Source: Microbacterium sufflavum
Lineage (GTDB): Bacteria; Actinomycetota; Actinomycetes; Actinomycetales; Microbacteriaceae
Direction: 5' to 3'
Length of the DNA: 64,000 nt
Assembly (NCBI RefSeq): GCF_023091155.1
Contig: NZ_JAHWXK010000001.1
Span: 186,001-250,000 of the forward strand
The position numbers and the translations under genes are program-made. This document shows, piece after piece, positions 1 through 64,000 of this stretch. Under the pieces are notes generated by a model, which saw only the letters and a list, made by a program, of their open reading frames with translations, made no database searches and was not told where the DNA came from. Every line of letters begins with the position of its first letter. Position 1 is the stretch's first letter.

Positions 1-73
1 CGAGGCGACGCTCCTGCGGGAGGTCGGGGCCGCCGAGGGGGGTTGCGGGTGCTGCGGTGTCGAGGAGTGCCAT
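1..73 (-). CDS. gabT: 4-aminobutyrate aminotransferase, N-terminal fragment (cut by window edge)
   Basis: Only the first 24 codons lie in the window. Reading leftward from an ATG at 73 gives MALLDTAAPATPLGG followed by PDLPQERRL. The GG-P-x-LPQERR segment is typical of the very start of actinobacterial GabT, the PLP enzyme that moves the GABA amino group to 2-oxoglutarate in the GABA shunt. The gene is divergent from a PucR-family regulator, and PucR-type activators of GABA genes are a known pairing. No clear ribosome binding site is seen upstream. The call rests on this short segment and the context; the catalytic part is outside the window. Confidence 0.6.
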   Translation of the reverse strand, partial: MALLDTAAPATPLGGPDLPQERRL

Positions 74-166
74 GTCGCGAGCGTAAGACCGCCGCCGGGA
101 GGGTCGCATTCGCCGGCTTGTACAATCTGAGCAGCGGATTCGCCACCTCGTACAAAACGGAAGCCC
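74..166. promoter_or_regulatory. Divergent gabT/pucR intergenic region with two GTACAA repeats
   Basis: This 93-bp gap separates the two divergent genes. It holds the perfect 8-bp palindrome TTGTACAA at 118-125 and a second TCGTACAAAA at 148-157. The shared GTACAA core starts at 120 and 150, exactly 30 bp apart, about three helical turns on the same face. This arrangement is what a dimeric regulator controlling both genes would need. Assignment to PucR is inference from position. Confidence 0.4.
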
Positions 167-1675
167 ATGGCCCCCACCGACGCCCCCACGCTGCGGTCCC
201 TGCTCCAGCGCAGGGACCTCGGCCTGACGCTCGTGTCCGACGAGCACGCCCTGCCTGACGGCGCCCTCGACCGGCCGCTGCGGTGGGTGCACGGCTCCGA
301 CCTCGCAGACCCGACGCCCTTCCTGTCCGAGGATCTGGCGCTGCTCACCACGGGCACGCAGTTCGACGGCGCCGCGGACATCCCCTCCTACGTCGGGCGG
401 CTGGCCGACCGCGGCGTGCTCGGGCTCGGCTTCGGCACCGAGGTGCACCGCTCCGGGATCCCGGACGAGCTCATCGCCGCCTGCGCCGCACACGGCATCC
501 CCCTGTTCGAGGTGCCCTACCGCACGCCGTTCATCGCCGTCGCCCGCGCACACTCCGAGGCCATCGCGGCCCAGGCGTACGCCCGCCGCTCCTGGGCGCT
601 GGACACGCAGCGCGCGCTCGCCCTGGCCGCCCTCCGCCCGCGCGGCCTCGACGCGATCGTCGCGGAGCTCGGCCGCCGGCTCGACGTCTGGGCGGGCATG
701 TACGACGCGGCAGGGGCGCTGCTGTTCGCCCATCCGCGTGATGCGGTCGACACCGCCACGCTCGATCTGCTCGCCGACCGCGTGCTGGAGATCCTGGGCC
801 GTGGACTGGAGGCGGGGCAGTCGCTCACGATCGACGCACACACCTTCATGCTCTTCACCGTCGGGCGCGGAGGGCACCTGCGCGGGGTGATCGCGGTCGC
901 CGCCGAGACGCTGGACGCGGAGGCCCGGTCGGTCGTGACCTCGGTGATCGCGATGGCCGGACTGGCGCTGGAGCAGAGCGAGCAGCTCGCCAGGAGCCGT
1001 CGCCGCCTGCACACCCAGCTGCTGCAGTCGCTGCTGGCCGACGACCCCGCGCTCGCCCGCCGCGTGCTCGGTGCCCTCCCTCCGGCACCGATCGTGGTGG
1101 CGGTCGCCGCCGACGCCCCGGCCGGACCGCTGGTCGACTGGTGGGAGCGGCGCCGGGCGGACCACGGCACGGTGTCGTTCCTCGCGGAGTCGCCCGAGGG
1201 CCTGACGATGTGCGTGTCCTCGGGCGACGAGGGACTGTTGGACGAGGTCGCCGAGCGCTTCGGCATCCGCATCGGAGTCTCCGGCCTCGAGGGCTACGCG
1301 GTCTTCTCGCGTGCGCACGCCCAGGCGCTGACGGCCCTGCGGCAACCCGCGTCTGCGGCCGTCGTGCGCTACGCGGACACGGTGGGTGCGAACATCCTCA
1401 CGGCGCTGGCGACCGACGAGGCGCGGCTGGTGGCGGAGTCGCGCCTGGCGCCGCTGCGCGAGCAGGACGCGGCGGTCGGCACCGGACTCGAGCACACGCT
1501 GCGGGTCTGGCTGGAGCACGACGCACGCGCGGAGCCGGCCGCCGCGGCGCTGGGCATCCACCGGCACACCCTGCGCTCGCGGGTCGCGCAGGCCGGCGCC
1601 ATGCTGGGCGTGGATCTGGCGTCGTTCCCCGCCCGCGCCGAGCTCTGGGCGCTGCTGCAGACCGCGCGCGACTGA
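167..1675 (+). CDS. PucR-family transcriptional regulator
   Basis: A 502-residue cytoplasmic regulator. Residues about 7-130 match the PucR N-terminal sensory domain, with LRSLLQRRDLGLTLVS and a D-P-TPFLSEDLALLTTGTQF-type segment. Residues about 440-495 form the C-terminal helix-turn-helix, with AAALGIHRHTLRSRVAQAG and LLGVDL-like spacing as in the HTH_30 family. Members usually sense a metabolite and activate purine, amino acid or GABA catabolism. The divergent gabT-like gene suggests GABA or a related amine as effector, which is inference. A weak GGAAG precedes the ATG by only three bases. Confidence 0.88.
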   Translation: MAPTDAPTLRSLLQRRDLGLTLVSDEHALPDGALDRPLRWVHGSDLADPTPFLSEDLALLTTGTQFDGAADIPSYVGRLADRGVLGLGFGTEVHRSGIPDELIAACAAHGIPLFEVPYRTPFIAVARAHSEAIAAQAYARRSWALDTQRALALAALRPRGLDAIVAELGRRLDVWAGMYDAAGALLFAHPRDAVDTATLDLLADRVLEILGRGLEAGQSLTIDAHTFMLFTVGRGGHLRGVIAVAAETLDAEARSVVTSVIAMAGLALEQSEQLARSRRRLHTQLLQSLLADDPALARRVLGALPPAPIVVAVAADAPAGPLVDWWERRRADHGTVSFLAESPEGLTMCVSSGDEGLLDEVAERFGIRIGVSGLEGYAVFSRAHAQALTALRQPASAAVVRYADTVGANILTALATDEARLVAESRLAPLREQDAAVGTGLEHTLRVWLEHDARAEPAAAALGIHRHTLRSRVAQAGAMLGVDLASFPARAELWALLQTARD

Positions 1676-1777
1676 TAGGCGCCCCGCCCCTGCACCGGCT
1701 CGGGCCCGCGCCACCTCATCCCGCGCGGCTCCATCCCCTCGCCGAGTGCGCGGCTTGCTGCCGACCACCCCGCCTGT

Positions 1778-2221
1778 TCACGCGGAGAAACCGTGCCCTC
1801 GGCGCGAGGCCGGGCGTCCGGTGCGCGCCCGCGGCACCGTCGCGAGGAGGGCCCCGGCGCGCTCGATGTCGGCGGCGGTCTGGGCTACGAGGGCCGCGAC
1901 GGTGTCGAAGCAGAGCGTCGGGCGCAGCAGCGAGAGCAGCTCGACCCGGAGGCGGTGCCCGTACAGGTCGAGGTCCGTGTCGTGCAGGTGCACCTCCACC
2001 CGGCGCTCCCGGCTGCCGTGGAAGGTCGGGTTGGCACCCACGCTCACGGTCGCGGGCATCCCCTCCTGCTCGTCGTCGAGCCAGGCCAGCGCGGCGTAGA
2101 TGCCGTCGGCGGGGAGACCGGGGCCGTCGAGGGCGAGGTTGGCGGTCGGGAACCCGAGGTCGCGTCCTCGACCGTCGCCGGTGACGACCACTCCGGCGAT
2201 CTCGCGGACGGGTGCGCTCAC
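1778..2221 (-). CDS. rcaA: Stand-alone riboflavin kinase (RcaA-like)
   Basis: A 147-residue protein made only of the riboflavin kinase domain. The signature GDGRGRDLGFPTANL (residues about 13-27) binds ATP and flavin, and VEVHLHD carries the catalytic acidic residue. Normal bacterial RibF is about 310 residues and has an N-terminal FAD synthetase domain that is absent here. It would phosphorylate riboflavin to FMN. The GTG start at 2221 overlaps the stop of the flavin reductase gene, so the two are probably translationally coupled. In M. maritypicum G10 a kinase named RcaA belongs to the riboflavin catabolic cluster. The kinase role is well supported; the catabolic role is inferred from neighbours. 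Confidence 0.85.
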   Translation of the reverse strand: MSAPVREIAGVVVTGDGRGRDLGFPTANLALDGPGLPADGIYAALAWLDDEQEGMPATVSVGANPTFHGSRERRVEVHLHDTDLDLYGHRLRVELLSLLRPTLCFDTVAALVAQTAADIERAGALLATVPRARTGRPASRRGHGFSA

Positions 2222-2727
2222 ACGTCTGCGGCGGGAGAGATCGCGCGGTAGCGGCTCTGGTGGAACACGAGCGGCTCGACGTCGTCGAAGAGCGTCACGT
2301 CCTGGATCTCGTACAGAGCGATCTCGTGATCGCCACCGTCGAACGTGCTGTGCAGACGGCAGGTGAGCCAGAGCGCGGCGTCGGCCACCAGCACGGCCCC
2401 GCCGTCGGTGCGGTGCCAGGCGTGACCCCCGAACCGGTCCCCCTCCCGCGCGGACAGGGAGCGGCTGAGCGGTTCGTGGTGTGCCGCGAGGACGCTCATC
2501 CCGAGTTCCGGGACGGCACGCAGCACCGGCCAGGTCTTCGAGGTGCGGGCGGCGCTGACCGCGACGAGGGCGGGCTCCAGGGAGATCGAGGTGAAGGAGT
2601 TGACCGCCATCCCGACGGCGCGGTCGTCCACGACGGCCGCGAGGGCGACCACCCCCGTGGGATAGACCGAGAAGGCACGACGGAGCGCACGGTCGCGCGG
2701 CAGGGCATCGGTCACGGCAGTGGTCAT
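2218..2727 (-). CDS. rcaB: FMN-dependent flavin reductase (RcaB-like)
   Basis: A 169-residue member of the small FMN-binding flavin reductase family, which supplies reduced FMN to two-component monooxygenases using NAD(P)H. The fold markers are YPTGVVALAAVV, the flavin-binding AVNSFTSISLEPALVAVS stretch and the SKTWPVL segment. The ATG at 2727 is preferred over a GTG at 2730 because AAGGA lies six bases upstream of it. Two inverted-repeat operators lie directly upstream (2743-2783). The likely partner is the LLM monooxygenase at 4464-5840, matching the RcaB/RcaE pair of riboflavin breakdown. Confidence 0.88.
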   Translation of the reverse strand: MTTAVTDALPRDRALRRAFSVYPTGVVALAAVVDDRAVGMAVNSFTSISLEPALVAVSAARTSKTWPVLRAVPELGMSVLAAHHEPLSRSLSAREGDRFGGHAWHRTDGGAVLVADAALWLTCRLHSTFDGGDHEIALYEIQDVTLFDDVEPLVFHQSRYRAISPAADV

Positions 2728-2742
2728 CACGAGTCCTTTCGA

Positions 2743-2758
2743 TAGTCAACTTTGACTA
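2743..2758. promoter_or_regulatory. Operator O1, perfect inverted repeat TAGTCAA-N2-TTGACTA
   Basis: A perfect 7-bp inverted repeat with a two-base spacer lies 16 bp upstream of the flavin reductase start. The same element recurs at 8736-8751 and, with two changes, at 2768-2783. Identity of site and spacer at both operon promoters of the island points to one regulator, most simply the PadR protein encoded next door. Confidence 0.75.
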
Positions 2759-2767
2759 AGGCGACTA

Positions 2768-2783
2768 TAGACAAATTTGACCA
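2768..2783. promoter_or_regulatory. Operator O2, imperfect inverted repeat TAGACAA-N2-TTGACCA
   Basis: A second copy of the operator with one change per arm and the same two-base spacer. It lies 25 bp from O1 and about 37 bp upstream of padR. Together O1 and O2 occupy the divergent flavin reductase/padR gap, so padR is probably autoregulated. Confidence 0.65.
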
Positions 2784-2819
2784 CTCAAACAACCGGGAAC
2801 GCGCATCCCAGCCGTTAGC

Positions 2820-3524
2820 ATGAACGACATGTCGACCACCCGTCTCGTCGTCCTCGGCGCCGTGAAGCAGTTCCAGCCGGTACACGGCTACTTCCTCCGG
2901 CGAGAACTGATGACCTGGCACGTCGACGAGTGGGCGCACATCCAGCCCGGCTCGATCTACAACGCCCTCCGGGCCCTGGAGGTCGACGGGTACATCGCGG
3001 AGAGCGGCACCGAGGCCGAGGGCAAGCGCCCCGCCCGCACCACGTACCGCATCACCCCCTCGGGCGAGGTCGAGCTGCAGCGGATGCTGCGCGAGAACCT
3101 CTGGAACGTGGCGGCCTTCGACACCCAGGCGATCATGACCGTCGCCTCGTTCATGTTCGTGCTGAGCCGCCAGGAGGTCATCGCGGGCCTGGAGCACCGC
3201 CTCATCAAGAGCGACGCGATCATCACGCAGAACGGCTTCGATGTGCAGGACACCCTGCGCTCCGAGACCACGCCGAAGTACGTGCGCGAGATCTTCGACC
3301 TCTCCACCGCCCGGCTCACCGCCGAGAAGCAGTGGCTGCTCGACCTGCTGGAACGGCTGCGGGCCGGCGAGTACGCCTTCGCGGGCGAGACGGCCGAGGA
3401 CACGACGCCGGAGCGGGAGGCGGCGGCCGCCACGACGAAGAGCCCCGCCAAGACGGCGAAGAAGAGCACCGCAACGACGGCGACGAAGAGCACCGCGAAG
3501 ACGGCGACGAAGAGCACCGCGTAG
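2820..3524 (+). CDS. PadR-family transcriptional regulator of the riboflavin island
   Basis: A 234-residue regulator. Residues 4-85 are the PadR winged helix, with LVVLGAVKQFQPVHGYFLRREL and the wing PARTTYRITPSGEVELQRML. A C-terminal helical dimerisation segment (about 100-190) follows, with EKQWLLDLLERL. The last 28 residues are a repetitive Lys/Thr/Ala/Ser tail that could bind DNA non-specifically. There is no Shine-Dalgarno. A TAGCAT -10-like hexamer at 2816-2821 lies seven bases before a second ATG at 2829, so a leaderless start at 2829 is a good alternative. PadR proteins are mostly repressors released by small aromatic ligands; riboflavin or lumichrome is a plausible ligand by context only. 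Confidence 0.87.
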   Translation: MNDMSTTRLVVLGAVKQFQPVHGYFLRRELMTWHVDEWAHIQPGSIYNALRALEVDGYIAESGTEAEGKRPARTTYRITPSGEVELQRMLRENLWNVAAFDTQAIMTVASFMFVLSRQEVIAGLEHRLIKSDAIITQNGFDVQDTLRSETTPKYVREIFDLSTARLTAEKQWLLDLLERLRAGEYAFAGETAEDTTPEREAAAATTKSPAKTAKKSTATTATKSTAKTATKSTA

Positions 3525-3545
3525 ACGGCGACGAAGAGCACCGCG
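3450..3545 (+). repeat. Four tandem 24-bp repeats in and past the padR 3' end
   Basis: The unit AAGACGGCGACGAAGAGCACCGCG (8 codons, K-T-A-T-K-S-T-A) is present in about four copies, starting near 3450, 3474, 3498 and 3522. The fourth copy starts with TAG where the others have AAG or ACG, and this TAG is the padR stop codon. The frame then stays open through one more copy to a TGA at 3552-3554. Confidence 0.8.
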
Positions 3546-3586
3546 AAGGACTGACCGCACCCCGCGCCGCCCCCTCCGGACCGGCC

Positions 3587-4471
3587 TCAGCGCGTCGCCG
3601 TCAGCTCCGCCAGCGCCTCGGGCGTGAGCGCCGGAGTGGTCGCTCCCCGGTGCAGCGCCACGATCGCCCCCGCGGCGCACGCGAGGGCGAGGGCGTCCTC
3701 CACCGGCACCCGACGGGCGAGCGCACCGGCGAGCGCGCCGCAGAACGCGTCGCCCGCGCCCGTCGTGTCGACCGGATCGATACGGAACGCCTCGACGTGC
3801 ACAACCGGGCGACCGGTGCGGTGCAGGTCCACTCCCCCGGCGCCGCGCGTGAGCACCACGGTCGCGGCCCCGGCGCGGTGCAAGAGGTCGATGCCGCCGA
3901 GCTCCGCGCACTCCGTCTCGTTCACCACGAGCACGTCCACGCACTCCAGCAGCCCGAGGGTCGCGGCGTGGGCGGGGGCGGCGTTCAGCACGGTCGTGGC
4001 GCCGGCGTCGCGCGCCGCCCGCAGTGCCGCCGACACCGCGGGCACCGGCACCTCGAGCTGCGCCAGCACGACCGCGGCCCCGGAGACCCCGGCGACCGCA
4101 TCCTCCGGCGACAGCTCGGCGTTCGCGCCGGCCCCGACGATGATGCTGTTGTCGCCGCCCTCCAGCGCCAGCACGTGCGCGACCCCGGTCGGGGCGGTAT
4201 CCGAGCGGCGCAGGGCCGAGGTGACCCCGGCGTCGGCGAGCGTGTGCTCCAGCAGTGCGGCGCCCTCGTCCGTCCCGACCACACCGCAGAACCGCGTCGG
4301 TGCGCCGCTGCGGGCCGCGGCGACCGCCTGGTTCAGGCCCTTGCCGCCCGCGAAACGGCCGCCGGCGCGGCCCAGCAGTGTCTCGCCGATGCGCGGGGGG
4401 CGCGACACCTCGACCACCAGATCGAGGTTCGCGCTCCCCACGACAGCGACGCCGGACAGCTCGTCAGACAC
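3587..4471 (-). CDS. rcaD: Ribokinase (RcaD-like, PfkB family)
   Basis: A 294-residue PfkB-family sugar kinase. It has the N-terminal VVGSANLDLVV, the first signature GRFAGGKGLNQAVAAARSG (about residues 38-56) and the second signature DTTGAGDAF with catalytic Asp near 241, all typical of ribokinase. It phosphorylates D-ribose to ribose 5-phosphate. The GTG start at 4471 overlaps the end of the monooxygenase gene by 8 bases, so both are on one message. In the M. maritypicum riboflavin cluster a ribokinase (RcaD) handles the sugar released from riboflavin. The rbsK-type activity is well supported; the riboflavin link is by context. Confidence 0.87.
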   Translation of the reverse strand: MSDELSGVAVVGSANLDLVVEVSRPPRIGETLLGRAGGRFAGGKGLNQAVAAARSGAPTRFCGVVGTDEGAALLEHTLADAGVTSALRRSDTAPTGVAHVLALEGGDNSIIVGAGANAELSPEDAVAGVSGAAVVLAQLEVPVPAVSAALRAARDAGATTVLNAAPAHAATLGLLECVDVLVVNETECAELGGIDLLHRAGAATVVLTRGAGGVDLHRTGRPVVHVEAFRIDPVDTTGAGDAFCGALAGALARRVPVEDALALACAAGAIVALHRGATTPALTPEALAELTATR

Positions 4472-5840
4472 GCGCCATCGACCGGCGGTACGTCGAACCC
4501 ACGTGCGACTCGGCCAGCGCGGGCGTCGGGGTTCCCATCAGCCGCTCGCGCAGCGACTGCGGCTCGTCGGACGGCTCGACGATCGCGCCGCGCTCCTTCA
4601 GGATCGGCAGCACGTGCTCGATGAAGTCCTTGGTGGACGCCGGCGGGATGACCGGGGCGAACAGGAAGCCGTCGAGGTCGGCACCGTCGGCGAGCGCGAT
4701 CATCCGGTCGGCCACCTGCTCCGGGGTGCCGACGAGCGGGCGGGCGCCGACGCCGTGCGCGTGCCAGTCGCCCAGCACGTCGCCCACGGTCTTGTCGGCG
4801 AAGCGCGCGACCTGGGTCTGCGACAGCTCCGTGCTCAGCTCCGACATCGGTGTGCTCGGGTCGTACGACGACAGGTCGAGGCCGGTGAACCAGGCGTAGG
4901 AGGCGACCGTGACCTCGGGGTTCTGGGCGTCGGCGACCTCGGCGTACGTGCGACGAGCCTCCTCCTCGGTGCTGCCGACGACGGCGGCGAACGCGGACAT
5001 GATCTTGACCTCGTGCGCGGCGCGGCCGTTCTTCACGGCCTCTTCGCGGATCGCGGTCGCGTGGCCGCGGAGCTGCTCGACCGAGCCGCTGCCGACGAAG
5101 ATCGCCTCGCCGTGCTTGCCGCCGAACTCGCGTCCGGCCGGAGACGCGCCCGCCTGGAACAGCACCGGGGTGCCCTGCGGCGAGCGCTGCGTGTTGCCGT
5201 AGCCGTGCGAGCGGAAGTACGGGCCGTCGTGCGCGATGCGGTGCACCTTGGCCGGGTCGGCGAAGCGGCCGGACTTGTCGCGCTCGAGCGCCCCCTCCTC
5301 CCACGCCTGCTCCCACAGCTTGTACACGACCTGCATGAAGTCGTCGGCCATCAGGTAGCGCTCGTCGTGCCCGACCATCGGCACCCCGAAGCCCTGCACG
5401 GCGGTGTCGGCGGTGCCGGTCGTGACGACGTTCCAGCCGATGCGCCCGCCGGACAGGATGTCGAGGCTGGCCATGCGCCGCGCGAACGCGTAGGGCGGCT
5501 CCAGCAGCGTCGACCCGGTGGCGACGAGTCCGAGGCGCGTGGTCTGCGGAATGAGAGCCGCGAGGAGCACGGCGGGGTCGAGTCGCGGCAGGTCGAGGCC
5601 TTCGATCGAGCAGATGTCGGGACGCTCGCCCGCGACGTCGGCCCACCCCCACGCGTCGGCGAGGAACAGGAAATCGAAGCCCGCGTCCTCCGCCATGCGC
5701 GCGGTGTCGCGCCAGTAGTCGAGTCGGTCGAAGAGGTAGCGCCCGTTGTCCGGGTGGCGCCAGGTCGCAGTGCCGGAGTCGTTCGCCTGCGCGTTCTCGA
5801 AGAGGCCGAGGCGCAGCTGCTTCACGGGGTGATCGGTCAT
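4464..5840 (-). CDS. rcaE: LLM-class FMN monooxygenase, probable riboflavin lyase (RcaE-like)
   Basis: A 458-residue luciferase-like monooxygenase of the NtaA/SnaA/DszA group. Marker segments are the N-terminal RLGLFENAQ, DILSGGRIGWNVVTTGT, GTPVLFQAGASPAGREF and the C-terminal GTPEQVADRM. Such enzymes use FMNH2 from a separate reductase and O2 to cut C-N or C-S bonds. The kinase, reductase and ribokinase around it match the riboflavin catabolic cluster of M. maritypicum, where RcaE splits riboflavin into lumichrome and ribose. The ATG at 5840 has GGAAGG eight bases upstream. Family is certain; the riboflavin substrate is inferred, and a sulfonate or nitrilotriacetate-type substrate cannot be excluded from this protein alone. 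Confidence 0.82.
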   Translation of the reverse strand: MTDHPVKQLRLGLFENAQANDSGTATWRHPDNGRYLFDRLDYWRDTARMAEDAGFDFLFLADAWGWADVAGERPDICSIEGLDLPRLDPAVLLAALIPQTTRLGLVATGSTLLEPPYAFARRMASLDILSGGRIGWNVVTTGTADTAVQGFGVPMVGHDERYLMADDFMQVVYKLWEQAWEEGALERDKSGRFADPAKVHRIAHDGPYFRSHGYGNTQRSPQGTPVLFQAGASPAGREFGGKHGEAIFVGSGSVEQLRGHATAIREEAVKNGRAAHEVKIMSAFAAVVGSTEEEARRTYAEVADAQNPEVTVASYAWFTGLDLSSYDPSTPMSELSTELSQTQVARFADKTVGDVLGDWHAHGVGARPLVGTPEQVADRMIALADGADLDGFLFAPVIPPASTKDFIEHVLPILKERGAIVEPSDEPQSLRERLMGTPTPALAESHVGSTYRRSMARV

Positions 5841-5902
5841 GGCGGGTGCCTTCCTTGTGGGTGGGTGGTGTCGTCGTGGGGTGTCCGGGCACGCCGGGGG
5901 AA

Positions 5903-5930
5903 CCCCGGGGGCGGGGGCGCACCCCCGGGG
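5903..5930. terminator. GC-only hairpin between transporter permease and rcaE
   Basis: CCCCGGGGG at 5903-5911 pairs with CCCCCGGGG at 5922-5930 around a 10-base loop. It lies in the 104-bp gap between the permease and monooxygenase genes on the same strand. There is no following T-tract, so it could limit read-through or stabilise an RNA end. Confidence 0.35.
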
Positions 5931-5944
5931 CGGGTGGGGCCGGG

Positions 5945-6793
5945 TCAGCCCTTGGCGGTGACCTCGCCGTCGCTCCACCACAGGACGCGCTTGCGCACGA
6001 CCGCGAGGAGCACGATCAGGAGCACGCCGAGCAGGCAGAGCAGCGCGATGCTGGCCCAGGTAACGGGGAGGTTCGCCTGTGCGGCGGAGGTGGTGACGAG
6101 CGAGCCGAGGCCGGCCTGCTGCCCGGCGGCGACGAACTCCGCGACCGCGGCTCCGACCACGGCCAGCGGCAGGGCGATCCGCAGCCCGGCGAAGACATAG
6201 GGCATGCTGCCCGGGAATCGCAGTTCGCGGAAGATCTCCCACCGCGAGGCGTGCAGGGTCTTGAACACGTCGAGCGCCTTCTGGTCGACGTCGCGGAGTC
6301 CGGCGAGCGAGTTGACCAGCATCGGGAAGAACACCACCAGCCCGGTCACGATGAACTTCGGCACCATGCCGAAGCCGAACGCGACGACCAGCGCGGGGGC
6401 GATCGCGACGATCGGCGTGACCATCACGATGATCACGAGCGGCATGACGGCCCGTTCGATGATCTGGAACTCTGCCATCACCACCGCCAGCAGGAACCCG
6501 GCGAGGATGCCGGCCGAGGCGCCGACCACCACTTCGAGCAGCGTCACCAGGAAGTTCGACCAGTACATGCCCGCGTCGTCGACGAGGCTTCCTCCGATCG
6601 CCTCCAGCGTGGGCAGCACATAGGGGTTGGTCCATGCGACGATCTGCCACAGCAGCGCCGCGATCACGAAGGTGATGAGGGTGGGCAGCCACGATCCCCA
6701 GCGCAGCCACGACGGGACGCCGCGGCGGGGGGTCTCGCGCAGGCGCGCGGTGGCGAGGGTGGCGGTGGTGTCTCTCATGGTCAGCTCAGACAT
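5945..6793 (-). CDS. ABC transporter permease, SsuC/TauC type (probable riboflavin importer)
   Basis: A 282-residue inner-membrane permease with about six transmembrane helices. The EAA-type loop around DVFKTLHASRWEIFRELRFPG contacts the ATPase. It belongs to the nitrate/sulfonate/taurine family of permeases. The ATG at 6793 is preferred because GGAGAAGG precedes it at good distance; it overlaps the end of the ATPase gene by 8 bases. A second ATG at 6778 is possible. It forms the membrane channel with the flanking ATPase and lipoprotein. RibXY-type riboflavin importers use the same kind of NMT1-associated system, which fits the neighbouring genes. Confidence 0.87.
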   Translation of the reverse strand: MSELTMRDTTATLATARLRETPRRGVPSWLRWGSWLPTLITFVIAALLWQIVAWTNPYVLPTLEAIGGSLVDDAGMYWSNFLVTLLEVVVGASAGILAGFLLAVVMAEFQIIERAVMPLVIIVMVTPIVAIAPALVVAFGFGMVPKFIVTGLVVFFPMLVNSLAGLRDVDQKALDVFKTLHASRWEIFRELRFPGSMPYVFAGLRIALPLAVVGAAVAEFVAAGQQAGLGSLVTTSAAQANLPVTWASIALLCLLGVLLIVLLAVVRKRVLWWSDGEVTAKG

Positions 6794-7583
6794 GGGCCTT
6801 CTCCGTCTGCGCGCGCAGCGCACCGCGCACGACTGCTTCCAGGTCGCGGAACTCGTCGGTGGCGTACGCCTCCTCGGTGCGGGGCCGCGGCAGGTTCACG
6901 TCGATCACCTCGGCGATGCGCCCGGGGTGGGCGGCCATCACCACGATCCGGTCCGAGAGCATGATGGCCTCGGGCACGGAGTGCGTGACGAACATGACGG
7001 CCTTGCGGTTGGACTGCCAGAAGTCCAGCAGGGCGATGCGCTGCAGGTCGCGGTTCATCTCGTCGAGGGCCGAGAACGGTTCGTCCATCAGCATGATCGC
7101 CGGGTCGAACACGAAGGCCCTGGCGATCGCGGCGCGCTGCTGCATGCCGCCGGACAGCTGCCCGGGGTACTTCTTCAGGGCATGCCCGAGGCCGAAGGTC
7201 GACAGCAGCTCCGCGGGGTCGCGGAGGGCGCGGCCGCCGTTCGCCCCGCGGTTGATCCGCACGGGGAGCTCGACGTTCTCGCGCACGGTCTTCCACGGAA
7301 GCAGGGCGGGCGACTGCGGCACGAGGCCGATCTTCTTGTCGCGGGATGCCGCGGTGACGCTCTCGCCGTCGATGGTCACGGTGCCCGAGTCGGCGTCGAG
7401 GAGCCCGGCGACGACCTTGAGCAGCGTCGACTTGCCGCAGCCGCTCGGGCCGATCACCGACACGAACTCGCCCATGCCGATCGTGAGGCTCACGTCGTCG
7501 AGCACGGTGACCCTGGCTCCGTCGACCCCGAACGACTTCGAGACGTTGCGCACCTCGACGCCGGCGCCTGTGGCCGCGGTCAT
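6786..7583 (-). CDS. ABC transporter ATPase, SsuB/TauB type
   Basis: A 265-residue nucleotide-binding subunit. It shows Walker A GPSGCGKST, the Q-loop LVPQSPALLPWKTVREN, the signature LSGGMQQRAAIARA and Walker B IMLMDEPFSALDE followed by the H-loop FVTHSVPEA. It powers import by the adjacent permease and lipoprotein. Its ATG shares one base with the stop of the lipoprotein gene (TGATG), a sign of translational coupling. It closely follows the layout of NitT/TauT importers; the cargo is inferred as riboflavin from the island. Confidence 0.9.
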   Translation of the reverse strand: MTAATGAGVEVRNVSKSFGVDGARVTVLDDVSLTIGMGEFVSVIGPSGCGKSTLLKVVAGLLDADSGTVTIDGESVTAASRDKKIGLVPQSPALLPWKTVRENVELPVRINRGANGGRALRDPAELLSTFGLGHALKKYPGQLSGGMQQRAAIARAFVFDPAIMLMDEPFSALDEMNRDLQRIALLDFWQSNRKAVMFVTHSVPEAIMLSDRIVVMAAHPGRIAEVIDVNLPRPRTEEAYATDEFRDLEAVVRGALRAQTEKAHV

Positions 7584-8686
7584 CACTTCGCCGTCCAGAT
7601 GAGCTCGTCGCCGTCGTAGAGGTCGGCCACCAGGTCGGGGTCCATCATGTCGGCGATCGCGGGCAGGTTCTTCACGTCGCCGTACTCCTGCACGATCTCG
7701 TACTCGGGCTCCCACATGGCCTTGGTCTGCACGCCGGGGTTGCCGCCCGCGCTCTCGCGCACCCAGGCCGACTCGACCTCCCACGTGCGGGCGAGCTGGT
7801 CGCGCGGGAACGCGGCGCCCTGGCCGTTCTCCTCCGCGAGCTCGGCGAGCATGTCGATGCACTCGTCGGACTCGTCGAGGCAGAACTGCAGTGCCTTGAG
7901 GCTCGCGCGCAGGAAGTCGGCGGCGACCTCGCGGTGCTCGGCGAGGAAACGCGAGTTCACCTCCATCACGTTGTAGGTGCCCTCGACGCCGAGGTCGGAC
8001 GGCAGGAACTCGCTGAACGGGAGGTCCTGCGCCTTGAGGGTCTGCGGCTGGTTGGAGGCGTAGCCGACGATCGCGTCGACCTGCTCGCGCACGACCACGG
8101 TGGGGTCGTAGTTGGTCATCTTCACCATCTCGACCTTCGACACGTCGACGCCGGCCTCGTCGAGCATGGCCGAGGCGATGGGCGTGAGGTTGATGAAGTA
8201 GCCGAGCGAGCCGCCCTCGAGGTCGGTGAGGTCCTCGAGCTTCTCGTTGCCGAAGATCGAGAACGGCGGGGTCGTGCCGTAGGTCGCGACGGCCGTGAGG
8301 TTCTTGCTGTTGGCGGCGGCGAGCATCACGTCGGACGCGGAGCCGAGGGCGGTGAACTGCGCCTGACCGGAGGCGACGAGCTGCTGTCCGTTCGCGCCGG
8401 AGGCGTTGATCTCGACATCGAGGCAGAGGTCGTCGAAGTAGCCGAGCTCCTTCGCGAGGAACACGTCGAGCTGCCCGGCGCTGGCGGAGTAGCCGTAGCC
8501 GGAGATGTAGGTGATGGTGCCGGCGTCCTGGTTGCGCTGGCAGGCGTCGGATCCGTCTGCGCTCGTGGGGGCGGTATCGCCGCCCGGCGTCTGCGCGGAG
8601 CATGCTCCGAGCGTCAGCGTGGCGGCGAGAACGCACGTCAGGGTGGCAGTGGTGCGGAATCGGGTTTCCGCAGAGGAAGTAGCCAT
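7583..8686 (-). CDS. NMT1/THI5-like substrate-binding lipoprotein
   Basis: A 367-residue extracytoplasmic binding protein. The signal peptide ends in the lipobox LTLGAC with the lipid-bearing Cys at residue 29. The mature part has a periplasmic fold typical of NMT1 proteins, with ITYISGYGYSASAGQLDVFLAKELGYF near the start, GYFINL and LRASLKALQFC. The ATG at 8686 has GAGAAGGGA upstream; another ATG at 8711-8713 lacks one. It heads the transport-lyase-ribokinase operon, directly downstream of operator O3. RibY, a known riboflavin-binding lipoprotein, belongs to the same fold class, so riboflavin is the leading guess. Confidence 0.87.
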   Translation of the reverse strand: MATSSAETRFRTTATLTCVLAATLTLGACSAQTPGGDTAPTSADGSDACQRNQDAGTITYISGYGYSASAGQLDVFLAKELGYFDDLCLDVEINASGANGQQLVASGQAQFTALGSASDVMLAAANSKNLTAVATYGTTPPFSIFGNEKLEDLTDLEGGSLGYFINLTPIASAMLDEAGVDVSKVEMVKMTNYDPTVVVREQVDAIVGYASNQPQTLKAQDLPFSEFLPSDLGVEGTYNVMEVNSRFLAEHREVAADFLRASLKALQFCLDESDECIDMLAELAEENGQGAAFPRDQLARTWEVESAWVRESAGGNPGVQTKAMWEPEYEIVQEYGDVKNLPAIADMMDPDLVADLYDGDELIWTAK

Positions 8687-8735
8687 GAGGGTCCCTTCTC
8701 GGCCGTTCGTCATTGATGGCTCGATGAAAGTAACA

Positions 8736-8751
8736 TAGTCAATCTTGACTA
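8736..8751. promoter_or_regulatory. Operator O3, perfect inverted repeat TAGTCAA-N2-TTGACTA
   Basis: The same 16-bp element as O1, perfect in both arms, lies about 50 bp upstream of the lipoprotein gene that starts the long operon. It links this operon to the reductase-kinase operon and padR about 6 kb away. Confidence 0.75.
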
Positions 8752-8795
8752 AGCAAGATCAAACTAAGTTCGTCCGGCACGATCGGGCGACGGGC

Positions 8796-8824
8796 GCACG
8801 ACTCTCCCGACCGTCGGGTCGTGC
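8796..8824. terminator. Hairpin downstream of the DUF6226 gene
   Basis: GCACGAC at 8796-8802 pairs with GTCGTGC at 8818-8824, and CCCGA at 8806-8810 can pair with TCGGG at 8814-8818 inside it. It sits in the gap after the stop of the DUF6226 gene and before operator O3, so it probably ends that transcript. No T-tract follows. Confidence 0.35.
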
Positions 8825-8888
8825 ACGCGGAACACCGTCGTGCATACGGGGCACGAACGGGCGGAGGTGGGGCCGGGGTCAGGCGGGG

Positions 8889-10016
8889 TCAGGCGGGGAT
8901 GGAGCGGAGCGGCCAGGCGGGCCACCAGCCGTCGTCGAGCCCGCGCAGCAGGGCGGCCGCGCGCTCTCGCGCCTCGGCGGGCATCTCCGGTGCAGGACCG
9001 GAGCTGCTCTCCCGCCGCTCGCCGTCCGGCGACCGGATCTCCGTGTACAGCCACGCACGGCGACCCACGGGGTACTTCTCCCGGAAGCCCCCGGCGGCGA
9101 CCGACAGCACGATCCGCTCCAGCTCGTCCGCCGCGGTCTCGGCGGTCTCGTCGCAGGCATCGCAGATGCACGAGGGCACGATCGCGTGGAAGTGGGCACC
9201 CGCATCGATGCGGACGGAGGGAACGCCCGGCGTGATCGTGATCTGCGCACCGCGCGCCGGTTCGAGCACGACGTGCTCGGTCCCGCCCTCCCCCCTCTCT
9301 CGCCGCACCTCGACCTCGTACTCGCGACGGAGGTGCTCGATGAGCGCGTCGACCACGAGGGACAGCGGTGCGAAGCGCTCCGGGTGGGATTCCCGGGAGT
9401 ACGACTCCTCCGGCGCGATGCCGTCGGGCCAGCGGTGCCCGTAGGGGATCCCCTCGCCGCGGTCGTCGTGGAAGGTCAGGATCGGGAGAGCAGGCCGGAC
9501 ATACGCGCGCGCCGGGACGACGACGACCGCGGGAGCCGAATCCTCCGCGGACAGCGCCCTCATCTCCTCGTCATCGATGTCGTCCTGCTCCCACGGAGCG
9601 AGCATCTGCAGGAACGCATCCCGCTGGCCGGGCTGCTGCACCATCCCCTGCACGAGACCCGCGACCGGGATCGAGAGGGTGTTGGTCCCGATCTCCGGCT
9701 CACTCGTCATCCGCCATGTCGCGGCCGGGTGCACGACCGCGATGACGTTCCCCACGAACCGCGCCGCCCCCGCGGCCAGCGTCTCGCTCTCGAGGACCTC
9801 AGGATGACCGGCGACGAAGTCCCACGTCGCCCCGAGATCGACGGCGAGCAGCGCGGGGTCGACCTCGTGGCCCCGCGCGAATTCGGCGAACGGCTCGAAG
9901 CCGTCGACGAACCGGACCGGCCCCGGAGCATCCGCCTGCGGGGGCATCCACAGGACCGCGGCGGCACCCGCCTCGGGCATCGGGCCGAGGGGACCGGGGA
10001 AGACAGCACTGCTCAT
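8889..10016 (-). CDS. DUF6226 family protein
   Basis: A 375-residue protein of unknown function. It has no signal peptide or membrane segment. The C-terminal half resembles the actinobacterial DUF6226 family and contains CICDACDE (two Cys pairs that might bind a metal) and the closing WWPAWPLR segment. The N-terminal half mentions no recognisable catalytic motif. It stands alone: ramB is 22 bp upstream on the same strand and a hairpin lies downstream. It could be co-transcribed with ramB, but no shared function is evident. Confidence 0.7.
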
Positions 10017-10038
10017 CGACCGAGCGTACCGAGCGGGG

Positions 10039-11490
10039 TCACCGCGGCGCGTGGGCCTCCAGGAACTCGTACACGTCGGTGGTGTCCACGCCGGGGAAGG
10101 CGCCGGTGGGCAGGGTCGCCAGCAGCGTGCGCGGGGTCTTCACGTTGGGCCACGACTGTTCGCGCCACCGCTCCTCCAGCTCCGCGGGGGCACGGCGGCA
10201 GCACACCTCGACCGAGTGCTTCGAGACGCCGCGGTGCGGGGTGTCGCGGCCCACGAACCACTTCGTGTCGTCGAACCGCACCCCCACGCTCACGGAGTGC
10301 AGCCCCTCGCTCGACGCCTCGACCCGGGCCGTGCACCAATAGGTCCCGTTGCCCGTGTCCGTGTACTGGTAGTACGGGTTGAAGCGGTCGTCCTCGTCGA
10401 ACACGACCCGCGAGGTCCACCGTCGACAGCACATCTGTCCCTCGATCGCGCCCAGCCGATCGGTCGGGAAGTTCACGTCGTCGTTCTCGTACGCCTTGGT
10501 GATGGTGCCCGACTCGTGCACCTTGAGGAAGTGCACCGGGATGTCGAGGTGCCGTGTCGCGAGGTTGGTGAAGCGGTGCGCGGCCGTCTCGTACGACACG
10601 GAGTAGGCGTCGCGGAGGTCCTCGATCGAGATCGCACGCCGCTGCTTCGCGTCCTTGAGCGTCGGCACGACGTGGGCCTCCGGGATGAGGAGGGCGCCCG
10701 TGAGGTAGTTCGTCTCGACGCGCTGCCGCAGGAACTCGGCGTAGCTGCGCGGCTCGGCGTGCCCGAGGATCCGGCTCGAGAGCGCCTGCAGCACCGCCGT
10801 CCGCGCATCACCCTTGGCCGGGACGCTGCTCGACAGGTAGAGCCGTCCGTGGGCGAGATCGGCGACGCTGCGGGTGGTCTGCGGCAGGTCGGGGGCGTAG
10901 TGCAGCGTGAAGCCGAGGTAGGCGGCGATCTCCGAGGCCGTCCGCTGCGTGAGGGGTCCGCCCGGGTGCCCCACCGCGGCGAGGATCTCCGACGCCTTGG
11001 CCTCCAGGTCGGCGAAGTGGTTGTCCTGCCTCCGCATCAGGTGCCGCAGCTCCACGTTCGCCCGCCGCGCCTCCTCCGGCGTGGCCGCCCGCTCGTCCCG
11101 CAGCCGGTCGATCTCGCCGTGGAGCGCGAGCATCGCCTTCAGCGCATCGGTCGGCACGGTCTTCGCGATGCGGAACGGATCGATGCCGAGCGCCCGGAAC
11201 GTCTGGCCCTTCATCGCCCGCTCCAGCGCGACCTCCAGGCTGCTGCGCTCGTCGAGCGGCTCGCCCTCCAGCAGCGCGTCGATCGTGACCCCGAGCGCTC
11301 GCGCGATCGCCTGGAGCTGCGTGAGCTTGGGCTCGCGCTTGCCGGTCTCGATCATCGACAGCTGACTGGGAGCGCGGTCCACCGCCGTCGCGAGCTCTTC
11401 GAGGGTCATCCCCTGAGCGGTGCGCAGCTGACGGATCCGTCGCCCGATCGTGAGGGCGTCGGTGTCTTCTGCGGCCTCGGTGCTGGTCAT
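10039..11490 (-). CDS. ramB: RamB/ScfR-type regulator of acetate and short-chain fatty acid metabolism
   Basis: A 483-residue regulator. Residues about 13-70 are an Xre-type helix-turn-helix ([20 protein letters not shown] and [13 protein letters not shown]). The middle carries the IrrE-like metalloprotease-related domain, and the C-terminal part is the ScfR-type domain with RRW, CCRR and TPHRG segments. In Corynebacterium RamB represses aceA, aceB and its own gene when acetate is absent. It is divergent from aceA here, which matches that role. The ATG at 11490 is chosen because upstream codons cross into the promoter region. Confidence 0.87.
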
Positions 11491-11520
11491 GGCGGGGATT
11501 CTGTCACGAAAACAGAAAGA

Positions 11521-11533
11521 AGGGCAAACTTCT
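11521..11533. promoter_or_regulatory. RamB-like motif in the ramB/aceA gap
   Basis: The minus strand here reads AGAAGTTTGCCCT, and its core AGTTTGC (11524-11530) resembles the core of the Corynebacterium RamB box. It lies between the divergent ramB and aceA genes, so it could serve both. Only one half-site-like match was seen. Confidence 0.35.
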
Positions 11534-11622
11534 CCTTCGATCCGGCCGAGAAGAGCGCCGAAGTTCACACAGAGTGGGACCACGCCACCGGCACCGACGC
11601 CGGTTCCATCCGAGGAGACACC

Positions 11623-12948
<1,326 letters not shown>

Positions 12949-12975
12949 TCCCCACCTCTGCAAAGGATCCGCATC

Positions 12976-14631
<1,656 letters not shown>

Positions 14632-14723
14632 GCGCGGGACACGGGTGCCGCGGGTCGAGAGGCCCGCGGCACCGGTGCGTCCGCCGCGGCCCCGGTCGTC
14701 CGGTGCGGGCGTAGCCTGGACCC

Positions 14724-15158
14724 ATGAGCGACGTGTGGACCGGCATCGCCGAGGAGTTCCTGCACCTGTATCCGCGCGGCCGCCGGCTGTTCGCGGTCGC
14801 GGGAGCCGATGCCGAGCGGTCGCGCCTCGCCGCCGATGCGCTCGCCACCGCGCTCACCGCCGCGGACCAGACGGTGGAGCGCGTGCACCTCACCGCGGTG
14901 GACGAGACGGCGCTGCGTGCCCTCATCATCACACCGTTCCGCACCGGCAGTGCGGACGGCACCATCCTGCTCGTCTCCGGTCCCGCCGCGGTGGTGTCGC
15001 CCACGGCGCGTGGCCTGTGGAACTCCGTGCTCTGGCAGCTCGCCGGGGAGGAGCCGCCGCACACGGCCGCGAACGCCCTGGTCGACCTCACGGATCCCGC
15101 GCACCCCGCCCGCCGCTTCGCGGACTACTGCGCGGTGCCGTCGTCCTTCGAGACCTGA
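14724..15158 (+). CDS. Uridine-kinase-like protein with a degenerate P-loop
   Basis: A 144-residue cytoplasmic protein without signal or membrane segment. Its layout resembles a uridine kinase: RRLFAVAGADAERSRLAADAL sits where the P-loop GxxGxGKS/T and helix should be, GTILLVSGP-x-RGLWN resembles the kinase LLFDG...LRGLW segment, and LVDLTDPAHPARRFADYC resembles the kinase C-terminus. The lysine and Ser/Thr of Walker A are missing, so ATP hydrolysis is unlikely. A -10-like TAGCCT at 14712-14717 lies six bases before the ATG, suggesting a leaderless message. A strong terminator follows. Function unknown; possibly a pseudokinase. Confidence 0.75.
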   Translation: MSDVWTGIAEEFLHLYPRGRRLFAVAGADAERSRLAADALATALTAADQTVERVHLTAVDETALRALIITPFRTGSADGTILLVSGPAAVVSPTARGLWNSVLWQLAGEEPPHTAANALVDLTDPAHPARRFADYCAVPSSFET

Positions 15159-15178
15159 GCCCCGGCTCACGCGCACAA

Positions 15179-15205
15179 GGGCCCGACACCGCACGTGTCG
15201 GGCCC
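15179..15205. terminator. Bidirectional terminator hairpin
   Basis: GGGCCCGACAC (15179-15189) pairs with GTGTCGGGCCC (15195-15205), an 11-bp stem with a 5-base loop. It lies between the convergent kinase-like and aldo/keto reductase genes. Confidence 0.75.
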
Positions 15206-15223
15206 TCGGCCGTGCGGCGGGGA

Positions 15224-16219
15224 TCACTCCTCTCCGGGTTCCGCGTCGAGACGGGCGCGCACCTCCGCGTCGAGCACGAGGTCGGCGGCACCGAGAGCCT
15301 CGTCGAGCTGCGCGACGCTGGAGACGCCGACCACGGGGATGACGGGCACCTCGGCGCCGAGCAGCCACGCGAGGGCGACCTGGTTCGCGGTCGCTCCGAG
15401 CTCCGCGGCGACCTCGTGCAGCAGCGCGCGGCGGACGTGACTGGAGGGGTGGTCGACGCCGCCCCACAGCGGCTTGTCCACCCGGGCGATGGCGCCCTGG
15501 TGCAGCGGTGAGTACACGGTGATCGCGAGCGGGGGTCGCTCGTCCGTGCCGGTCGAGGCCGCATAGCTCAGCAGCTCGGGCGTCACGAAGTTGTTCCGTC
15601 CGAGCCGGGGCGCCGGATACAGATAGCTGTACTGCTGCTGCACGACGCCGTACGGCGCGACGCCCTGGCGCTGGGCCTCCTCCCGTGCCTCCACCACGCG
15701 CCAGGTGGGCACGTTGGAGATGCCCGCGATGCCGACGAGCCCCGCGCGCTGCAGTTCCCCGAACGCACCGACGGTCTCGGCGAGCGGCACCTCGGTGTCG
15801 TCCACGTGACCGTAGAGCACGTCGATGCGGTCGATGCCGAGCTGGCGCGCGCTCTCGGGGCCCTGCCGCCGGATGACCTCGGCCGACAGCCCCTCGAAGT
15901 TCGTCGGAGGGGTGTTAGACAGCGGCTTCGCCGGATCCTTCTGGGCGGCGCCGATCTTGGTCGCGATGCGGACGCCGTCGCGGTTGCCTCGGTCGTGCAG
16001 CCAGCGGCCGAGGAGCTGCTCGCTCTCGCGCCCGTGACCTCCCGCCCAGAGGCTGTAGTTGTTCGCGGTGTCGATGAACGTGCCACCGGCCTCGACGAAG
16101 CGGTCGAGGATGGCGCGTGAGGTCTCTTCGTCGGTGCGGGTGCCGAAGTTCATGGCACCGAGGCAGAGCGTGGAGACGTCGAAAGACGTGCGGCCGTCGG
16201 AGAGGGTGCGGTACTGCAT
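15224..16219 (-). CDS. Aldo/keto reductase
   Basis: A 331-residue NADPH-dependent oxidoreductase of the aldo/keto reductase superfamily (TIM barrel). The catalytic tetrad is visible as Asp50 and Tyr55 in FIDTANNY, Lys88 in IATKIG and His138 in VLYGHVDD. The C-terminal VIPVVGVSS segment contacts the cofactor. It is divergent from a MocR-family regulator 68 bp away, so it may be that regulator's target. MocR proteins often respond to pyridoxal phosphate, and pyridoxal reductases belong to this superfamily; that link is speculation. Confidence 0.88.
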   Translation of the reverse strand: MQYRTLSDGRTSFDVSTLCLGAMNFGTRTDEETSRAILDRFVEAGGTFIDTANNYSLWAGGHGRESEQLLGRWLHDRGNRDGVRIATKIGAAQKDPAKPLSNTPPTNFEGLSAEVIRRQGPESARQLGIDRIDVLYGHVDDTEVPLAETVGAFGELQRAGLVGIAGISNVPTWRVVEAREEAQRQGVAPYGVVQQQYSYLYPAPRLGRNNFVTPELLSYAASTGTDERPPLAITVYSPLHQGAIARVDKPLWGGVDHPSSHVRRALLHEVAAELGATANQVALAWLLGAEVPVIPVVGVSSVAQLDEALGAADLVLDAEVRARLDAEPGEE

Positions 16220-16287
16220 GGGGGTTCCTTTCTCGGGGACGGCTCCACGCTAGAGAGCTATCGGTCCGGCGCTACACTCCAATCACG

Positions 16288-17781
16288 ATGCAGAACACCA
16301 GACCGATTCTCGCGTGGGAGACCCTGATCGATCTCGGCTCCGACGTCGAGGGCGGTCTGCTGCGCGATCGCGTGGAGTCGGCCCTGCGCCGCGCGATCGA
16401 TGACGGACGCCTCACCCCCGGCGCCGCGCTGCCGCCGAGCCGGACCCTCGCCGAGACGCTCGGGGTCTCGCGCTGGGTCGTGACCGAGGCGTACGGGCAG
16501 CTCGTCGCCGAGGGAGTCCTGGAGGCACGGACCGGTTCGGCGACGCGCGTCGCGGAGAGCCTCGGAACTCCTCCTCCCCCGCAAGCCGCGGGTGCACCGC
16601 GACCCGGCCACCCGGGCCGCACGGGTACCACCGGTGCGCGCGAACTTGCGCCCGCGGCCGACACCGCGACCGAGTCCCGCGCCGCAACACGGGCACCGGC
16701 GCGCTACGACCTGCGGCCCGGCATCCCGGATCTGCGCGCGGTGCCGCGCGCCCGCTGGTCGTCCGCGCTGCGGGCGGCCCTGACCGCGCTGCCCGATCGC
16801 GAACTCGCCGCCGCACCGACATCGGGGCATCCGTCCGCGAGGGCGGCCGTCGCGTCGTACCTGGCCCGCTCGCGGCACGCGGTGGCCGACCCCGACCACG
16901 TCATCATCACCCACGGGGCGACCGACGCGATGGACCTCCTCACGCGCGAGCTGCACCGGCGCGGCCACCGCACGATCCTGGTGGAGGACCCGAGCTGGTC
17001 GCGGTTGCGCGTGCAGGCGGAGCAGAACGGACTGCGGCCCATCCCGGTCCCGGTCGACGCGGAGGGCATCGACACCGACAGCCTGGTCGAGCTCGCCGCG
17101 CAGACCGGTGCCCGCGCGGCGCTCGTGACGCCCGCCCACCAGTTCCCGCTCGGCGCCGCCCTGTCGCCGGCGCGGCGCGAGCGCCTGGTGCGCTGGGCCC
17201 GCGCCTCCGATGCGCTGCTGATCGAAGACGACTACGACGCGGAGTTCCGCTACGACCGGCGCCCCGTCCCCGCCCTGCAGCGCCTCGCTCCGGATCGGGT
17301 CGCCCTGATCGGGTCGCTGTCGAAGTCGGTCTCCCCGGCCCTCGGCGTCGGGTGGATGCTCCTGCCGTCCGACCTCGCCCCCGCCCCCGCCGCAGGACCC
17401 CCGTCGCTCGTCGACCAGGCGGCCCTTGCGCACTTCCTCACGCGCGGCGACTTCGAGCGGCATCTGCGATCCTCGCGCTCGCGGTTCCGCCGTCGACGGC
17501 AGCGCCTGCTCGACGCGCTCGACCGGGAGCTGCCGGGCCTCGAGGTCTCCGGGATCGCCGCGGGGATGCACCTCGTGCTGCGGCTCCCCCCGGGGTGCAC
17601 GGCGGCAGAGGTCGTGTCGGCGGCGGCGGGCCTCGGCATCGCGCTCACGCCGCTGCAGCGGTACGCCGTCGCCGTCACACCGTTCGAGGCACTCGTGCTG
17701 GGCTACGGCAACCTCGACGACGCACTGGTGGAGGAGGCCGCAGCACGGCTCGCCCTGGTCCTCCGCTCCGTGCGCACCTGA
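16288..17781 (+). CDS. MocR/GabR-type regulator (GntR winged helix plus aminotransferase domain)
   Basis: A 497-residue fusion of an N-terminal GntR winged helix (about 20-85, with LRRAIDDGRLTPGAALPPSRTLAETLGVSR-like order) and a fold-type I aminotransferase domain (about 150-490). The PLP-binding Lys346 is in SLSKSVSPALGVGWM and DDYDAEFRYDRRP is the usual active-site strip. A proline/alanine-rich linker joins the halves. Such proteins sense PLP or a PLP adduct and activate a divergent gene, here the aldo/keto reductase. TACACT at 16273-16278 looks like its -10 box, leaving a very short leader. Confidence 0.9.
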   Translation: MQNTRPILAWETLIDLGSDVEGGLLRDRVESALRRAIDDGRLTPGAALPPSRTLAETLGVSRWVVTEAYGQLVAEGVLEARTGSATRVAESLGTPPPPQAAGAPRPGHPGRTGTTGARELAPAADTATESRAATRAPARYDLRPGIPDLRAVPRARWSSALRAALTALPDRELAAAPTSGHPSARAAVASYLARSRHAVADPDHVIITHGATDAMDLLTRELHRRGHRTILVEDPSWSRLRVQAEQNGLRPIPVPVDAEGIDTDSLVELAAQTGARAALVTPAHQFPLGAALSPARRERLVRWARASDALLIEDDYDAEFRYDRRPVPALQRLAPDRVALIGSLSKSVSPALGVGWMLLPSDLAPAPAAGPPSLVDQAALAHFLTRGDFERHLRSSRSRFRRRRQRLLDALDRELPGLEVSGIAAGMHLVLRLPPGCTAAEVVSAAAGLGIALTPLQRYAVAVTPFEALVLGYGNLDDALVEEAAARLALVLRSVRT

Positions 17782-17788
17782 CCCCCGC

Positions 17789-18298
17789 TCAGTGGAACGG
17801 CGCGGCCACGGAGTTGCGGTGGTAGTCGAACACGATGCTCGTGCGGGTCGAGGCGACGCTGCTCTGCGCCGACAGGTGCTCCAGGACGAACTCGCGCATC
17901 TCCGACGAGTCCGCGACCGCGATGTGCAGCAGGAAGTCGTCGTCGCCGCCCAGGAAGAACACCTGGATCACCTGCGGCAGGGCGCGCACCCGGTCGGCGA
18001 ACTCCACGATGCTCTCGCGCCGGGCGCTCGGGCGCAGGCTCACGCCGATGATCGCCTGGAGTCCCGCGCCCAGCTGCCGCTCGTCGACGCTGGCGTGGAA
18101 GCCGGTGATCACGCCGCGGTCGACGAGGGCGCGCAACCGGGCGTGCGCGGTGGAGGGCGCGACGCCGAGGCGCGCCGCGAGCTCGGCGTTGGTCATGCGG
18201 CCGTCGACGGTGAGCAGCTGCACGATGCGGGCATCGGTCTGGTCGAGCGCCGGTGCCCGAACGCTGTTCGGCTCGGGGGCGGAAGACGTGGTGGCCAT
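17789..18298 (-). CDS. aldR: Lrp/AsnC-family regulator, probable AldR
   Basis: A 169-residue regulator. The AsnC-type helix-turn-helix is at about 22-70 (DQTDARIVQLLTVDGRMTNAELAARLGV and STAHARLRAL). The RAM ligand-binding domain follows (about 85-160), with VFFLGGDDDFLLHIAV. It is divergent from alanine dehydrogenase, the arrangement of AldR in mycobacteria, where the protein controls ald in response to alanine. The same assignment is likely here. An in-frame codon at 18307 could extend the start by three residues. Confidence 0.85.
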   Translation of the reverse strand: MATTSSAPEPNSVRAPALDQTDARIVQLLTVDGRMTNAELAARLGVAPSTAHARLRALVDRGVITGFHASVDERQLGAGLQAIIGVSLRPSARRESIVEFADRVRALPQVIQVFFLGGDDDFLLHIAVADSSEMREFVLEHLSAQSSVASTRTSIVFDYHRNSVAAPFH

Positions 18299-18414
18299 AC
18301 GAAGCATTATTCAGGATTCTCGCGATGGCCGAATTGCCTTCATCAAATCTGTCCCTTCCTCGACGTTTCTGCGATTCTGGTCTGCGCCTACGCACCCCGA
18401 GACCAGGAGGATCG
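18299..18414. promoter_or_regulatory. Divergent aldR/ald control region
   Basis: This 116-bp gap contains the similar elements TTCTCGCGAT (18317-18326) and TTCTGCGAT (18367-18375), about 50 bp apart in the same orientation. They are candidate half-sites for the Lrp-type regulator. The ald ribosome binding site CAGGAGG is at 18404-18410. Confidence 0.35.
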
Positions 18415-19506
18415 ATGAAGATCGGCGTCCCGACCGAGATCAAGAACAACGAGAACCGCGTCGCCCTCACTCCCGCGGGCGCGGATCGCCTGGTGCACGA
18501 GGGCCACCGCGTGCTCGTGCAGTCGGGGGCCGGCATCGGCTCCAGCATCGCCGACGACGACTACCGCGCGGCGGGCGCCGAGATCGTCGACTCCGCCGAA
18601 GAGGCCTGGGGCGAGGCCGACCTGCTCATCAAGGTCAAGGAACCCGTCGCCGCGGAGTACGGCTTCCTGCGCGACGATCTCACCCTGTTCACCTACCTGC
18701 ACCTGGCCGCCGACCGCCCGCTCACCGACGCCCTCGTGGCCGCGGGGACCACGGCCGTCGCGTACGAGACGGTGCAGCTGCCCGACCGATCGCTCCCCCT
18801 CCTCGTCCCCATGAGCGAGATCGCCGGACGCCTCTCGGTCACCATGGGCTCGTACTCGCTGCTGCGGTCGCAGGGCGGCCGCGGCATGCTGCTGGGCGGG
18901 ATCGCCGGGACACCGCGCGCCAAGACGGTCGTCATCGGCGGCGGCGTGGCCGGAGAGCACGCGGCAGCCAACGCGCTCGGCCTCGGCTCGAAGGTCACGG
19001 TGGTCGACATCTCCCTGCCGCGCCTGCGCGAGCTCGAGCACCGGTACGGCGGCGCGCTCGAGACCCGCGCGTCGAGCCGCTACGACATCGCCGAGGAGCT
19101 CGCCACGGCCGACCTCGTGATCGGCTCGGTGCTGATCCCCGGGGCCGCCGCGCCGAAGCTCGTGACCGACGACATGGTCGCCGGGATGAAGAAGGGCTCG
19201 GTGCTGGTCGACATCGCGATCGACCAGGGCGGCTGCTTCGAGGGCTCGCGGCCCACCACGCACGACGACCCCACCTTCGCGGTGCACGACTCCATCTACT
19301 ACTGCGTCGCGAACATGCCGGGAGCGGTTCCCACGACGGCGACCCGCTCCCTCACCAACGCCACGCTGCCCTACGTGTCCGCGATCGCGGGCAAGGGCTG
19401 GGAGCGCGCGGCCGCGGAGGACGCGGCGCTGGCGAAGGGGCTCAACGTCCAGGGCGGACGCATCACGCTCGAGGCCGTCGCCCGCGCCCACGGCCTCGCG
19501 GACTGA
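18415..19506 (+). CDS. ald: Alanine dehydrogenase
   Basis: A 363-residue NAD-dependent enzyme interconverting alanine and pyruvate plus ammonia. The substrate residues match the mycobacterial enzyme: Lys75 in LLIKVKEP and His96 in YLHLAAD. The Rossmann nucleotide loop is [15 protein letters not shown], and [11 protein letters not shown] carries the catalytic acid. The start is fixed by CAGGAGG four bases upstream and the classic [13 protein letters not shown] beginning. It is the likely target of the divergent Lrp-type regulator and feeds alanine into central metabolism. Confidence 0.97.
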
Positions 19507-19587
19507 CCTTCCCGACCCGAAAGAACCGCGGATCTTGGCCGGTCCCCACATGTCGACCGCGGTGGCGACGCGAGTACGCTCGTAACC

Positions 19588-20787
19588 GTGACCGAACGCG
19601 CTCCTCTCTCCCGCAAACTGTCCGCCATCGCCGAGTCCGCGACGCTCAAGGTCGATGCCAAGGCGAAGGCCCTCAAGGCCGAGGGCAAGCCCGTCATCTC
19701 GTATGCGGCGGGCGAGCCCGACTTCGCGACGCCGCAGTTCATCGTCGACGCCGCCGCCGAGGCCCTCGCCGACCCGGCCAGCTACCGCTACACCCCGGCC
19801 CCCGGACTGCCCGCGCTGCGCGAGGCCATCGCCGCCAAGACGCTCCGCGACTCGGGACTCGAGGTGTCGCCCAGCCAGGTCATCGTCACCAACGGCGGCA
19901 AGCAGTCGGTGTACCAGGCCTTCCAGGCCGTCGTGAACCCGGGCGACGAGGTGCTGCTGCCCGCCCCGTACTGGACCACGTACCCCGAGGCCATCCGACT
20001 CGCCGACGGCACGCCGGTCGAGGTGTTCGCGGGCGCCGACCAGGAGTACAAGGTCACGGTCGAGCAGCTGGAGGCGGCGCGCACCGAGCGCACCACCGTG
20101 CTCGTGTTCGTGTCGCCGTCGAACCCCACCGGCTCGGTGTACACGGCCGAGGAGACGAAGGCCATCGGCGAGTGGGCCGTCGAGCACGGCATCTGGATCA
20201 TCAGCGACGAGATCTACCAGAACCTCACCTACGAGGGCGTGAAGGCCACGTCGATCGTGGAGGCCGTGCCCGCGGCCGCGAACCAGACGATCCTCGTCAA
20301 CGGCGTCGCCAAGACGTACGCCATGACCGGGTGGCGGGTCGGCTGGATGGTGGGCCCGGCCGACGCGATCAAGATCGCCGGCAACCTGCAGTCGCACCTC
20401 ACCAGCAACGTGAACAACGTGGCGCAGAAGGCGGCGATCGCGGCGCTCAACGGCCCGCAGACCGAGGCCGAGCAGTTCCGCGAGGCGTTCGACCGGCGTC
20501 GTCGCCTCATCGTGTCGGAGCTGTCGAAGATCGACGGCCTCGTGGTGCCCAACCCGCTCGGCGCGTTCTACGTGTACCCCGATGTGCAGGGCCTGCTCGG
20601 TCGCACGTGGGGCGGGGTGACCCCGACCACGTCGCTGGAGCTCGCCGACCTCATCCTCGACCAGGCCGAGGTCGCCGTGGTGCCCGGCGAGGCGTTCGGC
20701 CCGTCCGGCTACATCCGCATGTCGTACGCGCTCGGCGACGAGCAGCTCCTCGAGGGCGTGCAGCGCCTGCAGCGACTGTTCTCCTGA
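19588..20787 (+). CDS. aspC: Aspartate/aromatic aminotransferase, class I
   Basis: A 399-residue PLP-dependent aminotransferase. Class I markers include [29 protein letters not shown] and the PLP lysine Lys242 in [15 protein letters not shown]. The sequence is close to the Igamma aspartate aminotransferases of actinobacteria (about 400 residues). It would transfer amino groups between aspartate and 2-oxoglutarate. The GTG start follows TACGCT (19575-19580) by seven bases, so the message is probably leaderless. It stands alone between ald and a terminator. Confidence 0.9.
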
Positions 20788-20797
20788 CCGACACCCC

Positions 20798-20833
20798 GAG
20801 ACCCGCCTCGCCGCTCCCGGCCGGGCGGGTCTC
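20798..20833. terminator. Bidirectional terminator hairpin after aspC
   Basis: GAGACCCGCC (20798-20807) pairs with GGCGGGTCTC (20824-20833) around a 16-base loop. It lies between the convergent aspC and VOC genes. Confidence 0.7.
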
Positions 20834-20860
20834 GTCGTCTGTCCCGGTGCTGCGCGCGGG

Positions 20861-21265
20861 TCAGTCCTCGGGGTGGAAGCCGATGAGCCAACGGATGCCG
20901 TAGCGGTCGACGAGCGTTCCGTCGTGGTCGCCCCACGGCCGCCGCTGCAGCGCATCGATCACGCGCCCGCCGGCGGCGAGCTCACCGAACCAGCGCGTCA
21001 GTGTCGCCGCATCCGCCGTTCCGAGGAGCGACAGGAACATGCCGCTCATCTGCACCGCGTCGTCGTCGGCGCCCGCATCCGCTCCGGCGAGCTCGACCGG
21101 GCCGCCGCTGAGCTGCCCGTGCGCGACGGCGTCGCCAGGACCGTCGTGGCGACCGGCCTGCGCGTAGTCCATCAGCTGCAACTCACCCCCGAACACGTCG
21201 CGGTAGTGGCCGAGGGCTTCGGCGGCGGTGCCGGGGAACAGCAGGTACGGGATCAGTCCACTCAT
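20861..21265 (-). CDS. VOC-family (PhnB/glyoxalase-like) protein
   Basis: A 134-residue protein of the vicinal oxygen chelate superfamily, PhnB-like group. The first beta-alpha unit IPYLLFPGTAAEALGHYRDVFGGEL and the closing DRYGIRWLIGF are typical. The shuffled metal ligands of true glyoxalases are not obvious, and PhnB-like proteins mostly have no known activity. It is convergent with aspC and close to murB, without an evident link to either. The fold is confident; the function is not. Confidence 0.82.
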   Translation of the reverse strand: MSGLIPYLLFPGTAAEALGHYRDVFGGELQLMDYAQAGRHDGPGDAVAHGQLSGGPVELAGADAGADDDAVQMSGMFLSLLGTADAATLTRWFGELAAGGRVIDALQRRPWGDHDGTLVDRYGIRWLIGFHPED

Positions 21266-21295
21266 GCGGCGAGTGTACGACGCGGGTCGGACGCC

Positions 21296-22426
21296 CTAGA
21301 GGTCGACGCCGAGCAGCACCGGCTCCGGCTGCAGCACCAGCCCGAACTCGGCGTGCACGCGGCTCTGGATGAACCGCGCCAGCTCCGCGACCTCCGCCGC
21401 GGTCGCCCCACCGCGGTTCGTGAGGGCGAGGGCGTGCTTGGTGGAGACCGAGGCGCGCGACCGCGGGAGCTTGAAGCCCTTGCGGATACCCGCCTGTTCG
21501 ATCAGCCAGGCCGCGCTCACCTTCACGTCGGGCGCCTCGGCCCTGGTCGGCGGCACGTACCCGTCGTACGACGCGAGCGGGATGACCGTCACGGCGTCGA
21601 GGTCGGGGGCCACCGGCCAGCGCGGGCACTCCGGGGGCAGCGTGCGCGCCTGCGCAGCCGTCACGATCGCGTTCTGGAAGAAGGAGCCGACGCCGTGCGT
21701 GTCGGGGTCGTGCTCGTCGAGCAGCATGCCCTTCGACCCGCGGGTCGCCAGGATGCGCTCCCGCACCCAGGTCAGCAGCACCGGCGCGTCGTCGGTCAGC
21801 CCGAGCGCGCGACGGAGCTGCTCACCGCGCACCACCCGCTCCCCCGCGACCAGCAGGTCGACCGTCACCGACAGGATCACGGCGCGGCGCTGCGGCTCGC
21901 TGCCGTGGTGATGCTTGAGCACCGAGGTGCGGAAGCCCAGCCCGAGCTCCGCCGCGGGCACGGTCGAGATCTCACCCGTGGACTCGTCGATCAGCTCGAC
22001 CTCGACCAGCGTCTCCTGGATCTCCTGGCCGTAGGCGCCGATGTTCTGCACGGGAGACGCACCGACGGTCCCCGGGATGCCGCTCATGGCCTCCAGGCCG
22101 GCGTACCCGTGCTCGACCGCGTAGGCGACGAGGTCATCCCAGCCGTGGCCCGCCTGCACGCGCAGCCGGATACGACCCGCATGCGGCGAGGGGAGCTCCT
22201 CGATCCCGGTCGTGCGGACGCGGATGACGGTGCCGTCGAACGGCTCGTCCCCCACGAAGAGGTTGGAGCCGCCGCCCAGCACCAGCCACGGGTCGCCCCG
22301 CTCCCAGGTCTCGCGGAGCGCCTCGACGAGACCCTCGGTCGTGGTGGCGTCGAACATGCGCTCGGGGGCGCCGCCGGTGCGCAGCGTCGTGAGCTCGGCC
22401 AGCCGCAGGGGTTCGACCTCTCTCAT
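21296..22426 (-). CDS. murB: UDP-N-acetylenolpyruvoylglucosamine reductase
   Basis: A 376-residue FAD enzyme of peptidoglycan precursor synthesis; it reduces enolpyruvyl-UDP-GlcNAc to UDP-MurNAc. The FAD loop VLGGGSNLFVGDEP, the SGIPGTVGASPVQNIGAYGQE segment and the catalytic-serine region HGVGSFFQNAIV are all present. The extra tyrosine-loop region follows the type I pattern. Its ATG overlaps the stop of the dehydratase gene (ATGA), so it is translated from the same message as the two MaoC-type genes upstream. Confidence 0.95.
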   Translation of the reverse strand: MREVEPLRLAELTTLRTGGAPERMFDATTTEGLVEALRETWERGDPWLVLGGGSNLFVGDEPFDGTVIRVRTTGIEELPSPHAGRIRLRVQAGHGWDDLVAYAVEHGYAGLEAMSGIPGTVGASPVQNIGAYGQEIQETLVEVELIDESTGEISTVPAAELGLGFRTSVLKHHHGSEPQRRAVILSVTVDLLVAGERVVRGEQLRRALGLTDDAPVLLTWVRERILATRGSKGMLLDEHDPDTHGVGSFFQNAIVTAAQARTLPPECPRWPVAPDLDAVTVIPLASYDGYVPPTRAEAPDVKVSAAWLIEQAGIRKGFKLPRSRASVSTKHALALTNRGGATAAEVAELARFIQSRVHAEFGLVLQPEPVLLGVDL

Positions 22427-22824
22427 CGGACGGCGACGCGCAGCTGCGCCTTGACGAGCACGCTCGTGTCGTCGAACGTGACCTTCAGGTCGATCCGCGC
22501 GGTGTCGTCGTCGACCGCGCCGACCGTCGCCGCCACATGGATGTCGGCACCGTCCACCGGGTCGACCACGACGGGCTTGGTGAAGCGCACGCCGTAGTCG
22601 ACGATGCGGGTGGCGGGGTCGAGGGCGGCCACGACCACCGACGAGGCGATGCCCATCGTGAGCATGCCGTGCGCGAGCACGCCGGGGAGCCCGACCGATG
22701 CGGCCACGTCGTCGCGGTAGTGGATGGGGTTGAAGTCTCCGGAGGCACCGGCGTAGCGCACCAGGGACTCGCGGGTGAGGTGCACGGTGCGCTCGGCGAC
22801 CACGTCTCCGACGGTGAAGCCCAT
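22423..22824 (-). CDS. MaoC-type dehydratase (HadB-like)
   Basis: A 133-residue hot-dog fold protein. The hydratase motif is intact: GDFNPIHYRDDVAASVGLPGVLAHGM with the catalytic Asp and His. In mycobacteria the HadB subunit pairs with a divergent HadA partner to dehydrate 3-hydroxyacyl-ACP; the gene just upstream has the HadA-like features. It overlaps both neighbours by four bases (ATGA), so the three genes hadA-hadB-murB are tightly coupled. The precise substrate chain is not predictable from sequence. Confidence 0.87.
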   Translation of the reverse strand: MGFTVGDVVAERTVHLTRESLVRYAGASGDFNPIHYRDDVAASVGLPGVLAHGMLTMGIASSVVVAALDPATRIVDYGVRFTKPVVVDPVDGADIHVAATVGAVDDDTARIDLKVTFDDTSVLVKAQLRVAVR

Positions 22825-23282
22825 CAGGCGTCCTCTCCCTCTTCCGCGCCGACGAGCAGCACGGTGGTGGCGGTGACCACGTGCGCACCCTCGTCATCGA
22901 CGATCTCGGTCTCGCTCGTGATCATGGCGTTGCCGCCCATCATGCGGATGCCGGTGACCCGCAGCTGTGCGGTGACCTCGTCGCCCGCCACGATCGGCCG
23001 CGAGTAGCGGAACCGCTGCTCCGCATGGACCGTGCGCGACAGCTCGATCCCGGCGTTCTCGTCGCCCAGCAGCTGCTGGAGCGTGAGGTCCTGGATCACC
23101 ATCGCGAAGGTCGGCGGGGCGACCACGTCGGCGTAGCCGGCTGCGCGGGCCGCCTCGACGTCGGTGTGCTGCGGGGCGTCGGCGAAGACGGCGCGCGCGA
23201 ACTCGCGCACCTTCTCCCTGCCGACCAGATAGGGGGCGGTCGGCGGGAACTCCCGGCCGATCAGATCTTGGTTGACTGCCAC
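22824..23282 (-). CDS. MaoC N-terminal-like dehydratase subunit (HadA-like)
   Basis: A 152-residue hot-dog protein of the FAS1_DH/HadA type. It begins NQDLIGREFPPTAPYLVGREKVREFA and contains APPTFAMVIQDL and a late RVTGIRMMGGNAMITSETEI strand, but lacks the catalytic Asp-His pair seen in its partner. It therefore probably forms a heterodimer with the adjacent HadB-like subunit and positions the acyl chain. It is the first gene of the murB operon. Confidence 0.85.
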   Translation of the reverse strand: MAVNQDLIGREFPPTAPYLVGREKVREFARAVFADAPQHTDVEAARAAGYADVVAPPTFAMVIQDLTLQQLLGDENAGIELSRTVHAEQRFRYSRPIVAGDEVTAQLRVTGIRMMGGNAMITSETEIVDDEGAHVVTATTVLLVGAEEGEDA

Positions 23283-23328
23283 CCCTCGATCCTACCGAGG
23301 GGGTGGACACCGGACGCCCTCGCGACCG

Positions 23329-24066
23329 TCAGTCCTTCGATCGCGCCACCATGTTCAACGTCATCCGGCTGGGGACGACCTTCACCCGGGAGGTGTGCAC
23401 GATCTCGCCGGAGCGGTCGAGAGCACGCTTGCGGATGACGATGAGCGGATCGTGCTCGGGGCGCGCGAGCCACTCCGCTGTCTGCGCGTTCGTGAACCCC
23501 ACGTCGATCTCGCGGTACATCTCCGAGAACTCCACGCCGTAGACGTCGCGGAGCACCTGGTAGGTGGAGGTGTCGTCGCGGATGTGCCGGTCGAATTCGG
23601 GGAAGCGGGTGAGGGAGTACCGGCTGTCGTCGATGGACAGCGGGATGTCGTCGAGGGCGAAGACGCGCACGAGACGGAACACCGGGTCACCCACCTGCAC
23701 GCCGAGACGGCGCGCGCGCTTCTCGTCGGCGGGGACGGTCTCGGCGCGCATGATGCGACGGGACTTGACGCCGTCGGCGACGACCGTGTCGGCGAATCCG
23801 CCCAGCGTCATGGCTCCGATCACTTCGCGGCGCGGCGCCACGAACGTGCCGCGGCCCTGCTGCCGTCGCACGATGCCGAGGCTCTCCAGATCGGCGACCG
23901 CGCGACGCACCGTGATGCGACTGACGCCGAAGCGTTCGCACAGCTCCGGCTCGGACGGCAACCGCTCCCCTTCGCCGTAGGTGCCCGCGTCGATCTCGCG
24001 CAGGAGCAGCCCGCGGACCTGCTCGTGCAGCGGCGTCGATCCCACCCCCGGCGACAGCTGAGTCAC
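23329..24066 (-). CDS. frlR: GntR/HutC-family regulator of the frl operon
   Basis: A 245-residue regulator. The GntR winged helix is at about 12-78 (LLLREIDAGTYGEGERLPSEPELCERFGVSRITVRRAVADLE order). The UTRA ligand domain follows, with RRIMRAETVPADEKRARRLGV and IVHTSRVKVVPSRMTLNM. FrlR of Bacillus subtilis belongs to the same family and represses its fructosamine operon. Here the gene is the last of the operon, overlapping the kinase gene by four bases, so autoregulation with the operon is likely. Confidence 0.85.
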   Translation of the reverse strand: MTQLSPGVGSTPLHEQVRGLLLREIDAGTYGEGERLPSEPELCERFGVSRITVRRAVADLESLGIVRRQQGRGTFVAPRREVIGAMTLGGFADTVVADGVKSRRIMRAETVPADEKRARRLGVQVGDPVFRLVRVFALDDIPLSIDDSRYSLTRFPEFDRHIRDDTSTYQVLRDVYGVEFSEMYREIDVGFTNAQTAEWLARPEHDPLIVIRKRALDRSGEIVHTSRVKVVPSRMTLNMVARSKD

Positions 24067-24989
24067 GTCGAAGCCCTCCTCTCCGGCGCCGGATAGTGGC
24101 GCAGCATCTGCGCTCGCGCGTCGTCCCCGGCATGCACAGGGTATCCGAAGGCACCGCGCAGGGTGCAGGCGAGCGCCCCGCTCGTCGCGGCGACGTCGAG
24201 GCAGTCGCCGAGGTCGGCGCCGGCCGCCCGCGCCGCGAGGAACCCGGTGAGGAACGCGTCGCCCGCGCCGAGGGCGTCGACCGCGGTGACCGGGCGGATG
24301 CCGGTGCGATGCACGGACTGCGCGTCGAAGGCGAGGGATCCGCGGGCGCCCAGGGTGACCACGGCCGACCCGATGCCGCAGCGCACGGCGTAGCGGCCCA
24401 GTTCCTCGACCTCGGCATCGGAGAGTCCGCCCCCGGAGAAGAAGCCGACGTCGACGTGCGGTGCCGTGCTGCGGATCACCTCGGGTGACGCGTCGTCGGA
24501 GTAGTCGAACGACACCCGCGTCCCGCGCTCGGCGATGGCGGGCAGCTCGGGCTCCAGCGACGAGTACACCGACGTGTGCACGCGGGCGAAGCGGGCGAGA
24601 TACTCGTGGTCGACCTCGCTCAGCCGCAGCCGCAGCTCGGATTGCACCCCGCCGCGGTTGGAGGCCACGAAGCGCCGGTCGCCGTCGTCGTCGAGGGCGA
24701 CGAACGCCATCCCGTTGGCGCCGTGCACACGACGGACCCGGGCGGCGTCGACGCCGATCTCGTCGAGCACGCCGCGCACGTGGTCGGCGAACCGGTCGTC
24801 GCCCATGATGCCCATGAACGCGGCACTCCCCCCGAAGAACAGCCGGCTGTAGGCGGCGACGTTCAGGGCGTTGCCCCCGGGATAGGCGAGGTCCTCGTGC
24901 AGGTAGCAGTCGAGAACGTTGTCACCCACGCCGACGAGCGAGGGCGGGGGCACCGCGGCGAGCGCGGCGCGGAGGTCATCCACGTCCAT
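24063..24989 (-). CDS. frlD: PfkB-family fructosamine 6-kinase (FrlD-like)
   Basis: A 308-residue sugar kinase. The N-terminal GVGDNVLDCYLHEDLAYPGGNALNVAAYS is typical of fructoselysine 6-kinase, and VDALGAGDAFLTGF carries the catalytic Asp. It would phosphorylate the imported fructosamine on C6 to make the substrate of FrlB. The ATG at 24989 is preferred because GAAGG lies seven bases upstream; an ATG at 24995 overlapping the permease stop is the alternative. Gene order and the FrlB-like partner support the assignment over other PfkB kinases. Confidence 0.85.
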   Translation of the reverse strand: MDVDDLRAALAAVPPPSLVGVGDNVLDCYLHEDLAYPGGNALNVAAYSRLFFGGSAAFMGIMGDDRFADHVRGVLDEIGVDAARVRRVHGANGMAFVALDDDGDRRFVASNRGGVQSELRLRLSEVDHEYLARFARVHTSVYSSLEPELPAIAERGTRVSFDYSDDASPEVIRSTAPHVDVGFFSGGGLSDAEVEELGRYAVRCGIGSAVVTLGARGSLAFDAQSVHRTGIRPVTAVDALGAGDAFLTGFLAARAAGADLGDCLDVAATSGALACTLRGAFGYPVHAGDDARAQMLRHYPAPERRAST

Positions 24990-24991
24990 GG

Positions 24992-25834
24992 TCATCCCTT
25001 CACGCTCCCCGCCGCGACGCCCGCCACGAAGTAGCGCTGCAGTGCGAGGAACACCACCACGATCGGGAGGGCGGCGATCGTCAATCCTGCCAGCAGCACC
25101 CCCCATTCGGTCGACAGCGAGTCCCGGAACGACATCAGCCCGGCGGGAATGGTGCGCAGCGCATCGGCGTCGATGTAGACGATCGCGAAGAGGAACTCGT
25201 TCCAGGCGAAGTAGCCGGTCAGCACGGCGGCCGTGGTGAGCACCGAGGCGCTCAGCGGGAGGTAGACGTGGCGGAAGACGCCGAACGAGCGGCAGCCGTC
25301 GATGGTCGCGGCGTCCTCCAGCTCGCGCGGGATCCCGAGGAACACCGACCGGATGAGGAGGATCGCCATCGGCAGCCGGAACGCCACGTAGGGCAGGATC
25401 ATCGCCCAGGAGGTGTTCAGCAGGCCCATCGCGTCCAGCAGCCGGTACAGCGGGATCAGGCTCACCTGCGGTGCGACGACCAGGCCGCCCATGGCGATGA
25501 TCAGGACGATGTTCGCGATCCGGCTCGACAGTCGCACCATGCCGTACGCGCACAGTGCCGCGATCGCCACCGTGGCCACCGTCGAGACGATCGTGACGAC
25601 GACCGAGTTCACGAAGTAGTCGGAGATGCCGCGGTCCCAGGCGGCCGCGTAGTTCTGCACGAGCCAGACCGACGGCAGTCCCCAGGGGTCGGTGAAGATC
25701 TCGGACGACGACTTGAACGACGAGATGACCATCCACAGCAGCGGGTAGGCGATCACGACGGCGTAGATCACGAGGACGAGGTGGACGGGAACCTGGCGGA
25801 GACGTTCCGCCGGACGGAGCCGGGTGCCGCTCAT
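24992..25834 (-). CDS. frlM: Carbohydrate ABC transporter permease (MalG type)
   Basis: A 280-residue membrane protein with six predicted helices. The CUT1 EAA loop DAATIDGCRSFGVFRHVYLPL contacts the ATPase. It forms the channel with the permease encoded just upstream, which ends two bases before this gene starts. No ATPase gene is present in the operon, so a shared MsiK-like subunit is expected, as B. subtilis uses MsmX for its frl importer. The position matches frlM in B. subtilis. Confidence 0.88.
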   Translation of the reverse strand: MSGTRLRPAERLRQVPVHLVLVIYAVVIAYPLLWMVISSFKSSSEIFTDPWGLPSVWLVQNYAAAWDRGISDYFVNSVVVTIVSTVATVAIAALCAYGMVRLSSRIANIVLIIAMGGLVVAPQVSLIPLYRLLDAMGLLNTSWAMILPYVAFRLPMAILLIRSVFLGIPRELEDAATIDGCRSFGVFRHVYLPLSASVLTTAAVLTGYFAWNEFLFAIVYIDADALRTIPAGLMSFRDSLSTEWGVLLAGLTIAALPIVVVFLALQRYFVAGVAAGSVKG

Positions 25835-25835
25835 C

Positions 25836-26717
25836 TCAGTCCCTCCCGCTTCGGAACGACACCATCTGCACGACCGACAGCACGAGGGTGATCACGAAGA
25901 TCAGGCTGGCAATGGCCGAGGCGTAGCCCATCTGGTTCTGGAAGAAGCCCTGGTTGTACATGTAGGTCGCCAGCACCTGGGTGGTGTTGCCCGGGCCTCC
26001 CTTGGTGAGGATGTAGGGCTCGTTGAAGACCGTGAAGGCCCCAGAGACGGTGAGGATCATGGCGACGAAGATCATCTCCTTGGCCTGCGGCACGGTGATG
26101 CTGAAGAACTGGCGGATGCGGCCGGCGCCGTCGAGCGACGCCGCCTCGTAGTACTCCTCGGGGATCTGCTGCAGCGCCACGACGTAGAGCATGCAGACGT
26201 AGCCGATGCTCTGCCACTGCGAGACGCCGATGACCGCCCCCATGGCCGTGTCGACGTCGGCGAGCCACGCGGTCTGCAGGCCGCCGAGCCCGACGGCTTC
26301 CAGCAGGGCGTTGAGCAGTCCGCCACGGGCGTTGTAGACGAACGTGAACAGCAGCGCGATCACCGTCATGGAGATGACGGCGGGGAGGAAGTAGACGCTC
26401 CGCAGGAAGGCGCCCATGCGCGGTCCCAGCAGCCGGGTGAGCCAGGCCGCGATCACGAGAGCGCCCAGCACCTGGCACACGATCGACACGACCGCGTACA
26501 GGATGTTGTTGCCCAGCGCGGTCGCGATCACGGGGTCCGACAGCAGGCGGGCGAAGTTGTCGAGGCCGACGAAGCGCATCTCACCGGCGCCGGCGCTGAA
26601 GGAGAAGAAGCCGAAGGCCGCGTTGGCGACCAGCGGGTAGTACACGAACACCCCGATCAGGATGATCGCGGGAAGCACGTAGAGCAGGTTCGACCAGGCT
26701 CGGGATCGTGTTCTCAT
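25836..26717 (-). CDS. frlN: Carbohydrate ABC transporter permease (MalF type)
   Basis: A 293-residue CUT1 permease with six helices, starting with a hydrophobic LLYVLPAIILIGVFVYYPL segment. The EAA loop is EAASLDGAGRIRQFFSITVPQ. It pairs with the MalG-type subunit downstream. An in-frame GTG directly precedes the ATG at 26717. Its place after the binding protein matches frlN of B. subtilis. Confidence 0.88.
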   Translation of the reverse strand: MRTRSRAWSNLLYVLPAIILIGVFVYYPLVANAAFGFFSFSAGAGEMRFVGLDNFARLLSDPVIATALGNNILYAVVSIVCQVLGALVIAAWLTRLLGPRMGAFLRSVYFLPAVISMTVIALLFTFVYNARGGLLNALLEAVGLGGLQTAWLADVDTAMGAVIGVSQWQSIGYVCMLYVVALQQIPEEYYEAASLDGAGRIRQFFSITVPQAKEMIFVAMILTVSGAFTVFNEPYILTKGGPGNTTQVLATYMYNQGFFQNQMGYASAIASLIFVITLVLSVVQMVSFRSGRD

Positions 26718-26780
26718 CACGGTGTCTCTTCCGAAGTGGGAGGGGCCGCCGACGGCGGGCGACGGCGGCCCCGAGGCGGA

Positions 26781-28067
26781 TCAGGAGGCGTCGCGCACCC
26801 GCGTCGCCGCCTCCTGCACGGCGGCCATGACACCCTCCGGGGTCTGCTGGCCGCTGAGCATCAGCTGCGTCTCGGACAGGTACGCCTGCACGATCTGCGG
26901 ATCGTAGGCGTTGTCGAGCCAGGTGGTCATCGCCGAGGCGTCGACGATCCCCTGCGCGAGCTCCTGGGAGATCTCGGGCACGTCCGCCTCCTCCACGGCA
27001 CCCTTCACCGGGCTCAGCTCCCCCGCCCGCTCGGCGTAGGCGATGCCGCTCTGCGTGCTGAGCAGGAACTCCAGGAAGCGCTGCGCCTCCTCCGGGTGCT
27101 TCGTGGTCTTCGAGATCGCGAAGCCCTCCGGTGCCCCCGTCAACTCCTCCGGGTCGCCCTTGCCTCCCTCGACGGCCGGGAAGTTGAACGTGCCGTACTC
27201 GAACTGCGCGTCGCCGAAGTACCCCACCTCGGCGCTCTGCATGTACATGATGGGCGCCTCCCCCGCGATCCACGCGTTGCGCGCGATCTCGTGCCCGACG
27301 GCGGTGAGGTCGTCGTTCATGTACTCCGCCAGCTCCTGGAACCTCTCCAGAGCGGTCACGTACCCGGGGTCGGTGAACTCGCCGGTGGCGGGATCCTGAT
27401 CCGCGGCGAAGACCTCCGGGTCGACCACGCGCTGGTTGAGCGTGCCCACGTAGTGCGCGATCGTCCACTGCTCCTGCGCGCCGTACTCGATGGGGGTCAT
27501 CCCCGCGTCCTGGATCTCCTCCAGCACGTCGATGAACTCGTCCCACGTCGTCGGCGGCTCGAGCCCCAGCTCCTCGAAGACGTCCTTGTTGTAGAAGAAC
27601 AGCTTCGACTGCATCCCCACAGGCAGACCGTAGGAGGTGCCGTCGACCTCGAAGGCCTCGAGCTGGCTCGGGTAGAAGCTGTCACGGAACGCGGCGTCCT
27701 CTTCGAGCCACGGCCCCAGGTCGAGCAGCGCGTCGTTGGCGACGAGCTCATCGACGAACGATCCGCTCCACGTGAAGAGCACGTCCGGGGCGTTCGCGGA
27801 GCCGGCGACGACCTTGACCTTGTCCTTGTAGGCGTCGTTGAGCACGCTCTCGACGGAGACGGTGATGTCGGGGTTCTCCTTCTCGAACTCCGCCACCATG
27901 TCGCTGTAGTACGAGTTTTTCGGCTCGTTCGGCCAGCGGTGGAAGAAGCTGATCTCCACCTGGCCGTCCGCGGCCTCGCTCTCGCCTCCGGCGCACGAGG
28001 CCAGGGGGACGACGAGGGCGACAGCGGCCGCAGCCGCCACGCCGATCCGGGTTGACGTTCGCATCAT
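26781..28067 (-). CDS. frlO: Sugar/fructosamine-binding lipoprotein
   Basis: A 428-residue extracellular solute-binding protein of family 1. The signal peptide ends in PLASCAGG, with the lipidated Cys at about 25. The mature part starts VEISFFHRWPNEPKNSYY and includes TWDEFIDVLEEIQDAGMTPIEYG, both typical of CUT1 binding proteins. AAAGGA lies upstream of the ATG at 28067. It captures the substrate for the two permeases that follow. Its place between frlB and the permeases matches frlO in B. subtilis. Confidence 0.88.
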   Translation of the reverse strand: MMRTSTRIGVAAAAAVALVVPLASCAGGESEAADGQVEISFFHRWPNEPKNSYYSDMVAEFEKENPDITVSVESVLNDAYKDKVKVVAGSANAPDVLFTWSGSFVDELVANDALLDLGPWLEEDAAFRDSFYPSQLEAFEVDGTSYGLPVGMQSKLFFYNKDVFEELGLEPPTTWDEFIDVLEEIQDAGMTPIEYGAQEQWTIAHYVGTLNQRVVDPEVFAADQDPATGEFTDPGYVTALERFQELAEYMNDDLTAVGHEIARNAWIAGEAPIMYMQSAEVGYFGDAQFEYGTFNFPAVEGGKGDPEELTGAPEGFAISKTTKHPEEAQRFLEFLLSTQSGIAYAERAGELSPVKGAVEEADVPEISQELAQGIVDASAMTTWLDNAYDPQIVQAYLSETQLMLSGQQTPEGVMAAVQEAATRVRDAS

Positions 28068-28083
28068 TGCGATCCTTTCGTTC

Positions 28084-29088
28084 CTAGTACTCCATGCGCC
28101 ACATGTAGCGGCGCACGCTGAGGGGGTGACCACGGTGGTCGGCGAGCGCGTCCGCGTAGGCGCGCAGCACGATGTTGAAGAGCAGGTGGGCGAAGACGCC
28201 ACGGACCTCGGGGGCGACGACGTCCAGGCCGAACTCCTGCGCGTCGAGCACCAGCACCCGCTTCGAGTGCTTCGTGACGAAGTCGACGGCGCGCTGCTCC
28301 ACGGCGCGGGTCTCGTCGAGGCCGAGCAGCGCGATGAAGGGCACGTCCTCCTCGGTGATCTCGAACGGGCCGTGGAAGTACTCGCCGGCGTGGATCGCGG
28401 CGGAGTGCACCCACTGCATCTCCTGCAGCAGGCAGATGGCGAAGGAGTAGGCCGAGCCGAAGTTGGATCCCGCGGCCATGGTGTAGATGAGGGGCTCGCG
28501 GCGGGAGGCGTAGCCCCAGGCATCGGCGGCGGCGGCGTGCGCCTCGCGGGCTGCGGGAACGAGCGAGGGCAACTGGGCCACGGCGTCGTCGACGGCGGTC
28601 GCGATACCCGCCTGCTCGCGGTCGTCGAGGATGCCGGCGGCGAGGCGCAGGAGGAGCGCCGGCCCGACGTGGGCCTCGCTCTTGCCCTCGCCGTGCTGGT
28701 AGGCCACGACATGCTCCGCGGCCTCGGCCAACGGGGAGGCGGGGTCGAACGTGAAGGCGACGGTGAGGGCGCCGCGCTCGCGGGCGTGACGGGCGGCTTC
28801 GACCGTCTCCGGGGTGGTGCCCGAGTGCGAGCAGAGGAGGACGAGGGTGTCCGCGTCGACGCGGGACGAGGCGCGCGAGGTGAACTCGGCGGCGTTCAGG
28901 GCGGTCGCCTCGAGCCGGACGGCCTTCGTTCCGAAGAGGTACTCGATGGGCTGCATGACGGCGTAGGAGCCGCCGCAGGCGGTGAGCACGACGCGCGAGA
29001 TGGTGTCCCGGGTCGCGATCGCCTGGCGAGCCGCAGCGAGCTGGTTCTCGATGGCGGCGGAGTCGACGAACAGAGCGGTGGCAGACAA
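28084..29088 (-). CDS. frlB: SIS-domain fructosamine 6-phosphate deglycase (FrlB-like)
   Basis: A 334-residue cytoplasmic enzyme with two SIS domains. The first carries VVLTACGGSYAV and LLCSHSGTTPETVEAA; the second has HAGEYFHGPFEITEEDVPFI, whose GE-Y/F-FHGPFE strip is diagnostic of FrlB. It would split fructosamine 6-phosphate into glucose 6-phosphate and the free amino acid. The start is TTG at 29088, fixed by AAGGG six bases upstream. It leads the operon, directly downstream of the candidate regulator site. Confidence 0.88.
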   Translation of the reverse strand: MSATALFVDSAAIENQLAAARQAIATRDTISRVVLTACGGSYAVMQPIEYLFGTKAVRLEATALNAAEFTSRASSRVDADTLVLLCSHSGTTPETVEAARHARERGALTVAFTFDPASPLAEAAEHVVAYQHGEGKSEAHVGPALLLRLAAGILDDREQAGIATAVDDAVAQLPSLVPAAREAHAAAADAWGYASRREPLIYTMAAGSNFGSAYSFAICLLQEMQWVHSAAIHAGEYFHGPFEITEEDVPFIALLGLDETRAVEQRAVDFVTKHSKRVLVLDAQEFGLDVVAPEVRGVFAHLLFNIVLRAYADALADHRGHPLSVRRYMWRMEY

Positions 29089-29118
29089 GATGGTCCCTTC
29101 TGATGACCGGTAGCAAAC

Positions 29119-29149
29119 ATCATGACTTGTTATATGACGTCATGTGATG
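29119..29149. promoter_or_regulatory. Candidate frl promoter and FrlR operator
   Basis: The perfect 10-bp palindrome ATGACGTCAT lies at 29134-29143. It is flanked by CATCATGAC (29119-29127) and GTGATG (29144-29149), giving a larger imperfect dyad. On the minus strand TATAAC (about 29128-29133) could be the -10 box of frlB, so a bound GntR-type dimer would block it. Confidence 0.5.
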
Positions 29150-29274
29150 ACTGACGTTAGCGAGAGACCGGTCGGCTTGTAAAGAGGTCTGCGGAAAATG
29201 GGTCGCAGAAAACCTCCCGGCGACGAAGGACCCTGTCGGCGCGGGTTAGGAGCCGGCGAGCGGAAAGCGCGGAA

Positions 29275-30072
29275 TCAGGCGCGACGACGGCCGCGGACGG
29301 CCTTGATCGCCATCTGCACCGCGATCACCACGAGGTACGCGGCGAACAGGATGTTGCCCACGGAGGGGTTGACGATCGTCGCGAGCCACGCGCCGAGCGC
29401 GGTCGTCGTGCACGCCGAGACACCGATGAGCGCGGCGGCGAGCAGGTCGACGTTCCGGTTGCGGAGGTTGCCGACGGTGCCGGAGATCGCGGTCGGGATC
29501 ATCATCAGCAGCGACGTGCCCTTGGCGACCAGGTCGCTGGTGCCGAACGCGAGCATGAGCACCGGCACCACGATCACACCGCCGCCGACGCCGATGAGTC
29601 CGGCGAGGATGCCGGTGCCCACGCCGACGCCGACCAGGGCGATACCGGTGAGCCAGGTCAGCTCGAACACGGCGTCCCGCGAGGGGATCACCAGGAACAG
29701 GCTCACGATCACCACGACCAGGAAGCCCACGAAGCCCCAGCGCAGCGCGGTCTGCGAGATGCGCGGGAGCAGGCGCGTGCCGATCTGCGCGCCCACCACG
29801 GCGCCCGCGGCGAGGATCAGGGCCGGGATCCATGCCACCGATCCGGTGGTGGCGTACGAGATGACACCGACGCTGGCGGTCGGCACGATCGCGGCCAGCG
29901 AGGTGCCGGCCGCGAGCCGCTGGTCGAAGTGCAGCAGGAGCACCAGGAGCGGGACGATGACCGTGCCGCCGCCGACGCCGAACAGGCCGGAGAGGAGACC
30001 GGCGAGCAGGCCGATGCCGATGAATGCCGTGTAGGCGCGAGGCCCGCGTCTCAGGGCCTGCGCGTCAGTCAC
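29275..30072 (-). CDS. TauE/SafE-family membrane permease
   Basis: A 265-residue membrane protein with about eight helices arranged as two similar halves. Each half begins with a glycine-rich turn: GLLSGLFGVGGGTVIVPLL and GILAGLIGVGGGVIVVPVL. The family exports sulfite, sulfoacetate or related organic anions, but individual substrates are rarely known. It sits between the frl and tct operons, oriented like both, without overlap to either. Family is confident; the cargo is unknown. Confidence 0.88.
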   Translation of the reverse strand: MTDAQALRRGPRAYTAFIGIGLLAGLLSGLFGVGGGTVIVPLLVLLLHFDQRLAAGTSLAAIVPTASVGVISYATTGSVAWIPALILAAGAVVGAQIGTRLLPRISQTALRWGFVGFLVVVIVSLFLVIPSRDAVFELTWLTGIALVGVGVGTGILAGLIGVGGGVIVVPVLMLAFGTSDLVAKGTSLLMMIPTAISGTVGNLRNRNVDLLAAALIGVSACTTTALGAWLATIVNPSVGNILFAAYLVVIAVQMAIKAVRGRRRA

Positions 30073-30118
30073 CGGACCAGCCTACTCCCGGCTCCTCCCC
30101 TGCTCGACCCCGCGGCTC

Positions 30119-31666
30119 TCACACCTCGGAGTCGGCCTTCACCGGCACCGCGATCGACGCCGTGAGCGCCTGCTCGTACCGCCACTGCCGACGCCGCAGC
30201 CACAGCCCGCCCGCGATCAGCAGCGCGAGCACGGCGTAGGCGACGGCCGCGAACGGCTGCGCGACGAGCGTCGTCAGGTCGCCCTGGCTCAACTGAAGTG
30301 CGCGACGCAGCTGCTCCTCGCCCATCGGCCCGAGGATCATGCCCACCACGAGCGGTGCCACGGGGAACCCGTACCGGCGGAGGAAGTACCCCAGCACACC
30401 GATGATGAGCAGGATCAGGATGTCGACGACCGCGAAGTTCAGCGCATAGGCACCGAACGCGGCGAAGAGCAGGATGCCCGCGTAGAGGTACGGCCGAGGG
30501 ATCTGCAGCAGCTTCACCCACATGCCCACGAGCGGCAGGTTGAGCACGAGCAGGATGACGTTGCCGATGTACAGGCTCGCCACCAGCGCCCACACCAGGT
30601 CGGACTGTCCCGTGAACAGCAGCGGGCCCGGCTGCAGGCCGTACGTCTGGAACGCGGTCAGGATGATCGCCGCGGTCGCGGTGGTCGGCAGGCCGAGCGT
30701 CAGCAGCGGCACGAGCACTCCGGCCGCTGCCGCGTTGTTCGCCGACTCCGGCCCGGCCACCCCCTCGATGGCGCCACGCCCGAACTCGTCCTTGCGGCGG
30801 GAGAGCTTCCGCTCCGTCGCGTACGACAGGAAGGTCGCGACATCGGCACCGCCCGCCGGGATCGTCCCGATCGGGAACCCGATGGCGGTGCCGCGCAGCC
30901 ACGGCTTCCACGACCTCCGCCAGTCGTCCTTCGTCATCCAGCTCCGCCACCCGCGCGCCACCGGGATCACGTCGACCGCACCGTGGCGCAGACGGGCGGC
31001 GACGTAGAGCGTCTCCCCCACGGCGAACAGGCCCACCGCCACCAGCACCACGTCGATGCCGTCCGCGAGCGGCAGCAGGCCGAGCGTGTAGCGCTGCTGC
31101 CCGGACAGCCAGTCGGTGCCGACCAGCCCGAGGAACAGCCCGACGCCGAGCGACAGCAGGCCCCGCGGCACCGAGGAGCCCATGAGCGCGCCGACCGTGA
31201 CGAACGCGACGACGATCAGCGCCACGTAGTCCGCCGGTCCGAGGTTCACGGCGAACTGCGCCAGCACCGGCGCCAGCAGCGTGAGGCCGATCGTCGCGAG
31301 CGTGCCGGCGACGAACGAGCCGATCGCCGCGGTCGCGAGGGCCGCGGCGCCCCGGCCGAGCTTGGCCATCCTGTTGCCCTCGATCGCGGTGACGATCGAG
31401 GCCGACTCCCCGGGAGTGTTGAGGAGGATGCTCGTGGTCGATCCGCCGTACATGCCGCCGTAGTAGATGCCGGCGAAGGTGATCAGGGCCGCGGCCGGCT
31501 CCAGCGTGTAGGTGAGCGGCAGGAGGAGGGCCACCGTCATGGCGGGGCCGATACCCGGGAGCACGCCCACTGCCGTGCCGATCAGCACGCCGAAGAACGC
31601 GAACACGAGGTACTGGGGCTGCAGCGCGGTCGCGAAGCCCTCCAGGAGCAGGGTCCAGCTGTCCAT
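30119..31666 (-). CDS. tctA: Tripartite tricarboxylate transporter, large membrane subunit TctA
   Basis: A 515-residue integral membrane protein with about twelve helices. The conserved TctA strips [40 protein letters not shown] and PGPLLF are present. It transports citrate or a related carboxylate using a cation gradient, with TctC delivering substrate and TctB as small partner. Its ATG shares one base with the tctB stop (TGATG), so the two are coupled. It is the last gene of tctCBA. Confidence 0.94.
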
Positions 31667-32223
31667 CAGAGCATCCTCCCCAGCCAGCCGAGCGCCGGCC
31701 CCCACGGGAGCGACAGCCCGAGCAGTCCGCCGAACACGATCTGCACCACGAGCGCGATGGCCGCACCGACCAGCAGGGCCACCCACCATCGGCGTGCTCC
31801 GAGCGCCCAGGCGACACCGCCGAACAGCAGCGCCGCGGCGGGCGCCCACCCGAGCGGCTCGATCAGCAGCAGGTGCGCCACCACGAGCGCCACGATCTTC
31901 ACGAGCGCGAGCCAGTCCGTCGGAAGCGCCTGGTCGATGTCCTCGCCGTCCTCCGGGACGCCGCGGTGACCGCGGAGGATGCTCACGACCACGGCCACCG
32001 CCGACCCGAGCAGCAGCACCGACACGAACAGAGGGAACACGGTCGGACCCACCTGGGCCCCGGCAGGGACGTGGATGGAGAACACGCCGACGAGGGCGAA
32101 CACACCGAGCGCGACCATGAGGAGGGCGAAGACGAGCTCGCCCCGCGGCAGAGACCCGAGCGAGCCCACAGACCGGCGTGTGCCGGTCTGCAGGCCCGAG
32201 GGCCCGGGAGACCCGGTCGACAT
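31666..32223 (-). CDS. tctB: Tripartite tricarboxylate transporter, small membrane subunit TctB
   Basis: A 185-residue protein with four predicted helices, including [18 protein letters not shown] and [21 protein letters not shown]. The length and topology fit TctB. It starts at an ATG two bases upstream of the tctC stop region and couples to tctA downstream. It is thought to support the TctA channel; its sequence is poorly conserved in the family, so the call leans partly on gene order. Confidence 0.88.
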
Positions 32224-32224
32224 G

Positions 32225-33244
32225 TCAGCCGACCAGCCCGATGTTCTGCAGCGTCGTGGTGACCTCGCCGATGTTGCCGGTGAGGAACTCGTCGAACTCC
32301 GCACCGGTGAGGAACGCGTCGGCCCACCCGCGGGTCTCCAGCTCGTCCTTCCAGGCGTCCGACTCCTCCAGCTCGGTCACGATGCGCTCCAGCTCCGCGC
32401 GCTCGGCGTCGTCGATGCCCCCCGGGGCGATCACGCCGCGCCAGTTGGTGAGCACCACGTCGTAGCCCGCGTCGGTGATGGTGTCGACGTCGGGCAGCTG
32501 CGCGACGGGCTCGTCGGACGACACCGCGAGCGCCTTCATCGTCCCCGCCTCGATGTGCTGCAGGAACTCGCCGACGCCCGAGATGCCCGCGGCGACCTTG
32601 CCGCCGAGGATCAGCGACGTCGCCTCGCCGCCACCGGAGTTGGGCGTGTAGTTGAGCTTCTCCGCGATCTCCCCGCCGTCCAGGCCCGCCTCCTCCAGCA
32701 GGAGCCCGGCCAGGATGTGGTCGGCCCCGCCCGCCGAACCGCCGGTGATGGTCACGGCCTGTCCGCGGTCGACGACGTCCTCCACCAGGTCCTCGAGCGT
32801 GTCGTACTCCGACTCCGCGGGCACGACCACCACGAGCGGCTCGTCGGTGAGGCGGGCGATCGGCGTCATGTCCTCGATGCGGACCGCGGACGCGTTGGTC
32901 TCGACCGCTCCGACCATGACCAGTCCCATCACCATGAGCGTCGCCGGGTCCTTCTCGTTGGCGAGCTGCGCGAGGCCGACGGTCCCCCCGGCGCCTCCGA
33001 CGTTCGTGACCGGGGCGGAGCCGACGATCCCGTCCTCCGTGAGCAGCTGCGACATCGCGCGGCCGGTCTGGTCCCACCCGCCGCCAGGGTCGGCGGGGAC
33101 CACGATGTTCAGGTCGGTGATGGCGACGGCTTCCCCGTCTCCGTCCGAGCCTCCGGCGTCTCCGCCTCCCGACGAGCACGCGGTGAGAGCGAGGGCGGTG
33201 GCGGCGACCGCGGCGGTCAGGGTGGCGATGCGGACGTACTTCAT
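32225..33244 (-). CDS. tctC: Tripartite tricarboxylate transporter substrate-binding lipoprotein TctC
   Basis: A 339-residue binding protein. The signal peptide ends in LTACSS with the lipidated Cys at about 23. The mature part follows the TctC/BugT pattern: IVVPADPGGGWDQTGRAM, VTNVGGAGGTVGLAQLA and WRGVIAPGG. AAGGAGGAG lies six bases before the ATG at 33244, a strong ribosome binding site. It is the first gene of tctCBA and faces the divergent chimeric regulator. Confidence 0.93.
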   Translation of the reverse strand: MKYVRIATLTAAVAATALALTACSSGGGDAGGSDGDGEAVAITDLNIVVPADPGGGWDQTGRAMSQLLTEDGIVGSAPVTNVGGAGGTVGLAQLANEKDPATLMVMGLVMVGAVETNASAVRIEDMTPIARLTDEPLVVVVPAESEYDTLEDLVEDVVDRGQAVTITGGSAGGADHILAGLLLEEAGLDGGEIAEKLNYTPNSGGGEATSLILGGKVAAGISGVGEFLQHIEAGTMKALAVSSDEPVAQLPDVDTITDAGYDVVLTNWRGVIAPGGIDDAERAELERIVTELEESDAWKDELETRGWADAFLTGAEFDEFLTGNIGEVTTTLQNIGLVG

Positions 33245-33321
33245 GGCGCTCCTCCTTGAGCGTTCGAGTGCAATCCGTCCACCATCGAGGTGTGGATGCG
33301 GCCGCTCAAGCTTCCGAAACC

Positions 33322-33351
33322 ATTGGTCGCGTTCCGTAAGTATTGGTCGCG
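33322..33351. promoter_or_regulatory. Direct repeats ATTGGTCGCG in the tctC/regulator gap
   Basis: Two identical 10-bp repeats at 33322-33331 and 33342-33351 are spaced 20 bp start to start, two helical turns. They lie in the 160-bp gap between divergent tctC and the CitB-type regulator. CitB-family proteins bind directly repeated sites, so this is the best candidate operator. Confidence 0.55.
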
Positions 33352-33404
33352 AACGCCGGTCCGCGCGGCTCGCGCCCTGGTTCGACAGCCGGGAGAATGA
33401 GCGG

Positions 33405-34625
33405 GTGGCCTCGAAGATGACGCTCCGGATGCAGCTGCTCGCGCTGCAGGCGCTGATCGTGTTCCTGGTGACCCTCGCCACGGGGATCGCCGCCGGGGCG
33501 TTCCAGGAGAACGCGCTCCGCGAGGCCTACAAGGATCGCATGCAGGCGGTCGCGCAGTCCGTGGCCGCGCTGCCCGTGGTGCTCGACGCGTTCGACGACG
33601 ACGATCCCTCAGCAGCGATCCAGCCGGTCGCGGAGGTGATCAGGGAGGCGTCCGACCTCGCTTACGTGGTGGTCGCCAACGACGAGGGCATCCGGTACTC
33701 GCACCCGAACCCGGAGCGCATCGGCGAACGGGTCTCGACCGATCCGTCGATCCCGCTCGGCGGCGATATCTACGTGGGCACGCAGACCGGCACGCTGGGC
33801 ACCTCATGGCGCGTGAAGGTGCCGATCCGGGATGAGGACGGCGCCGTGATCGGCACGGCATCGGTGGGCATCCTGGAGTCGGAGCTCAGTGAGGAGTTCA
33901 CCGCCAACCTGGTGTGGCTGATCTCCGCCATGCTCGCCGCTGCCGTGCTGGGCGTGTTCGGAGCGGCATGGGTCACCTCGGTGATCCGGCGCCGCATCTA
34001 CCGCTTGGAGCCCCATCAGATCGCGGCACTCGTGAAGAACCAGGAGACGACGCTGCACGGGCTGAGCGAGGGCGTGGTCACGGTCGACGGTTCCGGGCGC
34101 ATCACGCTCGCGAACGACGCGGCCGCCCGTTTCCTCGGTCGTGATGCGGGCGACCTCGACGGTGCCGTGGCGGCCGACGTCCTGGGCGAGGAGCTCACGA
34201 CGGTGCTGCGTGAGGGCGAGGCCGCGGGCCGCCCGGTGATCGTGGGGTCGCACGTGCTCGTCGCCCGCAGCACCGCGAGCCGCGACGACGACGCCGACCG
34301 TGGCGCGACCCTGCTGCTGCGCGACCACACCGAGTTGCACGACGTGGTGCAGCGCGTCGAGGCGGCAGACGCCATCATCGCGTTCCGCGAGCGGTTCGGC
34401 CTGCCGAAGGGCCTGAGCGCGGAGACGCTCCACCGCGTGTCCACCGCACTCGCCGCCCGTCCGGACGCCTCAGCGGCGGAGCTGGGCGCCGACCTCGACA
34501 TCTCCCGCGTGAGCGCCCGCCGCTACCTGGAGCATCTGGCCGCCACCGGGCAGGCGGTGCGCTCGCTCGACTACAGCACGAAGGGCCGGCCTGGCGCACG
34601 CTATCGCAGCACCGACGGCCGCTGA
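33405..34625 (+). CDS. Chimeric membrane regulator: CitA-type sensor joined to CitB-type DNA-binding domain
   Basis: A 406-residue protein. In order: TM1 (about 11-32), an extracytoplasmic CitA/DcuS-like Cache domain (34-165, with YSHPNPERIGERV), TM2 (169-194), a cytoplasmic PAS domain (about 212-310, ELHPHQIAAL-like entry and LLLRDHTELHDV exit), a short linker, then a CitB/DcuR-type helix-turn-helix (about 325-406: LPKGLSAETLHRV, SAAELGADLDISRVSARRYLEHL). The histidine kinase and receiver domains that normally lie between these parts are absent, and no separate kinase or regulator gene is nearby. The GTG at 33405 has GGGAG nine bases upstream. It could be a one-component membrane regulator of tctCBA, or a gene fusion that lost signalling. 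Confidence 0.85.
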   Translation: MASKMTLRMQLLALQALIVFLVTLATGIAAGAFQENALREAYKDRMQAVAQSVAALPVVLDAFDDDDPSAAIQPVAEVIREASDLAYVVVANDEGIRYSHPNPERIGERVSTDPSIPLGGDIYVGTQTGTLGTSWRVKVPIRDEDGAVIGTASVGILESELSEEFTANLVWLISAMLAAAVLGVFGAAWVTSVIRRRIYRLEPHQIAALVKNQETTLHGLSEGVVTVDGSGRITLANDAAARFLGRDAGDLDGAVAADVLGEELTTVLREGEAAGRPVIVGSHVLVARSTASRDDDADRGATLLLRDHTELHDVVQRVEAADAIIAFRERFGLPKGLSAETLHRVSTALAARPDASAAELGADLDISRVSARRYLEHLAATGQAVRSLDYSTKGRPGARYRSTDGR

Positions 34626-34641
34626 CGTCCCCCGATGACGA

Positions 34642-34677
34642 CGAAGCCCGCCACCCCGGGTGGGGTGGCGGGCTTCG
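34642..34677. terminator. Strong bidirectional terminator between the tct regulator and rplQ
   Basis: CGAAGCCCGCCACCCC (34642-34657) pairs perfectly with 34662-34677 around a GGGT loop, a 16-bp stem. It separates the convergent regulator and rplQ. Confidence 0.82.
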
Positions 34678-34690
34678 TGGCGTGCGAGTG

Positions 34691-35263
34691 TTACTCGGAC
34701 TTCTTCTCGACAGCGTCCTCGGCGGCGGCCTCAGCGGCCTCGCCCTCGGCCTGCGACTCGGCGCCGGCCTCGGCAGCGGCGTCCTCGGCCGGGGTCTCCT
34801 CGGCCGGAGCCTCGGTGGTCTCCTCGGCGGGGGTCTCCTCGGCGGCGGGCTTCTCGGCCTTCGGCGCGGCAGCAGCCTTCTTGGTCGACTTCGCCTTCGG
34901 GGTGACGGGCTCGAGGACGAGCTCGATCACGGCCATCGGAGCGTTGTCGCCCTTACGGTTGCCGACCTTGGTGATGCGCGTGTAGCCACCCTCGCGGTCC
35001 GCGACGAGCGGAGCGATCTCGTTGAACAGGACGTGCACGACTTCCTTGTCACCGATGACCGACAGCACGCGACGGCGTGCGTGCAGGTCTCCGCGCTTGG
35101 CGAAGGTGATCAGGCGCTCGGCGAGCGGACGCAGGCGCTTGGCCTTGGTCTCGGTCGTCTTGATCGACTTGTGGGTGTACAGCGCGGCAGCCAGGTTGGC
35201 AAGCAGCAGGCGCTCGTGGGCGGGGCCGCCTCCGAGGCGGGGACCCTTCGTGGGCTTGGGCAT
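34691..35263 (-). CDS. rplQ: Large ribosomal subunit protein bL17 with acidic C-terminal tail
   Basis: A 190-residue protein whose first 120 residues are canonical L17 ([49 protein letters not shown]). The remaining 70 residues are a low-complexity tail, first lysine-rich and then rich in Ala, Glu, Pro and Thr (repeats of AEET/PAEE). L17 sits near the exit tunnel of the large subunit. It follows rpoA by 34 bp, the usual alpha-operon order. The tail is unusual in length and charge. Confidence 0.97.
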
Positions 35264-35297
35264 AATCGTCTAACTCCTGGTCAGGAAAGGTCGGGTA

Positions 35298-36287
35298 TCA
35301 GAAGGACTCGTCTTCGCTGCCGCCGTAGAAGTGGGCGCCGTCGAAACCGGGCACCGAATCCTTGAGCGACAGACCGAGCGAGATGAGCTTGTCGCGCACC
35401 TCGTCGACCGACTTCTGGCCGAAATTGCGGATGTTCATGAGCTGCGTCTCCGAGAGGGCGACGAGCTCCGAAACGGTGTTGATGCCCTCACGCTTCAGGC
35501 AGTTGTACGAGCGGACCGACAGGTCGAGGTCCTCGATCGGCATCGACAGCTCGTTGGAGTTCACAGCCTCCACGGGCGCCGGGCCGATCTCGATGCCCTC
35601 GGCCTCGACGTTCAGCTCGCGGGCGAGACCGAACAGCTCGGTGAGCGTCTTGGCGGCCGAGGCGACGGCGTCGCGCGGGCTGATCGCCGACTTGGTCTCG
35701 ACGTCGAGGACGAGCTTGTCGAAGTCGGTGCGCTCACCGGCACGGGTGGCGTCGACGCGGTAGCTGACCTTGAGGACCGGAGAGTAGATCGAGTCGATCG
35801 GGATCTGGCCCGCCTCGGCGTACTCGTTGCGGTTCTGCGTCGCCGAGACGTAGCCACGACCGCGCTCGATCGTCAGCTCGAGCTCGAACTTGGCGGTGTC
35901 GTTGAGCGTGGCGATGACGAGCTCGGGGTTGTGCACCTCGACACCGGCCGGAGCCGAGATGTCGGCGGCGGTCACTTCACCGGCACCGGTCTTGCGCAGG
36001 TAGGCCGTGATGGGCTCGTCGCGCTCGCTGGAGACGACCAGCTGCTTGATGTTGAGGATGATCTCGGTGACATCCTCCTTCACGCCGGGGATGGTGCTGA
36101 ACTCGTGCAGCACGCCGTCGATACGGACGCTGGTGACAGCGGCGCCGGGGATCGACGACAGCAGGCTGCGGCGCAGCGCGTTGCCGATCGTGTAGCCGAA
36201 GCCGGGCTCCAGAGGCTCGATGATGAACCGGCTCCGGTTCTCGACGATCTTTTCCTCGGTCAGTGTGGGACGCTGTGCAATAAGCAC
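35298..36287 (-). CDS. rpoA: DNA-directed RNA polymerase alpha subunit
   Basis: A 329-residue protein. The N-terminal assembly domain includes [23 protein letters not shown]; the C-terminal domain (about 240-310) has the promoter-contacting [20 protein letters not shown] and [11 protein letters not shown]. It starts at GTG 36287. It is separated from rpsK by a hairpin, so rpoA-rplQ may have their own promoter; CACATG/CATGTG dyad and TATAG at 36305-36328 lie just upstream. Confidence 0.98.
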
Positions 36288-36374
36288 TCTGTGTTCCTTT
36301 CGATCACATGCCCGCTATATGACATGTGGTGGGGTGAGGTCTTGAGTTGTGGAAGTCGATGCCCGCGCGGGGCG

Positions 36375-36410
36375 CCGAGCCGCTCGGCTCCGGAGAGACG
36401 AGCGGCTCGG
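36375..36410. terminator. Hairpin between rpsK and rpoA
   Basis: CCGAGCCGCTCG (36375-36386) pairs with CGAGCGGCTCGG (36399-36410), a 12-bp stem with a 12-base loop. It divides the alpha cluster into infA-rpmJ-rpsM-rpsK and rpoA-rplQ. Confidence 0.65.
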
Positions 36411-36418
36411 TGCACGCA

Positions 36419-36817
36419 TCAGACGCGGCGACGCTTCGGCGGGCGGCAGCCGTTGTGCGCCTGCGGGGTGACGTCCTGGATCGAGCCCACCTCGAGGCCG
36501 GCGGCCTGCAGCGAGCGGATCGCGGTCTCGCGGCCGGAGCCCGGACCCTTCACGAAGACGTCGACCTTCTTGACGCCGTGCTCCTGCGCCTGGCGGGCGG
36601 CCGACTCGGCGGCCATGCCTGCGGCGTACGGGGTCGACTTGCGGGAGCCCTTGAAGCCCACGCCACCCGACGACGCCCAGCTGATGACAGCGCCGGACGG
36701 GTCGGTGATCGAAACGATGGTGTTGTTGAACGTCGACTTGATGTGGGCCTGGCCCAGCGCGATGTTCTTCTTCTCCTTGCGGCGCGGCTTGCGCGCGGCG
36801 GCCTTGGGTGCAGCCAT
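36419..36817 (-). CDS. rpsK: Small ribosomal subunit protein uS11
   Basis: A 132-residue protein of the platform of the small subunit. The family strips [43 protein letters not shown] and [18 protein letters not shown] are intact. It follows rpsM in the alpha cluster. A terminator-like hairpin lies directly after its stop. Confidence 0.98.
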
Positions 36818-36847
36818 GAAAGTGTTCTCCTAGTCCCTGGCCGCTGC

Positions 36848-37222
36848 TTAGCGGGCCTTCTTCTTGCCGGCGACGGTGCGCTTCGGGCCCTTGCGGGTAC
36901 GGGCGTTGGTCTTGGTGCGCTGGCCGCGGACCGGGAGGCCACGACGGTGGCGCAGGCCCTCGTAGGAGCCGATCTCGACCTTGCGGCGGATGTCTGCGGC
37001 GACCTCGCGGCGAAGGTCACCCTCCACCTTGTAGTTGCCTTCGATGTAGTCGCGGAGGGCGACGAGCTGGTCGTCGCTGAGGTCCTTCACGCGGATGCTC
37101 TCGTCGATGTCGGTCGCCTTGAGGATCTCGACCGAGCGGGTACGGCCGACGCCGTAGATGTAGGTAAGGGCGATCACCACGCGCTTGTCGCGCGGGATGT
37201 CAACGCCGGCAAGACGTGCCAT
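36848..37222 (-). CDS. rpsM: Small ribosomal subunit protein uS13
   Basis: A 124-residue head protein of the small subunit contacting the large subunit. [24 protein letters not shown] and the basic tail [19 protein letters not shown] are canonical. Its upstream gap to rpmJ carries a large folded RNA element (37254-37316), so its expression may be regulated separately from rpmJ. Confidence 0.98.
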
Positions 37223-37253
37223 GCGGTTCTCCTGGGTGTTGTGGAGGTGTGGA

Positions 37254-37316
37254 GCAGGATCGGTGCCCGGGCCTCCGCCCCGAGGTGTCCCCCGCTGTCG
37301 CGGGTTCTGATCCTGC
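37254..37316 (-). ncRNA. Candidate structured leader upstream of rpsM
   Basis: On the minus strand GCAGGATC (37316-37309) pairs with GATCCTGC (37261-37254), closing a 63-nt element. Inside, CCCGC-GACA-GCGGG (37304-37291) forms a second helix, and CCTC/GAGG segments allow a third. The fold is a possible three-way junction 30 bases before rpsM. No known family was recognised. Confidence 0.45.
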
Positions 37317-37371
37317 CGTGTCGTATTGAGTTATGAGATTGCGAGAGCGCTGCTCACGCAGCGGTGGGCAC

Positions 37372-37488
37372 TCAGCCCTGGCGCTGCTTGTGACGCGGGT
37401 TGCTCTTGCAGATCACCATGACGCGGCCGTGGCGGCGGATCACCTTGCAGTGGTCGCAGATCGGCTTGACGCTGGGGTTGACCTTCAT
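37372..37488 (-). CDS. rpmJ: Large ribosomal subunit protein bL36
   Basis: A 38-residue protein. The sequence starts [19 protein letters not shown] and ends [10 protein letters not shown], with the zinc-binding pattern C-x2-C ... C-x4-H (Cys11, Cys14, Cys27, His33) intact. It is short but unmistakable. It lies between infA and rpsM as in most bacteria. Confidence 0.95.
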
Positions 37489-37552
37489 GTTGTTTCCTGT
37501 TCGCTGTCTTCACCGGGCAGGCGGAATGCCTGGGGTGTTACTTCTCGACCGA

Positions 37553-37774
37553 TCAGCGGTAGCGGTAGACGATGCGGCCGCGGGTCAGATCGTAGGGGCT
37601 GAGCTCCACGACGACACGATCCTCGGGGATGATGCGGATGTAGTTCTGCCGCATCTTTCCGGAGATCGTCGCCAGGACCTTGTGTCCGTTGGTGAGCTCA
37701 ACGCGGAACATCGCGTTGGGCAGAGCCTCGGAGATCACGCCTTCGATCTCGATGACACCGTCTTTCTTAGCCAT
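37553..37774 (-). CDS. infA: Translation initiation factor IF-1
   Basis: A 73-residue OB-fold protein that binds the A site of the 30S subunit during initiation. The sequence [20 protein letters not shown] and the tail [15 protein letters not shown] are canonical. It is the first gene of the segment infA-rpmJ-rpsM-rpsK and is preceded by a terminator of the secY operon, so its promoter should lie within 37775-37890. Confidence 0.98.
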
Positions 37775-37891
37775 AGCCTCGCTGACGCTTCTGCAGACCG
37801 GTCGATCTGCGGTGGATGGGTGGGGGTGGCGCCTGGCCGATCGGACACGCCGAACGCATGGCACAAGGCACCAAAGATCTATGTTATCCGA

Positions 37892-37929
37892 CGATGCCCC
37901 GTCCGGCAACTTGGCCGGACGGGGCATCG
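37892..37929. terminator. Terminator of the secY-adk-map-dsbA operon
   Basis: CGATGCCCCGTCCGGC (37892-37907) pairs perfectly with GCCGGACGGGGCATCG (37914-37929) around a 6-base loop. It lies 14 bp after the thiol-disulfide protein gene. Confidence 0.78.
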
Positions 37930-37942
37930 GGGCGGATCACAC

Positions 37943-38614
37943 TCAGCTCAGGAGGTCGGTGAGCTTCTTCATGTCGGCCTGATTCTGCAGGTCGAGCCGC
38001 TCGCCGTTGATCTCCACGGTCGGGGTGCCCTTGATGTCGTTCTTCTTCGCCTGGGCGGCGCCGAACTTGCGATAGGTCTCGTCGGTGATGCACGAGACGA
38101 CGTCGTCGTCCGCACCCACCTGCTTCGCGAACTCGGCCAGCTGGTCGGTGGTCAGACCCGCGGTGTTCTCCGTCGGCTGGTTCTCGAACAGCACCTTCGC
38201 GTAGTCGAAGTAGAGGTCGGCGTCGGACTCCGCGACGCAGAACGCCGCCCCGGCCGAACGCGACGAGTACTCGGTGCCCTGCGAGAAGCGGTCGAGGATC
38301 GCGATGGGGTGGTTCACGAGCGTGATCTCCCCGCTCGCCGCCTTCTCCTCCAGCTGCGCACCGAACTGGTCCTCGAAGGCCTTGCACGCCGGGCACTGGA
38401 AGTCGAGGAACACCGCGACGGTGTCCTTGCCGTCGCCCTTGCTGATCGAACCGGCCTCGGGGTCGAAGTTCTTGCTGGCGCTCGGCACGGCTCCTGGCGA
38501 CGTGGCCTGGTTGTTGAGGAACACCACGAGTCCACCGATCGCGACCAGGACCACGACGACGGCGATGGAGATGCCGATCGCGAACCAGTTGGTGTTGCTC
38601 TTCGCCGCTGCCAT
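37943..38614 (-). CDS. DsbA-family thioredoxin-like protein, membrane anchored
   Basis: A 223-residue protein with one N-terminal transmembrane helix (about 12-35, WFAIGISIAVVVVLVAIGGL) and an extracytoplasmic thioredoxin-fold domain. The active-site motif CPAC is in VFLDFQCPACKAFE, and the cis-Pro loop is KGTPTVEING. It probably oxidises or reduces disulfides in exported proteins. A second Cys pair (AFCVAES and VSCITDE) is present. Its ATG shares one base with the map stop (TAATG), so it is coupled to map. Confidence 0.88.
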   Translation of the reverse strand: MAAAKSNTNWFAIGISIAVVVVLVAIGGLVVFLNNQATSPGAVPSASKNFDPEAGSISKGDGKDTVAVFLDFQCPACKAFEDQFGAQLEEKAASGEITLVNHPIAILDRFSQGTEYSSRSAGAAFCVAESDADLYFDYAKVLFENQPTENTAGLTTDQLAEFAKQVGADDDVVSCITDETYRKFGAAQAKKNDIKGTPTVEINGERLDLQNQADMKKLTDLLS

Positions 38615-39465
38615 TACTTTCCGATCTCTCGAGGCTCGACCCCGAACGGGGCGAGTCCGGCTCTTCCGCCATCGGGCGCGGTGAGCACCCATATGCCACC
38701 ATCATGTCGGGCGACGCTATGTTCCCAATGTGAGCCGTCAGTGCCGTCGACGGTGGTCACGGTCCAGTCGTCGTCCTCGATGAACGTGGCCTCGCCGCCG
38801 GCGGTGACCATCGGCTCGATCGCCAGCACGAGCCCGGGCTTCACGTCGGCGCCGCGGTCGGGCGTGCGGTAGTTGAACACGCTCGGGGCCTCGTGCATCT
38901 TGCGGCCGATCCCGTGGCCGACGTACTCGCGGAGGATGCCGTACGGCTCCCCCGACACCACCGACGGCCCTTGCGCCTCGATGTAGTCCTGGATCGCGGC
39001 GCCGATCTCGTCGATCGAGGTCGCGGTGGCCATCGCGGCGATGCCCGCCCACATCGACCCCTCGGTCACGCGCGAGAGCTCCTCGCGACGGGCCACGAGC
39101 TCCGGACGCTCCGCGTCGGGGACGACGACCGTGATCGCGCTGTCGCCGTTCCATCCCTCGTACTGGGCGCCGCAGTCCACCGACACGATGTCGCCGGGCT
39201 CGAGCACGCGCTCCCCCGGGATGCCGTGGACCACCTGCTCGTTCACCGACACGCAGATCGTGTGGTGATAGCCGCGCACGAGCTGGAAGTTCGACTCGGC
39301 CCCGCGCTGGCGGATCGCGCGGTTGGCTGCGGCGTCGAGCTCGATGGTCTTCACGCCCGCCCTGATGAGGGGACGGACGGCATCGAGTGCCGCGGCCGTG
39401 ATCAGCCCGGGCTCGACCATGGCGCGCAACTGCGCCGGGGTCTTGTAGATCGAGCGGCGGAACAT
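38614..39465 (-). CDS. map: Type I methionine aminopeptidase
   Basis: A 283-residue metalloenzyme removing N-terminal methionine. The five metal ligands follow the family pattern, with YHHTICVSVNEQVVHGIPG (substrate His), SVDCGAQYEGWNGDSA (first Asp pair), GHGIGRKMHEAP (His) and LAIEPMV (Glu). The order secY-adk-map is standard. A downstream extension links it to the coupled thiol-disulfide gene. It ends with TAA overlapping the next ATG. Confidence 0.95.
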   Translation of the reverse strand: MFRRSIYKTPAQLRAMVEPGLITAAALDAVRPLIRAGVKTIELDAAANRAIRQRGAESNFQLVRGYHHTICVSVNEQVVHGIPGERVLEPGDIVSVDCGAQYEGWNGDSAITVVVPDAERPELVARREELSRVTEGSMWAGIAAMATATSIDEIGAAIQDYIEAQGPSVVSGEPYGILREYVGHGIGRKMHEAPSVFNYRTPDRGADVKPGLVLAIEPMVTAGGEATFIEDDDWTVTTVDGTDGSHWEHSVARHDGGIWVLTAPDGGRAGLAPFGVEPREIGK

Positions 39466-39466
39466 C

Positions 39467-40072
39467 TCAGGCTGCGGAGGCCGCGGAGCGCAGACCCCTC
39501 GCGGAGAGTGCTGCAGCGATGCGCTCGGTGATCTCCTCGAGCGAGCCAACGCCGTCGATGCGGTCGACGATCCCGCGCGCGCTGTAGACCTCGATGATCG
39601 GGGCCGTCTCGTTCTCGTAGATGTCCAGGCGGTGTGCGATGGCCTCGTCCGTGTCGTCCGAACGCCCCTGCTCCGCGGCACGGAGCGCGAGACGCGCGAT
39701 GCTCTCCTCGCGCGGGACGTCGAGCAGGATCACAGCGTCGAGCGCCTCCCCCCGGCCCTCCAGGAACGCATCGAGGTGCTCGACCTGAGCCGTGTTCCGG
39801 GGGTAACCATCGAGCAGGAAGCCGTTCGCGGCATCCTCCTGGCTCAGCCGGTCGCGCACGATCTCGCTCGTCAGCTCGTCCGGCACGAGGTCGCCCTTGT
39901 CGAGGATGGCGGTGACCTGCTGGCCGAGTGCCGTCCCCTCCTTGATGTTCGCGCGGAAGATGTCTCCGGTCGAGACGACCGGGATGCCGTAGGTCTCGGC
40001 GATGCGCACACCCTGCGTGCCCTTGCCGGAACCCTGCGGACCGACGATGAGAAGACGTGCGGATGCTGTCAT
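39467..40072 (-). CDS. adk: Adenylate kinase
   Basis: A 201-residue kinase converting ATP plus AMP to two ADP. The P-loop is GPQGSGKGTQ, the AMP site includes VSTGDIFRANI and GFLLDGYPRN, and the DDTDEAIAHRLDIYENET segment replaces a long LID. This is the short-LID, zinc-free form common in actinobacteria. Its ATG overlaps the secY stop (ATGA). Confidence 0.96.
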   Translation of the reverse strand: MTASARLLIVGPQGSGKGTQGVRIAETYGIPVVSTGDIFRANIKEGTALGQQVTAILDKGDLVPDELTSEIVRDRLSQEDAANGFLLDGYPRNTAQVEHLDAFLEGRGEALDAVILLDVPREESIARLALRAAEQGRSDDTDEAIAHRLDIYENETAPIIEVYSARGIVDRIDGVGSLEEITERIAAALSARGLRSAASAA

Positions 40073-41391
40073 CGGAGAAGCCCTTCGTAGTGTCGCTGCT
40101 GCAGCTGGGCGTCGATCTGCTTGACCGTCTCCAGTCCGACGCCGACGATGATGAGGATCGACGCGCCACCGAACGGGAAGTTCTGGTTGGCGCCGACCGT
40201 GGCGAGGGCGATCAGCGGGATCAGCGCGATCAGACCCAGGTAGAGCGAGCCGGGCAGCGTGATGCGGGTGAGCACGTAGTCGAGGTACTCCGCCGTCGGG
40301 CGACCCGCGCGGATGCCGGGGATGAAGCCGCCGTACTTCTTCATGTTGTCGGCGACCTCGACCGGGTTGAACGTGATCGCGACGTAGAAGTAGGTGAACC
40401 CGATGATCAGCAGGAAGTAGGCGATCATGTAGATCGGGCTGTTGCCGCTCGTGAAGTTCGCCGTGACCCAGCTCACCCAGGCGGGCGGCGTCGAGCCGTC
40501 CTGCGGGGTGTTGAACTGCGCGATCAGCGCGGGGATGTACAGCAGCGACGACGCGAAGATCACGGGGATCACACCCGCCATGTTCACCTTGATCGGGATG
40601 TACGTGTTCGTGCCGCCGTACGTGCGCCGGCCCACCATCCGCTTGGCGTACTGCACCGGGATACGGCGCTGCGACTGTTCGACGAAGACCACCAGGCCCA
40701 TCACGATGATGCCGACCACGAGCACGAGCAGGAAGATCTCGAAGCCCTTCGTCTGCCAGATGATGCTCATGGCGCCCGGGAAGGTGGCGGCGATCGAGGT
40801 GAAGATCAGCAGCGACATGCCGTTGCCGATGCCGCGCTCGGTCACGAGCTCCGCGAACCACATGATGAGGCCGGTACCGGCGGTCATCGCCATGATGATG
40901 AGCAGCTGCGCCCACCACACGTCGTTCGTGAGCAGCTGCTGGCAGGCCGCGATGTCGGTCGCGCCGAACAGCTGACCGCTGCGGGCGACCGTGACGAGCG
41001 TCGTCGACTGCAGCAGCGCGAGCGCGATCGTGAGGTACCGCGTGTACTGGGTCAGCTTCGCCTGTCCGGCCTGACCCTCCTTGTGCAGCGCCTCGAAGTG
41101 CGGGATGACGACGCGGAGGAGCTGCGTGATGATCGTCGCGGTGATGTACGGCATCACGCCGAGGGCGAAGATCGACAGCTGCAGCAGCGCGCCGCCGGAG
41201 AAGAGGTTGACCAGTCCGAGCAGACCCTCGGTGCCGGTGTTGGCCGCGAGGCACTCCTCGACGTTCGGGAAGTTCACGAACGGCGCGGGGACGTTCGAGC
41301 CGAGTCGGTAGATCGCGATGATGGCGAGCGTGAAACCGATCTTCCGACGCAGGTCGGGCGTGCGGAAGATCCGCGCGATGGCGCTAAACAA
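40069..41391 (-). CDS. secY: Preprotein translocase subunit SecY
   Basis: A 440-residue channel protein with ten transmembrane helices. It begins LFSAIARIFRTPDLRRKIGFTLAI and has the plug-region GLVNLFSGGALLQLSIFALGVMPY and the late GFTYFYVAITFNPVEVADNMKK. The start is TTG at 41391, fixed by GGAGG seven bases upstream; longer starts would read through the ribosome binding site. It leads secY-adk-map-dsbA and is separated from rplO by a terminator. Confidence 0.97.
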   Translation of the reverse strand: MFSAIARIFRTPDLRRKIGFTLAIIAIYRLGSNVPAPFVNFPNVEECLAANTGTEGLLGLVNLFSGGALLQLSIFALGVMPYITATIITQLLRVVIPHFEALHKEGQAGQAKLTQYTRYLTIALALLQSTTLVTVARSGQLFGATDIAACQQLLTNDVWWAQLLIIMAMTAGTGLIMWFAELVTERGIGNGMSLLIFTSIAATFPGAMSIIWQTKGFEIFLLVLVVGIIVMGLVVFVEQSQRRIPVQYAKRMVGRRTYGGTNTYIPIKVNMAGVIPVIFASSLLYIPALIAQFNTPQDGSTPPAWVSWVTANFTSGNSPIYMIAYFLLIIGFTYFYVAITFNPVEVADNMKKYGGFIPGIRAGRPTAEYLDYVLTRITLPGSLYLGLIALIPLIALATVGANQNFPFGGASILIIVGVGLETVKQIDAQLQQRHYEGLLR

Positions 41392-41500
41392 GGACGTTCC
41401 TCCTGAAAAGGTTGCCGGTCCCTGAAGGACGGCTGAAAGACCAGGGTAACTCACTCCGAGGTCTGCGATTGCGGCGTCGCCGCGTGCCCGCCTGCCGAAT

Positions 41501-41537
41501 CAGAAGAGGGGCCGGAGAATCTCCGACCCCTCTTCTG
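41501..41537. terminator. Terminator between rplO and secY
   Basis: CAGAAGAGGGG (41501-41511) pairs with CCCCTCTTCTG (41527-41537), with an inner CGGAG/CTCCG helix and a single mismatch. It ends the spc segment. A TACCCT box (minus, 41443-41448) downstream could be the -10 of a secY promoter. Confidence 0.75.
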
Positions 41538-41543
41538 CGGTGG

Positions 41544-42179
41544 TTACTTGACGGATCCGCCCGCAGCCACGATCTTCTGCTCGGCGGAACCCGAGACCTT
41601 GTCGACCGCGACGGTGAGCTTCACGGCGATGTCGCCGTTGCCGAGAACCTTGACCTTCTCGTTCTTGCGGACCGCCCCCTTGGCCACCAGGTCGCTGACG
41701 GTCACGTCGCCGCCCTGGGGGTAGAGCTCCGCGAGCTTCTCCAGGTTCACGACCTGGTACTCGACGCGGAACGGGTTCTTGAACCCGCGCAGCTTCGGGG
41801 TGCGCATGTGCAGCGGCATCTGCCCACCCTCGAAGCCGACGCGCACGGTGTTGCGGGCCTTCGTGCCCTTCGTGCCGCGACCGGCGGTCTTGCCCTTCGA
41901 GCCCTCACCGCGACCCACACGGGTCTTGGCGGTGTTGGCGCCGGGGACAGGACGCAGGTGGTGCACCTTGAGCACGCCGGGGCGGGACGCGGGAGCGTCC
42001 TTCTTCGGCGCGGCCTTCTTCGCAGCCGGCTTCGCGGCGGCGTCGGCCTTCGCGTCGGAGGCGGCCGTCTTGGCCGGCGCCTTCTTCGCAGCGGGCTTCT
42101 TCTCAGCAGCAGCCTTGGGAGCGGCAGCCTTCTTCGGGGCCTTCTCAGCCTCGACGGCGGCGTCGTTCTTCTCAGCCAT
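41544..42179 (-). CDS. rplO: Large ribosomal subunit protein uL15 with long basic N-terminal extension
   Basis: A 211-residue protein. Canonical L15 starts near residue 68 ([26 protein letters not shown]). The preceding 65 or so residues are a low-complexity Lys/Ala/Pro segment ([28 protein letters not shown]). L15 is usually about 145 residues. The extension is read in frame from an ATG overlapping the rpmD stop, so it is most likely translated. Confidence 0.97.
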
Positions 42180-42364
42180 TAGTCGATCTCCTCAACCTTG
42201 ACGAGGTGGGCGACGGTCTTGACGTAGCCGCGCGTCTGCGCGTCGTCGGGGCGGACGGTGCTGTCACCGATCCGCTTGAGACCGAGGCTGCGCAGCGTGT
42301 CGCGCTGGTTCTGCTTCTCGCTCACCTTGGACTTGATCTGCGTGACCTTGAGTCGCGCGGCCAT
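42179..42364 (-). CDS. rpmD: Large ribosomal subunit protein uL30
   Basis: A 61-residue protein starting [21 protein letters not shown] and including [16 protein letters not shown]. Its start overlaps the rpsE stop and its stop overlaps the rplO start, so all three are coupled. Bacterial-type short L30. Confidence 0.96.
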
Positions 42365-43062
42365 CAGGCACCTACCTTCTGTGCGGCGATGGCCTCGGCC
42401 TCGGCGCGGACGAGACGCGCCGGGGCGACCTGGTCGAACTCGAGACCACGACGTGCGGCGACGGCGCGGGGCTCCTCGAGCTCCTTCAGGGCGGTGACCG
42501 TCGCGTGCACGATGTTGATCGTGTTCGACGAGCCGAGCGACTTGGACAGCACGTCGTGGATACCAGCGCACTCGAGCACGGCGCGGACCGGACCACCGGC
42601 GATCACACCGGTACCGGCAGCGGCCGGACGCAGCAGCACGACACCGGCGGCCGACTCACCCTGCACGGGGTGCGGGATGGTGCTGCCGACGCGGGGCACG
42701 CGGAAGAAGTTGCGCTTGGCCTCTTCGACACCCTTCGAGATCGCCAGGGGGACCTCGCGGGCCTTGCCGTAGCCGACGCCCACCAGACCGTTGCCGTCAC
42801 CGACGACCACGAGAGCGGTGAAGCTGAAGCGACGACCACCCTTCACGACCTTCGAGACGCGGTTGATGGTGACGACGCGCTCCAGGAACTGGTTGTCGCC
42901 GCGGTCGCGCGAGTTGCGGTCGCGGCCGCCCTGGTTGCGGTCACGTCCGCCGCGGCGGCCGTCCCGCTGGTCACGAGTCGGCTCAGCCTGCGTGGTGCCG
43001 GCGGCCGTCTCGGAAGTGGCAGCTGCCGCTTCGGTCACTTCGTTCTCCTTGTTGTCACTCAC
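42364..43062 (-). CDS. rpsE: Small ribosomal subunit protein uS5
   Basis: A 232-residue protein. The core from about 57 ([23 protein letters not shown]) through [18 protein letters not shown] is canonical and takes part in decoding fidelity. An N-terminal 55-residue extension is rich in Ala, Glu, Arg, Gly and Asp with RDRN repeats. It begins at GTG 43062, overlapping the rplR stop. Confidence 0.97.
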
Positions 43063-43418
43063 AGTGCCAGACCCCCTTCACGGGCGCCGTCGGCGATGGC
43101 GGCGACACGACCCGCGTAGCGGTTGCCGCCACGGTCGAACACAGCCTCGGAAACGCCGGCAGCCTTCGCACGCTCGGCGAGCAGCTCGCCGACCTTGCGA
43201 GCCTTGGCGGTCTTGTCGCCCTCGAGCGAGCGCAGGTCGGTCTCGAGCGTCGATGCCGACGCGACCGTGTGGCCCTTGCTGTCGTCGACGAGCTGCACGA
43301 AGACGTGACGCGCCGAACGGTTGACGACGAGACGCGGACGCGCCTCGGTGCCCACGATCTTCTTGCGAAGACGGGCGTGACGACGCGCGCGGGCGTCGGA
43401 CTTCGACTTCACAGCCAT
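43059..43418 (-). CDS. rplR: Large ribosomal subunit protein uL18
   Basis: A 119-residue 5S rRNA-binding protein. The basic start [22 protein letters not shown] and the closing [24 protein letters not shown] are canonical. It overlaps rpsE by four bases in the spc segment. Confidence 0.98.
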
Positions 43419-43420
43419 GG

Positions 43421-43957
43421 TTACTTACCAGCCTTTCCGGCCTTGCGACGCACGACCTCGCCGGCGTAGCGCACACCCTTGCCCTTGTACGGCTCGGGCT
43501 TGCGGATCTTGCGGATGTTCGCAGCCGCCTCACCGACGGCCTGCTTGTCGATCCCGCTGACGGTGAGCTTGTTCGTGCCCTCGACCGTGAGCGTGATGCC
43601 GGCGGGCGGGTCGATCAGGACCGGGTGCGAGAAGCCGAGGGCGAACTCGACCGAGCTGCCCTTCTGCTGCACGCGGTAACCGGTGCCGACGACCTCGAGA
43701 CCCTTGGAGTAGCCCTGGGTCACGCCGATGATGTTGTTGTTGATGAGCGTGCGGGTCAGGCCGTGAAGCGACCGGGACTCGCGCTCGTCGTCGGGGCGGG
43801 TGACGAGAACCTGGTTCTCCTCGACCGACACCTCGATGGGGCTGGCCACCGTGAGGGTGAGCTCACCCTTGGGGCCCTTCACCGCGACCTCACGGCCGTC
43901 GACCGAAACGGTCACGCCCGCGGGAACGTCGATGGGAAGTCGTCCAATACGCGACAT
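43421..43957 (-). CDS. rplF: Large ribosomal subunit protein uL6
   Basis: A 178-residue protein made of two similar domains. It starts [20 protein letters not shown] and ends in the conserved [23 protein letters not shown]. It lies 6 bp after rpsH in the spc segment. Confidence 0.98.
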
Positions 43958-43963
43958 TTCGGA

Positions 43964-44362
43964 TTACCACACGTAGGCGAGAACTTCTCCGCCCACGCCC
44001 TTCTGCTCAGCCTGGCGGTCCGTGAGGAGACCGGAGGAGGTGGACAGGATGGCCACGCCGAGGCCGCCGAGGACCGTGGGGATCTCGGTGGACTTCGCGT
44101 ACACGCGAAGGCCGGGCTTCGACACGCGCTTGATGCCCGCGATGGAGCGCTCGCGGTTCGGGCCGTACTTCAGCGTCAGCGTGAGGTTCTTGCCCACGCG
44201 CGCGTCGGACGTCTCCCAACCGGCGATGTAGCCCTCCTGCTGGAGGATCTCCGCGATGTGCGTCTTGAGCTTGCTCGACGGCAGGGTCACGGAGTCGTGG
44301 TGCGCCGAGTTCGCGTTGCGCAGACGGGTCAGCATGTCTGCGACCGGGTCTGTCATTGTCAT
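43964..44362 (-). CDS. rpsH: Small ribosomal subunit protein uS8
   Basis: A 132-residue protein that binds 16S r[23 protein letters not shown] and the late [11 protein letters not shown] are canonical. Upstream lies a 133-bp gap with a terminator rather than the S14 gene expected here, so rpsH probably starts a new transcript. Confidence 0.98.
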
Positions 44363-44454
44363 GGTTGTCTACTTTCGTTCATGAGGTTCCGGCTGCCGTT
44401 ACACGACAGACGGCCTGCGATGAGCACGCAATCTTCAATTGTACGTGCACATCA

Positions 44455-44487
44455 ACGGGCTCAGTGACACGAGACCACTGAGCCCGT
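44455..44487. terminator. Terminator between rplE and rpsH, where rpsN is expected
   Basis: ACGGGCTCAGTG (44455-44466) pairs with CACTGAGCCCGT (44476-44487), a 12-bp stem and 9-base loop, nine bases after the rplE stop. It breaks the spc segment at the place where many actinobacteria carry rpsN. Confidence 0.75.
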
Positions 44488-44495
44488 CGACGGTG

Positions 44496-45086
44496 TTACG
44501 CCTGAGCGTCGTCCGCGCGGAACGGGAAGCCGAGGTGACGCAGAAGCGCGCGGCCCTCGTCGTCCGTCTTCGCCGAGGTCACGACGGTGATGTCGAAGCC
44601 CCGGACGCGGTCGATCTTGTCCTGATCGATCTCGTGGAACACGCTCTGCTCCTGGAGACCGAACGTGTAGTTGCCGTTGCCGTCGAACTGCTTGGCCGAC
44701 AGACCGCGGAAGTCGCGGATGCGGGGCAGAGCGAGCGACACCAGACGGTCCACGAACTCCCACGCGCGGTCACCGCGGAGGGTGACGTGCGCGCCGATGG
44801 CCTGTCCCTCACGCAGCTTGAACTGCGCGATCGACTTGCGAGCCTTCGTGACGATCGGCTTCTGACCGGTGATGCGGGTGAGGTCCTCGACCGCACCATC
44901 GATCACCTTGCTGTCGCGAGCCGCCTCGCCGACACCGGTGTTCACGACCACCTTGACCAGGCCGGGGATCTGCATGACGTTCGAGTAGCCGAACTCGTCC
45001 TGCAGAGCCTTCTTGATCTCGGCGTTGTACTTCGCCTTCAGGCGGGGCTGGATCTTGCCAGCCACCGCAGCGTCGGTCGTTGCCAT
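44496..45086 (-). CDS. rplE: Large ribosomal subunit protein uL5
   Basis: A 196-residue protein of the central protuberance, binding 5S r[26 protein letters not shown] and [28 protein letters not shown] are canonical. It shares the rplX stop region and is followed by a terminator. Confidence 0.98.
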
Positions 45087-45445
45087 CAGAGGTCCTTACC
45101 GCTCTTCTTCGCGTACCGCACGCGGACGGTGCGCTTGACGCCGTCCTTGGTCTGCTCCTCGACCCGGTGGCCGACCTTGGTCGGCTTCTTGGTCGAGGGG
45201 TCGACGAGTGCGACGTTCGAGATGTGGATGGGCGCCTCGACGGTCTCGAGGCCACCCGTCTTGGTGCCACGCTGCGTCTGACCGACGCGCGTGTGCTTGG
45301 TGACGTAGTTGACGCCCTCGACGACGACACGGTTCTGCTCGACGAGGATGTCGAGCACCTTGCCCTGCTTGCCGCGGTCGCCACCACGCTCGGGCTTGGC
45401 GCCCGAGATGACCTGAACCAGGTCGCCCTTCTTGATCTTCGCCAT
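45086..45445 (-). CDS. rplX: Large ribosomal subunit protein uL24
   Basis: A 119-residue assembly protein. It starts [22 protein letters not shown], a KOW motif, and continues [20 protein letters not shown]. It lies between rplN and rplE as usual. An assembly initiator of the 50S subunit. Confidence 0.98.
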
Positions 45446-45447
45446 GA

Positions 45448-45816
45448 TCAGATGACCTCCGGTGCCAGCGAGACGATCTTCATGAACTTCTTGTCGCGAA
45501 GCTCACGGCCGACCGGGCCGAAGATACGGGTGCCGCGGGGCTCCCCGTCGTTCTTCAGGATGACGGCGGCGTTCTCGTCGAACTTGATGTAGGAGCCGTC
45601 CGGACGACGGACCTCCTTCTTGGTGCGGACGATGACCGCCTTGACGACGTCGCCCTTCTTGACGTTGCCACCGGGGATCGCGTCCTTGACGGTCGCGACG
45701 ATGGTGTCGCCCAGGCCCGCGTAGCGGCGGCGCGAACCACCGAGAACGCGGATCGTGAGCAGCTCCTTGGCGCCGGTGTTGTCGGCGACCTTGAGTCGGG
45801 ACTCCTGCTGAATCAC
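45448..45816 (-). CDS. rplN: Large ribosomal subunit protein uL14
   Basis: A 122-residue protein at the subunit interface. [20 protein letters not shown] and the closing [24 protein letters not shown] are canonical. Its start overlaps the rpsQ stop by four bases. Confidence 0.98.
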
Positions 45817-46130
45817 TTGGCCTTCTCCAGAATCTCCACCAGGCGCCAGCGCTTCGTGGCGCTCAGCGGGCGGGTCTCGTTGATCAGGACCAGGTCGCCG
45901 ATGCCGGCGGTGTTCGCCTCATCGTGCGCCTTGACCTTCGACGTGCGGCGGATGACCTTGCCGTAAAGCGGGTGCTTCACGCGGTCCTCCACCTCGACGA
46001 CGATGGTCTTGTCCATCTTGTCGCTGACGACGTAGCCGCGACGGGCCTTGCGGTACCCGCGGGCGTCCGCGTCGCGCACGTCGTGAGCGGCGTGCTCAAC
46101 CTCGACGGCAGCTTCCTTCTTGGTGGCCAT
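45813..46130 (-). CDS. rpsQ: Small ribosomal subunit protein uS17
   Basis: A 105-residue protein. The OB-fold core [26 protein letters not shown] is canonical. An N-terminal segment of about 28 residues with [20 protein letters not shown] precedes it, longer than the usual S17. The ATG at 46130 overlaps the rpmC stop (TGATG); a GTG at 46133 is an alternative. Confidence 0.96.
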
Positions 46131-46447
46131 CACTCAGCCTCTTCCTTCACGGCGTCGTCGGCGGCGTCCGCCTTCTTCGCCTTCGACTTGGTCGCCTTCT
46201 TCGCGGGAGCCTCGACCGGAGCGGGCGTCGCACGGATGCCCAGCTCACGCTCGCGGATCACGGTGTACAGGCGCGCGATGTCGCGCTTGACGGCGCGGAT
46301 GCGGCCGTGGCTCTCCAGCTGGCCGGTGGCCGACTGGAAACGGAGGTTGAACAGCTCCTCCTTGGCCTTGCGCAGCTCCTCAACGAGGCGCTGGTCTTCG
46401 AACGTGTCGAGCTCTGCCGGAGCGAGCTCCTTGGTGCCGATCGCCAT
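46130..46447 (-). CDS. rpmC: Large ribosomal subunit protein uL29 with Lys/Ala-rich tail
   Basis: A 105-residue protein. The first 68 residues are canonical L29 ([38 protein letters not shown]). The last 37 residues are a tail of Ala, Lys, Pro, then Glu and Asp. L29 is usually 60-75 residues. It lies beside the nascent chain exit of the large subunit. Confidence 0.97.
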
Positions 46448-46866
46448 TACGCGTCGCCCTCCTCGCGCTTGATGATGCGTGCCTTGAGCGGCAGCTTGTG
46501 GATTGCACGGGTCAGTGCCTCGCGAGCGAGCTGCTCGTCGACACCCGCGACCTCGAAGAGGACGCGGCCCGGCTTGACGTTGGCGACCCACCACTCGGGG
46601 GAACCCTTACCGGAACCCATGCGGGTCTCGGCCGGCTTCTTCGTGAGCGGACGGTCCGGGTAGATGTTGATCCACACCTTGCCGCCACGCTTGATGTGAC
46701 GGGTCATCGCGATACGAGCGGACTCGATCTGACGGTTCGTCACGTACGCGGGCGTGAGGGCCTGGATGCCGAACTCGCCGAAGGAGACCTTCGTGCCGCC
46801 GGTGGCCTGACCCGAGCGACCCGGGTGGTGCTGCTTGCGGTACTTGACCTTACGGGGGATGAGCAT
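46447..46866 (-). CDS. rplP: Large ribosomal subunit protein uL16
   Basis: A 139-residue protein near the peptidyl transferase centre and A-site t[23 protein letters not shown] and the arginine-bearing [19 protein letters not shown] are canonical. It overlaps neighbours by one base on each side. Confidence 0.98.
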
Positions 46867-47618
46867 TATGCCGAAGCTCCTTCTGCAACAGGTGCCTCGT
46901 TGCGCGGGGCACGGCGGCGGTCACCACGGTCGTCGCGGCGCGACTTCGGCGCGTTGGCCTGCTCGCGTGCGAGCTCCTTGGCGGTGAGGTCGCCCTTGTA
47001 GATCCACACCTTCACGCCGATGCGGCCGAAGGTGGTCTTGGCCTCGTAGAAGCCGTAGTCGATGTTCGCGCGCAGCGTGTGCAGCGGCACACGACCCTCG
47101 CGGTAGAACTCCGAGCGGCTCATCTCAGCGCCGCCGAGACGGCCCGAGACCTGGATGCGGATGCCCTTGGCGCCGGCGCGCTGAGCGCCCTGCAGACCCT
47201 TGCGCATCGCGCGACGGAACGCCACACGAGCAGAGAGCTGCTCGGCGATGCCCTGCGCGACCAGCTGAGCGTCGGCCTCGGGGTTCTTGACCTCGAGGAT
47301 GTTCAGCTGGATCTGCTTGCCCGTGAGCTTTTCGAGGTCGCCGCGGATGCGCTCGGCCTCTGCACCACGACGACCGATCACGATGCCCGGCCGGGCGGTG
47401 TGGATGTCGACGCGGACGCGGTCACGGGTGCGCTCGATCTCGATGTTCGAGACGCCGGCGCGGTCGAGCTGCGTCTGCAGCAGGCGACGGATCTTGATGT
47501 CCTCGGCCACGTAGTCGGCGTAACGCTGACCCGGCTTCGTCGAGTCGGAGAACCAGCGCGACACGTGGTCCGTGGTGATGCCGAGGCGGAAGCCGTACGG
47601 GTTGACCTTCTGTCCCAT
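46866..47618 (-). CDS. rpsC: Small ribosomal subunit protein uS3
   Basis: A 250-residue protein lining the mRNA entry channel. The KH-type GXXG loop is [21 protein letters not shown]. It starts [20 protein letters not shown]. The tail is arginine-rich, [18 protein letters not shown]. It follows rplV directly. Confidence 0.98.
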
Positions 47619-48016
47619 TACTTGCTCGCCTTCTTGTTGCTGTCGCCGGCCGCGGCAGGAGCCGCCTCCGGCGTCGAGAGCACGACCGTGATGTGGCTCG
47701 TGCGCTTCTTGATCTGGAAAGCGCGACCCTGTGCACGGGGCTGGAAACGCTTGAGCGTCGTGCCCTCGTCCACGTACGCGTTCTTCACGTACAGGTCCTG
47801 CTCGTCGAGGTACTCGCCGTCACGATCCGCCTTGACCTGCGCGTTGGCCATGGCCGACGCGACAAGCTTGTAGATCGGCTCACTGGCGCTCTGCTGCGCG
47901 AACTTCAGGATCGCGAGAGCTTCCTGGGCCTGCTTGCCCTTGATGAGCGCGACGACACGACGAGCCTTCTGAGGGGTCACGCGGATGTGTCGCACGCGTG
48001 CGATGGACTCCACCAT
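47618..48016 (-). CDS. rplV: Large ribosomal subunit protein uL22
   Basis: A 132-residue protein whose long hairpin lines the exit tunnel. The core [22 protein letters not shown] and [16 protein letters not shown] is canonical, and a short Ala/Pro-rich tail follows. It lies 25 bp after rpsS. Confidence 0.98.
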
Positions 48017-48041
48017 TTCTCTCTCCTCTATCGTCCCCGCG

Positions 48042-48323
48042 TCAGCGGCGACGGCCCTTCTTGTCGTCCTTCTCGTGGCCGCGGAAGGTGCGGGTGGGCG
48101 CGAACTCGCCCAGCTTGTGACCGACCATGGTCTCGGACACGAACACGGGGATGTGCTTGCGTCCGTCGTGGACCGCGATCGTGTGACCCAGCATGGCCGG
48201 GATGATCATGGACCGACGGGACCAGGTCTTGATGACGTTCTTGGTGCCGGCTTCGTTCTGCACGACCACCTTGCGAAGCAGGTGCTCGTCGACGAAGGGG
48301 CCCTTCTTAAGACTGCGAGGCAT
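48042..48323 (-). CDS. rpsS: Small ribosomal subunit protein uS19
   Basis: A 93-residue head protein. [19 protein letters not shown] and [25 protein letters not shown] are canonical, as is the final [12 protein letters not shown]. Part of the S10 segment. Confidence 0.98.
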
Positions 48324-48335
48324 CTTCTCTTACTC

Positions 48336-49175
48336 CTACTTGCGCTTCTTGCCGGCGTTGCGACGACGCACGATGTACTTGTCGCTTTCCTTGTTGGCGT
48401 GACGGGTGCGACCCTCGGCCTGACCCCACGGGGAGACCGGGTGACGACCACCGGACGTCTTGCCCTCACCACCACCGTGCGGGTGGTCGACCGGGTTCAT
48501 CGCGACACCACGGACGGTCGGGCGGACGCCCTTCCAGCGCATGCGGCCGGCCTTGCCCCAGTTGATGTTCGACTGCTCGGCGTTGCCGACCTCGCCGATG
48601 GTCGCGCGGCAGCGCGCATCGACGTTGCGGATCTCGCCGGAGGGCAGACGCAGCTGGGCGTAGGGGCCGTCCTTCGCCACGAGGCGGACGGATGCACCGG
48701 CCGAGCGCGCCATCTTCGCGCCGCCGCCGGGGCGGAGCTCGATGGCGTGGATGACGGTACCCGTGGGGATGTTCTTCAGCGGGAGGTTGTTTCCCGGCTT
48801 GATGTCCGCCGCGGGGCCCGACTCGACGATGTCGCCCTGGTTCAGCTTCGCCGGCGCGAGGATGTAGCGCTTCTCGCCGTCGAAGTAGTGCAGGAGCGCG
48901 ATGCGCGCGGTGCGGTTGGGGTCGTACTCGATGTGAGCGACACGGGCGTTCACGCCGTCCTTGTCATTGCGACGGAAGTCGATGACGCGGTACTGGCGCT
49001 TGTGGCCACCACCGATGTGACGGGTCGTGATGCGGCCCTGGTTGTTGCGACCACCGGTCTTCGAGAGCGGGCGCAGCAGCGACTTCTCCGGCGTCGATCG
49101 GGTGATCTCGGCGAAGTCAGCCACCGACGAGCCGCGACGGCCCGGGGTCGTGGGCTTGTACTTGCGAATAGCCAT
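48336..49175 (-). CDS. rplB: Large ribosomal subunit protein uL2
   Basis: A 279-residue protein important for peptidyl transferase activity. The near-terminal [21 protein letters not shown] contains the essential histidine loop. [20 protein letters not shown] and [18 protein letters not shown] are also canonical. Confidence 0.99.
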
Positions 49176-49195
49176 GATTGTCCTTATCCCCCGGA

Positions 49196-49519
49196 TCAGC
49201 CGATTGCCGTGAAGATGTCGATGGTGCCCGACTTCAGGCTCACGATGGCGCGCTTGGTGTCCTTGCGCTTGCCCGTGCCGAAGCGGGTGCGACGGGCCTT
49301 GCCGACGCGGTTGATCGTGTTGACCGACGCGACCTTGACACCGAAGATCTTCTCGATGGCGAGCTTGATCTCGGTCTTCGAAGCGCGCGGGTCGACGAGG
49401 AAGGTGTACTTACCCTCGTCGATGAGCCCGTAGCTCTTCTCGGACACGACCGGCTTCAGGATGATGTCGCGCGGGTCCTTGTTCAGGGCCGTCTGGAGAA
49501 CAGATGCCTGCTCGCTCAT
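49196..49519 (-). CDS. rplW: Large ribosomal subunit protein uL23
   Basis: A 107-residue protein at the tunnel exit that docks SRP and trigger factor. [19 protein letters not shown] and [22 protein letters not shown] are canonical. Its start overlaps the rplD stop by four bases. Confidence 0.98.
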
Positions 49520-50178
49520 GCGGAGACCTCCTGGTTGGCGCCGGACTTGGAGGCGATGAAGCCCTCGAGCGCGGCCTGGGTGAAGACGATGTCGTCGGAG
49601 ACGAGAACGTCGTAGGCGTTGAGCTGGTCGAACGACAGCAGGTGCACGTTGCCGAGGTTGCGCAGGCTCTTGAGCGCGAGCTCGTCGCCGCGCTCGATGA
49701 CCACGAGCACGTTCTTCGACGTGGCGACCTGGGCGAGGAAGCCCGCGGCGGCCTTGGTCGACGGAGCACCGTCGGTGCCGAACGTGTCGATCGCGTGCAG
49801 GCGGTCGCCGCGGAAGCGGTCGCTGAGCGCGCCGAGGAGGGCGGCCGCGATCATCTTCTTGGGCGTGCGCTGCGAGTAGTCACGCGGCTTCGGGCCGTGG
49901 ACGATGCCACCGCCGGTCATGTGCGGCGCGCGGATCGAGCCCTGACGGGCGTTACCCGTGCCCTTCTGCTTGAAGGGCTTGCGGCCGGCGCCGGAGACCT
50001 CGCCACGACGCTTGGTCGAGTGCGTGCCCTGGCGAGCCGCCGCGAGCTGCGCGACGACGACCTGGTGGATGAGCGGGATGTTCGTCTTGACGTCGAACAG
50101 AGCGGCGGGCAGCTCGACCGAGCCAGCCTTCTTGCCGTCTGCCTTGAGGACGTCGAGCGCGAGAGTGGAGTCAGCCAT
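49516..50178 (-). CDS. rplD: Large ribosomal subunit protein uL4
   Basis: A 220-residue protein. The extended loop [23 protein letters not shown] reaches into the exit tunnel and is canonical. In enteric bacteria L4 represses the S10 operon; whether it acts on the long leader of rpsJ here is unknown. ATG at 50178 lies two bases after the rplC stop. Confidence 0.98.
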
Positions 50179-50180
50179 GA

Positions 50181-50840
50181 TCAGGCACCCTTCACTGCGT
50201 TGCGGACGTAGACGATGCGGCCACGAGCACCGGGGACGGCGCCCTTGACGAGCATCAGACCCTTCTCGATGTCGATGGCGTGCACCGTGAGGTTGAGGAC
50301 GGTCACGCGCTCGCCACCCATACGGCCGGCCATGCGCATGCCCTTGAAGACACGGCTCGGGGTCGACGAGGCGCCGATCGAACCGGGCTTGCGGTGGTTG
50401 CGGTGCGCACCGTGCGAGGCGGAGACGCCCTTGAAGTTGTGGCGCTTCATGACACCGGCGGTGCCCTTGCCCTTGCTCGTGCCGACGACGTCGACGAGCT
50501 GGCCGGCCTCGAACGTGCCGTCCACCGTGAGCTCCTGGCCCAGCGAGTAGTCGGCGGCGTCGGCCGTGCGGATCTCGGTCACGTGGCGACGCGGCGTGAC
50601 GCCGGCTGCCTCGAAGTGAGCCGAGAGGGGCTTGTTCACCTTGCGGGGGTCGATCTGGCCGTACGCGATCTGCACGGCGTTGTAGCCGTCCTTCTCGGGC
50701 GTACGGATCTGCGTGACCACGTTCGGCGCGAGCTCGATGACGGTGACGGGAACGAGCTTGCCGTTCTCGTTCCACACCTGGGTCATGCCGAGCTTCGTGC
50801 CCAGCATGCCCTTGGAAACCTTGGAGTTGATGTCAGCCAT
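50181..50840 (-). CDS. rplC: Large ribosomal subunit protein uL3
   Basis: A 219-residue protein. [26 protein letters not shown] and the methylated-region [22 protein letters not shown] are canonical. It lies eight bases after rpsJ in the S10 segment. Confidence 0.98.
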
Positions 50841-50848
50841 GTCGAACC

Positions 50849-51157
50849 TCAGAGCTTGATCTCGATGTTGACGTCGGCCGGCAGGTCGAGGCGCATCAGC
50901 GAGTCGACGGCCTTGGGCGTCGGGTCGACGATGTCGATCAGACGCTTGTGGGTGCGCATCTCGAAGTGCTCGCGGCTGTCCTTGTACTTGTGGGGCGACC
51001 GGATGACGCACACGACGTTCTTCTCGGTCGGAAGGGGCACGGGTCCGACGACAGTCGCGCCCGCACGGGTCACGGTGTCGACGATCTTGCGTGCGGACGT
51101 GTCGATGACCTCGTGGTCATACGACTTCAGGCGAATGCGGATCTTCTGTCCCGCCAT
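50849..51157 (-). CDS. rpsJ: Small ribosomal subunit protein uS10
   Basis: A 102-residue protein that also acts in transcription antitermination as Nus[27 protein letters not shown] and [23 protein letters not shown] are canonical. It is the first gene of the S10 segment. The minus-strand box TATAGA at 51171-51176 could be a near promoter, giving a very short leader. Confidence 0.98.
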
Positions 51158-51953
51158 TGTCTGCTCTCTCTCTATAAGCGTCGTACCGTCCTGGACCGGG
51201 TGGCCCTGGGGCATTGGACGCACGTCGGCGCGGATTGCGCCTCGGCACGAGAACGGCTCTGCGAACCGATCTGCTGCACCACTGTTCTGCTGTCAGCCGG
51301 ACGCCCGGAGGCGAACGGATGCCCGACCCTCGCCGCGCACGGCGATGCCCTCGAGATGAAGGTGTCGGGATTGTGTTCTGCTACCCGCGGCCTAGAACCC
51401 TGCGCTTCCGAAGAGGCACCGTCTATGCACTGCCCTGGCAGTGATCCGGCGCACGCACAGCGGCGACGGAATATCGAACCTGTCTATTCTGCCACGGGCG
51501 ATTTCACTTCTGCAAACCCGGGCGTGTCGCGCCTCGTGTCCGCCCTCTTCGGCGGGGGTCTGCAGCTCGTCTCAGGCCCGAGTGGAGCGCGGGGCGAGGC
51601 ATCCCCATGCCTCGCCCCGCTTGGGGAGGGCGTTCAGTGCGAGGGGGCACACCGAACGCGAGGTGCCCAGCGTGAAGGGACGCCGGACGCCTCGACCGAG
51701 GGCACGGCGGAAGACCCGCCGCGCAGGCGGGGAGACGCTCTGGCGCAAAGAGTGCGCGCGTCGCACGATGATCCCCAAGATCGTTTTCCCCAGTGTGAAC
51801 GCGGTAGAACCGCGTGCTTCAGGAAACCGAACCCCTTCGGTTTCCCCGACCGCAAGATCCCCAGGCGGTCTGCATCATCCTACTCGATCTCTCCGTCAGT
51901 TCGCCAGTTCGCGCTCGCGCGTGCCGAGATTCCAGAGCGCCCGGGTACGAGAA
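51158..51953. other. Long non-coding region upstream of rpsJ with multiple hairpins
   Basis: About 800 bp lie between rpsJ and the csbD-type gene without a convincing coding region. Features seen: hairpin 51589-51620 (14-bp stem), hairpin ACGAT-N10-ATCGT at 51765-51784, ACGCGGT-AGA-ACCGCGT at 51799-51815, GGAAACCGAA-CCCC-TTCGGTTTCC at 51822-51845, and GACCGC/GCGGTC at 51848-51870. Four of the five loops contain CCCC on the plus strand (GGGG on the minus strand). This could be a long structured S10 leader or hold a small RNA. Confidence 0.45.
51589..51620. terminator. Perfect 14-bp hairpin in the rpsJ upstream region
   Basis: GCGGGGCGAGGCAT (51589-51602) pairs perfectly with ATGCCTCGCCCCGC (51607-51620) around CCCC. 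It lies about 430 bp upstream of rpsJ. It may be a terminator for read-through or an attenuator. Confidence 0.5.
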
Positions 51954-51983
51954 GAGCGGCGCCCCTCGGAGGAAGCGCCGCTC
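51954..51983. terminator. Terminator downstream of the CsbD-like gene
   Basis: GAGCGGCGC (51954-51962) pairs with GCGCCGCTC (51975-51983). On the minus strand the stem is followed by TTCTCG. It ends transcription of the small gene just upstream. Confidence 0.65.
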
Positions 51984-51998
51984 GTGAACGATCTCGGG

Positions 51999-52211
51999 CT
52001 ACTCGTTGCCGACCGCCTTGTCCGCGCTGTCACGGATCTCGTCGATCTTGTCGGCCGCACCGGGAGCGATCTTCTTGGCGAAGTCGGCGACACCGTCGAG
52101 CACCTTGTCGCTGATGTCCTCGGCCTGCTCGCTCTTGACGGCCTCGGCGATCTTGTCCTTGTTCTGCTCGTACAGGTCCTTGCCCTTGTTCACGGCGTCG
52201 TCGATACCCAT
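51999..52211 (-). CDS. Small charged protein, MT0933/Rv0909-antitoxin-like or CsbD-like
   Basis: A 70-residue, Lys/Asp/Glu/Ala-rich, probably helical protein starting MGIDDAVNKGKDLYEQNKDKI. Repeated hydrophobic-charged heptads (DKIAEAVKSEQAEDI, DKVLDGVADFAKKI) fit the family annotated as Rv0909-type antitoxin, and its style also recalls CsbD stress proteins. No toxin gene is adjacent, so a toxin-antitoxin role is not supported here. A strong AAGGGGAG precedes the ATG, and a terminator follows, so it is a single-gene unit between tuf and the S10 segment. Confidence 0.7.
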   Translation of the reverse strand: MGIDDAVNKGKDLYEQNKDKIAEAVKSEQAEDISDKVLDGVADFAKKIAPGAADKIDEIRDSADKAVGNE

Positions 52212-52316
52212 GTGGCTCCCCTTCGGAGGTGTGTGTGTCCGGCCGATGAGACCGGACACACTCATTGTGCATGCCCTCCCCCGCCCGCGGAAGCCCGATT
52301 AGAGCGTGGAAAACGA

Positions 52317-52350
52317 CAAAGAGGCCGGACCCGAAGGTCCGACCCCTTTG
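52317..52350. terminator. Rho-independent terminator of tuf
   Basis: CAAAG (52317-52321) and CTTTG (52346-52350) enclose GGACC/GGTCC helices with a CGAA loop. On the minus strand the stem is followed by TCGTTTTCC, a T-tract. Confidence 0.8.
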
Positions 52351-52365
52351 CGAGGAAGCAGATGC

Positions 52366-53556
<1,191 letters not shown>

Positions 53557-53666
53557 TGGGTCCTCCTCAGGACGTCGTTGTAGAGGTGCCGGGCACTGGT
53601 TTGCGACCGGTTCTCTACGGGTTAGGTTCTCAGTTTAGTAGAGAGGGAATGTGAAATTGTAGGTGA

Positions 53667-53699
53667 CCTGGGAACAGGACGGCGGGCCCTGTTCCCAGG
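53667..53699. terminator. Terminator between fusA and tuf
   Basis: CCTGGGAACAGG (53667-53678) pairs with CCTGTTCCCAGG (53688-53699), a 12-bp stem with a 9-base loop, right after the fusA stop. Confidence 0.75.
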
Positions 53700-53704
53700 A
53701 AGTG

Positions 53705-55819
53705 TTACTCGCCCTTGGCCTTCTGGACGATCTCGTCGGCCACCGCGCGCGGGACCTCGGCGTAGCTGTCGAACTCCATGGAGTAGACGGCGCGACCGGA
53801 GGTCTTCGAACGCAGGTCGCCGATGTAGCCGAACATCTCGGACAGCGGCACCGCAGCGCGCACGACCTTGACGCCGGCGGCGTCCTCCATCGACTGGATC
53901 TGGCCACGACGCGAGTTCAGGTCACCGATGACGTCGCCCATGTACTCCTCGGGAGTACGGACCTCGACGGCCATCAGCGGCTCGAGCAGCACGGGGTTGG
54001 CACGACGCGCGGCCTCCTTGAAGCCCATGGAGCCCGCGATCTTGAACGCCATCTCCGAGGAGTCGACGTCGTGTGCCGCACCGTCGACGATGGTCGCCTT
54101 GACGCCCACCATCGGGTAGCCCGCCAGGACACCGACGTTCATCGCGTCCTGGAAACCGGCGTCGATCGAGCCGATGTACTCGCGCGGGATGCGGCCACCC
54201 GTGACCGCGTTCACGAACTCGTACGTCTTCTCGCCGTCGAGCTCGAGCGGCTCGATGTTGAACTGGATCTTGGCGAACTGACCCGAACCACCGGTCTGCT
54301 TCTTGTGCGTGTAGTCGTGCTTCTCGACGGCCTTGCGGATCGTCTCGCGGTACGCCACCTGCGGCTTGCCCACGTTCGCCTCGACGCGGAACTCGCGCTT
54401 CATGCGGTCGACGAGGATGTCGAGGTGCAGCTCGCCCATGCCCTTGATGGTCGTCTGACCGGTCTCGGGGTTGAGCTCCGTGCGGAAGGTCGGGTCCTCC
54501 TCAGCGAGCTTCTGGATGGCGAGACCCAGTTTCTCCTGGTCGGCCTTGGTCTTCGGCTCGATGGCGACCTCGATCACCGGCTCCGGGAACGTCATCGACT
54601 CGAGCACGACCGGCTGCTGCGGGTCGGCCAGGGTGTCACCGGTGGTGGTGTCCTTCAGTCCGATCACGGCGTAGATGTTGCCGGCGGTCAGCTTGTCGAC
54701 CGGGTTCTCCTTGTTGGCGTGCATCTGGAAGATCTTCCCGATGCGCTCCTTCTTGCCCTTGGTCGAGTTGATGACCTGAGCGCCCGACTCGAGCTCACCC
54801 GAGTAGACGCGCACGTACGTCAGGCGACCGAAGAACGGGTGCACGGCGACCTTGAAGGCCAGGGCCGCGAACGGGTCCTTCGCGTCGGGGTGACGCTCGA
54901 TGATCTTCTCCTCGTCCTTCGGGTCGTGCGCCTCGATGGCGGGCACGTCCAGCGGGGACGGGAGGTAGTCGACGACGGCGTCCAGCATCGGCTGCACGCC
55001 GCGGTTCTTGAACGCCGAGCCGCAGAGCACCGGGTAGATCTCGCTGGCGATGACCATCTTGCGGATGGCGCCCTTGATCTCTGCGACCGTCAGCTCCTCG
55101 CCGCCGAAGAACTTCTCGAGAAGCTCCTCGTCGGTCTCCGCGACCGTCTCCAGCAGCTGCTGGCGGTACTCCTCAGCCTTGTCCTTGAGGTCGGCCGGGA
55201 TCTCCTGCACCTCGTACGAGGCGCCCATGGTCACGTCACCCTTGGCGTCGCCGGGCCACACCAGTGCGCGCATCTCCACGAGGTCGATGACGCCGACGAA
55301 GTCGTTCTCGGCACCGATCGGGAGCTGCAGCACGAGCGGCTTGGCACCGAGGCGGTTGATGATCGTGTCGACCGTGAAGTAGAAGTCCGCGCCGAGCTTG
55401 TCCATCTTGTTGACGAAGCAGATGCGGGGGACGTTGTACTTGTCGGCCTGACGCCACACGGTCTCGGACTGGGGCTCCACGCCCTCCTTGCCGTCGAACA
55501 CGGCGACCGCACCGTCGAGGACGCGGAGCGAGCGCTCCACCTCGACCGTGAAGTCCACGTGACCGGGGGTGTCGATGATGTTGATCTGGTTCTTGTTCCA
55601 GAAGCAGGTCACGGCGGCAGACGTGATCGTGATGCCGCGCTCCTTCTCCTGCTCCATCCAGTCGGTGGTCGAGGCGCCGTCGTGCGTCTCGCCGAGCTTG
55701 TGGTTGACGCCCGTGTAGAACAGGATGCGCTCGGTCGTCGTGGTCTTGCCGGCATCGATGTGCGCCATGATGCCGATGTTGCGGACCTTGCTCAGGTCCG
55801 TGAGCACGTCTTGTGCCAC
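53705..55819 (-). CDS. fusA: Elongation factor G
   Basis: A 704-residue translocase GTPase. The G domain carries [19 protein letters not shown], the G2 strip [16 protein letters not shown], and [11 protein letters not shown]. Later domains include [18 protein letters not shown]. It starts at GTG 55819. An intercistronic hairpin precedes it and a terminator follows. Confidence 0.99.
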
Positions 55820-55865
55820 AGGAGTGTCCTTATCTTTTGGAACAGTCGTACTGCGAAGAGGGGGT

Positions 55866-55898
55866 GCCCGTCCCTCGGCGAGTGGCCGAGGGACGGGC
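55866..55898. terminator. Attenuator-like hairpin between rpsG and fusA
   Basis: GCCCGTCCCTCGGC (55866-55879) pairs with GCCGAGGGACGGGC (55885-55898), a perfect 14-bp stem with a 5-base loop. It sits eight bases after the rpsG stop inside the str operon. Confidence 0.65.
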
Positions 55899-55906
55899 CG
55901 AGCTGA

Positions 55907-56377
55907 TTACCAGCGGTAGTGAGCGAACGCGCGGTTCGACTCGGCCATCTTGTGGGTGTCCTCGCGGCGCTTGACCGCGGCACCGAGGCCGTTCGACGCG
56001 TCCAGGATCTCGTTCTGGAGACGCTCGGTCATCGTCTTCTCACGACGACCCTTCGCGTAGCTCACGAGCCAGCGCAGCGCGAGGGTGTTCGCGCGGTGCG
56101 GCTTGACCTCGACCGGAACCTGGTAGGTCGAGCCACCGACGCGGCGGCTGCGGACCTCGAGCGTGGGGCGCACGTTGTCGAGCGCCTTCTTGAGCGTGGC
56201 GACGGCGTCCTGACCGTTCTTCGCCTCGACACCGCGGAGGGCGCCGTAGACGATCGACTCGGCCAGCGACTTCTTGCCGTCGACGAGGATCTTGTTCACC
56301 AGCGAGGTGACGATCGGTGCGCCGTAGACCGGGTCGTTGACGACGGGGCGCTTCGGGGCGGGACCCTTACGAGGCAT
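55907..56377 (-). CDS. rpsG: Small ribosomal subunit protein uS7
   Basis: A 156-residue head-assembly protein. [20 protein letters not shown] and [26 protein letters not shown] are canonical, as is the end [11 protein letters not shown]. It follows rpsL by five bases. Confidence 0.98.
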
Positions 56378-56382
56378 CTAAC

Positions 56383-56751
56383 TCAACCCTTCTTCGCGCC
56401 GTAGCGGGAACGAGCCTGCTTACGGTTCTTGACGGCCTGGGTGTCCAGGGCGCCACGGACGATCTTGTAACGCACACCGGGGAGGTCCTTCACGCGACCG
56501 CCGCGGACGAGCACCAGCGAGTGCTCCTGCAGGTTGTGGCCCTCACCGGGGATGTACGCGGTGACCTCGGTCCCGTTGCGGAGCTTCACACGGGCGACCT
56601 TGCGCATCGCCGAGTTCGGCTTCTTCGGGGTGGTGGTGTAGACGCGGGTGCAGACCCCGGCCTGCTGCGGGTTCGACTTGAGCGCCGGCGCCTTGGTCTT
56701 CGAGACCTTGGGCGAGCGACCCTTGCGAACCAACTGCTGAATGGTTGGCAC
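56383..56751 (-). CDS. rpsL: Small ribosomal subunit protein uS12
   Basis: A 122-residue decoding-centre protein. It starts [24 protein letters not shown] from GTG 56751 and contains [17 protein letters not shown] and [25 protein letters not shown]. The streptomycin-related lysines read as TTPKKPNSA (wild-type Lys pattern). It leads the str operon. Confidence 0.98.
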
Positions 56752-56910
56752 GTTCTCTCCTCATAGTGCTGCACGGTGACAGCGTGATGGGTTTCACATC
56801 ATGACCCACCGGCACGCCGGAACCGGCGAGCTTTTGGTGTGGTGGGTATGCCGTGGGGGCGGACCGGCATGGGGCCGACGCCCAGCGCGCACGTCAGGAC
56901 GTGCACACAC

Positions 56911-56947
56911 CTGATCAAGTGTAATGCCGCGTAACCAACGCGGTCAA
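56911..56947 (-). promoter_or_regulatory. Housekeeping-type promoter of the str operon
   Basis: On the minus strand TTGACC (56947-56942) and TACACT (56923-56918) are separated by 18 bp, a close match to the vegetative sigma consensus. Transcription would begin near 56911 and give a leader of about 160 nt before rpsL, with a GCACGT/ACGTGC hairpin at 56889-56904. Confidence 0.65.
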
Positions 56948-56968
56948 ATGAGGGCGGCCGCCGCCGGC

Positions 56969-57616
56969 TCAGCTCACGTCGGGGCCGAACGGCGAGTCGA
57001 GCGACTCCGTGAGTTCGGCGAGCATGGCTTCGATCTGCGGTTCGACGTGCTGGGACACCGCCGCCTGAATGGAGACGCGGTGGCGCAGCAGCAGGCCGCA
57101 GATCTCGCGGCCGATGAGGTTCGCGTACTCGTCGGCGAGGGCCACTTCCTGCCGTAGCGCGATCTTCGCCTCCTCCGACAGGGGCGGCAGCGGCGGGAGC
57201 TCCGCCGCGGAGTCGTCGGCGAGACCGGCGATCGTGAACAGGAACGGTGCGCCGGGAACCGGCTCCGGGTCGAGCGGCAGGCCCTCGAACTCGGGAGCCA
57301 GGTCCTCGGTCGGGCGGTAGCTGCGTGCTCTGTTCCTGGCCGCTTGGCTGTCGAGCTCGCGCTGGAGCATCGGAAGGTTGCGGGCCGTGTAGTCCGCGAC
57401 CGCGTGGTCGACGATCGTCTTGATGCGCGTCGACAGCCCGTGCTGCACCCCGTGGGGTGTGTCGCCCGCGATCCCGGCCGCGGCGAGGATGGGCGAACCG
57501 AGACAGCGACGGCACGGCGCGACCCGGCCGCGGTGGGTGGCCGGCTCCCAGCGCGGCACCCAGCGCAGCCACGCCTCGACGGCCTGGTCCACCTGCGTCT
57601 CCAGTGAGCGCTCCAC
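56969..57616 (-). CDS. Hypothetical protein
   Basis: A 215-residue soluble protein with no recognised family. It has no signal peptide or membrane helix. A Cys-x2-Cys unit (RVAPCRRCLGSPI, about residues 32-40) could bind a metal. The middle has TRIKTIVDHAVADYTARNLPMLQRELDSQ, probably a long helix, and the C-terminal half is acidic with SQHVEPQIEAMLAELTESL. GTG at 57616 is the likely start. It lies between the str operon and a small membrane gene, on the same strand, without overlap. No function can be assigned. Confidence 0.65.
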   Translation of the reverse strand: MERSLETQVDQAVEAWLRWVPRWEPATHRGRVAPCRRCLGSPILAAAGIAGDTPHGVQHGLSTRIKTIVDHAVADYTARNLPMLQRELDSQAARNRARSYRPTEDLAPEFEGLPLDPEPVPGAPFLFTIAGLADDSAAELPPLPPLSEEAKIALRQEVALADEYANLIGREICGLLLRHRVSIQAAVSQHVEPQIEAMLAELTESLDSPFGPDVS

Positions 57617-57665
57617 GACACCAGCGTACGGCGCGTCACCGCTCCCCGCGCGGATTTGCGGGGGG

Positions 57666-58100
57666 TCACTCCCCCTCGTCGTGCTCCCAGGGCCATCGCG
57701 GACGTTCGCTGCGGGTCCGACGGAGGGCGATACCGCTCCAGCCCGCGATCGCCGCCGCCACCAGGACCACCGCGCTAGCGCCGCCCCGGACGAGGTCTCC
57801 CGCGACGGCCGTCGCGATGATGAGGCTCTCTGCGGCAGCCAGCACCGCAATCCACAGCGTCGCGAGATGGACCAGCGCGGTGAGGAGTGCGATCACCAGC
57901 GCGGAGCCGAACGACGGACGCCGGCGCCGCAGCGTCGCGCCGAGCGACAGAGCGAACGCGACCACCGCCAGGATCATGCCCACCACACCCGGCACCTGGC
58001 CGAGGCCCTCCACCGCGATGATGTCCCGATCCGTCGCCACGCTCAGCGCGCCCAGCCCGAACACCGACAGCGCGAAGAACCCGATGGAGGCGAGCACCAC
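57666..58100 (-). CDS. Small multi-pass membrane protein, function unknown
   Basis: About 144 residues with four predicted membrane helices (e.g. VVLASIGFFALSVFGLGALSV, GVVGMILAVVAFALSLGA and LVAAAIAGWSGIAL). The first ATG or GTG in frame is the GTG pair at 58095-58100, which cuts into helix 1. The open frame continues upstream with THATTPNPRGPESAG up to the stop of the neighbouring gene, but the codon where a start would be expected reads GTC, so the true start is uncertain. It lies directly after the 380-residue membrane protein gene and is probably co-transcribed. Confidence 0.6.
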   Translation of the reverse strand: MVLASIGFFALSVFGLGALSVATDRDIIAVEGLGQVPGVVGMILAVVAFALSLGATLRRRRPSFGSALVIALLTALVHLATLWIAVLAAAESLIIATAVAGDLVRGGASAVVLVAAAIAGWSGIALRRTRSERPRWPWEHDEGE

Positions 58101-58165
58101 CGCGAGGACAGGCGAAACCCCCGCGGACTCGGGCCCGCGGGGGTTCGGCGTGGTGGCGTGCGTGA

Positions 58166-59308
58166 CTACCTCGCCAGCGTCGGGCCGGCTTCGAGGGTGC
58201 GCTCGTACTCGCGCTGCGCCTCGGCGTTCAGCTCCGTCTTGCGGGCGCCGCTGCGGGCCACCCAGGCACCGAACCAGATGGTCAGCTCCCTGGCGAACAC
58301 GAAGGCAGCGATGGCGAGCGGGGCGAGCAGCTGCTCCCCCGCGAGCTCCAGGCCCTGCGAAGCGGTGAGCTTCCAGAACGGCGCCTCGAAGAGCTGTCCG
58401 AGGATGTGCCCCGCGTACGCGATGAGCCCGACGATGATGCCGAACACCACCCAGAGGCCCCAGCGGCCGCGGTTGATGATCGCGCCGAGGAGCCAGAAGC
58501 CCAGGAAGAACACGACGACCGGGGTCCAGTAGCCCCACGTGAGCAGCGGCGCGAGGAAGGCCTCGCCGATGTTCTCGCCCGTGACGTCTCCGGCGATGGC
58601 GCGCAGGCCGACCGCGGTGCCGAGGTAGAGGATGGCGAAGGCGACCGTCGCCAGGAGGCCGATCGCCCCGGCCGTTCCGCGGTTTCCGCGGTCGCGCGGC
58701 GGCTCCGGAGCCTGAACGAAGATCGGCTGAGGCTGAGCTGCGGCGGCGCCGGCTGTCCCGACGTACGGCTCCGACGGGACGATGCGTGTGTCGGCGTCGT
58801 CGGAGTGCGGGGCGTATGCCGTGTCCGCCATGGACGACTCCTCGTGACGTGGCGACCAGGAGGCCGCCCCGGGAGTCGGGAAGGCCGCGGTCGCATCGGC
58901 GTCGCGACGATCGTCCGCGACGCGGTCATCCGGACGGTCGCCCGCGAGCCGGTCGGCGGGAAGACGCTCGGCACCGCGGTCGTCGGCGAGCCGGTCGGAA
59001 TCCGCTCGCTGCTCGGCGGCGGCCGCACGGTCGGCGACGGGTACCGCGCCCGCGGCGGGAGCGGTCGAGCTGAAGGTGCCGGGGTGGTCGCGCTCGGCGG
59101 TCTCGAACGCGGCGAGATCGGGGTCGACCGGCGGGTGCTGGCGCTCCGGGTTCGCGTCGGCGGGCGTGCGCTCCGCCTCGGCCTCCGCGTCGGAGCCGGC
59201 GACGTCCGCTCGGGCTGCGGCGGCAGCATCGAGACCGGCGTTCGCGCTACCGACGACGTCGTCGACGTCGCGCGGCTTCTCGGGCTGACGAGCCTCGGGA
59301 TCACTCAT
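58166..59308 (-). CDS. Membrane protein with long disordered N-terminus
   Basis: A 380-residue protein. Residues 1-210 are low in hydrophobicity and rich in Ala, Asp, Arg and Glu, with repeats such as ADDR, ADRL and AGDR. Residues about 215-360 hold four membrane helices (AIGLLATVAFAILYLGTAVGL, VVVFFLGFWLLGAII, GLWVVFGIIVGLIAYA and a last one near LAPLAIAAFVFARELTIW). A charged tail follows. The cytoplasmic N-tail may bind partners. Similar architectures occur in other Microbacteriaceae, but no function is known. Confidence 0.75.
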   Translation of the reverse strand: MSDPEARQPEKPRDVDDVVGSANAGLDAAAAARADVAGSDAEAEAERTPADANPERQHPPVDPDLAAFETAERDHPGTFSSTAPAAGAVPVADRAAAAEQRADSDRLADDRGAERLPADRLAGDRPDDRVADDRRDADATAAFPTPGAASWSPRHEESSMADTAYAPHSDDADTRIVPSEPYVGTAGAAAAQPQPIFVQAPEPPRDRGNRGTAGAIGLLATVAFAILYLGTAVGLRAIAGDVTGENIGEAFLAPLLTWGYWTPVVVFFLGFWLLGAIINRGRWGLWVVFGIIVGLIAYAGHILGQLFEAPFWKLTASQGLELAGEQLLAPLAIAAFVFARELTIWFGAWVARSGARKTELNAEAQREYERTLEAGPTLAR

Positions 59309-59425
59309 GGGGGTGCGCCTCTCATCGATGTGTGCTCTGCGAGGGTACCGCCGCGTGTCCAGGCCCTCACGGAGGCGTGCCGACGTGTCGCCGGGTCGGT
59401 GCCTGCGGAAGGGGGGAACCGCGGA

Positions 59426-59578
59426 TCAGGGCAGGGCGGAACGCAGAGCGTCGCCGAAGAACTGCGCCAGCACCGGCATCATCGGCAACGACAGCCAGAG
59501 CAGGCCGCCGATGATCACGGTGCAGATCACCCCGGCCACCCAGCTCATCCCGATGCTGCGACCACCCACCCGTGCCAT
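59426..59578 (-). CDS. Small single-span membrane protein
   Basis: A 50-residue protein with one helix, SWVAGVICTVIIGGLLWLSLPMMPV, a short basic N-terminus and an amphipathic tail LAQFFGDALRSALP. Its ATG at 59578 has no good ribosome binding site. The size and the clear helix make coding likely, yet no family was recognised. It stands between the membrane protein gene and malG on the same strand. Confidence 0.55.
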   Translation of the reverse strand: MARVGGRSIGMSWVAGVICTVIIGGLLWLSLPMMPVLAQFFGDALRSALP

Positions 59579-59647
59579 GTCGCCAGGGTACGTCGCGCCC
59601 CGCCGGCCGTCGGGGTGCAACGCCGAGGCGACGGGTGACCGGAGGGC

Positions 59648-60550
59648 TCAGCCCTTCGTGGCGCCGGCGGTGAGACCGCCCACGATGTACTTCTGCAGGA
59701 ACAGGAACAGGATCATCACCGGGATCGCGGCCATGACCGCGCCCGCGCTGAAGGCCGACCAGTCCGCGTAGCGCGGATTGGCGACGAGCTTGGTGAGCCC
59801 GACCACGAGCGTCTGCTGATCGACGTCGACGAGCATGACGCTCGCGATGACGTACTCGTTGACCGTGCCGATGAACGACAACAGCCCGACCACGGCCAGG
59901 ATGGGCGCGACGAGGCGCAGGATGATCGTGAAGAAGATGCGCGCGTGACCCGCGCCGTCGATGCGTGCCGCCTCGTCGATCTCCTTGGGGATCGTGTTGA
60001 AGAAGCCGTACATCAGATACGTGTTCACCCCGAGCGCTCCACCGAGGTAGACCAGGATCAGCCCGGTATGGGTGTTCAACCCGATCGCCGGGAACCAGTC
60101 GCCGATGGTCGACATGAGCAGGAAGATCGCGACGACCGCGAGCAGCTGCGGGAACATCTGCACCACCACGATCGTGACGAGACCGACGCGGCGCCCGGCG
60201 AAACGCATGCGCGAGAAGGCATACGCGGCGCAGGCTCCGATGAACACCGTCACGGCGCCGGTGACCACCGCGATGAGCAGGGTGTTCAGGAACCAGGTGC
60301 CGTACGGGTTCTGCGGGTCGCTCAGGATGCGCACGTAGCTGTCGATGCCGATGGCGGAGAACAGCTGGTTCGAACCGGTCAGGGTGCCCTTCGGGTTGAG
60401 CGAGGCCGAGACCACGTAGAGCAGTGGGAAGAGCGCGAACGCGCTCACGACGATCGCGACGAGGTGCCGCCAGCCGGTGTCGGCGAACCAGGCGCGGAAC
60501 GAGCGGCGGCGCGGAGCCGGACGGGCGGCGGTCGGGCTGGTCGTGCTCAT
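59648..60550 (-). CDS. malG: Maltose-type ABC transporter permease MalG
   Basis: A 300-residue CUT1 permease with six helices. The EAA loop is [22 protein letters not shown], and the C-terminal [17 protein letters not shown] is the standard MalG end, which contacts the ATPase. The start lies two bases after the malF stop. It completes malEFG; the ATPase must come from elsewhere. Confidence 0.9.
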
Positions 60551-60551
60551 G

Positions 60552-62156
60552 TCAGTTCAGCTCCTCGAGGGCCTTGGTCTTGCGGAAGCTGATGATCGAG
60601 ATGGTCGCGACCACGATGAAGATCAGGATCGTAAACGCCGAGGCGAGTCCGTAGTCGCGGGTCTGCCCGGTGAAGGCGACCTTGTAGACCATCGAGATGA
60701 GGATGTCGGTGTGGCCGACCGGGATCGACACGTCGCTGAACCGGGGACCCCCCTTGGTCAGCATGTAGATCAGGTTGAAGTTGTTGAAGTTGAACGCGAA
60801 CGACGAGATCAGCAGCGGGGCCACCGTCACCAGCAGCAGGGGGAGCTTGATGCGCCGGAAGATCTGCCAGGCGTTCGCCCCGTCCATGACGGCCGCCTCG
60901 TTCACGTCCTCCGGGATGCCCTGCAGCGCGCCCATGCACACCAGGAACATGTATGGGAACCCGAGCCACAGGTTCACCAGGAGCACCGACACCTTCGCCA
61001 GCACGGGATCGGTGAGCCACGGGATCGCGGCACCGCCGAACAGCACCTGGTTGATGAAGCCGAAACTCTCGTTCATCATGCCGGCCCACACCAGCGCCGA
61101 GAGGAACGCGGGGAACGCATACGGCAGGATCAGGATGATGCGGTAGCCGTTGCGGAACCGCATCCGCGTGTTGTTGAACACGAGCGCCAGCAACAGCCCG
61201 AGGAAGAACGTGGAGGCCACCGAGACCAGGGCGAAGACGAACGTCCACACGGTGACCGAGATGAGCGGACCCCGGATCGAGGAGTCCGTCACCGCGCGTA
61301 CGAAGTTGTCGAAGCCGACCGTCGTCTGCCAGCCGGGAAGGAGCTGATCGCCGTTCTCCGCGGTGAACGCACCCTCCCCCGTGTCGCGGTACACGGTGCC
61401 CGTGTCCGTGTCGGTGATGGTGTCGGCCGTCGCGTCGTACGCGAGCGTCGAGACGTACAGGTAGCCCTTCTGCCCGTCCGGCGCGCGGAGGCTCCCGTCG
61501 TTCGGGTCGTCGCTGAACGGCACCGAGAGCTGCTCCAGCTGGTCGGACAGCGTGAACACCGTCGCGAGCGGAAGGGTGGTCCACCCGTCGACCGCGACCG
61601 CCTGCCCGCCCTGGAAGTCGGCGTCGACCTCGTGCAGCGGCTCGTCGGCCGTGCCGAGCAGCGCATCGCCCGTGCCGGGGTCGGTCACCAGGAAGCCGTA
61701 GGTGCCGAACTGCTCGACCACGGTCACGGGGTAGGTCGGCGAGTCCTCGACGCGCTCCTGCGCGGAGGCAAGGAGCGAGGAGATCGCCTGCTCCTTGGTG
61801 CCGTTGTGGCCGGTGCCGTAGTTCGTGAACCCGATGTATCCCGTGTAGAGCAGCGTGAACACCTGGAAGAGGACGAGGAAGATGATGCCGGGGGTCAGGT
61901 ATTTCGCCGGGACGCGCCGGCGCGAGAAGTAGATGTAGTTGACGAGGATCGTCACCAGGACGACGATCGCGAGGATCAGCCACTCCCGGTGCGCGAAGAG
62001 CACGAAGGCCGCATAGACCGCGATCGCGTCGACGATGGCCAGCAGCAGGATCTTCAGCAGCATCCAGCCGATCGGTCGGGACGCCGCTTCGGCGATGGCG
62101 GCGGCTTGGCGGTGTCGTTTGGTCGGAGGCGCGATGCGCTCGTCGGTGTCTGTCAT
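60552..62156 (-). CDS. malF: Maltose-type ABC transporter permease MalF
   Basis: A 534-residue CUT1 permease. After the first helices there is a large extracytoplasmic insert (about residues 105-280), as in enterobacterial MalF, where it contacts the binding protein. The EAA loop [21 protein letters not shown] is present. It lies between malE, from which a strong hairpin separates it, and malG, which it nearly touches. Confidence 0.9.
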
Positions 62157-62173
62157 GTCGTCCTCGTCATGAT

Positions 62174-62209
62174 CCTGCCGGAGCGGGCGGTGCGGCCCGC
62201 TCCGGCAGG
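62174..62209. terminator. Attenuator hairpin between malE and malF
   Basis: CCTGCCGGAGCGGGC (62174-62188) pairs with GCCCGCTCCGGCAGG (62195-62209) around a 6-base loop. It lies directly after the malE stop, which would let malE be made in excess over malFG. Confidence 0.7.
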
Positions 62210-62228
62210 GTCTGTGCCGTTGCGGCGG

Positions 62229-63437
62229 TTACTTGATCGCGGCGGTCACGTCGTCGACGAGCTTCTGCCACGTCGCCTTCGGGTCCGCACCGTTGATGAT
62301 GGCGGCCTCGGCCACACCCCAGTACTGCCACACTGCGCCCATCGCGGGGATGGCCGGCATCGGGACGGCGTCGGCACCCACGGCCTGGAATCCGGCGATG
62401 ATCGGGTCGGACGCCGCGGAGTCGGCCGCAGCGGTGAGGGCGGGCAGCACGTTGCCCGCCTTGAACAGCTCGAGCTGCACGTCCTCGGTGCCGATGTAGT
62501 TGACGAGGAAGTCGTTCGCCGCGACCTTGTTCTTCGACTCGGCGCTCACGAAGAAGCCCTTCACACCCGCGAACGGGGAGGCGGTCTGGCCGGTCGGGCT
62601 CGGGATCGGGTCGATCGCGACGTTGATGCCGGCTTCGGTGGCTGCGCCGACGTTCCACGGGCCGGTCAGCCAGAACGCGGCCGTGCCGTCGAGGAACTGC
62701 TGCTTCGCGATCTCGCCGTCCACGTCGGTGTTGAGCGTGCCGGCTGCACCCTGCGCGCCCAGCCACTCGGCGAAGGCGAAGCCGCCCTCGCTGCCGAGCT
62801 GCAGGTCGCTCGGGTCGTAGCTGCCGCTGTCATCGGTGCCGAAGACGGGGGCACCGAACGCGGTCTGGAACGGGTAGAGGTGGTAGGGGTTGCCCTCGGT
62901 GCCCTGCTCGACGACGAACTTCCCCTTCGAGACCATGTCATCGAAGCTGGTGGCCGGCTGGGGCACGAGGTCGGCGTTGCGCAGGACGGCGATGTTCTCG
63001 ACCGCGTACGGCAGCATGTAGACCGTTCCGTCGTAGGTCGCAGCCTGGAGGGCCACCGGGAGGTAGTCCTCGGAGCTGTCACCGAGCTCGATCGGGGCGA
63101 CGACGCCATTGGTCGACAGCTCGCCGAGCCAGTCGTGGGCGCCCATCACGATGTCAGGGCCCTTGCCCGTCGGCACCTGCTGGATGAAGTCGTCCTTCAT
63201 GTCGTCGACGGACTTGCCGACCAGCTCGACCTTGACGCCGGTCTTGTCCTGATAGGCGTCGGCCGCACCCTGGAGGGCGTCGACGCGTTCGGCGTCGACC
63301 CAGACCGTGAGCGAGCCGCTGTCGTCGCCGCCGGAGGAGGATCCGCCGCTGGTCCCCGCGGAGCAGCCGGCGAGCGTCAGAGTCGAAACGATGGCGATCG
63401 CGCCCGCGGCGAGCACGCCCCTCTTGTTCACCTTCAT
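62229..63437 (-). CDS. malE: Maltose/maltodextrin-type binding lipoprotein MalE
   Basis: A 402-residue binding protein. The lipobox LTLAGCSAG places the lipidated Cys at about 25, followed by a Gly/Ser-rich linker. The mature domain begins [22 protein letters not shown] and contains [15 protein letters not shown] and [11 protein letters not shown], both typical of the MalE/GanX group. Maltodextrin or another oligosaccharide is the likely ligand. Two LacI-type operators lie upstream. Confidence 0.9.
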
Positions 63438-63477
63438 TGGTGTGTGCCTCTCTCAATGCTGTTCAACCTGCAAGGAC

Positions 63478-63491
63478 TGCAAGCGCTTACA
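63478..63491. promoter_or_regulatory. LacI-family operator TGCAAGCGCTTACA at the malE promoter
   Basis: A near-palindrome matching the LacI/MalR-type consensus TGNAANCGNTNNCA. It lies 40 bp upstream of malE. CATACT at about 63491-63498 on the minus strand could be the -10 box, so a bound repressor would cover the start site. Confidence 0.65.
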
Positions 63492-63574
63492 GTATGCATC
63501 GATCAGGAGCGGGATCGCAATCGAGAGCAGCGTCGATATCAACCTGTGATGGGGCACGCGGGGCGGCACCCGAC

Positions 63575-63588
63575 TGAAAACGCTTCCA
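63575..63588. promoter_or_regulatory. Second LacI-family operator TGAAAACGCTTCCA
   Basis: Same consensus as the element at 63478-63491; centres are 97 bp apart, compatible with DNA looping between two bound dimers. It also lies 40 bp upstream of yajQ. Confidence 0.6.
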
Positions 63589-63626
63589 CGCCTGTCGTCG
63601 CGAGGGCTGCTCGATACACTGCCTGT

Positions 63627-64000
63627 ATGGCTGACAGTTCCTTTGACATCGTCTCGAAAGTGGATCATCAGGAGGCCGAGAACGCCCTGAACCAGGCACG
63701 GAAAGAGGTCGAGCAGCGCTACGACTTCAAGGGCACCGGGGCATCCATCGCGTGGAGCGGGGAGCAGGTCCTCATCACGGCGAGCTCGGAGGAGCGCGCG
63801 AAGGCCGTGCTCGACGTGTTCCAGTCGAAGCTCATCAAGCGGGGCATCTCCCTGAAGAGCCTGGACTCGGGCGAGCCGTTCGCGAGCGGCAAGGAGTTCC
63901 GCATCGTCTCCAGCCTCAAGGACGGGATCTCGTCGGAGAACGCGAAGAAGATCGGCAAGATCATCCGCGACGAGGGACCCAAGGGCGTGAAGAGCCAGAT
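63627..64000 (+). CDS. YajQ-family nucleotide-binding protein (cut by window end)
   Basis: The first 124 residues of a YajQ/DUF520 protein, normally about 163. It starts [24 protein letters not shown] and has the core [33 protein letters not shown]. YajQ proteins bind nucleotides; a cyclic di-GMP receptor role was shown in Xanthomonas, not here. TACACT at 63615-63620 lies six bases before the ATG, so the message is probably leaderless. The C-terminal part lies outside the window. Confidence 0.92.

Follow-up and report, generated by a model that had tools for sequence, protein, structure and literature searches.

Bacteria must avoid destroying their own flavin cofactor, which makes the way in which riboflavin breakdown is turned on a genuine problem. 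The mechanism of this induction has been named as worth finding out (PMC5399262). A riboflavin catabolic cluster that contains a gene for a PadR-family protein lies near the start of the window, by which we mean the whole stretch of 64,000 nucleotides of Microbacterium sufflavum DNA analyzed here. The original prediction held that copies of a 16-bp palindrome define a single regulon and that the adjacent PadR binds them. Here, we examine where this palindrome occurs in the genome and in relatives, and what it suggests about control of the cluster.

The rca gene cluster

The genes of the cluster are as follows:

1778..2221, minus strand: flavokinase-domain protein, a single-domain riboflavin kinase
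2218..2730, minus strand: flavin reductase, likely start 2727
2829..3524, plus strand: padR, PadR subfamily-1 repressor, presumed operator binder (first-listed start 2820)
3587..4471, minus strand: PfkB-family ribokinase
4464..5840, minus strand: riboflavin lyase/monooxygenase (RcaE), matching 5w48
5945..6793, minus strand: ABC transporter permease
6786..7583, minus strand: ABC transporter ATPase
7583..8713, minus strand: NMT1/THI5-like solute-binding protein (sbp), likely start 8686, with a lipoprotein signal

The likely starts at 2727, 2829 and 8686 were taken from alignments. The monooxygenase matches the solved riboflavin lyase 5w48 over residues 4-454 (E = 1.6e-222), as an RcaE-type lyase should, and domains for flavin reductase, riboflavin kinase and ribokinase (PF01613, PF01687 and PF00294, respectively) are encoded beside it; the best NCBIfam match of the ribokinase, TIGR02152, scored 222 bits, under its cut-off of 299.65. 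Judged by its sequence, this gene set is the known rca riboflavin-to-lumichrome cluster. The rca cluster of Microbacterium maritypicum G10 was reportedly described by Xu et al. in 2016 and the Devosia riboflavina pathway by Kanazawa et al. in 2018; both share the lyase, flavin reductase, riboflavin kinase and ribokinase genes with the cluster studied here. PMC12746152 reports the rca cluster from M. maritypicum G10 and describes the enzymes, and the words "regulator" and "PadR" do not occur in it. The nearest named relative of our cluster is that of M. sufflavum SSW1-51, with proteins 99-100% identical. A PucR-family gene (167-1675) adjoins the cluster. In close Microbacterium loci of other species, the flavokinase has ~57-67% identity and the lyase, PadR and transporter proteins mostly >85%, as if the flavokinase were under weaker or different selection.

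A palindrome at two promoters

The sites and the presumed promoter elements around them are as follows:

2743..2758, no strand: operator 1, an exact copy (TAGTCAACTTTGACTA) within the gap between reductase and padR
2768..2783, no strand: operator 2 (weak), TAGACAAATTTGACCA with two mismatches, between the -35 and -10 boxes of the reductase promoter
8736..8751, no strand: operator 3, an exact copy (TAGTCAATCTTGACTA) that fills the spacer between the presumed -35 and -10 boxes of the transporter-lyase-ribokinase operon
2764..2792, minus strand: presumed reductase-kinase promoter, TTGTTT (2792-2787), 17-base spacer, TATAGT (2769-2764)
8727..8756, minus strand: presumed sbp promoter, TTGCTT (8756-8751), 18-base spacer, TACTTT (8732-8727) preceded by TGT
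2816..2821, plus strand: presumed padR -10 box, TAGCAT, 7 bases before ATG 2829

A scan of the 64-kb window for TAGTCAA-N2-TTGACTA recovered the two exact copies and the copy with two mismatches at precisely the positions first predicted. It was also right that the motif is absent elsewhere in the window, where the remaining matches (42189 and 44356) have three mismatches each. At up to three mismatches, five sites were seen against 0.15 per window expected by chance, and none of 100 shuffles reached five. The whole genome (3,632,603 bases) holds two exact copies, both within the rca cluster. Allowing two mismatches adds three sites, at 2768, C1:407378 and C1:1489474, the last of which (TAGTCCACATGGACTA) is immediately 5' of another PadR gene. 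Thus, a motif common across the genome, named at the outset as evidence against a dedicated regulon, was not found. The prediction had also placed the sites at three control points; the sites are real, but they mark two such points, since those at 2743 and 2768 (25 bases apart) share one reductase/padR gap.

A strict sigma-70-type consensus scan gave no match at either promoter position, and the boxes are therefore only presumed, from conservation and a looser pattern. At the reductase, TTGTTT-N17-TANNNT occurs in 29 of 37 gaps of relatives, and the operator lies at a constant distance past the -10 box in 33 of the 37 (operator 1 starts 5 bases downstream of this box). In 21/37 gaps, the reductase spacer holds a weak second operator (up to three mismatches) at a distance of 24-27 bases from operator 1, and no other gap position reaches this quality. 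At the transporter-lyase operon, 35 of 38 loci have TTGC[TA]T-N18-TANNNT around the operator; of the other three, L093 and L096 do not have the pattern and L100 is cut off. Operators within a -35/-10 spacer or just downstream of a -10 box usually mean repression, and the positions on the presumed promoters therefore suggest that PadR would be a repressor of both operons. The alternative that PadR binds as an activator or dual regulator, positive at one promoter, draws on operators 1 and 2 being upstream of the inferred padR start, from where they could aid its transcription; with the lyase-operon site inside the spacer in nearly all loci and operator 1 just past a -10 box, we consider this improbable.

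Repression by PadR would cover both operons; whether padR too is directly controlled is uncertain. All 37 gaps have TANNNT 5-8 bases ahead of ATGTC, which suggests a leaderless padR transcript starting at 2829, and the operators sit ~46-86 bases upstream of that inferred start.

Conservation across Microbacterium and its family

A lyase search at E ≤ 1e-150 found the gene in 42 of 366 Microbacterium genomes, 38 with 81-100% identity and four with 66-68%. The exact palindrome is present in 40 of the 366 genomes, namely, the 38 with the closer lyase and two others (G721 and G561), and the reversed pattern, used as a control, in one. The 38 genomes carry 73 exact sites, two in 35 genomes and one in three. 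The E limit had excluded G721, whose site is on a contig of 3.8 kb that also carries lyase and transporter genes. The site in G561 (TAGTCAAATTTGACTA; G561:C1:367135, near base 3636 of locus L243) lies between TetR-type and esterase-type genes, named by eye, and is the sole exact motif among the 366 genomes unconnected to an rca locus.

We further compared 56 rca loci: 41 from the genus, 14 from other genera of the family, and that of the window itself, represented by its first 20 kb. Each of the 104 sites found when two mismatches were allowed is located no more than 330 bases upstream of padR, the reductase or the binding-protein gene, and there are none elsewhere in the 997,990 bases. The motif is therefore present at the equivalent position in related clusters, where its absence would have counted against the original prediction. 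The four genomes with 66-68% lyase identity have no exact site, only sites with one or two mismatches. In three of these loci (L101, L102 and L104) the reductase and kinase genes are not beside padR but upstream of the binding-protein gene, in divergent orientation, and the degenerate motifs have relocated together with them.

The palindrome follows the padR gene

Named genomes yielded 68 lyase loci (L244-L311; 56-100% identity to the window lyase); 12 further matches, at 36-40% identity to the query, were set aside. The palindrome was found at up to two mismatches in 49 of the 50 loci with a PadR gene on the stretch examined, the exception being Devosia pacifica (L293), with three mismatches at both places. 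These loci include Leifsonia, Agromyces, Salinibacterium, Nocardioides and Demequina as well as Devosia, Maritalea and Pelagibacterium of the Alphaproteobacteria; Devosia riboflavina itself (L250) has both PadR and the motif. Among the 18 loci without PadR, 17 are without the motif (best match with at least four mismatches): Streptomyces, Kitasatospora, Catenulispora and two marine loci of 56-57% identity (L305 and L306), two of the 17 being contigs of <5 kb. The 18th (L307) has the motif and is a 3,958-base Microbacterium contig that ends before padR.

Fisher's test on these counts gives p = 7e-14 as counted, with many loci closely related and the named loci overlapping the 366-genome set, so that the counts are not independent. 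Moreover, the loci without PadR, nearly all from Streptomyces and relatives, are also without this ABC transporter and thus differ in lineage and operon structure too. The association is therefore a strong correlation and no proof. In the Kitasatospora and Streptomyces loci L276 and L296, which have neither PadR, motif nor ABC transporter, a PnuC-type gene (PF04973) follows the flavokinase gene and is a plausible alternative flavin importer.

These distributions also bear on the idea that the palindrome belongs to another regulator, which we regard as very unlikely. The PucR-family gene adjoins the cluster here and in many Microbacterium relatives, but within the stretch examined it occurs in only 14 of the 50 PadR-bearing lyase loci, against 49 with the motif, and PucR was rejected as the binder. 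A global factor would be expected to have sites outside rca loci, and the 366 genomes hold a single unexplained exact one. In addition, sister palindromes sit upstream of other PadR genes (see below). Because the palindrome marks two promoters, is otherwise nearly absent from the genome and accompanies padR into distant bacteria, it very probably serves as operator for the product of the padR gene (2829-3524).

The PadR protein and its known relatives

By domain, length and predicted fold, the protein is a subfamily-1 PadR. It matches the winged-helix PadR domain PF03551 with 50.7 bits (cut-off 27), has ~180 residues before its tail, with the multi-helix C-terminal domain of that subfamily, and its predicted model (mean pLDDT 74.7, pTM 0.66) has the PadR fold. 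According to PMC3506622, subfamily-1 repressors such as Bacillus subtilis PadR have canonical ATGT-N8-10-ACAT operators, a property that is typical of the subfamily and not universal. The rca protein shares the fold of the DNA-binding domain with B. subtilis PadR, and its site, a 7-N2-7 palindrome, spans 16 bp as ATGT-N8-ACAT does, with equal N8 spacing; its outer tetranucleotides, unlike the canonical ones, are TAGT and ACTA, and its targets would be flavin catabolism genes instead of phenolic acid decarboxylase. The same paper describes LmrR as a small member of subfamily 2 which regulates a multidrug transporter. LmrR has the PadR-type winged helix in common with the rca protein and is not accompanied by rca genes.

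A 24-bp tandem repeat of 4.8 copies (3433-3548) encodes an H1-like tail of the window's PadR that is rich in lysine, alanine and threonine and includes seven lysines. In a genome of the same species (L064) the tail has nine, an in-frame TAG ending the window's repeat earlier. A conserved H1-like domain was considered and rejected: among the other rca PadRs listed, each tail contains 0-1 lysines, so the lysine-rich form is special to this species.

Sister palindromes at other PadR genes

A search at E ≤ 1e-12 found 67 further Microbacterium PadR genes, and the 300 bases upstream of 58 of them were examined. The frame TAGTNNA-N2-TNNACTA is present exactly in 46/58 and at up to one mismatch in 48/58; a control stretch inside each gene gave 0/58 at both settings. 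TAGTCCA-N2-TGGACTA makes up 43 of the 46 sister palindromes. The recognition helix reads GT.YH in 44 PadRs, and TAGTCCA-N2-TGGACTA lies upstream of 43 of these and, with one mismatch, of the 44th. In this genome, only two of nine PadR-family genes have the frame. One, itself among the 44, is the second PadR (G000:C1:1489474-1491674, L236), which has TAGTCCA-N2-TGGACTA upstream and an MFS-type transporter gene, resembling a drug pump by eye, directly downstream; the 16-bp frame upstream of the PadR gene is as in the rca case, whereas the helix is GTLYHT instead of GSIYNA and the arms are TAGTCCA. Outside Microbacterium, the exact frame was found in two of 26 relatives of this second PadR. Palindromes of other forms, among them TATTCCA-N2-TGGAATA and TACTCGA-N2-TCGAGTA, occur at several of the rest.

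Helix residues G41, S42, Y44, N45, A46 and L47 are invariant in the rca PadRs (26 aligned of 50). A one-residue code (His for CCA, Asn for CAA) was tried and fails in several loci: L192 and L184 have Asn but TATTCCATCTGTACTA and TAGACAAATTTATCTA, respectively; L185, L187 and L188 have His with TAGTACA-type arms; L198, L211, L215 and L234, also with His, lack any site of this frame; and L189 has Ser with GATTCAAGTTTGAATC. The relation of helix to arm follows the family tree. We tentatively propose, at somewhat below even chances, a lineage-wide PadR frame, TAGTNNA-N2-TNNACTA (with TANTNNA arms across Actinomycetes more broadly), of which the rca operator would be one word. Variation would be confined to the inner positions of the arms and set by the helix residue that follows the conserved tyrosine, Asn going with TCAA in rca PadRs and His with TCCA in the common sister class. 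In the same proposal, the block of regulator, operator and pathway crossed intact between Actinomycetota and Alphaproteobacteria.

The leader of the solute-binding protein gene

The sbp leader (8686-8735) and the first codons, wobble positions included, are nearly invariant in 38 Microbacterium loci, a conservation that exceeds what coding alone explains. This near-invariance from operator to start codon is what favors assigning the palindrome to an RNA leader or riboswitch, the least likely of the alternatives and one that we dismiss, given that an Rfam search of window positions 1-12000 found no FMN riboswitch or credible match (the single match, at E 0.43, is far below cut-off), that the fold of the leader is unremarkable (z = -1.65), that at sbp the palindrome is upstream of the presumed transcript start, and that it recurs, altered, beside unrelated PadR genes.

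A model for induction and its significance

Returning to PadR as the repressor, we consider the following model highly likely as a whole, while binding, promoter boxes, sign of the effect and ligand are all parts that we infer. A PadR dimer would occupy 8736-8751, in the -35/-10 spacer of the ABC transporter/riboflavin lyase/ribokinase operon, and PadR would also sit on 2743-2758, in the start region, and on the weak site 2768-2783, in the spacer, of the flavin reductase/flavokinase operon, shutting both promoters. A flavin (riboflavin, FMN or lumichrome) would free PadR from DNA; since this would open both blocked promoters, riboflavin uptake and cleavage would be induced jointly. That a flavin lifts the repression is probable by analogy and the simplest reading, because the enzyme was taken to be inducibly made in TPU 3598 grown on riboflavin (PMC5399262) and a riboflavin complex of LmrR (4ZZD) is cited in PMC6457526.

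Our literature search found no paper linking riboflavin catabolism with PadR; Xu 2016, Kanazawa 2018 and Yamamoto 2015 were outside its scope, and we do not claim absence from print. It also found none pairing "PadR family" with TTGACTA, and its matches for "padr" with TGGACTA were unrelated by title or abstract. We offer as new, relative to canonical PadR, the TAGT half-site operator at rca genes and, as the more novel part, the lineage-wide frame. For riboflavin breakdown, the gain is a defined candidate regulator with three predicted target sites and a portable 16-bp operator, which is a possible part for a flavin biosensor. For the family, the PadR paralogs with their matched operators are a natural series in which to work out PadR specificity, and, if the proposed frame is true, the operators of thousands of unstudied PadRs might be readable from sequence.
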